A stretch of DNA of 64,000 nucleotides. Source: Coffea arabica. Lineage: Eukaryota; Streptophyta; Magnoliopsida; Gentianales; Rubiaceae. The stretch lies in contig NC_092323.1 in the NCBI RefSeq assembly GCF_036785885.1, positions 4,628,501-4,692,500 on the forward strand. Direction: 5' to 3'. Within the stretch, counting starts at the first letter, position 1; every line of letters starts with the position of its first letter. The translations under genes and the position numbers were made by a program. This document shows, one piece after another, positions 1 through 64,000 of this stretch. The notes under the pieces were generated by a model. That model ran no database searches. It worked only from the letters and a program-made list of their open reading frames with translations, and was not told the DNA's origin.

Positions 1-2236
1 CCTCAAGTCCTAATTTTGTTTTTATTTCCCAATAGTGTTGTAAATTGCAAATGAACTTGACGATTTTTTTTAATTGGGATAAAGTGGACGGAACTCTGCT
101 GTAAATAATAGGTTAGGACTAGGAGGAGGACTAGGACTAGATGAGGTGCAGAAAAATACAAGTTCTTGTCAAAAACAAAAAAGAAAGGATTTTCGGGTAT
201 TTTACTTATATCACATGTACAAGATTGGAAATGAAAATGGGAGTGTTCATGGGGGCTTCTGCAATCTGATGGATGCATGTTTCTGGACATTCATTTCAGG
301 CCCATTTATATTTATATGCAAATTCTGGAACCAAGTGATGAATATAATTTTTATGTTATTATATTATTAGTAGTTAGTAGTTATGTGTTGCATGGCATTA
401 TCTATGATTAGATCTGAATGCACATGAAATTGCCAATTATGAATGCTAGCTGTCAAGGGATCTCAAGATTTTAGTCCAAAAATTAATTTAGCGCTGTTGT
501 TTCTTTACTTGGGTCTTTTGTTGGTGGTAAATTATTGAAATGAAAACCTACAAGTAGATTGGCTAGTCTATTAAACACGTAGAAAAGACAGATTGTTCTA
601 AAAAAGGAGGGCCTAAATATGATTGGTAGGGTCCTCTTCCCACGTTCCTCTCAAAACCAGATGTTATTGCTAACAGATAATCATGTTAGTCCATCGCTAA
701 ACCTGACTTCCTGGCTGGTTGAACCACCTGGTTTGCAGAGGCCTTGTAAGTTTGGCTTCTTTGTGGATAGGTTTTGCCAACAACTGGGGTTCATGAATTT
801 GACACCTGGGGAAGGAAAGGATTGGCACACAGGGAGTATCTAAAACTTCAGATTCAGTGTTTTGCTCATGTATACTCAAATGCAATCATAATTTGTGTGG
901 TTGATCCTGATTTCTGTATTGCAGCTGTTTAGCTCAAAATACCTGGTATCATTAGTTCAATTTGGTAGTAATTCAGGAATACAATAGTAATCACTATGGA
1001 AATCTGGCTGGTAAAAAGTGGTTGTCGAAACTGCACACTAAGGCTTGGATTACCAATTTCGTGTCAAAGTGAAAACTTCAATTCATCTAGAATTGGTTAT
1101 TGTACTTGCAGTTATGAACTTACAATCATGCAGTAGAATCTTTACATCTGCACAATCCGAATCTCCTTTCTCTATTTCTCTTCCATAAATATGTCACTGT
1201 CTTCTATTTCTTTTTCTCCTCAATTATTCCCTGATTAAAAAGGTGTGGCTTTGATGCCCCAAGATAACACTTTTGTACTTATGTCCATCAGCAATTCTAG
1301 CTTTTCTTTACCCAATAAGTGATTCTGGATCTGGAATGAATAAACTAAAGCTTCCAATTCTAAGCACTTGGGTGATGGGAGTCAAGTATGATGCTTAACT
1401 CTATATAAGAACTGAAGATGCGTGATTTGCACCTGAAAGCAATGCTAGAGTTGCATGCTTTGTTGGTGTCTGATTGCTGACTACGAATATCAGGAGTTAA
1501 ATATGGTGAATTTCTAAAGCTTCTTGCTTATTCTACAACTCTGCCCCATATCTAGATAAAGGATATTTAAAGGAGTATGCTCTTTATTACTTATTGGTCT
1601 TTCTGGCACTGGAATAGGACTTCCTGCACTTTCAAGAATCTTTTTTTTAGTGCATATGATATGTAAAGGAAGCATGCTTCAGCGAATGGGAGAATGGATT
1701 GTGATCCTTAAAGCCTCTCTGGATATAGAAGAGCACTAGTGGAAGTGCCAAGCCAATTTGGTATGTCATATGCAGCACATAATAGGTATCAAGCTCGAGA
1801 GCCACAGAGTTGTTGTCCAGCTGGTGGTGCCATTTGTTCTTTGGCTGGACCTGCTCCTGATTGCTTTTTGTTTAGGAATTGACGTCCACAAGGAAATACT
1901 GGTGTGGGAGGATAGGATTTAGATGCTTGACATCATTTTTAAATGCAAGATGCACTTTCATACACCAGATCATCGTTTTCATGATGCCTTGTCTTGGTAT
2001 TAATGTTTAAGTCATGTTTACTCTTGTAAAGAACTGGTTCATACAAGGTTTTGTCATCCACTCATCCTTTACCGCTTCCTTTCTTTTTGTAGAGAAGCTA
2101 AGTTTTTCCTTGTCCATGTCCGTCCCCCAAAATAAAATGAAAAAAATGAGAAATGCAAAGAGAATGGATTATGTGGAAATGGAATAGTTCTTTATTTAAG
2201 TGGAGATCTATCTCACAACCTTGACTTTTCTTCTTG

Positions 2237-2267
<31 letters not shown>

Positions 2268-5200
2268 AAAGAGGAGATTGATTTGGTCCTACTTCCTAAA
2301 AATCTAGCCGCTGATGAGATTGATTTAAATCTTGCTCTCGAGTAACCAATATATTTGACCATGGAGCCTTTAACCTTTGGATACATGGTTGAAATAAGTT
2401 TTAGAGTTTATAATACTCCTAAAATATGAATATTAAGTCCTAATTCACTGGTAACCAATTTTGCAACTTCTTACCTACCATTTGGTTTTCTGAACATCCT
2501 TTTTTAGTTTTTTTTTTCCCTTTTTTTGGGGGGCTTTTAATTGATATATATCAATCCTTTCCACAGTGTTGACACTGCATTAAACGCAGAGTTTGCTTTA
2601 CAAGTTGGAGAAGGATGCTATTGTTCAGCAAATGGTAGAACAGAAATAGATACATAAAGCGCACAAGTATCAGGAAAGACCTCAAGTCCAGAAGCTGAGC
2701 CTCTCTTAGGATAGTTACAGTGCATACAAGGTGTCCAGATTTAAAGCCTATCTTCTAGCTGCATGACATCCATTTATTCCTTGCTGGGGTATTAGTTGCT
2801 CTTTTTACCTTTTCTTTTTGACGGTGCACCTAAAAAGTGAAAAGTGTAATGTGCCTTTAGTTTGCTTAATCAAAATGGTCCTGAATTGAAGCTTTGCGTT
2901 TCTTTTGGAAATCAAGTAGTCTAAGATGATACTTCCTAGTCCTTTGACGTTGACCATTCTTGAAAGTCCTTTATCTTGTTTGATGGTTGATAATTATCAG
3001 CTGGATCTTTTAAGTTTGGTTAATTCTTATATATTTCAGTGACATATCTATTATTTGAGTAGCAAATATCTCAAACTATCTTTTTTTGCTGATTCTGGAA
3101 ATTTCCCTTGGTTAGGATAGGATTGATGACATGGCACTGAGAAACTTTGCATTGGTGGTTGCTACATAAAGAAAAAAGTACCTATGTTCAGGAAGACCAC
3201 TAGAGTGAATATTTCCAAGAATCAGGATGACTCAGAGCGAAAAGACTAAATCTTTCGCAATCGACATTAAGGCATATTCTGTTTATTAAGCTTAGAGAGA
3301 CGAAGTCTCCTTCACCTCTGTAACAGATATATATTCTTTGTTGGGGGAGGACTCACCTTTTCACTTTTTCTTTGAGTCTATGCCCAGAAGAATCAAGTTG
3401 CAATATGCTTTCTGTAATCATCAAATCCAATGAATGGCAGACCAAGGGTGAGGCTAATATTTATTTAGATACGTCCACATTGCTGTCAAGGTAATAATGA
3501 ACTGCATCTTCGAAGCAAATGCATGAGATTGATGAATGAGACATAGGAAACATCCATTTCCTTAAGATACTTTTTTTTTTTTTTTTTTGTAAAAAAGTTT
3601 TCTAGGACATGTTTTATTCCTTTGTTTGCTTAAGCCTCAATGATAGGGATAGAGACTGTAGTAAGTGAGAATATTTCAGATAATGTCCAGCAGGTGTTGA
3701 TTGTCAAAGTGTTTTTTCTGCTGATGATATGAATGAAATGATAAATTCTGGTGGCATTTGGAAAATTTGAAGAAATAGTTCAATAGCTTTCTTGAAGGTT
3801 CAACAAGATATGCTAAAATTTTTTGTTTAAGCAATGATTACATCATTGAAATTGCAATGCACTAGTTAAAGATGTACGGCTCGTGCTCCTACAATTACTT
3901 TTTTTTTTAGTTTTCGCCTCCTTCTCTTCTCAATCAGTTGAAATTACAAATATGACTTTGTCTAAAACACGGTGTTAGTTTTTGGGAATCAAATCCTAAT
4001 CCCTAATTGTAATATATGTGAGAATTGATAATTGTTTTCCTTCTGTATATGATGTCCTTTGTCTGCTACACAAGTGCAGACAACTACTGCAGTGGAAGAG
4101 AATAATTGCCAACTACTTGTTGATTGAAGGCAGTGGGACCACCAAACTATGAATGAATAAGTTTTTCATTCAATTATATCAAGCTTCATGGCAGGAAAGA
4201 AACTGAAGAAAGCATAAAGTTGAGCCTGGACTCGAACACTGTTATAACTGAAGTCATGCAGAGCATTAATTCACCTACAGTTTAAAGCGTCTTTTGCAAT
4301 TCCAATTTTTGTGGCTGGACTTGATTCTATGTCCTGGTATACTTTACTAGAGTCTATACTTCTTGTCTTACACATTAAAGCTTTTTGGTCTGACCCTTTT
4401 TGGCTTTAGCTTCATCTTAACACCCTTTTGTCATCTCCCTTTTCCTTTAACTTCAGCTCTAATAATTTTTTAACTTAAACTTTTTGCAGTTCTTTAAATG
4501 CTCGTATATAAATTCTGACTTTGTTTTAGGTTTATCTATGGATTAAGGAATTATCGCTGTTGTAAGTATGCATGTGATTTACAACAATGTACGTGATAGA
4601 GTTAAAAAAGTATGTGCACAATTACTGCCAATACAAATGTGATGACCACCCAAATTCAGTAGTTTAGCGTCTCTAATATTTCTGGAAATATCTGTCGGAC
4701 CCTTTGGTGAAATTGCAAATGAAGCATGGGGACAACTATTCAATAGAAAATGAAAAAAACCTGCTTATGATCATAGAAACACTAAGCACTCAAAATGTTG
4801 ACAGAACTAGGGGTTTGGCTTCAATAGATGATTCAATCAGATACAATAGTTCTTACTAGGCCTGATTGTACACCTAAATATCTCTTTGTAGACATGTTGG
4901 ATAAGCATCATATTGTAGAAGGTGTAAAATTTTATAGATTCCAACATATTTGAAGTATGCATTTGAATTCACAATTTGTGTTCGAGTGTCTTCACCTGTT
5001 CTTTATGTGCTTACCTGATAGAGAAAAAGGCATTGATGTCCAGCGAATGGCAATGCAGAAAGAGATAATTTGTGATGGATCTGCAATGGTCTTAAAGCAA
5101 AAAGGTAGAGGCATGTCTGATGGTATATGTGGTACATGCCAGGTACCAAGGTCTGGAATCACAAAGTTTTCTACAACCGTAATTGCTTCAGTTGTCTTTT

Positions 5201-7078
5201 TCCAGAACTTCCTTTTGTTTCTTTTCTTTATATCTTAACAATCACAAAAGCATAAAGTTCCCATGTTATTCAACATCTTGATTTTTGGAAACTAACTCTG
5301 CCTGACCAGTGGATAATACCCTAGACTAGTCTATTGTCCTCTGATGATCTATTTATTTGTTTCAGTTTTTATGTTCCTCATCTGTTGAAGACAAGTTGAA
5401 TTTGGATCTACTTCACTAATTCCCAGACTCTTTGCCAAGCTTTTCAATTATCATGAATTTCTTGCTGTTGTTGTTTGGTATCCCTTGCTTTACCATTTAT
5501 GAATGAAGTGTTACTGGTGGTTTTCACCAGGTGGAGAGGTGCTTGCTGTTTCGCATTAGTGGAGCAACAAAAAATGGTTCATAATTTCGAGAAATGATAG
5601 GATTTAATTAAGATTTCTTTCTACAAATAAAGTGTAGTATAAGTGACAAGCCAAATATTTCAATATATGGGTTTGTCACTCAAAACTTAGATCCTCACTG
5701 TTAGATTACCACATTATCTTATTTCTTTGATCAGTTTTTTTTGGGTGCTGAAAATTCTCTTATCCAGTGAATGTTGTAATAGGATCTAATTTTTAACGTT
5801 ACTTCAAACCATTCATAGCTTCAAGTAGAGTAGTGAGGAACGATTACTGATTAAATAGGTACAGTTATCAAGCAGGATCTTAAAGATAAATTGCTGAGCC
5901 ATTTTCTAGCTGACAATCTTGGAAAGTAACAAGGATATAAATTTTGCTACCAAAACAAGCCCACACCTCTCTGATAGCTTTATTGAGGTAGAATGTGAGG
6001 TAGAAAGTGCCTGTTTGCTTTGTTTTACAATTAAATGCCACAAAAGTGTAAAGTGCAATATTCTTTTTAAAAGCATCATCGGCATTTTAAGGTGAACCTC
6101 AATTTCAAGGCTACTGACTTAGTTGCCTATTTGTCTATATCAATGTCTGTGATTTATATTGCAATCAATTAAGCATCCATGCTCTCTGATGAATGAGACA
6201 TAGGTAGTGCAAAACTTTGAGATGATATTTGCATTTTTTTTAACCGCTGCAATACTGGGAACTGGGACATGGCAAGCAGTGGGTAATCAACTTTGGATGC
6301 CTCCCCTGCTAGTGTCCAGGAAACAAAAAAATGGGCGGGGAGAAGGGGGCTTGTTTGGATGTTAATTCCACCCATATTATGAGTAAGAGTTCAATTACTG
6401 TTGCCTGATTAAGCATAGAATGCAAGTAGGGGTTTTGGGTTCTAATTTTCAAGCCAGGAAATATCTCCACCTACTTTTCCCTTTCATTTTTAAGACGTGG
6501 ACCTAATATTCTGCTTATCTTTTGCCTTGGGCCAGTGAGTACTAATATAGAATCTGGGACCAACTTGCAGGAATTGATGATAAAGGTGTTATTTTGGAAG
6601 GAATGAGGTCTATAGGAAGCTGATTGTGCTTGCTTTCATTACAACATTGCAGCAGACTAAAAAGTTTTTAAGCTTTCTGAGAGCCCAAGGTTTTTAGCTG
6701 TAAAGGTTCTTCATCTGTTTCCTGTGGCTAGACTTGCTCCCGTCGTTATTGTGAAGCCTTTATACTATGGACACTTAAACTTATTCTAGTCTGACTCTAG
6801 TTTTCCTTATTTATGTATGGCTTTTTGTTTCAGAATTAAGTGTAACTAATGTACCTCATGGGAAATGTGTTTGCACCAAAAAAGCAATAGTGCTAATAAT
6901 AAGAGCATGTATCCTGGATTACTCAAAAGCTGTAGGCACTGAGGAAGGCAATATCAAAATTACAAAGCACATTTCTATGATCAGTTATAACAAGAAAGAC
7001 ACCCTATTAACCTTGGCTTTAGACATCTTAAATACAATTCTCTTTCTGAAGTGGTTCTGGTTCTCTCTTGTTCTGGAT
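1..7078. other. Long intergenic stretch without a recognisable gene
   Basis: About 7 kb downstream of the CONSTANS-like gene. I read both strands and found only short open frames with no family resemblance, no conserved motif and no convincing exon chain. The plus strand is T-rich, with many poly-T runs (for example near 3571-3589), as in plant introns or untranslated DNA. It holds a (CT)n microsatellite at about 2236-2264. It could include the 3' part of a gene lying to the left, or a non-coding transcript; nothing in the sequence decides this. Confidence 0.5.
2236..2264. repeat. (CT)n dinucleotide microsatellite
   Basis: Uninterrupted CT repeat of about 14 units, ending where it runs into tgtgaaag. 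A simple sequence repeat in non-coding DNA. Confidence 0.9.
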
Positions 7079-9276
7079 TCAGAATGATGGCACGATGCCA
7101 TAACCACTTTCCACCATTAGTGCGGTCGAGAGCATCTGATCGACTTCAACTTCAACATCCGTTCTTTTTGCAAATCGACCTTTAATCCTGGGTCTGGTTT
7201 CTGCATACGCCTTCCTTGAAGCGTACCTGATCGTCTTCTCAAATTTTCGGGTCTTCTTCTTCTCTCTGTACCTCAGAACTTTGGCCTCCCTGTCCATTGG
7301 CGTAAGTTGCTGTGGCATTTGAATTGGTGGGCTTGCGAAAAGGTCGATGGTTCCTTTGGGTGGTCTATGATGGGAGATGGAGACATCGCTCATGGTAGAC
7401 TCTGGGACTACACCACAATCCATGGATGAGATTGAAACCTGAGATAGTAGTCAGAAACACGGCATTGGTCCCTTTCAATTGTAAATATTGCTGAAGCAAA
7501 ATGTTCCTTTAAAAAGGAGTCTTGCTTTTGAGGAAGTCAATTTAGTACCTTAATCCTGGCAAAAGGGGTCGGGAACAAAAATTTGCAATAACATTCCTTT
7601 GGACCATAATCCCAAGTTGTTCAAGCTTCTTGGAGCACTGACTAGTTTAGAGAAGTACTGGCTTAAGCTTCTCAAACAAAGCCTGTGCTTGCAAGAAGAG
7701 ATTTGAACTGGAAAATGTTTTTGTGCTCGCTTATTTTGCAAGAAAATCCTATCATACTGTGTCCAAAAAAATCTAGGCTAGGATCATACCGTATAGTCCT
7801 TGTTTTACTTTTTATCTTAAAAGTACTTCTTTCTGTGCATAGAATTTTATCCCTTCATTGAATTGCCTTTCTACCCATCATGCTTTTATTTAAAAAGACA
7901 CCCGACGGTAGAATTGAATTACCCCCTTTTGGCTTGGGTTTTGAATACCAGACTCTAAGAGTAGGGCTGACTACTGCGGAGCAAACAACAGAGAAAGAAT
8001 TTTTTTTTTTCAACCAATGGATGTATATGTATACAAGTTTCATCTATTGCTCACATATTTCTTATAGCCAAGCCTTAAATATGGGTCTAAGTGGTAATTT
8101 CAAGTACTCCCTCCTTCTTCCCCAACGACTCCCCCCTTCTCTCCCACCCAAACAAAAAAGAAGAAGAAGAAGAAGAAGAAGAATTCATCATATGAATTGA
8201 AGGTTTAAAATGTTGGAACAAAATTGCCCAATTAATTATACAGCAGTTAAATTGCAAGAATATAAAATTTAGCCGGTCCCTAAGGTTAAAGCTGAAGTCT
8301 TCGAGTAAACAAATGAGTATGTGTTGGCTCAGGAGCAAAGTCAAAAAGAGGAAACGGTTATTAGTTATTGCAGAAAACCAAAGTAAAGCCGCATCACTTT
8401 GAGCAAAACTCTTGTTAAGTTAACAACAGCATAATAATGCATAAGAATAAAACTTACGCTGTGACTCATGGAAGATACTGGATAGGCATACCCAGTATTT
8501 GATGCTTCATACTCCAATCCCAGCTGAAAACTCTGGTGATGCTGATGCTGAAGCTGCAGCTGATCTTTTGCTCCTCCGGAACGAACCGGGACCACGCTGT
8601 CTCCTCCGTAACTCTTCTGAGGCACAGCATAGTGTTGCTGCTGATTGCTATACTGATGATGGCTAGTGTATTGATTTTCTTGGCATGAACTATACTCAAC
8701 TAGGTCCAGATACTCATCAACAACCTCGCCACCAAATAGCATATTATTATTACTGTTGTTTTGGTGGTGGTGGTGGTGGTGGCTGTTGTTTTTAACGGGA
8801 TTAAGTAACAGCCAAGAAGCTGCTTCGTCTTCATCATTTTCATCGATGGTTTCATCAACATCTTGAGTCAAGAAACCATCATCAGCATCTTCTGTATCTT
8901 GCCCGATCATGGATCCCCTGGGATCAGTAGCCGGGGGTCCATAAAGGGTTCCCGGAATCGGCAGAATGGGGACCCTGTGGTGACGGCGGGCCAAAGGGTT
9001 GGCGGAGTGGATGTCTGAGTCGCAGGCTGCACAGAGGGATGCTGCATCAGCCTTACACAAAAACGCTGCAGGAGCACGCTCGCAGGCCTCGCACACCCAC
9101 ACGCGCTCGTGGCGCGAAGCCACCTTGTTGGCTGCGTGTATGCGAGCGTCGCAGCCGGTGCAGAGGTACGCGGAGTCAGCCCGGCAGTAGACGGTGCAGG
9201 CCGCTGAGCGGCAGGTGTCGCACACCCGGGCCCAGGTGTTGGCGCCGCCTCCGTTGGTGTCCTCCTGTTTCAGCAT
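7079..9276 (-). CDS. CO/COL: CONSTANS/CONSTANS-like zinc finger transcription factor (group Ia, CO/COL1/COL2 type)
   Basis: Two coding exons on the minus strand: 9276-8458 and 7438-7079, giving 392 residues. The 1019 bp intron has a GTAAGT donor and a TCTCAG acceptor, and joining them restores a Ser-His-Ser-Val-Ser stretch typical of COL proteins. Two tandem B-box zinc fingers lie at about residues 16-58 and 59-101 (VCDTC, then VCEAC with paired Cys/His ligands). The middle is low-complexity with a His run and Asn-rich tracts. A CCT domain at about 322-366 ([17 protein letters not shown]) is followed by a C-terminal Val-Pro motif (YGIVPSF) of the kind that binds COP1. The family consists of nuclear regulators that carry daylength signals to FT, with CCT contacting DNA together with NF-Y. 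The MLK start and two intact B-boxes fit the CO/COL1/COL2 clade (347-373 residues in Arabidopsis). Whether it is the functional CO orthologue cannot be told from sequence alone. Confidence 0.93.
8158..8182. repeat. (AAG)n trinucleotide repeat in the CO-like intron
   Basis: Run of about eight AAG units inside the single intron of the CONSTANS-like gene. Simple repeat, not coding on the minus-strand transcript. Confidence 0.85.
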
Positions 9277-9614
9277 TGCTTTTTATGCTGTTTGGAGTGA
9301 AAAAAATGGTAAAGAGAAAGAAAGAATGGTTCTGGTTTGTGTCTGAGACTCTGAGGGGAAGGTATGGTTGTGGTTTAGCAGGAGCTCAGGAGTGGCATCG
9401 AGATGAAATGGGGACTGGGTTCCGCTGGGGATGGGGGTTGGCGGGGTGGGGGTGCGGGTGCGGGTAGCAGCACTGCTCGATGAAAAGAGGGAAAGGTGTT
9501 TGAAGACACTTAACAACAACACAGTTGGAGTTGAGGTTGAGGGCAAAGGCAACTGCCAACCAAGTAAAGGTCCTCCCTAAAGGACAAGGAGGGGGAGAGA
9601 ATCCGTGGGTGCGA

Positions 9615-9620
9615 CACGTG
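9615..9620. promoter_or_regulatory. G-box (CACGTG) upstream of the CO-like gene
   Basis: A perfect palindromic CACGTG within gacacgtggcg, about 340 bp upstream of the CO-like start codon. This is the core site for bHLH (PIF) and bZIP factors. The extended GACACGTGGC form is the strong bZIP/ABRE version. Its role here is inferred from position only; it may fall in the 5' leader rather than the promoter. Confidence 0.45.
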
Positions 9621-12600
9621 GCGAGGAGTTAGTGGGTTGGAAAAGTTGTTTTATTATCTTGTGGTTGGCTGTGATTCTGGCGGCCCCTGGGTGCTTTTTG
9701 TGTGGGGTGGGGGGGGGTGGGGTTTGGCATGTGGGGTCTACAGACCTTTGGCTTTTGGAATCAATTAGTATTGTGGGGAGGACCGCCTGGAAGGAAAGGG
9801 TTCAAAGGACTATCCTCTTCTGTTCTGTTCCAAGTGTTTCTTCTTCTCATCTCTAAGACTCTCTATCTGTATCTGACTCACAGTCACAGGTGGTGTGGAC
9901 TTTCGGACACTTAGCGCTCCATATTTTATTGTCCACGACACCGCTTTGCTCCCCAACTTTCACTCAGTCACTACGCCAGCAGTTATATCATATGGATAAA
10001 TTCACTTGTTTTTTTTTTTTGGGTTCCTTTTTGGCCATTCTAAATTTATTTTTTTATAGCACTTGTTGTCGTTATAATCTTTTTTTATTCAGTATAACAA
10101 GTGAAAGATTTCGAACTCAATATTTTACAATTATACTCCCTCCTTCGGTATCACTCAATTCATTCCTCCCTCTGCTCTGCCTACTAATATAATGTATTGT
10201 AACTTAATAATAATTAACATAATGGTACATTCTCTTTTTATTTTGTATTCTTATTGCGACTGTAGTATTTAGGTTATGTTTGGATTGCATTTTTCTGAAT
10301 TTTTTATAGAAAAATTATTATAACGATTTGATATATGTGCGGTAAAATGATGTGCTGCAAGAAACTCGGTGAGTGCTGCCTTTGTATATCATCATACATG
10401 CAGAGGTCAATTGCGGCTTTGCCACCTCAATTAACATTTGCCCCAAGTTCTCGTGACCGGTATCTACGACACTACTGCCTTTCTTCTTTTTTTTTTTTTA
10501 CAAGTGCTATAAAGGCCGATCGAATTTACAAGTAAAGAGATGTTCCATTAACTCCTCCTCCATGAATTTGATCATGCTGTAACGTGACTACTAAAGTTCC
10601 ATTAACTCACATGTATACTGTTTATCTGAAGTACTACTCTTTTTTTTTTTGGGAGGGAGGGAGGGAAAAAGTTAAATCAATCAGTATATCAATGAGCGAA
10701 AATGAACTCGAGCGTTGATCAGCTAATTATGATGACATTGTTGGGAAAATTAAGCTCGATAATTCTAGCATCTAACAGCTCATTTTCCTCAAGAATTAAA
10801 ACAGAACAGAACGTGATGGTAAATGAACATTTCGTTCGAATAAATTATAGCTAGATAGCTTCCCATGCGCAGACGAGAGCGGGAGATTCAATTCGTTTAA
10901 GAATCGAATGCATTTAAAAATTTTTTCATAGATAAAAAAAAATTTTTTTTGACCACATTAATGGTGAAGAATAATTCCGTTGGCGTGATACATACGAGCT
11001 GTAGCCTCTTTTCACCTTCATCAATTCGAAGAACCTGGCTAACAAGGACTGGAGAGCGTGTGCCAGAACTGAAGGCGTAAAAAATGTAAAAAAAAAAAAA
11101 TGGACAGCGTGAATCTCAGAAGAAGTACGAGTTACAACGTGCAAAGGGGGAGATGCTGTTTCATTCCACCCCATACAGCCCGCAATTGCCATGCAATCCA
11201 CCGTCTTCTGTGCTGATTACCAAAAAAACCTAGTACTACCCTACTTTCACGTAAAACGAAGTGTACATTTGCTTTCCATTCGTGTTTTCTTTTTATTTCA
11301 CCAAAAAATAAATAAAGAAAAGAAAAGAAAAGCATGTGGCCAGAATTGTGTATCAAATTGTGTACGTATGTATGTACTGTCGTTGTGCTGAATTGTTTGT
11401 CTGGCTTCATAATTAGATAACTTACCAGTACCTTTCAGCGTTACAGTGGGGGCCTAACAGCAGTAGCAGTTTCAGGATTTCGTGAGAGGCTATTGACTTT
11501 GCCTTGGCCCTCCCTCTGGGGTGGTTCACTGGTAGTCAGTGATTGGTAACAGTACAGTAATACTTCTCAATCCTCCCCCCACCCCTTCTCGCCCATGCAT
11601 TTCGACCGCAACATAGTATAAACAAGGTCCCAATGTCTGCATCATCGGAGATGAGATGACACTTGAACTCCCGAGTCAGCATGGCTGTCTGAAAATTGCT
11701 TGGGCTATCCGGGAGTGGATAAAATGAATGATTGGAGGGATATGGTCAGTGTGGTCGTGGCAGCAGTTGAGTCATGCAACCCAATTAACTGTAGCTGACT
11801 AAGACGAAACCTTCTTCTCTCCCTTTCGAGGCCCACAGGGCAAAATAACCTCCGAGCCAATGGCACAGCACCACCTTGGACGAGGGCAGATCAGCGACTC
11901 CCTCAACCACAAGTTTTGGCCAAGCAAGTAGCAACAGCGCGAGCACCCCGGACTTCAGAGTTTAGCGGCCAAGGAGGAGGAGGGCCTTCCAATTTGAACT
12001 CTTTAACTGATCCGCTTCACATGACTTTTGGGTCCAATGAAAAGTACTTCTACTTTACGACTCCTGCTGCTGCAGGTCTACAACAGCCTGCAGCAGTATT
12101 ATTATTGTTATTGTTATTTTTACCATAAGCCAGTTTTAAACCCTTTCACAAGGGCCTCTATCAGCCTTGTAACCATCAAAATCACAACTAAAATACTACA
12201 CATTTCTATAGTGATGATATACGTGTTGTGTGACTGTGTTCTGGGTGAAAGTCGCACTGACTGCAAATTAAATGACAGAAGCTCCTTCTCATTCTCCCTG
12301 CCTTTGTTTAGTTGAAAGCTCTGCTAACATCCTTTGTCCGATCTGCATCCCCTCTTAAAGCCTCCAAAAACTAGTTAACCCCACGCCCCCCCCCCCCCCC
12401 TCATCCCCCAAAAAAAAATTTTTTTTTTTTACGCTATCCTTTGAAGAATAGGTGGAGTTCAAGCCTTAAAGATTTGGAAACCCGTATGGCCTATGGAGCA
12501 GCATTTGTTATCCGTAAAAAAATGGGCTCAACCAAAGGTAGATTGAAATGAGACAAGTGCCCCGAGCAAACTCCGATGGTTGAGTTGATGCGTTTAATAA

Positions 12601-14283
12601 AATTGAAATATAAAAAGTGAAATCTGAAATCTGAATCTATTAAATTGTTAAATTATTAAGTGTTAAATCTAATACATTTAATTGCATATCATGTTCAGTG
12701 ATAAGTGAATAGCTTATCACTTAATTTTTGGGGCAAGTTTTGCTTAGAAAATTCATTGCCACTTAATTAATTCAGATGTTCAATTTTTTATTATCAAACG
12801 GTCTGAATATGTTAAGATTCAAATCCATTAAGTTTAAGTGCTGAACTGAATTATCAAATGAGACCTTAGTAATGATACTTAAAGAGATACTCTTCCAAAT
12901 TTCATTAGTTTGCTCAAGTTAATTAATAATTAATGAATGAATAGGAGGCAAACTCCCATTTACCAGGAACTTAAATGGGCCTTAAAGGTCTCTTGTTGCG
13001 CCATTTAACTTGGATTTTTTCATGGGCCAAAGCAAAAATTGGGACATCTGTATCCAGTTTGCATAAAAAAAAAAAAAAAAAAGGTTTCGAAATCTTAAAT
13101 TCCGGCAGCCGTGATTGCTACTTGGTGGATTTTAAGAATCCTATTTGACAAAATTTGGCGTGAACCCGCAGGCCTATTGATCACCATAGCAGCAAAACAT
13201 TTTCAATCAGCAAGACTTCACTTACACAACATTCTCAAGTTTCAACCACTAACCCCCCATTATTCATTCATTCTTCCAAAATGCCCCGCATTTCTAAGTT
13301 CTAACCCCCTTTGGTGTCTCGCGTTCCAAGTCACATAGCGCCTGGGAACAATAATAATAAAACATAATAACTGTACACAAATCAACCATTATTCATTTGC
13401 AAAAACTTGCATAGACCTGATCCATCACTTAGAAATAGATCCACATGTGGACATAAGTAAGTCATGTCGCCCACACTTTTGCTTTATAATCTTCAGCAAA
13501 GAAGCAACGTGGCGATGTTTGTGGCCAAATGGTCCACTACCTTGTTGGTGGATCAGGTCTATCCAAATATTTGCCTTAAGCAGCTATTGTTAAGACAATA
13601 TGCATTCGTGATTCAGTCTTGTCACACAGAAAAAAAAAAAAAAAAAAGGATTCATTCTTTTCCCTTGTGATCCAGAAAAAGTTGGCTACATTTAACTACA
13701 CTGCATGGGCTTCAGTTGGACACACAACTCTTCTACACTATGTAACTTGCTATGAACAGCGCAAGCGCAGGTCCATATAACATAATAATAGGGCTATCTA
13801 CTGGACCTGGCTCGCCAAGCTCCGTCCATCTGACCCTTAAAATATGTTGGTCCAGCCATAGCATGAAGATGGGCTTCGATGAACAGAATTCCACCGCTCA
13901 TCCTAGCCTAGCAATGGCCAGTAGGGGGGACTGGAACACAGGGGCTAGGCCCAAGCAATCCCAAATTGATCGTGGAACCAATACGAGTGGGTCATACCCA
14001 TTCTAATACTGCCCAAAAATCCATAAATTCCCATTTTTTACCTTTTTTTTTTTTTTTTGAATCCCAATTTTAGCTAGAACCAAGATTCGAAGTTCAATCC
14101 CAAACCACTGAATCCGAACAAAAATCAGTCTACAGCATTAATGATTGGTCCATTTAATGTTACTTGAACTTTTCAGTTTGCCCTTCCATACCCATATGTT
14201 TTGGACTAGAGTACCCCATCCATGGGGCTCGACTCGAGTCCAAGTAACACAGGGTGCAAGCGTACGGACCCCTCACCCATGGG
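9621..14283. other. Intergenic region between CO-like promoter and MED18 3' end
   Basis: No supported gene on either strand. It contains mononucleotide runs, including a C-run joined to an A-run at about 12384-12418, an A-run at 13066-13082 and one at 13630-13647. The 11.4-12.1 kb part is less AT-rich and gives short open frames that match nothing I recognise. The left part should carry the promoter of the minus-strand CO-like gene and the right end the 3' UTR of MED18. Confidence 0.5.
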
Positions 14284-17164
14284 CTACAATGTTGCGCCAC
14301 CACCATCTGACATCAGCGATGCAGCAGCTGCAGCAGCAGTTGGAACAACCCCAGTCGAGATGCCCGGTTTTGACAAATGCAATAGCCTGAGAACACACAA
14401 GATTTCAGACGATATTTTGGATCAGCTGGAAAGTCAAATTTCTCACATCAAGAACTAAGGAAATCATCAAGTTGCAGAAAGTCCATTGCAATGCATAAGA
14501 AGTTGGTAATTAGTGGTATCTATATTTTCAGATAAGCCCAATTCCAAGATTCCTTTACAAATCCAACCAAACGATTCGGTCCTACAATTCTTGGTAAATT
14601 ACTAGATTGGTTCCACAACTAGGATACACTGCGCTACAGAGAGTGATCCTACAAGAAGAAACTGTTGTATCCAAGTCCTTGTCAAGCACTTTTGTTTTCA
14701 AGCTACTAAACATGACGAATGGAGAAAGGTTTCTCCACTTAAAGATGGTAGAGAGACGAGAGAAACAAATTAAGAAACTGCCTCCTATTTCATGCGAGCA
14801 GAATTATAAGACTTAATCTGCATGCATTCATCTTTGTATCTGCATCATCTTTGTATCTGCATCGATCCTTTTCACCTAGTATTGCAGCCACTTGCTAGTA
14901 TCTACAAGAACTTTTTGCTATATCTTTTCAACTTTTTACCTCCTTATAGGGCTGCTGGCTGATATTGTCTACGTAATCTAGCCGGGTAAAAAGTGCGAAT
15001 TTCAATATATCCTTTTTTGTTTGTGTTTGTTGGTTTTTTTTTTGGGGGGGGGGGGGGGGGGAGCAAGAAGAAGCACTTACGGTGCAAGATACTCGCAAAA
15101 AGATGATACGGCAGCAACAACTTCAGAATAATTTTCAGATGAAGCAGGGGCTGTCACTTCAACCAGTTGTATCCCTGGAGTTACAGGAACAGCCTCATCA
15201 GTTGAATGCAGTTTCAGCATTTTATTGATTGAAGACACAGTTACAGTTATCTGAGCTCCTCTCTGGAAATGGAAGGCAAATCCTACTCTCAGCAGTTCAT
15301 GGTCCAACCTGTAGCCAAGTGCATAAAATAAGCGTAGTGCATCCTTGCTTATTTTGCTTTCTACGGTGTTCCTGACCAGCACCGAAATTTGCTCAGCACC
15401 AGCACCTCTCATTGCACCACCAACTTGCCGAACCGTCCTAAGATTTTAGTTTTCAATACAAATTGGTAATCTATTTCAGGAATTACAACTTGTTTTCAAC
15501 AAAATCCTTTTTACCAAGTTGGTTCAGACTGCTCCAGATCACACAAAAGTCGAACCTCTGAAGAAACTAAACCTGCAAGCAAAAGCATGAAACCTTGTTT
15601 ATTAAGCAGAAATCTACATGCAAGAAGGGGAAAAAAAGACGAAACTAGCTTTTAGGGAAGACATGCCATTTCAGAAGTATGCCAATTTTCTCAGAGAACT
15701 GACATTACAAATCCTTGACAACCAGAAAACTGATCAAAACATAAGATCCTCCAGAAGTGAAGACGCATAACCATGCACAAAGAAATTTAAACAAAATATG
15801 GAACTATGAGGTACATCCATCCAAAAGCTGCTGCAAAACAAAGAACACCTTGCAAAATGTGATCCCCGATGCGATTGAGTCTGTGACCATAATATAAATA
15901 GCCAATTGACAGACAGTTAAAAGAAACAGCACTGAGAATGTTATTGATTCCTGTGAGGAAACTAGGCATACGCAAACAAGGATGCCAATGTGTAAGTTTC
16001 ACTTGACTAATCTTCGTAGGAAACTCATACAAGAAAATCCATTTACCTAGATTTGGACAACTTTTTAGGCACAACTCGTGGATCCTTAGGCGCTCCCTGT
16101 GAACACCACAAAGTCCTTGAAGAAGAATCTCCAGGGCCTCAACATGCTGGGCGGGAAAAAGTGCAAGTGCATACTTCAGTAAGGGGTGAGCAAACAGTAT
16201 ATTAGGTAATTTTTCTACAAAAATATCGGAAAAAGCTAAATAGCAATCCAAAAAAAAGATAATGATTGTCTGCAACATGTTACATGCACCCAAAGTTGAG
16301 AACTTTCATCTCCACAAAGGTATGACAAGCGAAGGAGGTTACCAGTAGCCATTGACACCCGCCTGAGCCTGACATGGCAGGCACATGACATCTAAAGCAT
16401 TTTTGAGTCATAAATAGTAGTGTAAATAAATAGAAATTGGGAAGATTAGCTAGGTATACAATTTATCTTAATATCTTCACATAAATATATATGTTTTATA
16501 CGTAGAATGAACAATTCGAGTCATTGAACAATACATTGCTGCGATCGAAGAAGCTGCATAAGCTAGTTAAAACAGCCTGTTTTATACGTAGATCACTAGC
16601 GCTGCGTTTTTGCAGTGATAATTGGAAGTCCATCTTTCAGCCCTTCGGGTGATTTGAAAGTCACGTTAAAAAAAGAGCAGCACAGCTGCCAAAGTTATAC
16701 CCTTGACTTACCAACAAAGAAAAATACACTATTCTGGTAAATTAAAGTCAATCTTTCCATTAATGGCCCCCAAAGATACAAGCTTTGGATATAGCGATCC
16801 CCTTCCCTTAAAAGACACTGAAGAGGAAAAGCATTGCATTGCATTCTCCATCCTTTCCCTCTTTCCTCAAATCCTCATATTATTCCACAAGTACGTTTGT
16901 CTGATTATTTTCAGTGAACCAAATCAAAATTCGTCATTCATCCTAAACCCCACTTAATTACTACATAGATTGCGCTGCAACCGACCAAAATCACAATTAA
17001 AGTCAACTACTTGATTAGTCTAAAACTCTAAATGAGCTCCCAGGTAAAAAAAGGTCGAAGGTTTAATTTGAATTAAGATAGTATTAGGCGTAATATAAGA
17101 AGGGAGATAAGAAACTAGTAGAGCTTACTTGGGTCTCGATAATTCCCTGAACCACGCACTCCAT
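14284..17164 (-). CDS. MED18: Mediator of RNA polymerase II transcription subunit 18
   Basis: Five minus-strand exons: 17164-17129, 16146-16047, 15572-15515, 15437-15081 and 14386-14284. All introns are GT-AG, phases agree at every join, and the product is 217 residues, close to Arabidopsis MED18 (219). The first exon encodes MECVVQGIIETQ. Exon 2 begins HVEALEILLQGLCG, exon 4 carries the MRGAGAEQISVLVR and AFHFQRGAQ segments, and exon 5 encodes the Pro/Ala-rich tail ending SLMSDGGGATL. MED18 sits in the head module of Mediator, bridging transcription factors and RNA polymerase II; in plants it affects flowering time, immunity and ABA responses. The short first exon lies 982 bp from exon 2 and would be missed by ORF length alone. 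No damage seen. Confidence 0.95.
15035..15061. repeat. T-run joined to an 18-base G-run (MED18 intron 4)
   Basis: A run of about ten T followed by about eighteen G lies just downstream of the exon 4 donor. It is oligo(A)-oligo(C) if read on the other strand. Similar junctions recur elsewhere in the window. Confidence 0.85.
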
Positions 17165-17431
17165 TGTTTCTCTGCACACTCACGACGGAGACCGGGGTGG
17201 GAGGGAGGGAGAGGAACTGGATTGAGTAACAGGAGTCGGGTCCGGAATCCGGGTACTCGAATAAATTTCCACAACAAAACGAAAAAAGAGAAACTTTTAT
17301 TTGGGGAACGGAACTTTACTAAAGACATGCTAACCAATGGCTTTTGGACTGTTGGCCATACAAATATGTGAAAAGTAAAGGTTTAACCCTAACCCCCTGT
17401 CACCTGTCACTAATACGTGCATAGTGCAATT

Positions 17432-17972
17432 ATTTGGTCTCAGTAAATTATCTTCGTGACACGAGAGATCAAGTCGATCATGCTTTCCATCATTTTTGTT
17501 ACTAATGTTAGTGTACCTATCTCGTCTTAATAAAGTGTACCTATCTCGTCTTTAATAAAGAATCTTGATAATGTGGAAGGTCAAATTGACCCTTGCCTTT
17601 CATAATTTGCGACTAATGTTAGTGTACCCATAATCAGTGCATAATGTACTCATTTGGTCTTGATAAAGTGTCTTTGTAGTGTAGGAGATCAAATTGACTC
17701 TTGCCTTTCATCATTTGTCACTAATGTTAGTGCACCCATCTCGTCTTAATAATGTATCTTTGTGATGTGGGAGGTTAAATTGACCCTAGCCTCCCAACAT
17801 TTGTTAGTGCACCCATATCTTAATAAAGTGTCTTTATAGCGTGGGAGGTCAAATTAACCCTTGACTCCCTTTATTTGTTGCTAAGTACACCCATTTGATC
17901 TTAATGAGGTGTCTTTGTAAGGTGAGAGGTTAAATTGACCATTGTCTCCCATCATTTGCCACTAATGAGTGG
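17432..17972. repeat. Degenerate tandem repeat, about six units
   Basis: A block built from diverged copies of one unit: a gtcttaataaagtgtctttgt-like part, then gtgggaggtcaaattgaccc, then cctttcatcatttgtcac, then taatgttagtgcacccat. The caaattgacc motif recurs near 17467 (variant), 17579, 17689, 17775, 17848 and 17930, so unit length drifts from about 112 to 73 bp through internal deletions. It lies some 270 bp upstream of the MED18 start codon, in its likely promoter region. No coding potential. Confidence 0.8.
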
Positions 17973-18339
17973 CTTCTTCAAATTCAAATTTCCAGTTGGT
18001 TTTCCCTGCTCTAATTGGGCCCTTCATGCTTGCTATTTCCTTGTCCTGAGGACCTTTATTTGGCATAATTTCGTTCTGGGCCTTTAATTTCACGGACCAT
18101 GTGCTTAGAGCCCCTGCAATGCTAAGTTTTCAATTTTCACTAATTTGATTTCCAAACTAGAAAATCGTTCTGCAAATGCCAGAGCCCAATAACACACTTC
18201 AGTCATTGGATTTGTGATCACCATTGGCAAAACAGACAAATGATGTTATCAAATGTTTGTCCAGATGTACAAATGACTTATTTATGCATATTGAACAAAG
18301 TTTGCACTTTTTTGACACTTATAGTATACATTACTAAAA

Positions 18340-19414
18340 AGGATAATTTCACAAACCTCCACTGAGGTTTCTGACACTTGCACTAACACCCTTCAAGGTT
18401 TTAAAACTTTTAATGACCACCCTTGCCTTTGAGAATTTTGTAACAATTCAGTCCATATAGGATTAAAATATTATTCTCATGAGCGAGATGGAATTTTTAT
18501 TCCATGAATGCCCTCTTGGTCCCTGTATTAGTAGAAGATTTACATAGGTAGTGATGATAAAAAAAAAAGTCCATGTTTGATCCATTAAATTTTTAAACCG
18601 AACACAACAAACTGTAATACAAATTGAAAATCATAGCTACCAACTCCACAACAAAATACAACTTTTACTTAACATAAAATTCATAACAACACACTAACAT
18701 TTATTTCAACCTTTAATACCTTTCTATTATACCTTCCTCACATACAAATTTACACATAACATCAGGGTACATGAAATACAGGAATTCAACTTTACTACCA
18801 ACTCAAAATCTACTGATCAAACAAAAATCTATTAGATAACATACTAGTTTTCTTGAAATTGATTCAATAGAACATTTTGTTATAGTTAGCTAAGATGAAA
18901 AGGAAATTCATACCTTGATTTCTGCTTTTAATCACCTTCACTTCCAACACATGAATAACATCTTCACTTTGTCTCCATTTTCTTCTTCTTTTTCCTTTGT
19001 TTATTCTTTCTATATTTCTTCCCTTCTAGTTATATGGCTACAATATTAGAAACTTGTTCAATCATCCTTGTCAAAATCATACTAGTCATAAAAATGACGC
19101 CAAATATCTTCCTCAATTGGTGCCTTTCTGTAATGGCCTTTTAATCGGCTTAATTAGACATTGGATTTCTATTATTCTAGTTAAATGTAATGAACTAATT
19201 TAAATGCATTTGTTCCCCAAATCTACATTAGTCATTAGTCCCAATTTCATAGGACAAAGTGGTAATTTCATCTATCATGATGTAAGCAAAGGGCCCCAAA
19301 TCTTTGTCAGGAAGGTCAGTGAAATTATCTGACTCTCTTGTCAGTGAAATTTTTAAAACCTCAACGGGTAGTGCAAGTGTTAGAAACCTCAGGCGAGGTT
19401 TGTGAAATTATCCC
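18340..19414. mobile_element. Mutator-like (MULE) non-autonomous element
   Basis: Two terminal inverted repeats of about 70 bp, roughly 85% identical by eye: the left begins aggataatttcacaaacctc and the right end reads gggataatttcacaaacctc on the opposite strand. The outer flanks are a perfect 9 bp direct repeat ttactaaaa at 18331-18339 and 19415-19423, the target-site length made by Mutator transposases. Inside, about 930 bp of AT-rich DNA shows no transposase frame, so it depends on an enzyme made elsewhere. It sits between the MED18 promoter and the 3' end of the NIK-like gene. Confidence 0.85.
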
Positions 19415-19423
19415 TTACTAAAA

Positions 19424-20262
19424 TTCTTCTACAACTGAAAAAGAAGTGGAGTTTTCTTTTTTCTTCTTTTTTTAAATTCATTCACTTTTGTACAGCTTAC
19501 TAAAATTAAAAGAAGTGGTCTAAGTGGAGTTGACTGGTTGGCCAACTCCTAATTTCATTAGTAAGAGTTCAGGATCTATAGGGCTGCCAGCTCAGTGAAG
19601 CTACCCTCCCCCCTCCCTACTGTGCCTAAATGAATTTACAGTTTGCGAAATCAATTTTTTAGCTCGGATTTTGCCTAAGAATCATGCCATCATCTAATGT
19701 AACCATGTTTTAAAGCATTCATACCATTCTGCCTTGGGTAATTGGCAAAGTCAAGCTGCAAGTACAACGTTTTCTGGATCAAATGTAATTTTCCTGTTTA
19801 AGTAACTTGTCAGATGTTCATGTCCATATTCGTTCGTCACAAGCTGAAGATGCTCGACTGTAGCTGCTAAGACTTTGGCAGAATCCTTTAAAACTTTACC
19901 GAGGTTCAACTCAAACAAACAAATGATGATTCTGTACTTTATTTTACTGCCATTACATTTTTACTTCAACAAGCTAAGCAGTTCCTGAAAAAGAAAATGA
20001 GAAAAGGTATGCAATCTGAATTTCCAACTAAGATTAGATACAGTTTGTTTGAAACACTACTACCTATCTTTATAGTGGGATTCCTCCTGGTCTCTACAAC
20101 GAGCAAACAGCATCGCAGCCCTTTGGACTATGATGTTTTACTAGTATAGAACAGTGAAATTCAACTGGCCTTTGTAGGGGTCATGCAGACTGGAGTATCT
20201 GTGAACTTCCATTTTACAAATTTTTGGTTTCTGTGTTGTATTTAAGAAGAATATTACACGAT
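19424..20262. other. 3' flank of the NIK-like gene
   Basis: Non-coding. The part nearest 20262 should be the 3' UTR of the minus-strand kinase gene. No other gene is supported. Confidence 0.5.
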
Positions 20263-23200
20263 TCACCTTGGACCAGACAGCTCCATAGCTTGAGCAAGTA
20301 ATGAAGAGTCATCAGTGAGATCCGAATATCGTTCTGATGCGGATAGTTCTTGTGTTCTGTACTTGCTTGATTCTAGTCTCTGAGATACTTCCCATCTCTC
20401 TGCAAGTCCATCTCCTTCAAGCATCTGAATTACTTCAGACATTTTTGGCCTGTGGCTTGGAAGATATTGCGTACACAAGAGAGCCACTTGAACCATTTCC
20501 TCTACTTCAATGCAATCATAGTTGTTTCTCAAATCTTTATCGACAAGGATATCAAGCTTCTTCTCTTGATGAATTCTCTTCACCTACGTATTGTTTGACA
20601 TAACTTGAGTTGAAAAGGAATCTATAGCTATAATACTAACAATGCAATGCCAATGGAAGAAGACATATTGTGAACTTTAATCATGTGTGGGAGCAAAATA
20701 ATACTCGACCTCAAGAATTTACCAAAGTTTGGTTTTGAAGGGGGGGAAAATGGTGCTCACCCAATCAAGCATTGCCCCTTTCTGGTTCGCTGCTTTATTA
20801 AATTCTAGAGCTCTTTGCCCTGTGATCAATTCAAGAAGAAGGATTCCAAAACCAAAGACATCTGTCTTCTCAGAAGACTGGCCTGTTGAGAGATACTCAG
20901 GGGCTATATGCCCCACAGTTCCTCGAACAGCTGTAGTGACATGTGAATCCTGGTGATCCAAAAGCTTTGCTAACCCAAAATCTCCCACAACTGCCTCACA
21001 ATAATCATCCAGCAAAATATTTGCAGCCTTCACATCCCTGTGAATTATTTTTGGATCACATTGCTCATGTAGATATAGCAGTCCCCTTGCTGCTCCTATG
21101 GCTATCCGCTTCCTTGTTCCCCAGTCCAAGACTGGTTTTGCTGTTGAAACAAAAGGGGTTAGATGGTTCAAGAAATTAACAATTTAAAAAATTGAATGAA
21201 GGGAAGGCAACACTACACTGCATAGTTGTAACACCTTTGAGACGAGAAGCAACGCTTCCATTGGCCATATATGGGTACACCAAAAGTTTTTCTGTGGAAG
21301 TCATACAAAACCCATACAACCTTAGGAGGTTACGATGCACTGCCAAGCTGATCATCTCAACTTCTGTTTGGAATTGTCTCTCACCTCCAACAGCATTGCC
21401 ATCTTTAAGCCTTTTGACTGCTACTGCAGTTCCATCGTGGAGGATTCCTTTGTAAACATTTCCAAAACCACCTTTGCCCAGAATGTTTTTACTGCTGAAG
21501 TTGTTGGTTGCTATCTGAAGTTCCTTGAACTGAAATCTCCTCAAATTCCCAAGAGAAATTTCATCATTGGTCCGATCTGACATTTCAGAGATATATCAGC
21601 ATGAGGAATGCAATAAATACTGATGATGCTCTGTAAATAATTGTGAATAAAATCAATGAACTATACGAACCACTACCATCAAAAAGCGTCTGCTGTCTGA
21701 GATGTTTCTGCCTTTGTCTCAACCATAATAGCATCCCAAATCCAACAACAAGCAAGCAGAGACACCCCAAACTTGAACTCAAGGCAAGGGCAAATCTGTG
21801 ACTCTTCTGTATCCTCACGGGCACCCCATCTTCAGAAATACACAACGTGAAATCTTAATTGATGAATGAAACTCAGATGAGCAAAAAGAAGTCATGGCAA
21901 CTTTCCACAATTACGAAAGATAATTCTCAAACCATTTAAACTTATGATAAGGACTGCCGGTAAACGATATACTTGTTAGTGCAAGTTTTGAGAATTATCT
22001 TGTGCATACCCCGTGATGCGTTTAATGCCATGGACATTGGTATCAGCATTGTCCTTTCACATTCCGAATCAGATGTACATATTGAAGGATTGCCCACAAC
22101 ACTGGAATAACGGTAGAAAAATGATAACACAGATATACTCAGCATTCAAAATCATATATTGCGGCTTGCAGAATCGAGTGATTCATGCATTCTTGAGGTA
22201 TCTTACTTGAGAGTCTTCGAAGGGAATATTGGTACAGGTCCAGTCAAATTGTTATAAGATAAGTCCCTGTCGCAGGAAAAATTTCAAATAACAACTTCGT
22301 TATAAGCACGAAACAGTAAAGTGGAGACAATGTCATTGCTTGTTCAAGAAGTGAGAGAGCTTTACAGAAGAGAAAGTAGCGTCAAGTTGGCTAATGACTT
22401 CGGAATTTCACCCGTCAGGGTATTGTTGTTGAGCTTCCTAATTGAGAAAAAGCAATATAGTCAGTGCAAAAAAAAAAAGAAAAAGAAGAATCATCGAAAG
22501 CAATTCCTGATTTCAAGAATGTTTACCTCCCTATCTAGAAAGACTAATGCTTACATGTATTGCAGACTCTTCAGATGCCCTAGGGAAGGAGGAATTTGTC
22601 CAGTGAAGCGGTTATCAGAAAGATCAAGAGTTTGAAGATTTGGAAGCTTTCCTATTTCTGATGGGATTGACCCCGTAATATTGTTGTTCTGGAGAAGTCT
22701 GCAAGGACCTCAATCATTAGTGCTACTAACGGGGGTACGGTATTAAGGTGCAAGCAAGTCACAATCTTTCCAAGTACTCACATTATCTGAAGATTTGTTA
22801 AATTTCCAATGCTTGGAGAAAGAGTGCCTGACAAATTCTGACTAGGAGTTCCCCTGCATCAGAAAATTTATAACCGCATTAATAACTTGCTACAGTCTCA
22901 TTAACAATTTGTGTGGTCTGTTTCAAGATTTATTTCTTTGTTTAGCTATAAAATCCAAGATTAATATCTCCGGACACAAAACGAAAGATTGCTTCTTTTT
23001 TTTTTTTTTTTGGCTCTTTGGAATTAGACTTACAGGCCAATAACAAGACTTTCCGCAGAACAAGTTATCATAGTCCAGCTACACGGATCAACCGAGTCGC
23101 CATCCCAGTTGTCAAGAACCCCATGAGGATCCTCTAATGCATCCTTTATTGCCATCAAAGCTTGCACTGAATAAACAAAGCAACCAAATGAAAAAGTGAA

Positions 23201-23377
23201 CAAATTTGTGGCTTCTACTCCTTCAAACGAGGGTGAAACCAAAAAATTCAGCTGGGAGGAATCATATTTACTTGTACCTTCAAAGTTTACACCTTTGGGA
23301 GAGAGCAGGCCTAGTGCAGAGCTCCAACAGCAAAAAAGCAAGAGAACCCGGGAGACATCCTTTGATTCTCTTCTCAT
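20263..23377 (-). CDS. NIK1: NIK-type leucine-rich repeat receptor-like kinase (LRR subfamily II)
   Basis: Eleven minus-strand exons: 23377-23278, 23166-23034, 22853-22782, 22698-22555, 22437-22366, 22266-22207, 22101-22010, 21829-21677, 21576-21235, 21140-20761 and 20583-20263. Phases match at every join; the product is 622 residues (Arabidopsis NIK1 has 638). Order: signal peptide ending near ALG, the [10 protein letters not shown] start of the mature ectodomain, about five LRRs, a transmembrane helix near residues 237-261 ([17 protein letters not shown]), then kinase. The glycine loop [14 protein letters not shown] lysine, [11 protein letters not shown] and APE are all present, so it should be an active RD kinase. 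The activation loop [11 protein letters not shown] keeps the threonines whose phosphorylation activates NIK1. NIKs act at the plasma membrane in antiviral signalling (target of begomovirus NSP; RPL10-LIMYB translation control). The shared 72, 144 and 72 bp LRR exons are typical of SERK/NIK genes. NIK1 rather than NIK2/3 is suggested by gene order. Confidence 0.93.
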
Positions 23378-25141
23378 TTTCAATGAAATCGTAACAAAGC
23401 AACCAAGATATTGGGCAGAGATGCAAAACCTGCTTATTCTTTGTGGCGAAGCTTAATTTTTGGAGCAAGCCCTGAATTCCCTCGAATATGTGAGCTTTAC
23501 TCCGCTAATGTGATGTGCGCCCCAAATGAGGACTGAACTCTAGCTTTCTAGGCCAGGAACACATGTTGGCACAGTCTAAAGAGTAAAACCTTCAAGGCAG
23601 ACAGGGAAAGCAAAGCTCTCAGCCCTTTGTGACTTTGTGCTGTAAAAAGGAAAGTGGACACTGGCATGCCTGTCACTGGGTCAGGAAAGCATGCAAGAAA
23701 AATAGAATATATTATGGCGAACATGTTTAGATGATGACAATTATTACAAAAAAAAAAAAAAATTTATTTTGAACATAGGTAAAAACTACTCCTACTTAGG
23801 ACAAATACACTATAAAAAGAATAGATTCTAGCGGTTATTTAGGACATAAAGCCAAACATAAGTTCAGCGCCCACACATAATAATACCAAAACGAATGGGC
23901 TTGGCGGTCACTGGTCATCTTATTAGCTTTTGCTTTACTCAATGCAGTATAATCTCGTCATTATCTAAATTTTGAACTATATACCACTACATTTTAACTC
24001 GCTCCAACCTGAATTTTGGCACTTAGTATATGTTGGTATACAAATTTTTACAATCTACTGTGGTGAAATTGTGGGGAGCAGGGGATGAGTGAGGGAAGGA
24101 GGAAGGGAATCCGACATTCCCTGCGTTTGGCCATTCAATAAAACCCCAAAAAATGCATAGTAAATAAAGGGACATTGGAATGTGAGAATCTCAAGGGGAA
24201 GTGACTCGACGACACTCATGATGAATCCAACCTTGAATGAGCATCAAAGCCTGGCCATGATGAGGGGGGGATCTTTGTTGGCGCTGTTCATATTTTATCT
24301 ATTTTATGCATCCATTTTTTCCCACCCTTAACAAGTCAACAAGAATAGGAATGATTGCTTTGCTTGTGCTTTCTTGATTCCAGAAAACCACTTTTAGCTA
24401 ATGTGTAGTCTCACAGTCGCTCAGCCTTTATTCCGAAGACAGTCATTACCAAACCCAATCAAACAACCAAAAGAAAATGATCGCTATTTTTTTTCTCCTG
24501 ATGCTTTGCTATTGCTCACAACTATTAATATTCCATAATTTCCGTTCTCTTTTTTCTATATGATCATGATCCATGAGAGAGACAGAGAGAGAACGCTGCT
24601 CGCTGGATTGGGGCTCAAAAAATGATGGCGCGATAAAAGAAGGGCCGACAGGATGCTTTGTCGTTTTTTCCCTGCCTAGTAGAACGATTATTCCTCCAGC
24701 AATTTGTTAAAAGGAAAAAGTAGAAACTAGAAAGAGAGAAAGAAGGTGGTAGCTCTCTATTCTACTTTTTCCTTTCTGGGTCATGGATAAACTCATCCTT
24801 TATACAGAAACATTCCATTATGATGCGGATTGAAGGTGTAGATGGAATTGAAAAATTATACTCCACCACTATCAGGGAGCTCAAGGTCTGGAGCCACGCA
24901 AGCTCCGATGCTAGAAGAGATTTTAAGATGATAGAAAACTAGTTTTGCTGGTGTTGTTCCGCTGCCGTGGTAAAGTAGAAATTAGGCGGTCGTTGATTTC
25001 TGCAATATGGAGTTATGGGTGGAGTTATGAGTCTTTCCAAACTTTTACGATGGAGAAAAAAAAAAGAAAAAGAAAAAACAAGGCATAGGTTTAAAATAAA
25101 TTTAAAAAAAAATACCTAATCAGTTAACATCCAAAAAAATA
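23378..25141. other. Upstream region of the NIK-like gene
   Basis: Non-coding by inspection. It should contain the 5' UTR and promoter of the kinase gene. Purine-rich GAGA tracts occur near 24571-24592. No separate gene supported. Confidence 0.45.
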
Positions 25142-25446
25142 CTCCCTCCATCCCACTTTGATAGTCCTAATTCTTTTTTCACACAATTTAAGAAAAAGTA
25201 GTTAACTTTGTTGGAACAATCAATTTAGATAGTTATTTTTCTAAAATGCCCTCACATTAATTAGAGTACAACTTTAAGGGAACTTGAATTGATGGTCAAA
25301 AAAGAATCAATTCTCACTAAATGGGGTAAATTTATAGTAACAACAACGTACATTGAATAAGGGTATTTTAGAAAAATTAAAATATAACTATATTTTTCAA
25401 TTAGACGAAAAAGGAAAACAGGACTATCAAAGTGGGACGGAGGAAT
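25142..25446. mobile_element. Stowaway-type MITE (Tc1/mariner), copy 1
   Basis: Begins ctccctccatcccactttga and ends as its reverse complement (tcaaagtgggacggagg), flanked by TA on both sides, the mariner target duplication. The interior is about 300 bp, AT-rich and non-coding. It is the same family as the copy at 43283-43611, matching along nearly its full length. Short elements of this kind are moved by mariner-like transposases encoded elsewhere. Confidence 0.88.
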
Positions 25447-25448
25447 TA

Positions 25449-28400
25449 CTACATATTCATGTAGTTTGTGCACGGTTAATATCCTAGTCTGGAATTTGTC
25501 GGGTAGCGGTTGTACCCTTGTTGGTTGTGAGGAATGAACTCCGACAGGACCGGTCAAAAACAAAAGCCAGTAGCAATTTTCTTTTACACAATTGAAAAAA
25601 AATATAGGAGAAAACAGCATTACAGATTCTGACAAGATGGCAATACGAGTAACACACTGTAATAAAATAATAATCACAATTTACAAAATGTAAACTTTTA
25701 ACCGTTGCTTTTGAGGAAAAGGGCAAAAAAAAAAAAGAAAATAGGAAGAAGAAGAAGAGGAGGTCGATATCTTTGAAATTGGCATCAAACTGATCAATTG
25801 GAATTCATGTAACTTTGTACTCCTCCTAAAAATTACTACTAGTATTCTTTAGTTCAATTGGAATTTTGGGTCGACAATTTCGTCTTCATCTTCGGTAGCG
25901 CCAGCCTTTACCAGCATTCTAACCTAATCATATCTTCTTCCGAATGAGTGACTAAGATAGTTGAATTGAATCCAATGCAACTGAGTGGGGACTCGCCAAA
26001 AAAGAAAGAAAAAGAATTGGAGGGAAGAAATTGACCAAACACAAGATAAAAACAGCAACTTTAATGGAGTGTGATAAGTGACAAAAGTGTCCAGTGATTG
26101 AAGAAGAGGATGGATATGGATTCATCATTCAAGTGACACAGCTGGGGATAAGTTGTCTCTTTCCATATCTCCACTCCCAGAAATAACAAAGGCATTTTTT
26201 TTTCCAAGTAGTGCATTCTAGGGTCCATCAATCTTTCAAAATCAAGATTTCGTGAATCCCAGATGGGGTTTAAGCTTCGTCTGCAATTGCATGAAATTTC
26301 TTTTTCTAGATCAACTGCGAGTTCTTAAGAAGAAAAGTCGTAGATTCACCCATAACAGTACTTGGTGGGATGGACCACCACCAAGAAATGAACTAGCAAC
26401 CCACCCAAAAGATCAAAAAAGAAGAATTCAAAAAGAAGCAAATAGCTCTGGGAATAGTAAAAGTGGTGGTCTTTACTTTAGCTGAAAGGAGAAAAAGGAT
26501 ACCCACCAACGCTATAACCAAATTAAAAATTCCTTCTTTGCTGGTCATCAATTGTTCGAACCAACATGTACTCAATAATCTACGTTGTCTCTCCCACCTA
26601 GGGGTCTGTGTTCGAATTCAATCCACAAACTCTGAAAGCGGTTATTTTTGTTTTTGAAATTCGAGGATGGAATTATCAGTTGAACAAAGGGATGTATGAA
26701 AAAAAATGTTATTGTTTCACTCCGTAAACAATTTTCAACTCCTGTGTTTACGCAATGAAAATATTAAATCCTATCTTCTTCTTTTTTTTGTCGTAATGAT
26801 AATATTTGTATAACTTACTCTAGAATAGTCTAGAAGGAAAGAAAGTCGACAGGACTTTCCCGCCCGGGAAACCCACAACTAAGTGACAATCACAATGACC
26901 AAGACATTTAATGTCTTGGTGGTGGGCTGTTGGCTAGTAAATCCCATCTGCCTGAGGTGGAATAGTCGAATGATCACAAATAGCATAGACTTGATGAGTA
27001 TGTAGCAAAGATGAGATGTTGAATGGTTGTGCTCCATTTGGGAAATGAAAGAAATGAACTAGAGAAGAAAGAAAGGCGAATAAGCATTCATTCATTCGAC
27101 TGCATAATTATCATAAAATACGTTACTATAGTTTGACTATTCTGGTTAATCTTTTTTTTTTTTTTTTTCAACACAGGGGTGTCCATTGCATCCATATTCT
27201 TGTCATGATGAGTGTCGGTTCAGCCGTGTCCTACAACACAGTAACATATGACATATCATTCTCGGAGAGCATCTAAGCACAGGCTTGAACATATTATGGG
27301 CTGTTGTAACTTTCCCCAGATCAACCTAGGAAACTTTTGCTCGTAGAGCCCCTCCAACTCCATGTCATCTGTCCTGTTACGTCCTGCATCTTTTTGCGTA
27401 ACAATAATGTTATCATCTCATCCAAATCCCTAAACAGTTATTCAATAATGATGGGCCCTCGCGGGTGTTAAAGACCTCTCAAAACAAAATCCAACAGCAT
27501 TTTCTCTATTTTTTCTAATTTATGAACCACGTTGAAAATTGCTCTCTGCTATATGCGCAGCTTCTGTTTCTCAGATAACTGAAAGAACCCCGGTGGTAAT
27601 GGCTACTAATCATCACAAATTGGCTGCAAGAAGGTCAGTCTCTCATCTAACTGATGGCTACAATACAAAAGGGCTATAACTGATGGTGAAGGCTTCCAAA
27701 TGGAAACTTCCAAGTAAGGTATTCACATGCACACCAATTGTTTTACCAGAATCAACTGCAGACATAGACCAACACAGAGGACGTCACAGAATATATATAT
27801 TTCGTAAGTTCATTGAATTCCTGTTTCGTCACATTCATCTCGTTTTGCCCATTGACACGTCTCACTCAGTCCAAACAATGCCAACAGGCCTTGCTATCCA
27901 GCCCTCCTTAAAGCTGATGAATTCAAGCCCATTTCAGTGAAAGCCTGAAATACTTTATGTAAGTAACGGGGACAGAGAGGTAAGAGGTCCATGCCGACAA
28001 TGGACCTGGATGGCTTGAAGCGTCGCTCTCAACTCAGGTCTCAAAAATCTCAGCATTTACGGGAAGAGGTCCCTCTGCATGGCACGATACGACCTTCAAA
28101 TTTGTTTCCCAATGTGAAATGCCACGTTGAGGAGCGATATGCAGCAGCAAGTTTAACACCCCATTAATGTGCCTGTGACTGACTCTCAACGCCTTGAAGA
28201 CTCTTTTTCAAAAAAACAAAAAAAAAAAGAGACTCAGATTAAATTCTTAATCGGTGCAAATTTTGATGTTTCGGCCCATGCGATCAGGAGAGTGAGGAAT
28301 TAAGGGTAATCTCAATGAAGGTTAACCAATCAGCTACAATCAAAATGTATTCTTCTAACTGCCTGCTTAGTACTCAACAGTTGTCTACCAATAATTGCGT

Positions 28401-29243
28401 GCAAATGATGCATCATAATGAGCCATGGACGTAGACTTGGGTCACTCCTCATTGTGATCCACGTATCTTGCACTTGATTCCAACCCTGCTCTTTCCTTGC
28501 CAATTTCTGGATTATACAGCGAATAAGGTGTGTTTTAACTGATTAAATCTTGGGAACCATGACATTTATCCCAAGAGCATATTATCTATTGAAAGGAGGA
28601 GGGTAGATCATTTGTATAGTAAAACACTCGAGACTTCAAGCCCGAACAAGAAAGTTAGGACCAATCTTACGAGAACTGATGAATGATTTTGCGACACTTT
28701 CGGTAGAAGCTCCACTGTTGGCAGGATACTCAAAGAGAAGGATAAGCCGTCATCTAAAACATCAAAACTTGACCTCAACATCCTGGCAAAAGCTCGCTCC
28801 CACGGTACAACTAGCATTTCTGTGACTTCCCCCTTACCTGCAGACACTCGACCCCCTTATCCACACACGTTTCTACGGTAGTCTACGGTAGAGATTCGAT
28901 TAGGTCAGATGATTATTCAAGAAAGTTGGCAACAAACGAGGAGACTTTAGCTAGTTGGCTGATAAAACTTGGGACTGCAACAAAAACTTGGAAGAGCTTA
29001 AAAACAATGTGCCAAATGCCTGCTCTAATCGTCTGTCTGATAAAACACAATTTGGATATCAGACACTGATGAGTTCTTTTTACTTCCTTATTATTGCCAA
29101 AAAAAAAAAAAAATTCCAGCTATGCTCCAGCAGTGAAGAAATTGATACAAATGAAGCAAAAAAAAAAAAGCAAAACAAAATTTTCAACGAATGTGCTACT
29201 TCTTTGAGGTGACAAAATACAGTACTGATACATTCACTGAATC
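25449..29243. other. Intergenic region between NIK-like and PPR genes
   Basis: No convincing gene on either strand. It contains a perfect 11 bp inverted repeat with a single-base centre at 26898-26920 (accaagacatt/aatgtcttggt) and T- and A-runs (27151-27168, 28218-28229, 29099-29113). The right end is the 3' UTR side of the PPR gene. Confidence 0.5.
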
Positions 29244-31214
29244 CTAAGCAGCCATGGTAATGGCAGGAGCTTTCTCTCCACCTTTCACGGAACAAAACAT
29301 ATTAAGAACATCAGCATGGTTTCTTATGTATCTCGGGCTCTTAGCAAGAAAGTCTTGTGCTTCATTATGCCTTCCCACTTTGAAGTAAGCTTCGAATAGT
29401 TGCAGAAATACAGATGTGGATGGATATCTCTTCACTGTCATTGCTTTTGAAAAGGCAACAGCATCATCAGGGCTTCCACACTTAGAAAGGTACTCAATGA
29501 AGGGCTCCAAAAAGGGTGGATATCCTTGTTTCTTCATCAGGGGAAGAACATCCAAAGCTTCTTTAAATCCTCCTTGTGCCAACAACATGCCTATCAAGAT
29601 TTTGTATGTGGAATGCCAAGGTTGCAAGTCTTTTCCATCAATCATTTCAGTAACAAGTTTGTATGAATCTGCTGCTCTGTTCTTACGGCAATATGTACTA
29701 ACCAATAATTCTAGAGCATATCCGGTACTAGAAGCCTCGACTTTCTCAACCATCTTTCGGAAACTATCTGAAGCTTTCTCCAGGTCACCAGCCAGACAAT
29801 ATCCTTCAACCAAGGATGCCCAGATTTTATGATCTGGAGTAGAATCAGATGCCTCCATGTTATCTATAAATTCACCTGCTTCATCATGTTTCCCACCCCT
29901 GCTGAGTTGAAAGGCAATCTTTCTTTGCAAAGTACCGTTGAGTTGAAACCCACCCTCTTCCAAGGCTTTTATAATGCTGTTGCACTCCCCAACTCTTGCA
30001 ACGCTGGTCAAAGACTTGAGAACTGCATCAAAAGCAGAATTTGTAATCACATTTCCACCCTCCCTAAAGATCCTCACAACTCTAGAAAATAAGTTCATAT
30101 CCAGCTCCTTTCCAACTACAATTTTCCGCAAAAGAAAAGTGCAATCATGCACTGATGGCTTATTCAAGCCCCCCATTGCAAACTCGTACAAATCCACAGC
30201 ATCCTTGATCATTCCCTTCTTAACAAACCTTCCCAAAACATCAACGTAGGTGTCCCTGTACATTTCAAACCCAGCATTCCTCATCTCATCAACAACCCTC
30301 CAGAATTTATTACTCGCATCCTCACCAGCTAATGCCCTCACCATAGCATTATACGTACGTTCATCATGTTTGCAGAGACCGCTCTCCTCAGCCCACCTGA
30401 AGAAAATCAACCCCTTGTTTGCACCAATCCCAAGATTGTCCACAACCATCGACACCAACTCACTAGAAAACTCAACATTCAAGCCCCGAAGCCGCTTTTC
30501 CACATTATCACCCCAAAGCTCTGATCTAATAGCTCTACAAACCCGAGAACAAAGATTTTCAACTGAATTATCAGTCGACCCGGACGCGTACAAATCTTTT
30601 AACTTCTTAACATCATCACTCATCCCATCCTTCTCAAATTTCTCCAAAGCTTTAACAAACGTACCCTTCGATACTCCATAACCTTTCTTTTTCATAGTCC
30701 CAACCATATCCCAAAATTCCTTCACAAACCCATTACCAAGCAGTACACCCAGCATCAAATTATAAGATTTCGAGCTCAATCTCTTCTCGTTATCACTCTT
30801 TGAAACCCATTTGAAGAACCTCCGCGCCACATCAGGGGCAGCCTGGAGATTCTTCAACGCATTCAAAACCAAATCATGGGTTATGACAATGTTATTGGAC
30901 TCTAATTCCAGCTTAATTTTCTCATTACTCAGCTGGGTCTGGGAGAAAATGTCAGTCAGCACAGCAATTTGGTTTTGATCAGGTTGGTCTTTGGTGGGTT
31001 CAACGGCGAGCTCAGAAGAGGAGAAAAAACGGAGAGACATAGGGGGGTTATGAAGTTGATTGATAGTAACGCGCGGGGGATGAGGCGGGGAAAGCAGAGA
31101 ACATGACGAGATAGAGCGGGTAGAGTTTACCTGAGAGTGAGGTAGGGTGGAAATGAGCAGTCCAGACCGAGAGTGGCATCGGAGGAGAAGAAGCCAACGC
31201 CATTGATTTCTCAT
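29244..31214 (-). CDS. P-class pentatricopeptide repeat protein, mitochondrial (At3g02490/At5g15980-like)
   Basis: Intronless frame of 656 residues with an ATG start. The N-terminus is rich in Arg and Ser and poor in acidic residues for about 60 residues (MRNQWRWLLLLRCHSRSG), as in mitochondrial presequences. From about residue 100 on, helical pairs of PPR type repeat roughly every 35 residues, such as SYNLMLGVLLGNGFVKEFWD, TYNAMVRALAGEDASNKFW and KIWASLVEGYCLAGDLEKAS. There is no E or DYW extension, so it is P-class: these proteins bind organelle RNA for processing, stability or translation. Length and neighbourhood (next to a KIN-type gene) agree with Arabidopsis At3g02490 and At5g15980, as I recall them. 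The specific RNA target is unknown. A hAT-like element sits 248 bp upstream of the start codon. Confidence 0.9.
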   Translation of the reverse strand: MRNQWRWLLLLRCHSRSGLLISTLPHSQVNSTRSISSCSLLSPPHPPRVTINQLHNPPMSLRFFSSSELAVEPTKDQPDQNQIAVLTDIFSQTQLSNEKIKLELESNNIVITHDLVLNALKNLQAAPDVARRFFKWVSKSDNEKRLSSKSYNLMLGVLLGNGFVKEFWDMVGTMKKKGYGVSKGTFVKALEKFEKDGMSDDVKKLKDLYASGSTDNSVENLCSRVCRAIRSELWGDNVEKRLRGLNVEFSSELVSMVVDNLGIGANKGLIFFRWAEESGLCKHDERTYNAMVRALAGEDASNKFWRVVDEMRNAGFEMYRDTYVDVLGRFVKKGMIKDAVDLYEFAMGGLNKPSVHDCTFLLRKIVVGKELDMNLFSRVVRIFREGGNVITNSAFDAVLKSLTSVARVGECNSIIKALEEGGFQLNGTLQRKIAFQLSRGGKHDEAGEFIDNMEASDSTPDHKIWASLVEGYCLAGDLEKASDSFRKMVEKVEASSTGYALELLVSTYCRKNRAADSYKLVTEMIDGKDLQPWHSTYKILIGMLLAQGGFKEALDVLPLMKKQGYPPFLEPFIEYLSKCGSPDDAVAFSKAMTVKRYPSTSVFLQLFEAYFKVGRHNEAQDFLAKSPRYIRNHADVLNMFCSVKGGEKAPAITMAA

Positions 31215-31461
31215 TGATCTGAAGAGTTCTATTGATGGGTTCCGAGATAGCGAGCAGTTTTCGAGGTTTTCCGGCTAAGAGTAGAAAGCTAGAAGGGGTT
31301 TTTGATTTCGATTTTAGGGTTTGGGCCCTTTCGGCCCTATTTTGGCTGGGAGAGTGAAACAAGAGCGCGGCAGTTTGAAATGAAAATTCACGGATTGACC
31401 TTAATTAATTACCTCTGGAACAAAGAAAAGCCCATCGAAAAATAAAACTAAAGTAAGTAAG

Positions 31462-32212
31462 TAGGGGTGAGCAAAATTATCCGTTAACCCGAAAATCCGT
31501 CACATCCGATCCGATCCGATTCGAAAATTAGGATATCCGATTTTTATTATTTGATCGGGTCAAAAGAGAGTCGGATACCCGCTAAGATGCGGGGCGGGTT
31601 AGGGTCACATAATTGAAAACCTGCGGGTACCCAATCCGCCCCGCATATATATATATATATATATTTTTTTTTTTTATACACACATTATAAAATAATAAGT
31701 TAGAACTAAATAAGTAATTTTATTGAATAAATTGCATTACAAATATGAGATACTACAGTTTATTTACAAGATTCATTTGTAGAGGCCATGATCTTATATT
31801 TTATAGAAAAAAGTTTAATTAATGTGGAACATATATATTAAAAATTGTGCTCCTTATTTCAAACTTTTATTGATTTTGAATTCTTTTAATGTTTTTCCTT
31901 TATCTTATATTCTCTTCACATGCTTGTTTCTTGGTGGGAAACCTTTTTCTAGAAAAAAAAAATTATTAAATCTTAGATTAATGTGTAAAATATAAAATTA
32001 AATTGGTATAAATTATTTTTTAAAAAAAATTAAATGATAAATGAGGCGGGGCGGGTACCCGCTAACCCGACCCTATCTCAGCGGGTACCCTATAATCGGA
32101 TACCCGCTGATATGCGGGGCGGGTAAGGGTCAGAAAATGACTGACCCGCAAAATGCGGGTCGGGTCAGCCAAATGATAAATGGGACTAGTACCCGACCCG
32201 CGCTCACCCCTA
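31462..32212. mobile_element. hAT-like non-autonomous element A
   Basis: Perfect 11 bp terminal inverted repeats taggggtgagc / gctcaccccta, flanked by a perfect 8 bp direct repeat taagtaag (31454-31461 and 32213-32220), the target length of hAT transposases. The subterminal regions hold many short copies of gcgggtaccc and cgggtc in both orientations. The centre is AT-rich with an (AT)n tract near 31645-31665. No transposase frame. It is 751 bp long and lies in the promoter region of the PPR gene. Confidence 0.9.
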
Positions 32213-32220
32213 TAAGTAAG

Positions 32221-34283
32221 TATTCTTTTTCTGTGTTTGAATTTTTTTAGAGAGAACACATTTAAGAAGTGGGGATAGGGATGGCAGAGGTCACTCTAAA
32301 AAATCTTTCATAGCAAACTTTAACTTGCATATTTTAATCTGATACCAAACCCTATTGGGTCCTCCCCATTGCGTAATCCTAAGGGTTTTAACTTTCGTTA
32401 CCAAATCGTCTCATTTTCAAATTTGGATTTTCCATTAGATACTCGTTACTTGCTAATCTGCATAGTTCGAAAAAAGAAAACTAACTATCATCAAACTAAA
32501 ATTAATACATACATCATGTTACATTAACACGTTACGTTGAATTTTTAAACTTTGATGAAGCTATAGAGCCTACGTAAGAGGAATGAAGGATTATGTAAAG
32601 AGTTGGGTTAAAGTTAACTTTATTAACATATAAAACTAAGGCATATGTTTGTGTATATGTTGGGTATCGGGTTTTTATGGTTTTTTTACCGAACTCTATT
32701 CTTCAATAACCTCTCGTCAATGTCAGACCCTACCAAATTATCCAATGATTGTCTAATTCAATTAACCATTGAGTTGAGTTTTTGCAGATATTGGATTTAC
32801 TCTACTCATCGCCATCTCTAAGCGGGAAAAGAAAGGAAGAGATTATTCATTTTTCTGTGGACAACTTCCGTATAAGTATTAATAGGGTCAATTTAGTTGA
32901 CAAAGTAGTTTATATTAGGCATCATGCAATTTAGTAATTGGATTATGAGTATATTAAGAATACTACTATTGTAAAGTGTCGAAAAATAAAAAGTTGATGC
33001 ATTTTCTGCAACAAAAAATCGAGTAATTAGGTTTTTTTTTTTAATTTGGAAATCGAATGATGAGTTTGGGATTTGCTAATCTTGTTTGAGGTATATTAGG
33101 GGAACTTTCAAGGAAAAAAAAGAGTCTATTATGAAAACGATTTAAGACTTGAGATGGATGAGGCTTAAAAGTAAAACTGCAATCTAGATTAGGAACTCGG
33201 AAGTCGGAAATTGTTCAACACATGTGCTATTACTACTAAAAATACTAATAATATTTTTACAAAAATTTTCCCTTCTTTACCTGATTGGAAGTAGAATTTT
33301 CCAAAATTCGGAAGTGCTCAAAAGAAACATTTAATAGCACATTTTATCTTTAATAATTTGTGTCACCTAACTTAGTTACTTCAAGTACTTACTGTTTGGT
33401 TCTCGTGGAGAAGGGCGTATGGATTTGAGAAAATCACATATTATAACAAATGATAAGAGATGAGGTTTGAAACCTTAACCTATCACCCATCAAGACTTAA
33501 AGTTTTTTGTGGTGACCACCAGTCCAAATTGCTGGCAATTGGTTCCCAGAGGTAATTAATTCCTCCCAAATTGTGATATGCATTTAAGCCTAAATTTTCA
33601 TATAATTAACAGTCGTCGAATTCTTTTGGTTGGGATGCATGGTACTTCTTAGCTCAGTTGTGCATCTGCGATGGATGATTTGTTTAGTTAAAAGAATGAT
33701 ATATGCATTATGCAGGCAAGGATAGCAAAAACCAAATTGGTATAGGCCAAAGCTCCATAAATTGACGTGCCTAAAGATTCATTATAGTTTTATCTTTGAT
33801 TGCTTTGAGACGAACAACTTTTCTCCTTCCCCCCTCTTCCAAAGGCTTTTGGCTGCCCTCCCTCAAAATCCCACAAAAATCTGAAGAATTTCAATGGATA
33901 TAAAAATAGGATTCGAGTACTTTTATTCACTACCAGAAGAAAAGAAAGTGGTTATGCTGTTTGGCGGCGTTGAGTCAAACTGAAAAAAAGTTGGACAAAA
34001 TCACATCTTGTTGTAGAACCAAGAAGAAATACTGGAATTTTATTAGATCAAGTCGTGAAGCCCATGCATGATTACAGGTACAGACCCTCCCTTTTTTCCC
34101 TTTTCTTTTACAGATGGAAAACTAACAAAAGGATGAACATCTACAAGAAAAAGGGAATTGCCAAAAAAGTGCGCAGAAAGCAGACGAAGACAAAAAATGT
34201 GAAAGAGAGGTCCAACTCCAACCAAGAGAAATCTGGGATTAATAGTGCATGAAAGCAGATGTGCTGAAACTGCTGCACCCTGT
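32221..34283. other. Intergenic region between hAT-like element and KIN-type gene
   Basis: AT-rich, non-coding on both strands by inspection. The right end carries the 3' UTR of the KIN-type gene. Confidence 0.5.
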
Positions 34284-34766
34284 TCATTTGTTCATCCCCG
34301 TCGCATTTTTAACAGTATCGACTGCTCCTTGAGCCGTGGCCTTCGCTTGCTGCCCTGCCTGCATACACACAACACACTCTAGATAATTTTACCATAACCC
34401 CAAGTAACAAACTTCCTTTTTTTCTTTATTCTTTTTTTTCCTAGAAAAAATACAACAAGAAATATATTGCATGTATGTATTGTGAGAGTAGTAAATAGGT
34501 CTGGTAAAAAATAATAATCAGAAAAGTAAGGAAGAACCTCTTGCATGGATTCCTTAGCTGATTGAGCCGCATTGCTTGCCTTATCCATCATTTGGCTTCC
34601 CTTTTCCTGAAATCAACATGATACACACGAGTGATTGATCCACTCCTAGTAATCACAAATTATATCACTGGTAAGATAATTAAAGTTAAGCAGGTGCAGT
34701 GATAATCACCTGCATTTGGCCCTTGGCCTGACCGGCTTGGTAACTTGCGTTTTGTGAATTATCCAT
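34284..34766 (-). CDS. KIN2: KIN1/KIN2-type small hydrophilic cold- and ABA-responsive protein
   Basis: Three very short minus-strand exons: 34766-34710, 34606-34538 and 34358-34284, all phase 0 with GT-AG introns, encoding 66 residues, the same length as Arabidopsis KIN1 and KIN2. It starts MDNSQNASYQAGQAKGQ. Exon 2 encodes EKGSQMMDKASNAAQSAKES and exon 3 ends KNATGMNK. The protein is Ala/Gln/Lys-rich, lacks aromatic residues apart from one Tyr, and resembles LEA-type disordered protectants induced by cold, drought and ABA. The exons are too short to be seen as long ORFs. A TATA box and an ABRE-like ACGTGGC lie upstream, in line with stress induction. Confidence 0.93.
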
Positions 34767-34906
34767 ACTCTAGCAATTAATATGGTTTTTTTTAGTACTG
34801 TGCTAATAATGTAAGATGAGGTAATTAGGGAACTGCTACCAGCGGTTAATACAAACACGTATTAGTAATTGATAATGGGGATTAACAGAAGTAAGATAAT
34901 GAGCCA

Positions 34907-34912
34907 TTTATA
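34907..34912 (-). promoter_or_regulatory. TATA box of the KIN-type gene
   Basis: Reads CTATAAATGG on the minus strand, about 140 bp upstream of the start codon, leaving room for a leader of roughly 110 bases. Confidence 0.6.
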
Positions 34913-34962
34913 GAGGAGATCAAGCCGATATAGGGTGGACACGCGTAATAGAAGAGCAGGCA

Positions 34963-34969
34963 ACGTGGC
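34963..34969 (-). promoter_or_regulatory. ABRE-like element (ACGTGGC) upstream of the KIN-type gene
   Basis: The string caacgtggca, about 55 bp upstream of the TATA box, contains the ACGTGGC core bound by ABF/AREB bZIP factors. A further acacgcgt lies at about 34939-34946. Such elements are what one expects for ABA induction; function is inferred. Confidence 0.5.
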
Positions 34970-36347
34970 AACTATTGGCATGGCCATGGCTAACACATCT
35001 TTCGGCCTTTAGACTAGGGAATAACTGCTAGTCATTCAAATTTTAGGATAAGTGGACAGCATTTGCGGGAGCCCTTCCAGAAGAATTACTTTTGTACATT
35101 TACCCCATCCACTCATTTTATGGTATGTTGGCATCCAATCTCCACGCATAGGGAGGGAGCATCTCCCATTCACCAAGTCCGGGTTCAAATCTCGCATCAT
35201 TCCCCTTCTTCATAGCGTAGATTAGTACAGAAGTAGGATAAATTATTTTCGTTGCGGAAAAAAAATTTTAAATTTTTGCAATTGCATAGAGAAATTTAAA
35301 ACTTAAATCGCTCATTTTCCTTGTGATGAAACACAATCCAATCAGCCTTTTTTTTACCAATTATCTTGATCCATTCACATGCTGCAAACTTCATTTTTTT
35401 TTATGGGTTTCCTCTTCTTTGACAGTAACATTTATGTGCATTTATTATTTTAGCAGCTTCAATTTTTAGGTAGAATTTCTTACAACTTTTACTTGCTCGA
35501 GTAGGTGAAACGTTTCCCAAATAAATAAGAAAAACAGACTAATGAAAGCTGCCTAATCCTAGACCATTTGATATTATTTTTACAATAATATAGCGAAACA
35601 ACTGGTCGGACCGCCCGGTCCGGTCCGAGTTTAAAAATAGAGGTATTAGGATGCATTTTACAAAGCAAAACCACATGCTCCAACTATATTAGTAGTTAGT
35701 ACCCTAATGATTTCACAAGATCGTATTCGTATTTTCCCAGCATCATTTGGTGAGCAAAAATCCAAAACAACATTGATAAAATTCTTGATGGTAGCAATAG
35801 TTCTTTTTATCCTTTCTTTTTTTCCAAAAAGAATGACAAATAATCGTACAATGAGGTTCGGATTTGACAGATGAATGTTTACTACAAGTACAACGTTGTG
35901 GGAATGTTGACAGTGAGGTTGGGATCCTCTGTGCATACTTTTGCGTCCGGAATAAGGATCAAACATATCATGTCTTAACCCCTAGTTTATTAACTACTTG
36001 GCATCGTGTTTGGCGAGAAATTAAGTAGATGAAAAGAATATAAATAAGCTCCATGTTTTGCGAAATCAATTGTATACTCTACGTTATACTCCCAATTCAA
36101 TCAACTAATTGCCGAATCCTAAATACGGTGAAATGCTCAAGATGCTTTTCCATCAGTTAGAAAAGATGTTTAGGACGTTATTACTGCTTTAGTCTTCATT
36201 GTCTGTTAGTCCTCTTCTCAGAAACTACAAATAAACTAACACCAACAGATGCGACAAGCATCATGATTCATAAATATACAACCAAGCTCTGCAAATGTGA
36301 AACCCGAGCATTCAGCACATAATTTCAGCTATTAGGCAAGAAAAAAA
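34970..36347. other. Intergenic region between KIN-type gene and GDSL pseudogene
   Basis: No gene seen. Around 35150-35245 there is a stretch with a Pol III B-box-like gggttcaaatc (35192-35202) preceded by tagggagggagcatctccc, which may be a decayed SINE, but I could not find target duplications. Confidence 0.4.
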
Positions 36348-38391
36348 ATGGAGCCTCTAAGAGCTGTGTTCTTAGTGGTTATAGTTTTCTCATGTGGATT
36401 GACAGCAGAAACAACAAAAAAGGTGGTGGATTTACAGTCCCGTGACTACTCGGCACTTTACAACTTCGGTGATTCTAATTCAGATACAGGAGGAATGGCA
36501 GCAGCATTTTTTCCAATGATAGCACCTTGTGGTGAGACGTACATCCACAGACTTGCTGGTAGGGGTTTTGATGGCCGCCTAATTATAGACGTCATTGGTA
36601 ACATTTCTGAGACCTCAAACCTGATCACTACCCATCTTATCTTTGTTTTGCTAATGGGGGCTTTGGTCCTTTATCTCCTTTAGTTGTAATAAGGAATGCT
36701 TCAACTAATGTTTGCTCCTCTAAACTCAGCTGAGCACCTGGCATTACCGTTGCTAAGTCCATACCTGGATTCAGTAGGAACCAGTTTCCGGCATGGAGCA
36801 AACTTTGCAACTGGAGGGGCCACCATTCGGCGGCAGAACGAATCATGGTTTCAGACAGGTGTAAGCCCGTTTCCTCTGGATATTCAAGTCGAACACTACC
36901 CCCAGTTCAAAGCACGAACAGCTTACTTCTACAATCAAGGTAGAAGAAATCCCGAACTCAAAACCAATATACGCTGGTAATATTATATATGCATCCTAAG
37001 CTTGATGATTGAGATGAATCTTCTCAAATTTTGCCGCCAAGATAGCATCTGATGTAAACAGGCTCCCTAGACCACAAGACTTCTCAAAGGCTCTTTACAC
37101 ATTTGACATAGGTCAAATTGATACAGCTGCCGGTTTCCAAACAATGAGCATGGAAGAGCTTTGAGCCACTATTCCTGATATAATCAGCCAGTTTTCTAAA
37201 CAAATCTGAGTGAGTTCTACAGATCATTCAATGATTAGAAGTGACAATCAACTGCATAACAAACAAATGATCTATTCATCACTGCTACAAGATACTTGAT
37301 GACAGCTATATCTGGCAGGACTTGTATTCAGAAGAAGCAAGAGTATTCTGGATACACAATACAGGTCCCATTGGTTGCTTTCAGTGGCCACTATCAAAGT
37401 CCAAAATCCAGAGCCCGGATATCTTGATGACCATGGCTGTAAAACGAGTCAGAATCATATGGCTGTGAAGTTTAATAAAAAGCTCAAGCATTCAATTATC
37501 CAACTCAGGGCAGAGCTTTCAGAAGCTACAATAACCTATGTAGATATGTACAGGGCAAAGTACGACTTAATCAGGAATGCAAAAGAACAAGGTACTTTAT
37601 TATCAAACCAGTGTCAATGAACAGTCACTTCAGAATCATAAATAAATCACCAAACTAGACAATATTGCTTCAGTATTTAATTTTTTTTCTTTTTTTTTCC
37701 CTATGATAGAATGCAAAAGAAGAAGGTACTTTATTATCAAACCAGTGTCAATGAACAGTCACTCCAGAATCATAAATAAATCACCAAACTAGACAATATT
37801 GCTTCAGTATTTATTTTTTTTTCTTTTTTTTTTTCCCTATGATAGCAGATTAAACATGTAAATATTAATTAAGAAAAGAAAACAGTTGGCTAAATTTAAA
37901 ATATAAGGCATCAAAGTTCCAACAGAAACCATGTGCTGTATTTACTATGTTCTTTATTGCTAATAGACACACTCTGTGACTGAATAGACAATGTGTTATT
38001 CCCAGAGAATATAATTTGACTGCTCCTCGGAAGCCATTTTTAAATGCCAAAGTTTTCAGAGTAGTTTGAAATTAAAATTTACACATTAATTCAAGAACCA
38101 CTTAATGTCCTAATTACACCACTAAATTTTCCATTTACAGGATTTGAGAACCCTTTCAAAATCTGCTGTGGACTTCATGGAATCGATTTTGATGTCTGGT
38201 GCAGTAAGAAAGCAACTATAAATGGTAGTGAAGTATATGCAGGTTCTTGCGCAAAACCTTCTGCAATAATCAGCTGGGACGGAGTACACTATTCTCAGGC
38301 TGCAAATAATTGGATTGCTAGTCGCATAGTCAATGGATCACTTTCAGACCCGCCAATGCCAATCACACAAGCATGTCGAAAGAAAATTTGA
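36348..38391 (+). pseudogene. GDSL esterase/lipase pseudogene
   Basis: Exon-like segments at 36348-36597, 36730-36939, 37046-about 37208, about 37319-37591 and 38141-38391 line up with a plant five-exon GDSL lipase. A signal peptide (LRAVFLVVIVFSCGLTA) and block I (NFGDSNSDTGG) come first, then GANFATGGATIR, FWIHNTGPIGC, a long AELSEA..TYVDMY part and the catalytic Asp-His block (ISWDGVHYS), ending at TGA. Damage: an in-frame TGA at 37162-37164 (after MSMEEL), a second TGA about 15 codons on, a one-base frame change near 37378-37385 just after GPIGC, and the block III sequence GQND changed to GQID, losing the oxyanion Asn. Functional relatives are secreted serine esterases acting on lipids or cell-wall esters. 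The long intact stretches suggest recent loss. Confidence 0.82.
37576..37845. repeat. Tandem duplication of 134 bp within the GDSL pseudogene
   Basis: Copy 1 (37576-37709) and copy 2 (37710-37845) differ by only a few bases. Both begin aatgcaaaagaa and end ccctatgatag. The unit spans the end of exon 4, its GTACTT donor and the start of the intron, so the splice donor is present twice. Confidence 0.92.
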
Positions 38392-38443
38392 ACAATTCTG
38401 TGCATTCAATGATTAAACTATTGCTTCTAAAACTCCCAAGCTA

Positions 38444-38551
38444 TTTTTTTTTTTTTTGAAGTGGGAGGACTCGAATCCGAGACCTCTTACTTACACTCCC
38501 TCCCCTCAAACCACCCAACCCACCCCCCCCCCCCCCCAACCCAAAAAAAAG
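38444..38551 (-). mobile_element. SINE-like tRNA-derived retroposon
   Basis: A 108 bp insertion flanked by a perfect 13 bp direct repeat aactcccaagcta (38431-38443 and 38552-38564). Read on the minus strand it starts with T- and G-runs, contains a Pol III B-box-like ggattcgagtcct, and ends in an A-run of about 13, the pattern of a short retroposon copied by LINE machinery. It lies 53 bp past the stop codon of the GDSL pseudogene. The family is not identified. Confidence 0.72.
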
Positions 38552-38564
38552 AACTCCCAAGCTA

Positions 38565-40858
38565 GTCGTGCTTACTAGAAATTTAAACCAAAAAGTTTTA
38601 TTGAGTTGTTTCCAAGATGCAATTTCCAATTTTCAAAGGCATTTTCCTCCTATCCATACAAAACACCCCCCTCCCCACAAAATAAATCAACTCTTGCTGG
38701 TTTAAGAGAGGAAATATACCAGCAACCCATACTCAAACAATGAAGTAAACTGTTTCTCTTTTGGAATCATAGATCAAGCCAATACATATGTATTAAATTT
38801 TAGAAAGCATGATCAGCCATTGTGATCGTCCTGGATCAGCCTATTGCATATGCTAGTTTGCTGGAAAATAAATGCACAATACCTGGTTATTCATAGCTTC
38901 CAAGTCTCAAAGCAAGAAAAAGATCATATGTACCATCTACGTGGCTATTGAAAACCGTTGTTTCATTGCTAAAAGGAGACAAGTAAAGAACATCCATTTT
39001 GATAACTACATGCCATATTAGAAAAATTTCTCTCCCTAACACGAGTAGCAACAAGACATGGACAGGAAGGGGGCAGTTCTTACCATGTAACAAAACAAAA
39101 CACTATCTACACAAAAGACGAGACAGATCCTTAGGAGGACATTATTTAGCAGTACTCCACTTTAAGGCCTATCAAATGACTATATACTCCAAATGACAGA
39201 TAATTTCAACTCTTGATTAGCGCACATACCTTTAGTAATAACATATATTCAGCTAAGATGCACATCGACATGTCAGAAAGCCACACACCGCAAAAGCTAG
39301 ACAGGAAACTCGGAGTTTCAACTTATCCTGAGGCAACCACAGCCTCACTTTCTTAAAGAATCCAATTCAGTGCAAGTGTTTGGACAACAACGTAAGCATG
39401 CATAATTTGTTACCTGCTTTTATGAAGCTCCTCCATGGTCAAATTCATAAAATGACTAAAAGATTATCCCCTTAGGGTCTGATCCATCTGAATTTCCTGT
39501 AAATAATTTCAGACCCAGCGTAAATAAGCTTTATGCAGAACAAAAGCCGTGTTGCTTAGACAAAGAGCCCACTTGTTAAATCCTGAGACATATTTACCCT
39601 GATATTAGCAAACTAGATAAAGCAACATATCACAATAAGCAAGGAAATCTTTTCATACCAACTTTGACAATCTGTAACAATTTTCCCACAATTGTCAAAA
39701 ATTAAATTATTTAAATTTTCTTTCTGTATTGTTTTACTTTGTTGTTTCAAAATTCTTCGAATTTAAGCTGTCGCAACCAAAAATATGAAGCAGAAAAAAG
39801 TCAATTAAATAAGAATATAAACCTCAAAATCAGGTAATATAGCAAGATCAACTTGATGTTGTTAAATTGTTTTAAAGAAAAAAAATTGATACTCTTTTTA
39901 TTCTTTCATCTGATAAATACAGTAACCAAATTCACTAGATAACATTGAGGGTGTTTGGATAGGAGATTATTCTGTTCTAAAGATAGTGCTCCTTAATCAA
40001 CCAGACCAGGCATTCTTCAAATTTGCATCAAGAAACTTGAGATTCCAGTTCTTTGAGTGTGCCTGAAAATCTATATCCACAGTCCAAGGAGGTGCCTTTT
40101 AGCGCATGAAATGCAGGAATATGAATAATAGACACGCATACAGATTATTCTAATATTTCAACTGTCTACTTTTTACATTGTTCATCTTAACAAAATATGT
40201 ATGTATATACACAAGCACACACATACCCATGAAGACATATACAAACAAACATACATGTACATATAAGTCCATTTGTGTTTGTCTATGTATTGCCAACTAA
40301 AAGAGAACTGCCACCATTTTGCAAAAATATCAAAGAAAGAAGCACACAAAAGTCCAAGCCAAACCAAAAACAAAGCAGACGTATTTTTGTAATGCAATCT
40401 TAAGGCATATCATGAATAAAGCAAATAAGTACAGTTTCAAATTGCTCTTTCCTGATCAAAATGAAGGACAAAGTGGAACTTTGGAGGTGATAAAATCTAT
40501 AAACTGTGACAGTGCATCATCAGAATAACAAGATATGCATCTTAAACAGAAAATAAGTGTTCAGCTATTAAAAATGCTATGCCAAGGAAAGCGTTTCCTT
40601 CTAGCATTACTATAATAGTGTGAGTGGAAATAACTTTCTAACCTGCAATGAAGATTATTCTTGGGAAATTAAGCAGTACCATAACCATCAGGACCTGCCA
40701 AAGGGATTAAATTGCCACATATATGGTCTCTAAAAGCAACAGAAGTTGATGCTCAGCAACTTACATCCTTTGTTCAACGTCCTGGTGCATATGAAGGCGA
40801 ACCACACTGAACTACCCATGTAGTGTGGCTAGCTTGAAAATACAAATTTAGAAGTTTG
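38565..40858. other. Intergenic region, 3' side of the second PPR gene
   Basis: Non-coding on both strands by inspection. Part may be transcribed as a long or spliced 3' UTR of the minus-strand PPR gene ending at 40859. Confidence 0.45.
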
Positions 40859-42634
40859 TCAACCCTCATTTATTTTCAACTCTTGAATGTGAATTTGAGT
40901 AGTTTTAGAAATTAAGCCTCTATGGACCAAATTGTCCCAAAAGGTATTTAGGCAGCTTCCGTCATTAGCAAAAGAAGCACTAAAGCTTTTGTAGATTTTG
41001 AGAGTTACCATCAACCGTCTCCTATACATCTCATGTGACAAACTTGAAAATGCGACCATGTTTCCCTCTTTAAAGTAAGCATAAGCCAGACTAGTGTATA
41101 CCACACTATCTCCTGATATTCCCTTCTCATTCATAGTGATAAAAACTTTCTCGGCGCAATCAACCTTTTCCCGCTTACACAGGCGTCGTATAAGTGCCCT
41201 GTATACAGAGATGTCAATACAAAGACCTCTCCCTGAAAGTTCATCTGGCAATTTTATTATTGCTTTTTCATCATCTTGGTTGCAGTAAAAATCTACAAGC
41301 CAAGAGAACATGCAATAACTAGGAGACAGTCCTGCAGCAAGCATCTCGAATAATATATCTTTAGCGCCATTTACATCCTTCACTTTGCAATACCCATGAA
41401 TTAATGCCTTAAAAGTAAAAGAGTCAGGTTTCAATCCAGCCCCTAACATCTTACTTCTAACCATCAAAGCAGACCTCATATCTCCAATTTTGCAATAGGC
41501 ATTTATCAAAGTATTACATGTGATGTTATCAGGTTCAACCTTTTTCCCATTCATCTCATTCAACAGTCTATTTGCGTCCTTTATCCGACTGTCTTCACAC
41601 AGTTTGCGAAGAATTGAATTATAAGTCACAACACCAGGATACAACCCCTTAGCCTCCATGGTATCACGCAATTGTAAAGCTTGATCAAGATCATTCACTC
41701 TGCAATATCCATTGATCAAGGTAGTGTATGTAACCTGGTTTGGTGTAACCCCTTTAATTTCCTTAAAAAGCCTGTGAGCCTCCCTCATTCTACTTTCCCG
41801 GCAATAACTGTAAATGAGAGAATTATAGGTAAAGATATCTGGACAAACACCCCCAGATTTCATCCTATCCTGCACGCACAAAGCCTCATGATGCATGCCC
41901 TTTTTGCAGTACAAAGAGATTAACGTATTATACGTTATTAGATCAGGAAATACAGCCTTAAACTCCATTTCTCTCAATAACTCTTCTGCTTTCTCCACGT
42001 CCCCGGACTTGCAACAAGCATGAATCAACACATTGTATATATGCAGGTTTGGAACGACCCCAGCTTTTATGATCTTCCTGTATAATTTCCACACTGTATC
42101 ACATAATCTATCCTTGACCAAAGAGTTCAACAGGACAGTACAAGCATGCAAATGAGGTTTAAACCCACATAGCCTCATGTGCTCAAACACTTGAACGGCA
42201 TCCTGTGTCTTTTTAGAATTAGCATAAAATATCACCAACCAACTCAAAACATGAGAATTCACATCTGGACTGTCACAACCGCTCACAAGAGCATTCAACA
42301 CCGTTGGCGATGACAAAAAATCTTTAAGCGCAATCCTTTCAAGCATAGCATGTGCAGACTTGAAATGCTTTTGCTTAGTTAACACACAAATCATTGTCCA
42401 ACAAGACTGTAAAGAATGGTTGTAATCGGGAATGGTTTCAACCCATTTATAAAATGACCAAGAAAGAGAAAACCCATATGACGAAAGGCTAATAAGTGCC
42501 TGATTGATCGTACTTGAAGACACAAAAGAACCAATCTTGGGCTTCAAAATATCGTCCCAGTGACCCTTCACCACAATGGCGCACACAGTTTTGACAAATA
42601 GACTTTCACTGCTTACCCTAACGGAGATAGCCAT
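40859..42634 (-). CDS. P-class pentatricopeptide repeat protein (At5g38730-like)
   Basis: Intronless frame of 591 residues starting at ATG. From about residue 120 to 530 it is a nearly continuous array of canonical 35-residue P-type PPRs, easily seen as repeated (V)TYNTLI..YCK..(M/D)...A motifs, for example LITYNTLISLYCKKGMH, GVVTYNSILRKLCEDSRIKD and DNITCNTLINAYCKIGD. The regular fifth- and 35th-position residues should give a readable RNA code. There is no E, E+ or DYW tail. Overall length and the shared N-terminal segment (SWSFYKW, HSLQSCW) match Arabidopsis At5g38730 (596 residues) as I recall it. An organellar RNA-binding role is inferred from the family; the N-terminus is not a strong classic transit peptide. 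A Stowaway MITE and an LTR element lie upstream. Confidence 0.9.
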   Translation of the reverse strand: MAISVRVSSESLFVKTVCAIVVKGHWDDILKPKIGSFVSSSTINQALISLSSYGFSLSWSFYKWVETIPDYNHSLQSCWTMICVLTKQKHFKSAHAMLERIALKDFLSSPTVLNALVSGCDSPDVNSHVLSWLVIFYANSKKTQDAVQVFEHMRLCGFKPHLHACTVLLNSLVKDRLCDTVWKLYRKIIKAGVVPNLHIYNVLIHACCKSGDVEKAEELLREMEFKAVFPDLITYNTLISLYCKKGMHHEALCVQDRMKSGGVCPDIFTYNSLIYSYCRESRMREAHRLFKEIKGVTPNQVTYTTLINGYCRVNDLDQALQLRDTMEAKGLYPGVVTYNSILRKLCEDSRIKDANRLLNEMNGKKVEPDNITCNTLINAYCKIGDMRSALMVRSKMLGAGLKPDSFTFKALIHGYCKVKDVNGAKDILFEMLAAGLSPSYCMFSWLVDFYCNQDDEKAIIKLPDELSGRGLCIDISVYRALIRRLCKREKVDCAEKVFITMNEKGISGDSVVYTSLAYAYFKEGNMVAFSSLSHEMYRRRLMVTLKIYKSFSASFANDGSCLNTFWDNLVHRGLISKTTQIHIQELKINEG

Positions 42635-43280
42635 TAAAAATCAAGCCGAATACACCAACAATCTAGTCCAAATAAATAATCCAGAAGATGCCTGCTCTTG
42701 ATTCTGAGAAACTTGGCAAGAGTAGCAACTCGTTATGCTGGTCCATGAGAATTAATCAATTATTACTAATTATAAATTGGGAAACATAGTAGTAAATCAG
42801 AACCCAACCTTAGGCATCGTTAGGCTTTAATTTCCCGTAAGGTGTGCGACTTCATGCAAAAGTGGCAGCTCAGTTGGAGACCTGGGCCAGAGACAAATAG
42901 GAAGCGCGGAAGCTACAATAAAGAAGTTATTTTTATGGCCAGAGAAGAAGAACCTAATACAATGCCGCGTTCAGGCTAAAATTTCGGGGCCCCGAAAACT
43001 TAAACCTCAGCCTCGGTGGTATATAGGGCCTTCGACTTCAGACAACTGAGGAAAGAACTTGGCGGAATCGCTGATGAGGAAGATGGCCGGTGACCGACTG
43101 GGGATCAACATGTTAACCGGTATGTCCGGTAATCTTTCTCCCTGGTTTGCGAGTTTAGGAGAGAGAGAGACACTAATAAAAGAGAAAATACAGAAAAAGG
43201 AAAGAATGGGAAAGACACACTAAATAAATTGTTTTCATCTCGCTGAGAGTCTGAAAATGGAAAAGATAGGATTCATCTTT
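42635..43280. other. Upstream region of the second PPR gene
   Basis: Holds the likely promoter and leader of the minus-strand PPR gene. On the plus strand at 43084-43122 a short ATG-led string (MAGDRLGINML) is followed by a possible GTATGT donor. This could be a lone first exon, but nothing downstream supports it. Confidence 0.4.
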
Positions 43281-43282
43281 TA

Positions 43283-43611
43283 CTCCCTTCGTCCCATTTT
43301 GATAGTCCTGTTTCTTTTTTCACACAGTTTAAGAAAAAGTAGTTAACTTTGTTGAAAAAGTAAATTTAGATTGTTATTTTTCTAAAATACCCTCACATTA
43401 AATATGGTACAACTTTATGGGAACTTGAATTGATGGTAAAAAAAGAATCAACTCTCATTAAATAGGGTAAGTTTATAGTAACAACTACTTACATTGAATA
43501 ATAGTATTTTAGAAAAATTAAAATACAACTACATTCTTCAATTGGAAAGTGGACTACAATTTGGGACAGATGAAAAAGGAATACAGGACTATCAAAGTGG
43601 AACGAAGGGAG
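43283..43611. mobile_element. Stowaway-type MITE (Tc1/mariner), copy 2
   Basis: Starts ctcccttcgtcccattttga, ends as the inverted copy (tcaaagtggaacgaagggag), flanked by TA. It matches copy 1 at 25142-25446 along its length, with about 24 extra bases near the right end that look like a second, partial copy of the terminal motif. Non-coding. Confidence 0.88.
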
Positions 43612-43613
43612 TA

Positions 43614-44273
43614 TTTCGGAGTCGACGTGAAATTAAAAGAAAAGATTTTGTGCGCAGTCATCCTACATATGTGCCCTCTTGACTCTGACTAGGCCTTTAG
43701 CAGCGACCACATTAATTGTGAAATGTTAACATGGAATGTGAGACCAAAAATTAAAACTTTACCTTTTATCAATTAAAAGTTAAAACTTTACCTTTTATCA
43801 ATACAGGACTTGCTCTAAATTTATAGGAGTATATAATGCATCATCTGATCTAGTAGTAATTCAATCCCATCAAATTTCTCGGATTCCGTTAGACTATCCC
43901 CTAGAGTAAGTCTATGACACTGACTTCACTAAATTGTATTTTCCTTTGAGTCTACTAAGCTTAATTTTAACGAGTATCAGCATGTAACATGTCGACGGAC
44001 AAAATGGTTATAGAATAACACAAAGATTAACAGCCTGTAGTTTCTTTTCCTTCCTTCTCTTCCCACTCATGGGAGGAAGAGTTTTTCAAGTTTAGAGAGT
44101 AGAAGACTAGAATATTAATACATGCATCAGTTCGCCTGACTGCCATTAGAGCAAAACAAGAGGTTGATGGTACCAGTTGATAATTTGTTTTCACTGTTCT
44201 AGAGAATGAATATCATATACAATACCTCTGCGGCGCGGAGACTTCCTTTGCTGTCTTTGCCTAGAAAACAGAA
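43614..44273. other. Intergenic, left flank of the LTR retrotransposon
   Basis: AT-rich. Holds a 23 bp direct repeat (ttaaaactttaccttttatc and following bases) at 43751-43773 and 43780-43802. No gene seen. Confidence 0.5.
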
Positions 44274-44687
44274 TGTTATGTCTAGAATAATTCTGCCGGT
44301 TGTTGTCAGCTGGAGTTTATTACTGCTAGGAAGTTGTTATGCTATATCAGATGGTTGGTTGAGTTAGTTGCGCCACATTAGCCATCCTGTTAGTTAGTTA
44401 AGTAGCTGGAAAGGGAAAGCTCGTGCAGAAATGGAAAGCTTGTGCAGGAGGCTGATTACTGAAATAGAATTAGTACTAAAATAGAAGGTGGTGGCAGGTG
44501 AGTATATAAAAGGGGCTAGGGGGATGAGAGGTACGGGTAGTCTGATCAGTCTAATTCAATTGTATTCATTTCAATTCCCTATTCTCATCTCTGCAATAAT
44601 ACTATCTCTCTTCCTCGAGTTGTCTTCTCCAATTTGCAACTCCTGTTTGAGAGAATTTTCCTATGATCTCCACTGCCCTTCGCATCA
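44274..44687 (+). repeat. 5' LTR of the Ty3/gypsy element
   Basis: 414 bp, beginning TG and ending CA. It has a TATA-like tatataaa at about 44503-44510, where the element's own promoter is expected. About 95% identical to the 3' LTR by eye. Confidence 0.93.
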
Positions 44688-47600
44688 GTGGTATCAGAGC
44701 TGGGGGACAGACCAGCTCATACAGCAATGGCGGAGGGTACTAGATCTCAGGATAACCGAAGGTTCGAAGAGAGCGTGAAGGCTATGATGAAGGAACAGAA
44801 AGAGCAGTTTGAACAGGAGATGGCAGCTCTCCGGAACTTGGAGAGCTGTACTCTCAAAGAGGACAATCTGCAAGGAACTCACCTTCTGAAAATGAGGTAT
44901 CTCAGGGGAGGAGTTACCAAGCCCCTACGCATTTTTCTCATCTGGAATTTCCTAGATTCCATGGAGAAGGCTTCCAAGGGTGGTTGTTTAAGATCGAACA
45001 ATTTTTTGAGGTAGATGAGACGCCAGTTCATATGAGCGTAAAACTGATTGCGATGAACTTGGAGGGAAAGGCTCTCCAGTGGCACCAAATCCTTTTAAGG
45101 TCGCGAGTCACAAGAGATTTACCTGCTTGGGAAGAATATATTAAGGAGATGGCGTCAAGATTTGGAGGATGTTTGTATGATGATCCAATGGGGGAATTAA
45201 AGGCCTTGAAACAAGAAGGATCAGTCTTGGAATACCAAGAGCAGTTCGAAGAGCTGCTAAATAGGGTAGACCTTCCTGAAGATTATGCCACAAGCTGCTT
45301 CATCAGTGGATTGAAGACAGAGATACAACTAGCTGTGAGGATGTTCAAGCCTAAAACGTTGTAACATGCCAAGTCGCTAGCTAAACTGGAGGAAGCAAAA
45401 ATTTCGACTCAACAGAAGAGAGGAGTGATTAAAACTGGCTTTCACTCTAATGTGGACGATAGGTGGAGGAGAGAAAGGAACTTTGAAAGATCTTGGAAGA
45501 AGGAGAGTAACATTGATCGCGCTTGGAGAAGGGATGATAAGGCACTGCTGCCCACCCCTAACCAGGAGAGGAGTGAGAAGGTTCCAGAAAGATACACCAG
45601 GAGGCCATTCAAAAGACTGACCTATAGTGAAATGGATGAAAAGAGAGCAAAAGGTCTTTGTTTCTGGTGTGATGAAAAGTTTGGAGTTGGCCACAGGTGC
45701 AAGAATAGGCAGCTGTTTCGATTGGAGGTGTGTGCAGAGGAGGATGGTGAAGAGCTAGAGATAGAATCTGAGGAGGAGGGGGAAGCATCACAGGGTAATT
45801 TGGCTCACATTTCCTTAAACACTATGACTCTTACTGCTGTCCCTAAGTTTAGAACAATGCGAGTGACTGGACATGTAGGGAAGACCTCAGTAAATATTTT
45901 TATTGACTATGGAAGCTCTCACAATTTTGTTCATCCAGATTTAGTTAACAAACTGGGTCTGAAGGTGCAAGGAGTACCATCACTTGTGGTGGAAGTAGCA
46001 GATGGCAACAAAATCACCACCAATAGATTGTGTCCTGATTTCACGTGAAAGATGCACAAACAGACGTTCAAGGCTGATGCTATGGTGTTATCTGTGGGAG
46101 GTTGTGAGTTAGTACTGGGGGTACAATGGCTCTCAACATTGGGCGATATAAAGTGGAACTTTGAAGAACTGAAAATGAAATTTCTGAAGGGAAAGAGGAA
46201 GGTGGTGTTGAGAGGGAAGGGTCCGCAGGCCATTCAAGTGGTGCAAAAGAGGACCATGCAGAAGATCCTGCGGAAGCCTGAGTAGATTGCTTTCGCACAG
46301 CTGTGCCTCATTGTACCTGTGCAGGTACCAGCAAGGGAACAGACAGGCAGTCTCTGCCAATTGGAGGAAGAATTACAGGTAGCAGACCCTAGCCATGGTT
46401 CTGAAGCAAGGGAGCTGAATGAACTGTTAATGCAATTTGAGGATATTTTCGAAGAACCTTCTGAACTCCCCCCTCACAGAAGCTACGATCACCAAATTAT
46501 ACTCAAGGAAGGAACAGTGCCTATGAATGTAAAGCCTTACAGATATCCTGTCTTCCAGAAAAATGAGATTGAAAAGCTGATTCAGGAGATGCTACAATCT
46601 GGAGTCATCAGGCACAGTACAAGTCCCTTTTCTTCTCTAGTTGTATTGGTCAAGAAGAAGGATGGAACGTGGAGGATGTGCATTGACTATAGGGAACTAA
46701 ATGCAGCTACTGTGAAGGACAAGTTCCCCATACCAGTGGTAGAAAAACTAATTGATGAGTTATTTGGATCTCATTTCTTCACTAAACTGGATCTTAGATA
46801 TGGTTATCATCAGATAAGAATGTGTGCGGATGATATTGCTAAAACTGCCTTCTGAATTCACAAAGGGCATTATGAGTTTGTTGTGATGCCCTTCGGGCTG
46901 ATCAACGCACCTTCCACATTCCAAAGTTTGATGAACACCGTATTCAGGCCTTATTTGAGGAAGTTCATACTGGTTTTCTTTGATGATATTCTTGTGTTTA
47001 GTCCAAACTGGCCTGACCACATCAGACACTTGCAGATCACCTTAGGAACTCTGCGGCAGCACAGTTTGAAAGTAAAAAAGAGCAAGTGCTCTTTTGCTCA
47101 GTCGCAAGTGGCATATTTGGGGCATGTAATCTCAGGAGAAGGAGTGCAGGCAGACCCTCATAAGGTGCAAGCAATTCAACAGTGGCCTATACCATCAAAT
47201 CTGAAGGAGTTAAGGGGGTTTTTTGGATTAGCAGGGTACTATAGGAGGTTCATACAAGGTTTTGGGAAGCTGGCCAGATCCTTGACAGATTTGCTCAAAA
47301 AGAACAGCTTTGTGTGGACAGGACAGGTTACAACAGCATTTTTAGCACTGAAAGTGGCTATGAGTTCACCTCATGTGCTGGCTCTACCATATTTCTCTTA
47401 GACATTTGAAGTGGAGACAGATGCCTCAGGTCATGGTATTGGGGCAGTTCTGAGTCAAAAGGGGAGACCCTTGGCTTACTTTAGCCAAGCTTTGGCCACC
47501 AAGCATAAGGGTCTTTCTGTATATGAAAGGGAAATGCTAGCTATAGTAAGTGCAGTTCAAAAATGGAGACCGTACTTGTTGGGTAGACACTTTGTCATTA

Positions 47601-49263
47601 AGACTGACCACCAGAGTCTTAAATATCTGATTGAGCAAAGAGTATCCACACCTATGCAGCAGAAGTGGGTGGCTAAGCTTATGGGGTATGACTATGAACT
47701 TCACTATAGGAAAGGGGTTGATAATGTGATAGCTGATGCATTGTCCAGACAACCTTCTGTCAGTACAGCAATATTAGCTCCTATATCCGTCATTCGATCT
47801 GCACTGCTTGCTGAGATTCAACAGAGTTGCGTTCAAGATCCCTTGTTGCAAGGCATTATTCAGCAGTTGCAGGCCCCTGCAAATGACCCTCAGCATGTGC
47901 ACTACACCTATCAGCATCAGCAACTGAGGCGGAAAGGAAAGTTGGTAATAGGAAATGATCCAAACTTGAGGTTGAAGCTCATTAGACTGTGGCATGATAC
48001 CTCCATTGGGGGGCATTCAGGTATGCAGGTGACCTATAAGAAACTTAAGGAGTTGGTATATTGAAAAAACATACAGAGAGATGTCGAACAATATGTGGCT
48101 TCGTGTGATGTTTGTCAAAGGCATAAGAGGGAGAATGTGGCATATCCAGGTCTGCTACAACCATTGAGTATTCCAGAACGTGTGTGGTCTGACATATCCA
48201 TGGATTTTGAGAAGGGATTGCCTCAATCTCATGGAAAGGATGCTGTTCTTGTGGTGGTGAATAGGCTCAGTAAGTATGCTCATTTCATTGCTCTCAAACA
48301 CCCCTACACAGCTCTCTCAGTTGCACAGGTATTTTTAGATAATATCTATAGGCTCAATGGCCTCCCTCAGACGATAGTCAGTGATAGGGATGCAACTTTC
48401 ATTAGTCACTTTTGAAAGGAATTGTTCCATTTGTTGAAAGTGCAGTTGTGTTTATCTACTGCTTATCATCCTCAGTCAGATTGCCAGACTGAGGTTGTTA
48501 ACAGATGCTTGGAGAACTATCTGAGATGCATGTGCAGTGATCATCCCAAATAATGGTGTTTTTGGTTGCCACTGGCAGAACTTTGGTACAATACAAATTT
48601 TCACTTAGCTATAAGGAGCACCCCCTACGAGATTGTCTATGGCCAGTCACCTCCCTTGCACATTCCTTACATGCCGAGCAGTTCTACTGTTGATAGTGTG
48701 GATAGGAGTCTAGCTGCACGAGAGACCACTCTACACCTGCTGAAGCATAACTTGCAGAAGGCTCAGCATCGCATGAAGCAGCAGGCTGACCAACACAGGT
48801 CTGAAAGATCTTTTGAGCCAGGGGATTGGGTTTATGTTAAGCTCCAACCGTATAGACAGCACTCACTCCGGACTCATTCTTGTCAAAAACTATCACCACG
48901 ATACTTTGGACCTTTTCAGATCATTGCAAAAATTGGTTCTGTTGCATATAAGTTGCACCTTCCCTTAGAGATCAAGATACATCCCACCTTCCATGTTTCC
49001 CTTTTGAAGAAACATGTAGGGGATCATCCAGTGCAGCAACACATCCCCATTCGTATCACTGATCAGGGTCATTTGCTCATAGAACCAGTCGCTATTCTAG
49101 ATAGGAGATTAGTACGCAGGGGACGAACTGCTGCTACACAGGTGTTGGTCCAATGGAGCAACAGTTTCCCAGAAGATGCGACTTGGGAGTACTGGTTTGA
49201 TCTCCACCAGCAGTATCCTCACTTCAGTTCTTGAGGACAAGAACTGTTTGACGTGGGGAGTAT

Positions 49264-49677
49264 TGTTATCTCTGGAATAATTCTGCCGGATGTTGTCAAC
49301 TGGAGTTTATTACTACTAGGAAGTTGTTATGCTACATCAGATGATTGGTTGAGTTAGTTGCGCCACATCAGCCATTCTATTAGTTAGTTAAGTAGCTGGA
49401 AAGAGAAAGCTCGTGCAAAAATAGAAAGCTTGTGCAGGAAGCTGATTACTGAAATAGAATTAGTACTAAAATAGAAGGCGGTGGCAGGTGACTATATAAA
49501 AGAGGCTAGGGGGATGGGAGGTACGGGTAGTCTGATCAGTCTAATTCAATTGTATTCATTTCAATTCCCTATTCTCATCTCTGCAATAATACTATCTCTC
49601 TTCCTCGAGTTGTCTTCTCCAATTTGCAACTCCTGTTTGAGAAATTTTTCCTGTGATCTCCACTGCTCTTCGCATCA
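49264..49677 (+). repeat. 3' LTR of the Ty3/gypsy element
   Basis: 414 bp partner of the 5' LTR, TG...CA, same length without indels, preceded by a purine-rich gtggggag tract. Followed by the duplicated cagaa. Confidence 0.93.
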
Positions 49678-49682
49678 CAGAA

Positions 49683-50260
49683 CTAAGTAAACATATGAAT
49701 ATAGTAGTTCAACCGTCTTCAATTTCAAAACAAAAAGATACCATGTTGATTTGTAGCGTTACATATGGTTTTAGCAGCTCATGCCGTCATGCCAACAATC
49801 TGCCGTGGTGCTGTTCCCATACTGCAAATTCACATGTAACTTGCTCTCGTGTGACCGGTTCTTCTCTCCTGTACCACCGAAGCAGAAGCAGTAGGAATTG
49901 ACATGGACAGAACATCCTCACAAGATAAAACGATTCTTATTATTATATTACGTATCCCAGAAGAACAAATTCAAATTGCACGAAAGAATAATTTTTTTAT
50001 TCGCAACGAACTAGATATAAGAGTCAATTCAGACCCTAACATGCAACATGAGGACTAAAAACCCATAAAAAACCTGCAACCCCGACTGAAGCAGTCGCAA
50101 GAATAAATACCAAAGCGAAAGACAGCTTTATTCCTTGACTTGACTACAAGAACAACAAGAAGAGACCTTATTGTAATCCCCCGACTACAAGCACAAAAGG
50201 GACCCCGTTGAAATGAAAATACTTCAACACACAGTTAAAGATGGAAGACTCTCTCAATTG
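49683..50260. other. 3' flank of the SAMDC locus
   Basis: Non-coding. The right part (roughly 49900-50260) is the likely 3' UTR of the minus-strand SAMDC transcript; the LTR element ends just beyond it. Confidence 0.5.
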
Positions 50261-51346
50261 TCACTCTTCCTTCTCGACGTACTCGTCCTCACTCTGGCTC
50301 CAGCAGCATTTCAGAATTGACCTGGGAGACCCACAGCAACCAGCGCCAGTGAAACTCTGGTAGATAATTGATCCTCCCTTCCCGAGCATTTCACAGCTCC
50401 TTTCCTCACACGTGTATCCTTTCAAGTTCAAGTTGAAATCAAAATCAAGCTCTTCTCCAGAACTACGACTGTGCAGAGCAAAACAAAACTCCGTGGGTTG
50501 GAAACAGGCCAACACCCTTTCAAGAAGCTTGGTTAAGTCTAGAACTTTCGAGTCATATCCAACGGCTTCAAAACTAGCATAACTGAAGCCATCCTCAGGT
50601 GTAACATGAATAGTCGAGATTGCATCTCCTTCGATTGAATTCATGGAATACCCACAGGGATCAAAGTCAAAATCACAGATCTCTGATTGGGGAAGAATCT
50701 TTCTTATGCCAGAGGTTTCAGTCATGACAGCACCAGACCTTGACTGCGTTTTATGAAACACTGCAGCCCTATTCTTGTCCAACCCAGTCATGCACATTTC
50801 TAAGGTATAAACCGGATCCATATTTTCCATGTGTTCAGCTGAAGCAGAGTAGACATGTCATTTCTGCTGCTTCTCAGCACCACCCAACAGATAAGCTCTA
50901 CTGCCTGCTCCAAGTTTGCCAAAATAGCTGTTTAGGACAGCTACTTCCTCATAAAAATTGCAGTGTGGATAAGGCTGAGCACCAGGAAATATAAAACTCC
51001 CACGGGAATACCTCACTGATTTCACTCTGAGTTTGAGGTCACCAGCAAACTTCAGGATCAATGGAATTGAAAGAAGCAACTTTGTAGTCCCACAAGTTTT
51101 GAGTATGATTTTGTAAGGGAAGATGAAAAGACTAGATTCTGAGAGTATATAGGAATCGACTTCACCATTCGATAATGAGGACACAATGGTGCAATGAGCT
51201 GGTTTTAGAATTTCATCCAACTGGTAATTTGAAAAAGTTCGAAGCCCACGACCACCAGGGTCAGCAAAGATACCAGGTTCAAAAAATGATATTTCAAGCC
51301 TTTTTTCAAAACCTTCAAATCCAATGGCAGAGACTGGCAAGGCCAT
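50261..51346 (-). pseudogene. SAMDC: S-adenosylmethionine decarboxylase with an in-frame nonsense codon
   Basis: The intronless main ORF runs from ATG at 51346 to the stop at 50261 and would give 361 residues, the usual plant length. Codon 163 is TGA (50860-50858) where the family has Trp in a conserved KWHVYSAS segment. The frame is open on both sides of it. The first 162 codons keep the [10 protein letters not shown] active-site region, the self-cleavage site LSESS (cut between residues 70 and 71, giving the pyruvoyl group) and the CGTTK catalytic Cys. The rest keeps the putrescine/processing region and the C-terminus. The enzyme makes decarboxylated SAM, the aminopropyl donor for spermidine and spermine. 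As read, only a truncated, surely inactive protein is made. Alternatives are a recent null allele, a dispensable paralogue, or a single-base sequence error. Several other usually conserved sites also differ (for example PYPHCN for PFPHRS), which favours a relaxed paralogue. Confidence 0.85.
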
Positions 51347-51481
51347 CTTAGCTTAAGAGAGACAAGTGCTGATTGAAAGAGAGGATCGGAAGGATGAATG
51401 AAGAGACTAACCAAAAAGCAAGCAAAATATAAAAGTTTCAATTACTACAATTCTGGTGATTATCAAACAACTAGGAAAATC

Positions 51482-51734
51482 TCAGGATGGCTTCCGAGCG
51501 CACTGCACATACAAGATAAACAAGCTACAGGTTCGTATGACACAGTTATGATATTAAAAAAACATGACATAAATTACATTACAAGGGAGCTAAACTCACG
51601 TTGGAGTAAGCAGCAGATCTGAATTTCTTGATTCCTCCAGCAGGTCCTACGTCCTCAATGCTGTATCCAAGGGGAGCTTCGTATAATAATGATTTACTAC
51701 CACTAGACTTCTTCTTCCCACCTTTACACTCCAT
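51482..51734 (-). CDS. SAMDC small upstream ORF (conserved-peptide uORF), split by an intron
   Basis: Minus-strand exons 51734-51600 and 51502-51482 encode 51 residues. The peptide begins MECKGGKKKSSGSKSLLYEA, continues PLGYSIEDVGPAGGIKKF and ends AYSN, then CARKPS from the second exon. The intron is 97 bp with a GTGAGT donor and a TGTGCAG acceptor. This is the conserved SAMDC uORF of plants: when polyamines are high its translation stalls ribosomes and represses the downstream decarboxylase ORF, which starts about 135 bases further on. Length (51) and the C-terminal RKPS agree with the family. Two residues in the usually conserved DVRP(N/H)GG segment differ (DVGPAGG). Confidence 0.93.
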
Positions 51735-51742
51735 TAGATCAT
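51734..51742 (-). CDS. SAMDC tiny upstream ORF (Met-Ile-stop)
   Basis: ATGATCTAATGG: a two-codon ORF whose stop codon overlaps the start of the small uORF by one base (51734). This tiny/small overlapping pair is diagnostic of plant SAMDC leaders; the tiny uORF allows ribosomes to bypass the repressive one when polyamines are low. In my leader reconstruction it holds the first AUG of the mRNA. Confidence 0.9.
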   Translation of the reverse strand: MI

Positions 51743-51763
51743 TCAGTCTTCTTCCTGTCAAAC

Positions 51764-53055
51764 CTGTAAAAAAAAGGATCAGATAAACTCGAGGCAGAAT
51801 GAACAGAGGAAAACAAACAATTCAGCATTAAAATTTATGAACCTGATAGTGACAACCACAAGTTATCCAGCACAAGAAACAAGAACAATGAATCCAGATG
51901 TTATGCTTAAAAAGTGGAAAGGTTTTATCAAGTTTATACATCAAGTAAAGATATCCAGGAAGGCAAAAAGGCGACACAGAAACCTTTGCAAGACGAAAAG
52001 AAAGCACTTAAATTGCAGGAAAAGCCAAGGCAAAGAATGCCATGGAACAAGTAGCAGTGTTAAAATAACAAATGTACTCAGAGGAAAAAGAAATCAAAAT
52101 CGAAACTTAAAACTTGAGCAGGGCATACAGCCATTGGCAACTCCCCCCCTCCCCCCCCCCCCCAACAAAAAAACAACAACCAAAAAAAAAGAGCCAAACT
52201 GCAAAATCAATTGGTTTTGAAAAAATCACAACAGATTAAGATCAGTGGCAAAGATAACAGCCTTTTAGCTCTCCCCCCCACCCCCACCCCCACCCCCACC
52301 CCAAAAAAAAAAGGAAAAAGAAAAAGGAATTAGAAATCTTCTTTGGCGAAGGTATACAAAATAAAAAATAAAAACTGGAGCCAAAGAAAAAGGAACAAAG
52401 AAAACATATAATTCAAGAATAAATCATTGGCAAATATAAGATGGTTACTCCAACTAATATTGGCATAATTACTCACAATTAAAAAGATCAACTTCCACGT
52501 ATGTGATTATAATAATTTTCTTATTATGGATGATAACAACAATGTGAAGTGCAAATAACCTAGATACAACATGCAGAAAATATTTAAGAAAAAAAAAAGA
52601 ACCAAACCACGTGCGAAGAAAATAATATAACTGGGAACAATAACATAAAACAGGGTCCCAAAACTCTGGCTCATAGCAACACCAAAGCTTATCAATTGCC
52701 AAAAAAAATTTATATAATTAAATAAATAAGAAGGCTCACAGAAAATTACCTTGATTCGAAAACACACAATGCAGCAGAAACCTCAAGCAGCCGCACAAGC
52801 CCTAAAAATCCAAGAAACCAAATCCCAATAAACAAATATCTAAAAATTCACTAGTAGATGCAAAACATAAAGGGCAGTCCAACAAATAACAAGAAACTAA
52901 CGTCTTACCTCTTGTATTTACGTAATTGACGATAGAGAATAGGAAATTTGACAAGAGAGATCGAACAAACTCCAATTTCGTGCTTCTGAATGACGGGGTT
53001 AGTCTGTCTTAATTTTTCTGCAGAGACAAAAGTGGTTGAAAGAAGATGGATTTTC
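51764..53055 (-). promoter_or_regulatory. SAMDC 5' leader: two non-coding exons and introns
   Basis: The leader can be read as exon 1 from about 53055 to 52909 (donor GAG/GTAAGA), exon 2 at 52801-52750 (acceptor TTTTTAG, donor AAG/GTAATT) and exon 3 beginning at 51763 (acceptor TTTACAG). Exon 2 lacks ATG, as does exon 1. The introns hold AT-rich DNA plus two C-run/A-run tracts. The exon model is inferred from splice signals and the known structure of plant SAMDC genes. Confidence 0.65.
52141..52311. repeat. C-run/A-run tracts including a (CCCCCA)n minisatellite
   Basis: Two tracts inside the large SAMDC leader intron: about 52141-52193 (cytosine runs passing into A-rich) and 52274-52311, the latter four units of CCCCCA ending in A10. 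Low-complexity DNA. Confidence 0.85.
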
Positions 53056-53083
53056 TCACTAAATTGAGGAGCCACCCAATGCG

Positions 53084-53092
53084 TTATATATA
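53084..53092 (-). promoter_or_regulatory. TATA box of SAMDC
   Basis: TATATATAA on the minus strand, placing transcription start near 53055. An ATTGGGTGG (inverted CCAAT) follows downstream. Confidence 0.65.
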
Positions 53093-53130
53093 GAAGCAGA
53101 AAGCGGACAGCTTGTGGTCGATGACCGTGC

Positions 53131-53136
53131 CACGTG
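53131..53136. promoter_or_regulatory. G-box (CACGTG) in the SAMDC promoter
   Basis: Perfect palindromic G-box within gccacgtggt, about 40 bp upstream of the TATA box; a good position for bZIP/bHLH binding. Function inferred. Confidence 0.5.
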
Positions 53137-53484
53137 GTTGAATGAAGTATGATATTACGGTCTTACCCCTCCGTGATTTGGCCTAAGTAGCTTTAATTTT
53201 ACGGTAAATTGGAATTAGAATTAATGTATGATACGATTGGACTCCAGCTCATCTGCGTCTTTAACTTAGTCATCGGGACTCAGGTCTGGTTAGACTTCAG
53301 CCTAAAATCGCTGAAACACAGGCGCTTTTAAGGCTTTTCATCCTTTCTTCTTTTTTTTTTAACCCTTCAAAGAGGAGGATGGCAAAAAAGATTCTATGCA
53401 CATCCGAATTTCTCGAGGCATCATGCAACTTCGGGGTTTTTTCTTTTTTATCAGAACGGCAACATTGTATTAATAGTAAACCAA

Positions 53485-56400
53485 TTACAGTATAGGTGGG
53501 CAATAGCTCTTACAATCGGCCTGGACTTGTTCCAGCAGCCAAACTAGGAAGTTTTCCTTCCATTCAGTATTTTGTTCCAAAGTAATAGCTACTTTAGCTA
53601 GTTTATGGCTAACAAAGTTGTTCACCCTATTTGTAAAGGTAAAACAACATTCATCAAATTTTAACCTAAGTATCCTGATGTCATGTACAATTGTTGCTAT
53701 CACTACGTCCTCCTCCTCACTGCACACTGCTTTCACTACTTGACTACAGTCCACTTCAAACTCCACACTTCGCCAACCTTGCTGTTGTGCAACTATCATG
53801 GCCTCTCTTAGAGCCTTTGCTTCTTCGACCTTGGGACTGGCACAGCTAAAATTTGGAATAGCCCGGGCCCCTCGCAATCTTCCCAACCAACCCCTGGCCA
53901 CCATTCCCTACCCAGCTCTATCAGCTTTAAGATGCAACGTAGCATCTGAATTCATCTTAACCCAACCAACCCTTGGTTTCCTCCAACCTGTCGAGCCTTT
54001 ATCCTTCCTCGCATGATCTCCTTCTGTTCCGTTTTCCCAATCCTGAGCTTCCTGGTACTCCCTCCACTCCCTCAATGCTTTCTCCACTGCTACCCTTGGG
54101 TCTCCATTCCTTTCCTCAAACTGTCTTGCATTCCTGGACTTCCAAATTTGCCACAGCAAGTTGACGGTCAGAGTAATGCGCTCCCACCCATTTTCCTCCT
54201 TTGCTGCCCCATTTAATTCCTCTCACCAGTGCCAGAACCTGTTTGAAAACAACTCCAGCCCATCCCAGTTCAGTGGAGCAGCCTTCCATATCACCTTGGA
54301 GTGGTCACATAGAAACAAACAGTGTTCTATAGTCTCTGTGCTCTCCCCACAGCATTTACACATGGGATCGCCTTTGGAACATCGCTCTCGAATCACAGCA
54401 TTAACTGGAAACACCCCATGCAAACATTTCCAAATGAAATGTTTCAGCTTGTGCTTCATATTCAAGCCCCACAAAAAGTTCCAGCTCTGGCTATTCCCTA
54501 TTCTTGTGCAACTCGACCCAGTCTCTGTCCCCCACCGTAGCCCCCTCTTTTGCCTTTTCTTTGCCAATCTATAACCCGACTTAACTGTATACATGCCAGT
54601 AGAAGAAAAGTTCCAATATAAGCTATCCTTCCGTGGTTGTACTCCAAGTGGGATTCAGTATATTCTTTCCATACTCCTCCTCAAAAACTTGTTTGATTAG
54701 TTCCCTATCCCACTTCCCTTCCCGAATAAGCTCACTTACTTTCTGGATCCTCTTCCATTCCCTTTTCCTCATCCTAACCCTTCCATCCTCTGAACTAGGA
54801 AGCCAACGATCCTCCCAGATGTATATAGAGTTCCCATCCCCCACTCTTTTCCTAGTCCCTTCCTCCAATAACCCTTTTGCACTAAGTAGACTCTTCCAAC
54901 ACCATGAATCCCCATTAGATGCCCTTGTATTCCAAATAGACAGACCTTTAAAGTATCTAGCCTTCATTACCTTACTCACCAAGAGGTGTGGCTTTGTCAA
55001 AAGCCTTCAAAACTGCTTAGACCATAATGCTAAGTTGAACTCATGCAGCTCCCGAAAACCCAATCCTCCATCTGCCTTTACCTCAGTCAACTTCCCCCAC
55101 CTAAGCCAATGAATCCTATGCTCATCCTTTCTCTGACCCCACCAAAATCTCGCCATCTCCGAACATATATCCTTACATAAGGTCAGTGGCAACAAACAAC
55201 AAGACATTACATAGGTAGGTAGGACCATTACAATAGATTTCAACAATACCTCTTTTCCAGCTGGAGTCAAAAGCTTCTCCTTCCATCCAGTGAGTCTTAC
55301 AGTTGCTTTTTGCCTAATGAAATCAAACACCTGCCTTTTGGACCTCCCAATGACCAATGGCAAACCCAAATATTTGCTCTGCGATACCTGCCTCATTCCC
55401 CGCAGCTCAGCCATCACCCCATCTTTTTGTGCCTTCTTGACATTTCTGCTGAAGAAGATTGAGGATTTCGCAACATTAATCATCTAGCCAGAAGCTCGTT
55501 TGTACACCTCCAGGATTCTCCTCAGATGACCAGCCTTCTCTCCACTTGCCTTACAAAAAATCAAAGAGTCATCTGTAAAAAACAAATGAGACAGTCTGGG
55601 AGTACCTCTTGCAATCCTCAAACCTGTCAGCCGTCCTTGTTCATTTGCTTGTTTTAATAGGGAAGAAAACCCCTCAGCACAGATCAGAAACAAATAAGGG
55701 GATAGAGGGTCCCTTGTCTCAGCCCTCTAGATGGTCTAATAAAACCTATTTTTTCTCCGTTAAAGTTCACTGCATAGGTTACACTAGTTACACAGTTCAT
55801 GATCCAGTTAATCTATCAAGGACAAAACCCCATCTTAAACATCACCTTCGCCAGAAACTCCCACTCAACCCTATCATACGCCTTGGTCATATCTAGTTTA
55901 AGCGCCATATATCCCTCCTTCCCAGTTCTTTTATTTTTTAGGAAGTGAACACATTCATGGGCTACAAAGATATTGTCTAAAATCTGTCTGCCCGGAACAA
56001 AGGCAGATTGAGACTCACTTATACATCTACTAAGAACAGTTTTGAATCTGTTGGTTAGGACCTTAGAAATGATTTTGTAGAGTACATTACACAAGCTAAT
56101 TGATCGAAAATCAGACATAGTACAAAGGGCATCAGTTTTAGGAATCAAGCTAATCAAAGTTTCATTGATTGACTTTAGCAGAAAACCAAAATTGAAAAAA
56201 CTATGCACAGCCCGAATAACATCAAATTTGACAATGTGCCAAAATTTTTGAAAGAAGGCAGGAGACATACCATCAGGTCCTGAAGACTTGTTTGGATGCA
56301 TTGAAAAAATTGCTCGGCTTATTTCCTGATCAGTAACTGGCCTGATTAGATTCCTATTCATCTTAGTGGTTACAGTATGTGGGATTCCTTGCAAAACTTC

Positions 56401-57633
56401 ATCAAACTCACCAGGGTTGTCTGACGAAAACATATGTATGAAATAGTCTAATATCTCCTTACAGGTCTCCTCCTTTCCCTCACATCATTCCCCATTCCTC
56501 TTTTTCAACACACTGATCCTATTTCTTTTCCTCCTACCAGTCGCCATAGCATGGAAATAGCTAGTATTTTTATCCCCCTCCTTAAGCCACTGCACCCTGG
56601 CCTTTTGACTCCAATAAATTTCCTCTTTATTGTAAGCCTCAGCCAACTTCTTCTTAAGGTTTATTAGGTGTGCCCGTGAGCCTTCATCAGTCCTTTCTTT
56701 TATTTCATTAATCTCCTTTTTCAACATTTCAATCTGTGTCCTTGAGTTTCCTGCCCATCATTTGCTCCATCGCAATAGGTCCATTCTAACCTGTCTAATT
56801 TTGCACTGCACTTTATATAGCCTAGATCCCTGCTGCTGCTCCCCCCATGCCTTCCTTATTACCTCCTCAATATCCTCTTGTTGTAGCCACCGTTGATCAA
56901 ACATAAACCTTTTCTTTCCTCTCCTGTTAGCAGGTCTAGTATCCAGCACCAACATGCAATGATCTGAGGCCTCGGTGTCCACATGTAAACACTTAGCTCT
57001 TCCCATCCTCTCTACCCAATCTTTGTTGCCTAAAATCCAATATAATCTCTCCTTTACCTCACCCTCATTTCCCCAATTGTTACTCCAAATCCATGGTTTG
57101 CCTTCAAACACAATATCTATCAGTTCATTGTCGTTCATAAAGGATCTGAAATCTTGAAACCTCCATTCTGACATCTGGTTCTCTTCCTACTTTTCACTAT
57201 TGGAAACAATATCATTCAAATCCCCCATAATAGCCCAGTATTTACCTCACAACACATTTCTCCTAGTGAGAACTTTCTATTGCTCTTTCCGGATACCTAC
57301 ATCTGCACTAGCATAGACACATATACATCACCAGTCACATTTTGCTTCGTTGTCCTCAATTAACACCTCAATAGTGAAGCTAGTAAACAAGATTTTCTTT
57401 ATCACCAACTCCTTTTTCCACAATACAGCCAGCCTCCCTGCAATACCAACTGGATCCATCACAAAGACATTATCAAATTTAATCCACTGTTTCACCTTAT
57501 TTAAGTAGCTTTTCTTCTTCTTTGTTTCTGACAGGAAAACTAATTCCGGAGAGTGGAGTCTCACGACCTCCCTCAATTGGGAAACTTTCAAGGGGCTCTC
57601 CACATCTCGACAGTTTCACACCAGAGCCTTCAT
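53485..57633 (-). pseudogene. LINE ORF2: endonuclease-reverse transcriptase-RNase H, decayed
   Basis: Begins MKALV at 57633, where codon 6 is TGA in place of the Trp of the usual VWNCRG. Endonuclease remnants reach to about 56760, including LVFLSETK and the SDH catalytic triplet (ASDHCML). Reverse transcriptase covers about 56430-55010, with NKSSGPDGMSPAFF, FRSISLCNVLYKII, ALKLDMTKAYDRVEW and an FTDD box in place of the common FADD. A zf-RVT linker lies at about 54594-54223 (SGYRLAKK, KHFIWKCLHGVFPV). RNase H covers about 54159-53485 (VEFEVDCSQVVKA), ending CPPIL at 53485. Several stops and frame changes split the frame. Confidence 0.87.
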
Positions 57634-59149
57634 GAAGACCCCGGAGCCCCTTGTAGGGTGGACTCCATACCCTCAGATAGATCCATCCATTCATTAGAAT
57701 CAGCGCCAAACCTAACCCTCTTCCAGTTCTCTTTTCCTACTCGCCCCTCAGAATCCTCCCCATCTTCTTCCTCCAGCTTCCTTTTCCCATCGCCAGCTCC
57801 ACGCAGCTCCACATTCACCTCTCCCAGTGGCCTCCTCTTACTCACCTCCAGCACTATTCTTTTCCATGTCCTACTCACCCCTTGCCTTCCTGTAGACTTA
57901 CTTTTCTGTCTACCTCCCTTCCCCCTCCCTTTACTATCCCCAGGCTGTGACTCATCATCCCCCCTCTCCTTAATCCCTCATTGATCTTGTCCCCCTCAAT
58001 ATGCCCTTGTCCCCCATCCACCCACATCAGATCATCCCAACCTTCCCTCTCCTCCACAATGCTTCCCAGACCCTGTAAATCCCTCAGCCCCTCATCCCTC
58101 CCATCTTTCCCATTTTCCTTACCCCTCCCATCACTATCTTTCCTAACCATCGTAACCCTGTTGTGCACCTCTTCCCTTGCAGCTTCCCCTTTTCCCCTAC
58201 CCCTCTCCTCACCTACACCCTCCTCTTTTCCATCATTTGAGACCTGATTCGTGGTCAACTCCCCCTCAGACCAGTCCTTAGAATGTGCTGCCTTATAGAA
58301 ATCCTTCGTAGAGGTTAGCAGGAATTTATCCCCAGGCCTCGCTTTATCTGTATTATCTCATGCCTGACCTCTCACCTCCTCAGCACCCCCATTCACATTA
58401 CTATTCCTGCTCCTCCTATTTGGACTTCGAGGAAGACTGGCTCTCATCCAGCTCCCAAATTGAGCGCCCCCTAGATTCAACCCCTTCTGCCCGCAAATTC
58501 GTTCAGTATGCCCAATCTTGCCACATCCAAAGCAGAATTCTGGGCATTTTTCATATCTAAACGCAATCCACCTTTTCTCACCATTGCAACTCACCATGAT
58601 TCCTCGAGGCAGTGGAGTAGATAGGTCAATTTCTACTAAGAGTTTCAGATGTTTGCCCTCCTTACCCCCGCTTTGTGGCACTATCACGTCACACACCTTT
58701 TGGAAAATACTGCCTATTTTCCGTCCAGCTTCTTTCATAACCCAATGCAATGGAATATTCCAGATCTGGACCCAGATTAGTGTATTTCGCAAGGCCTCTT
58801 CATCATCCTCCAATCCTTTTTTCCACCTCAGAAGCACAAGTGGCTGCCCATCATAAATCCATGGACTTCGATTCATCACAGCAGTCATATCATTTTCTTT
58901 TTCGAAGATGAACTAGAACAAGTTGCGTCCTATTTCCATCACCCGAACATTCTTTGCCTGTGACCACATACTAAGCGCAAAACTCCTCAATCCACCTATA
59001 TTTGCCTGCCTATCCCCTCAAACCCTCCCTATCAGACTCATCTTACATTCCAGTACACCTTTTGGTATCTCATCCTTCCCCAGACTGACTTCATCGCGTT
59101 CCTTCTCAGAGAGATTAAACCTTCGCAGGATTTCTTCAATGTTCTCCAT
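57630..59149 (-). pseudogene. LINE ORF1: DUF4283/CCHC nucleic-acid-binding protein, decayed
   Basis: Likely starts at ATG 59149 (MENIEEILRRFNLSEKERDE), the usual opening of plant LINE ORF1. A DUF4283-type region follows, including PWIYDGQPLVLLRWKKG. Next is a CCHC zinc knuckle CFGCGKIGHTERIC, then a long charged Glu/Gly/Arg-rich tail ending in the ORF1 C-terminal string KRIVLEVSKRRPLGE. In-frame TGA codons lie at 59018-59020 and 58358-58360, and the frame changes near 57880. Its final TGA overlaps the ORF2 start as ATGA (57633-57630). Confidence 0.85.
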
Positions 59150-59651
59150 CCTCCTCCCACAGTGGAACCACTGCTTACTCAAAACCTGTACAAACCAGTC
59201 ACGATCCAGAAATAGTCTGCGTTGTTTCAACGCCACCAACCAAACTCCAGTACCAAAACCTGAGAACTAACACACAGACACAGAATTAGAAGATCCAAAA
59301 CACGAAGCGAAACTGGAACACATGATCAAAAAAGAAAAATAAAAAATGAAAGATGGCAGCAAGGATCGACGCACCTAGATCTCCAAGGACTGGGACATCA
59401 GGATAAAATACGCTACATTATCTAGAAATCCAAGCGTATATCCAGAGCGAGTAGATGAATTCGGAAAGTTTCCTACAGTGGAAGGTTTTTGAATTTGGCG
59501 GTTGAATTTTGATCTTATTTTGGGAAAGTTTAATTTGGGAAAGTTTGTTGCAGAAGTTTCTAACACCCACAAGAGGCAATTTTCTCTCTCTAGAAACGAG
59601 AGAAAACGCTCTCATAGAGAGAGACTAACCCGCATCCTAACTTCGGGGTTT

Positions 59652-60903
59652 GTTTGGTTGAAATTTTGAGAAGGAAGCACTGAAATTGTAACATTTTACT
59701 GGTTTACCACAGAGCAAGGAACGTTTTTTGTAGTAAATAAATAGTAACAAAAAAGCAGGTCAAGGGTCCAACCAAATTGTCATTTAATTAAATATTTTCT
59801 TTTCTTTTCTTTCTTTTTTGTTTTTGTGTCAAAGGTTCAATTAACCAATTTCATTCACTAAAACTTATGTATGGACCAACAATGAGCTTAGGCAGCATCG
59901 CCAGAATATTAATGTTAAACCATTACAGTCTTAGCTTCAAATTAAAATGACGCATCAACCATCAATTGGAAGCCATCATGTAAAATATTGCTCTGGTATT
60001 AAAATTATTGACGTGATAATAACATCATCCATGAACCCATGAAAGAAAATATTAAGCGATAAAAGAAGTGGAAATATATTTCTTTCTGTAAAATTGTTAT
60101 TATTTAGTCTATATATTTTCATCATTAGATGCATAACACATAATTTAAATTTGAATTTGAAACTCAAATTTTGCATATGTATCGTATATCCAATCGTAAT
60201 AATATATACACCAACAAGATATATATGATTTATTCAAAATTTTTTGTCGCACGATTGCATTTTGAAATCTTGATCACTAGACCATAAGTGGTTTAAAAAG
60301 ATACCTCGTAATTTTTGCAAGTTCAGTGAAGTGACTAAAGTCCAAACTCCGCTGTCTTGCCACCGGAGTCCAAACAGAACCAAATAAATCCTTCACTCTC
60401 TGGCTGCGGGCTGATCCAACGATTATTGGAATGAACCATGATAACCAATGGTCCGAAGGCCCACAATGAAATATAAAATCCTCTATCCTAAATTCTTTCA
60501 TTCGTAGACTTATGGAATGAGATCATTTTTTTATTTTTTTTGAAGCAGAAATAGGAGAAATTGATGGGATATTTAGGTACTTGTTATGATTTTCTAAGAG
60601 GTTTTACCCAGTTAATAACTCCTAATAAATCTGCAAAATTAATTGATTTTGACCCCACTTACAGCCAATTAAAAAGGGTTACGAAAGAATTATAACTAAC
60701 ACCTAAATTGAGAGAAAATCTGCACGCATTTTTCTTTTGTATATAAACATTGAAATAAGACTTCCGACTCTTGAGTCAAAAGTCTTGCAATATGTTAGGT
60801 GACGGAAACTCGAGACTTTACTTTGCACTCAACAGCTCGATAGCATTGTGGTTTCTACTACTTTGAGAAAATTGTCTACAAAGTAGGGTGGATGTTTTAG
60901 TCA
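59652..60903. other. Intergenic between LINE and hAT-like element B
   Basis: AT-rich, no supported gene. The segment around 60300-60500 is less AT-rich but shows no recognisable product on either strand. Confidence 0.45.
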
Positions 60904-60911
60904 GATCTAGT

Positions 60912-61050
60912 CAGGACTGTTCACGAATCGAGTCGCTCGCGATTGTACGAGCTCAAGTCGAGTTCGGTCAATATCGAGCTCGAATCGAGTTCGAGTTAAT
61001 CAAGTAGAGTTCAAGCTCAAAAACATTAAGTTTGTTGGCTCGCGAGCTCG

Positions 61051-61096
<46 letters not shown>

Positions 61097-61311
61097 AATA
61101 ATAAAATTACATATATATCCCTAATATTTGTTAAAAAATTATTATTTTATTTATTTTTTAAAAATAAAAATAATAACTTTTTTTTTTATTTTTTAAGCTT
61201 GAGTTCGACATTTTGAGCTTGTCGAGTTCGAGTTCGAGTTTCATAAAATTAACAAGAGACTCGGCTCGATAAGACCAAAACTCGACTCGACTCAATTCGT
61301 TTGCACCTCTA
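60912..61311. mobile_element. hAT-like non-autonomous element B
   Basis: 400 bp, flanked by a perfect 8 bp direct repeat gatctagt (60904-60911 and 61312-61319). Ends are imperfect inverted repeats (caggactgttcacgaat at the left; tagaggtgcaaacgaatt read inward from the right). Subterminal regions are built from many tcgag/ctcga motifs in both orientations (gagttcgagtt, gctcgcgagctcg), and the centre is a long (AT)n tract. No transposase frame. Confidence 0.82.
61053..61093. repeat. (TA)n dinucleotide microsatellite
   Basis: About 20 uninterrupted TA units in the middle of hAT-like element B. Likely highly variable between individuals. Confidence 0.95.
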
Positions 61312-61319
61312 GATCTAGT

Positions 61320-62035
61320 TCAACTTTTGTGATTTTAATTTCTTTACAAGTTTGCATAAATCTTTTAAGTGTAGCCTAGCTATTTAATATGGTCATTCAT
61401 ATGTTATGACTTAATATGTTAAAATATATAAAAGGTGAGGAAAAGATACGGTGTAAATTTTTTTGTCACTTTGTATTTATTTATTTTGTTTAGCTTCCCA
61501 CTAAAAAGCTAAATAGTAGAAACTTTCAATAAGTGCTAAAATCACATTATACAACTTAGTTAAATCTTTTAATAACTATTTATTATTTTTCTTTATAAAT
61601 TTTTTCTTCGAAGTTGCACAGGCATGAGCGTGCATTTCCCAGCGGTTAAAATTGGTCTCGCATTGGAATTTAGGCTGATAAGATACCACTACCCGTGGTC
61701 GGATAGACTGACTGATGTCCAATAGACATCCCAAAAAATTAACTCAAAAATCTTGGGTACGCCGACCCTATCCTGAATCACCCTTCAGTCGTCTCAGGCT
61801 TTGCTTTCTTTTACAAAATTCTCTTCTAACAGTCAATGATAATGGAAGATCTGCTTGCCTAAAGAGAGCAGGTGTTAATATTTCAGAACATCAAATGAGA
61901 ATACCAATTCTTTTACCTGCTCATTGAACCAGGTATTTTTGCTTCTGCAAGTGCAATCTCGAGAATAATCTTGTATTGAGTTGAAATTCTTTGTGGGTTT
62001 CATGGATTTTTTGTTGACTTCAGTGTAGTATAAAG
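61320..62035. other. Upstream region of the FTSHi3-like gene
   Basis: Should contain promoter and 5' UTR of the plus-strand gene that starts at 62036. No further gene seen. Confidence 0.45.
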
Positions 62036-63067
62036 ATGTCAGCTTTTCCAATTATTCCCAATAATGGCTTAATAATTTCTCAAGAAAGATTCAAACTTGA
62101 TGTCGGAGAACCAAAATTTTTAGGAACATATAGAAGTGTAGCTAGTTCATTTTCTAAGTCATATCATAGTTTAGTTTCTCTGCCTTTATTGGGATGGAAT
62201 TATGGTCATTGGACATCCCAACATAGATTATATTTGCATAGTACTAGGTTTAAGTCACTCAGCAATGAGACGAGACAGGCAGAAACCCGCTTGGGGAAAA
62301 AGGTGAATTATGGTACGAGAAGGAAATTTTCAATAAGATTGCGACCGAGGTTAAGATTATACTGGAGAAGATTGAAAAGGGTTTCCATAAGCTCGATTTT
62401 AAATGGTCTTGGAACATTCATTCGTAAAAACGTGAGAAGAGTGACCCTTTCGACTTCTGTTGCGGTTGTTTTGGGGCTCTGCTTTTTGTTTCTGAAACTG
62501 ACTGCAACGTCGCCTCCTAAAGTTGTTCCCTACTCCGACTTGATCATGAGCCTGCAAAATGGAATGGTGTCAAAGGTTCTTTTCGAGGAGGGTACTCGTC
62601 GGATATACTACAACACAGAATCGTGGGTGATGAAAGATGCTCAAATATCAGAACGTGAAGCTTTAGCTCCTGGAAATAGTATAGATGATGGTCAAGCCGG
62701 CAATGATGTTCTAAAAACGAGTCAAATGGGTAGCAATGTGCTTAATAAAATGGTGAAAAGCCGAGCTTCTACTCCTTTATGGCAATTTTCTACCAGGAAG
62801 ATTGATCACGATGAAGGATATCTTCTTAGTCTAATGAGGGAAAAAGGAACTTCATACAGCTCAGCCCCTCAATCACTACTTGCGTCAATCAGGAATTCAT
62901 TGATAACAATGCTGTCATTATGGATCCCATTAACTCCTATCATGTGGCTTCTTTATCGTCAACTTTCTGCGGCCAATAGTCCAGCTAGAAGACGAAGGCC
63001 AAGTAATCAGTTGGTTACTTTTGATGATGTGGATGGTGTGGATACTGCAAAAGTAGAGCTTATGGAG
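62036..63067 (+). CDS. FTSHI3: FTSHi3-like inactive FtsH-type protein, first exon (gene runs off the window)
   Basis: Exon 1 codes for 344 residues from ATG 62036 to a GAG/GTATCC donor at 63067/63068. Layout: a basic, Ser-rich N-terminus of about 130 residues (probable chloroplast transit peptide with RLRPRLRLYWRRLKR), TM helix about 137-157 (TSVAVVLGLCFLFLKL), an FtsH extracellular-type segment (VPYSDLIMSLQNGMVSKVLF), a second TM about 288-308 (LWIPLTPIMWLLYRQL), and the start of the AAA module (VTFDDVDGVDTAKVELME). The LSLMREKG..YSSAPQS and WIPLTP.MWLLYRQLSAANSPA strings fit Arabidopsis FTSHi3 (At3g02450) as I recall it. FTSHi proteins lack the zinc-protease motif and act in plastid complexes. 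The rest of the AAA domain must lie beyond the window, so inactivity of the protease site is inferred from the family. Confidence 0.82.
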
Positions 63068-64000
63068 GTATCCTCAAAATTTTGCTCATTAAATTTCATT
63101 TGCAGACACGCTTCTCATTGTTGATTTTTCCGAGAATGCATATTAGAACTAGAGATTGTAACTAAGAGGAAGTTTAAATGGCCATGAAATTCTCTTTGAG
63201 GACATGATTCATGTGGGCCCGCCTGTGTAAATGCAGCTAAATATAGAGCAGAGATTGTTAGTTCAACCTTTTGACTGCTCTGTGGTACCATTTGCGCTTG
63301 ATGTGTGCAATGCTATTTGTCCCTTTCTTAAGCTGAACAATTGTTTGGTTCAAAACTTGGATATAGAAAAAGGAATATCATTCATAAGGAAAGTTCTGCA
63401 ATCTTTAAGTTTTGGCAATAATCTTATCCCCAAAGAAAAAAAGTTTCAGCAAAATAACTGTTATGAGAAAATATATTACATGCTGTTCTAAGCAGTATTA
63501 TGGTTTTTTTTCCCTTTTATTTTCCTAAATATCTTTCTCTTTTTCTGGTTTTACTAAGGATGAGTACAAGGAACCAGGTAACCCATTTACTGGACCTCTT
63601 GACCCTTAACATTTTTTGAAACTTAGTGTCACTCCTCATTAAATCAAGTATTGATCTACAACATTAGTTGTCCAACTGCAGTTTAAAACTGTCTTGGTAA
63701 ACTTGAATAGTTTATAGTTCAATATATGGAATTGGTTTCATACTCCATCATAGATGTAGATCACTAAACATGGTTTGCTTCTTAGATGAACATTGGTATG
63801 CCAACCACTTGGTGTACTTGCTTTAGTTACCAAATCTTATACTCAGGATGATTATAGACACTAATAGTTCTCACCTATTTTTGGTCTGGAAATGAGAAAG
63901 TCAAATTTCTCAGCATCATTATATGAACAATAGTTGTGATTGAATTTCTGCTTTGATTTTCACTTTCAATACTGCTTGCTAATAGTAAGAGACATACCTT
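63068..64000 (+). other. Intron 1 of the FTSHi3-like gene (partial)
   Basis: No second exon with Walker A or the expected EIVSCL-type continuation is visible, so this stretch reads as the first part of a long intron running off the window. Confidence 0.6.

Follow-up and report, generated by a model that had tools for sequence, protein, structure and literature searches.

The window, i.e. the whole 64,000-nucleotide stretch of Coffea arabica DNA that was analysed (C14:4628501-4692500, in a surveyed genome of 1,197,963,845 bases and 131 contigs), carries on its minus strand a SAMDC gene preceded by a pair of uORFs, with a retrotransposon on either side. Translation of the main ORF (361 codons, 51346-50261, minus strand) revealed a single in-frame stop, a TGA at codon 163 (50860-50858), and no frameshift between 51346 and 50261, so that the TGA is the sole interruption. 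Codons 1-162 (50861-51346) encode the beta chain, the processing site (LSE/SS; E70/S71 in the numbering of the translation) and the Cys85 region with the KTCGTTK stretch, whose Cys we take to be the catalytic one. Beyond the TGA, the frame runs on through codons 164-361 to the normal stop (50261-50857), and the usual C-terminus is retained. Either half of the ORF is recognised on its own by the Pfam model SAM_decarbox (E 2e-55 for the first half and 1.9e-50 for the second), and the first half also matches the structure of the potato enzyme (1mhm). The gene therefore has in common with the plant AdoMetDCs (PF01536; potato 1mhm) the family match on both halves, the processing site, the Cys region and an intronless main ORF, but differs from them in the break at codon 163 and in the alteration of several conserved residues. 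It retains the Pfam match of a functional plant AdoMetDC and lacks the uninterrupted frame, C-terminal half included, of such an enzyme; in other words, a disabling change lies within an otherwise alignable gene. The translation agrees with the initial annotation in three respects, namely the position of the TGA, the lack of a second break, and the persistence of the self-cleavage site, the catalytic Cys and the C-terminus.

Counting the SAMDC paralogues of the genome, as that annotation had proposed, placed the stop in context. A PF01536 search located at least eight SAMDC loci in four contig pairs (C13/C14, C21/C22, C5/C6 and C11/C12; the number is a lower bound, as only the best candidates were scored). 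Seven of the eight contain no stop in the PF01536 match, the TGA being confined to the window copy, and all seven, i.e. the syntenic copy on C13 and six others, have Trp at the position of codon 163. The C13 copy aligns with the window copy over all 1086 bases and differs from it at 22 of them (15 missense, one nonsense and six synonymous differences). The two regions are joined by colinear blocks (1.1 to 64 kb) interrupted by insertions, and the window SAMDC thus has an intact, syntenic partner on the homoeologous chromosome. We regard this partner as a homoeologue and not as an allele, because it occupies the syntenic position on a different contig of an apparently di-haploid allotetraploid genome: according to the accessible part of PMC11018527, the published ET-39 HiFi assembly of Coffea arabica was obtained from a di-haploid line and comprises 1,198 Mb in 132 scaffolds. 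Coffee is also indicated by an exon on C1 whose product is identical, over 135 amino acids, to 3,7-dimethylxanthine methyltransferase (PDB 2efj), the enzyme of C. canephora. The alternative of treating the contig pairs as phased haplotypes of a diploid was dropped, since the match to the di-haploid coffee assembly favours subgenomes.

The leader of the window copy (minus strand throughout) contains a tiny uORF (ATG ATC TAA, 51734-51742) that overlaps by one base with a small uORF, whose two exons (51600-51734 and 51482-51502, the latter encoding CARKPS and the stop) specify a 51-amino-acid peptide and are separated by an intron with GT..AG ends (51503-51599). The one-base overlap, the 51-codon peptide and the intron within the small uORF are shared with the plant AdoMetDC leader (homology group 3 in the available text of PMC2075485), and by its overlap and intron the window copy has a dual-uORF leader of this kind. 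The tiny uORF consists of 9 bases, as against 12 bp in the Arabidopsis genes (accessible part of PMC5745906). The initial annotation had described the uORF pair as complete, which holds for the frames, the overlap and the splice ends but not for the peptide: compared with its homoeologue on C13, the small uORF, although open, carries three missense differences (S3C, F17L and R30G) and one synonymous difference. At all three changed positions C13, C21 and C22 agree with each other, and the C21 and C22 peptides are free of differences, while Thr occupies the first of the three in C11/C12. Such changes may be of consequence, as regulation by the AdoMetDC leader depends on the sequence of the uORF peptide (PMC2075485, available text). 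As regards the remaining copies, a motif search at the C5/C6 loci (L013 and L014), extending 1.5 kb upstream from the match, found no small uORF, and the C12/C11 loci (L015 and L016) have a diverged leader, with ATG-TTG-TAA as tiny uORF and a small-uORF peptide that departs at many residues from those of the other copies. At 52120-52310, upstream of the uORFs of the window copy, the minus strand has long G-rich tracts.

Both flanks of the gene have been reshaped by transposition. Upstream lies a retrotransposon of 6.2 kb (53430-59640, minus strand; RVT_1 match at 55816-56433), which was classified as a LINE by its anatomy (no LTR seen, a T-rich end and a duplication). It is flanked by a 13-base duplication, its insertion site is empty on C13, and it is located about 380 bp upstream of the predicted SAMDC start site. 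The intervening segment (53061-53429, minus strand) probably represents what remains of the promoter, with a TATA-like box at ~53092-53084 and a start site presumably near 53060. The 5' flank (53061-53442) differs from C13 at 24 of 379 aligned bases (6.3%), which, segments of no more than a codon apart, is the highest divergence within the gene block. That the LINE insertion silenced SAMDC and so began its decay is a guess. Downstream of the gene there is an LTR retrotransposon (44274-49677, plus strand), judged by eye to be of the Ty3 type from its ORF order, whose two LTRs, at 44274-44687 and at 49264-49677, share 94.7% identity (22 mismatches over 414 bases). Plant substitution rates of 0.7-1.3e-8 per site and year convert this divergence into an age of roughly 2-4 Myr, i.e. 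into an insertion that would predate polyploidy. The ORFs of this element are split into several pieces, and the matching interval on C13 holds another, LINE-like insertion that is 65-77% similar, in pieces, to the LINE of the window.

The amino acid differences between the two homoeologues are distributed very unevenly. When the 15 missense differences of the main ORF were polarised by the C21/C22 pair, a yardstick of distant paralogues (dS about 1.5), ten were found to have arisen on the window copy (at positions 38, 67, 107, 129, 132, 154, 198, 205, 266 and 351) and one on C13 (position 255), with four ambiguous cases (positions 37, 158, 176 and 294). This 10 v 1 asymmetry has a binomial p=0.012, and becomes 13 v 1 (p=0.0018) when the changes of the main ORF and the uORF are combined. 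Two of the ten window-derived residues recur in more distant copies (that at 154 in C11/C12 and that at 205 in C5/C6), and four of the changes (L38F, V67I, R129C and S132Y) affect residues common to C13, C21, C22, C11, C12 and potato. Therefore, the picture of a SAMDC gene and leader intact apart from one codon, as drawn by the initial annotation, stands as far as the open frames are concerned and fails for the sequence itself, which differs from C13 by 15 missense changes in the main ORF and three in the uORF peptide; the earlier reading is right on the stop and overrated the integrity of the rest of the gene.

A comparison of substitution rates, another check suggested at the outset and performed here pairwise, gave a result in the same direction. 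The dN/dS ratio of the window/C13 pair is 0.75 (dS 0.0245), as opposed to 0.08-0.26 in the other SAMDC pairs (C21/C22, 0.26; C5/C6, 0.08; C11/C12, 0.25), and the ratio of missense to synonymous differences is 15:6, as opposed to 20:29 in those pairs pooled (Fisher p=0.036). In four neighbouring ORFs compared between the homoeologues no stops were found, and dN/dS was 0.30 for a B-box protein, 0.55 and 0.25 for two long ORFs that look PPR-like by eye (29244-31214 and 40859-42634, respectively), and 2.17 for an FtsH-like exon (62036-63124; FtsH_ext match). Because two of these four are likewise missense-rich (17:9 missense to synonymous in a PPR-like gene and 7:1 in the FtsH-like exon), the dN/dS ratio is weak evidence when taken alone. 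Relaxed constraint on the window lineage is indicated by the 10 v 1 asymmetry together with the raised ratio, read against a range of 0.25-2.17 in the neighbours, and we give more weight to the asymmetry between the copies than to dN/dS ratios, which are noisy at so few changes. The alignment of the gene block with C13 contains 15 indel events in noncoding parts and none in the CDS, and the frame was thus possibly kept for part of the branch. Constraint may accordingly have been lost part-way along it, a course of events with which the open uORF frames and the intact splice sites are also consistent.

Is a single stop remarkable under such conditions? Depending on the transition weight, 3.1-4.9% of single-base changes in the SAMDC CDS create a stop. 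By the codon table, from 11 to 20 of the 22 changes may lie on the lineage of the window copy, the lower bound consisting of the ten polarised missense changes plus the stop, and the upper one of all changes except those at codons 255 and 177. About 0.3-1.0 stops are therefore expected without constraint, and the one observed is unremarkable; a lone stop without any indel is roughly the outcome that drift should have on so short a branch.

As to the date of these changes, the accessible part of PMC11018527 places the split of the progenitors at 4-6 Myr and polyploidy at 350-610 kyr, from which the post-polyploidy share of the branch is calculated as 6-15%. With the dS of 0.0245, some 13 neutral changes are expected in 1086 bases, about 1-2 of them after polyploidy. 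Since only this small share of the branch falls later, most of the missense load should predate polyploidy. The TGA itself could be older or younger than that event.

Taken together, these data lead us to interpret the window SAMDC as a homoeologous pseudogene of a leader-regulated enzyme that lost constraint mostly before polyploidy, a reading to which we assign a probability of about 0.78. The suggestion of the initial annotation that this is a null copy is supported. Constraint would, in all likelihood, have been lost mainly while the gene was still in the diploid parent, which retained other SAMDC loci; drift would then have introduced missense changes into the main ORF and the uORF peptide and converted one Trp codon into TGA. 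If the gene is transcribed, its mRNA would yield a fragment of at most 162 amino acids, about 200 alpha-chain residues short. Ribosomes that pass the uORFs would halt at codon 163 and set free a fragment from which the second half of the alpha chain is missing. In plants, nonsense-mediated decay targets mRNAs with a long stretch behind the stop, and a transcript in which the stop is followed by some 600 bases of frame and then by the 3' UTR would be an expected target.

A different history, in which SAMDC worked until after polyploidy, the TGA is new in C. arabica or in this accession and the earlier missense changes were tolerated or adaptive, would fit the single disabling change, the lack of indels in 1086 bases and the existence of other homoeologue pairs in the window that are missense-rich without a stop. 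It is confronted, however, with the ten polarised missense changes against one, with the three changes in the uORF peptide, and with the substitutions at residues 38, 67, 129 and 132, where C13, C21, C22, C11, C12 and potato have one and the same amino acid. We consider it unlikely; nor is the recent null allele of the initial annotation favoured, given that the partner is a homoeologue and that the time since polyploidy is too short for the whole of the missense load. An error of sequencing or assembly in an otherwise functional gene, also raised at the outset, would need one base only, yet this base is surrounded by further changes that arose on the window copy, and the genome agrees in size with the HiFi assembly published for a di-haploid line (PMC11018527, accessible part); such an error is extremely improbable.

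The locus might also have been retained for its leader or its RNA, with a transcript that senses polyamines through the uORF pair as a decoy, or that gives rise to a regulatory fragment. The uORF frames, the one-base overlap and the splice sites are indeed intact, and deoxyhypusine synthase of trypanosomatids is reportedly an example of a catalytically dead paralogue with a regulatory role. There is also a precedent within the family, Arabidopsis AtSAMDC5, which according to the available text of PMC5745906 is believed to lack function despite an apparently active promoter. What weakens retention of this kind is that the peptide, on whose sequence regulation depends (PMC2075485, available text), carries three missense changes on the window copy, each at a residue common to C13, C21 and C22, with no difference between the peptides of C21 and C22 themselves, and that the LINE parts SAMDC from its older upstream flank. 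We think it highly unlikely, and see just as slim a prospect for its more specific form, a transcribed, polyamine-responsive decoy whose altered uORF peptide and 162-amino-acid fragment tune the translation or stability of the product of the intact homoeologue. Read-through of the TGA, by which some full-length enzyme would still be made, has a point in its favour in the base that follows, as UGA followed by C is a leaky stop context. The half of the frame behind the stop also bears missense changes, however, and Trp is used at the seven other SAMDC loci; read-through therefore has hardly any likelihood.

The preferred reading, a homoeologous pseudogene, has parallels in known systems. A dead member of the SAMDC family is not without precedent, because AtSAMDC5 is likewise a member seemingly without a working enzyme in a genome where active paralogues remain; AtSAMDC5 lacks a uORF (PMC5745906, accessible part), in contrast to the coffee copy, where the leader is present and the frame is interrupted by a stop. 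The case also resembles the homoeologue fractionation described for Coffea arabica in the available text of PMC11018527, in that one homoeologue is lost and the other kept. Unlike that fractionation, which proceeds mainly by excision, the loss of SAMDC came about by point mutation and left the gene at its locus. Among the matches listed in a literature search we found no report of a coffee SAMDC pseudogene. The kind of event is ordinary among the gene duplicates of hybrid polyploid plants. It provides a small, clean case in which a recent polyploid has lost one homoeologue of a tightly controlled enzyme, and is also a warning that a lone stop in an otherwise open frame can mask a wider decay of the gene, leader peptide included.

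The window is likely to belong to chromosome 7 of the eugenioides subgenome, and C13 to represent chromosome 7 of the canephora subgenome. Kona Typica has a Chr07C of 40.0 Mb and a Chr07E of 43.5 Mb in the table of PMC12307819, of which only part was available; C13 (40.5 Mb) is near the former, whereas C14 (50.5 Mb) matches the latter loosely. Swapped subgenome labels would leave the pseudogene interpretation unchanged, with the other parent in the role proposed above. The data suggest that a single homoeologue supplies the SAMDC function of chromosome 7, a point of relevance for annotation and expression studies only. For another accession, the accessible part of PMC10805892 describes a fixed exchange covering Chr7c:1-1,252,944. 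No such exchange was seen at 1.1 Mb of C13, a site that lies inside this span only if the orientations agree, and where C13 and C14 are 94-97% identical; identity at 1.8 Mb of C13 is 97%. Further exchange probes, at 0.6 and 39.8 Mb of C13, landed in repeats. The repeat matches of the probes seemed to be commoner on odd-numbered contigs, which is an impression and not a count.
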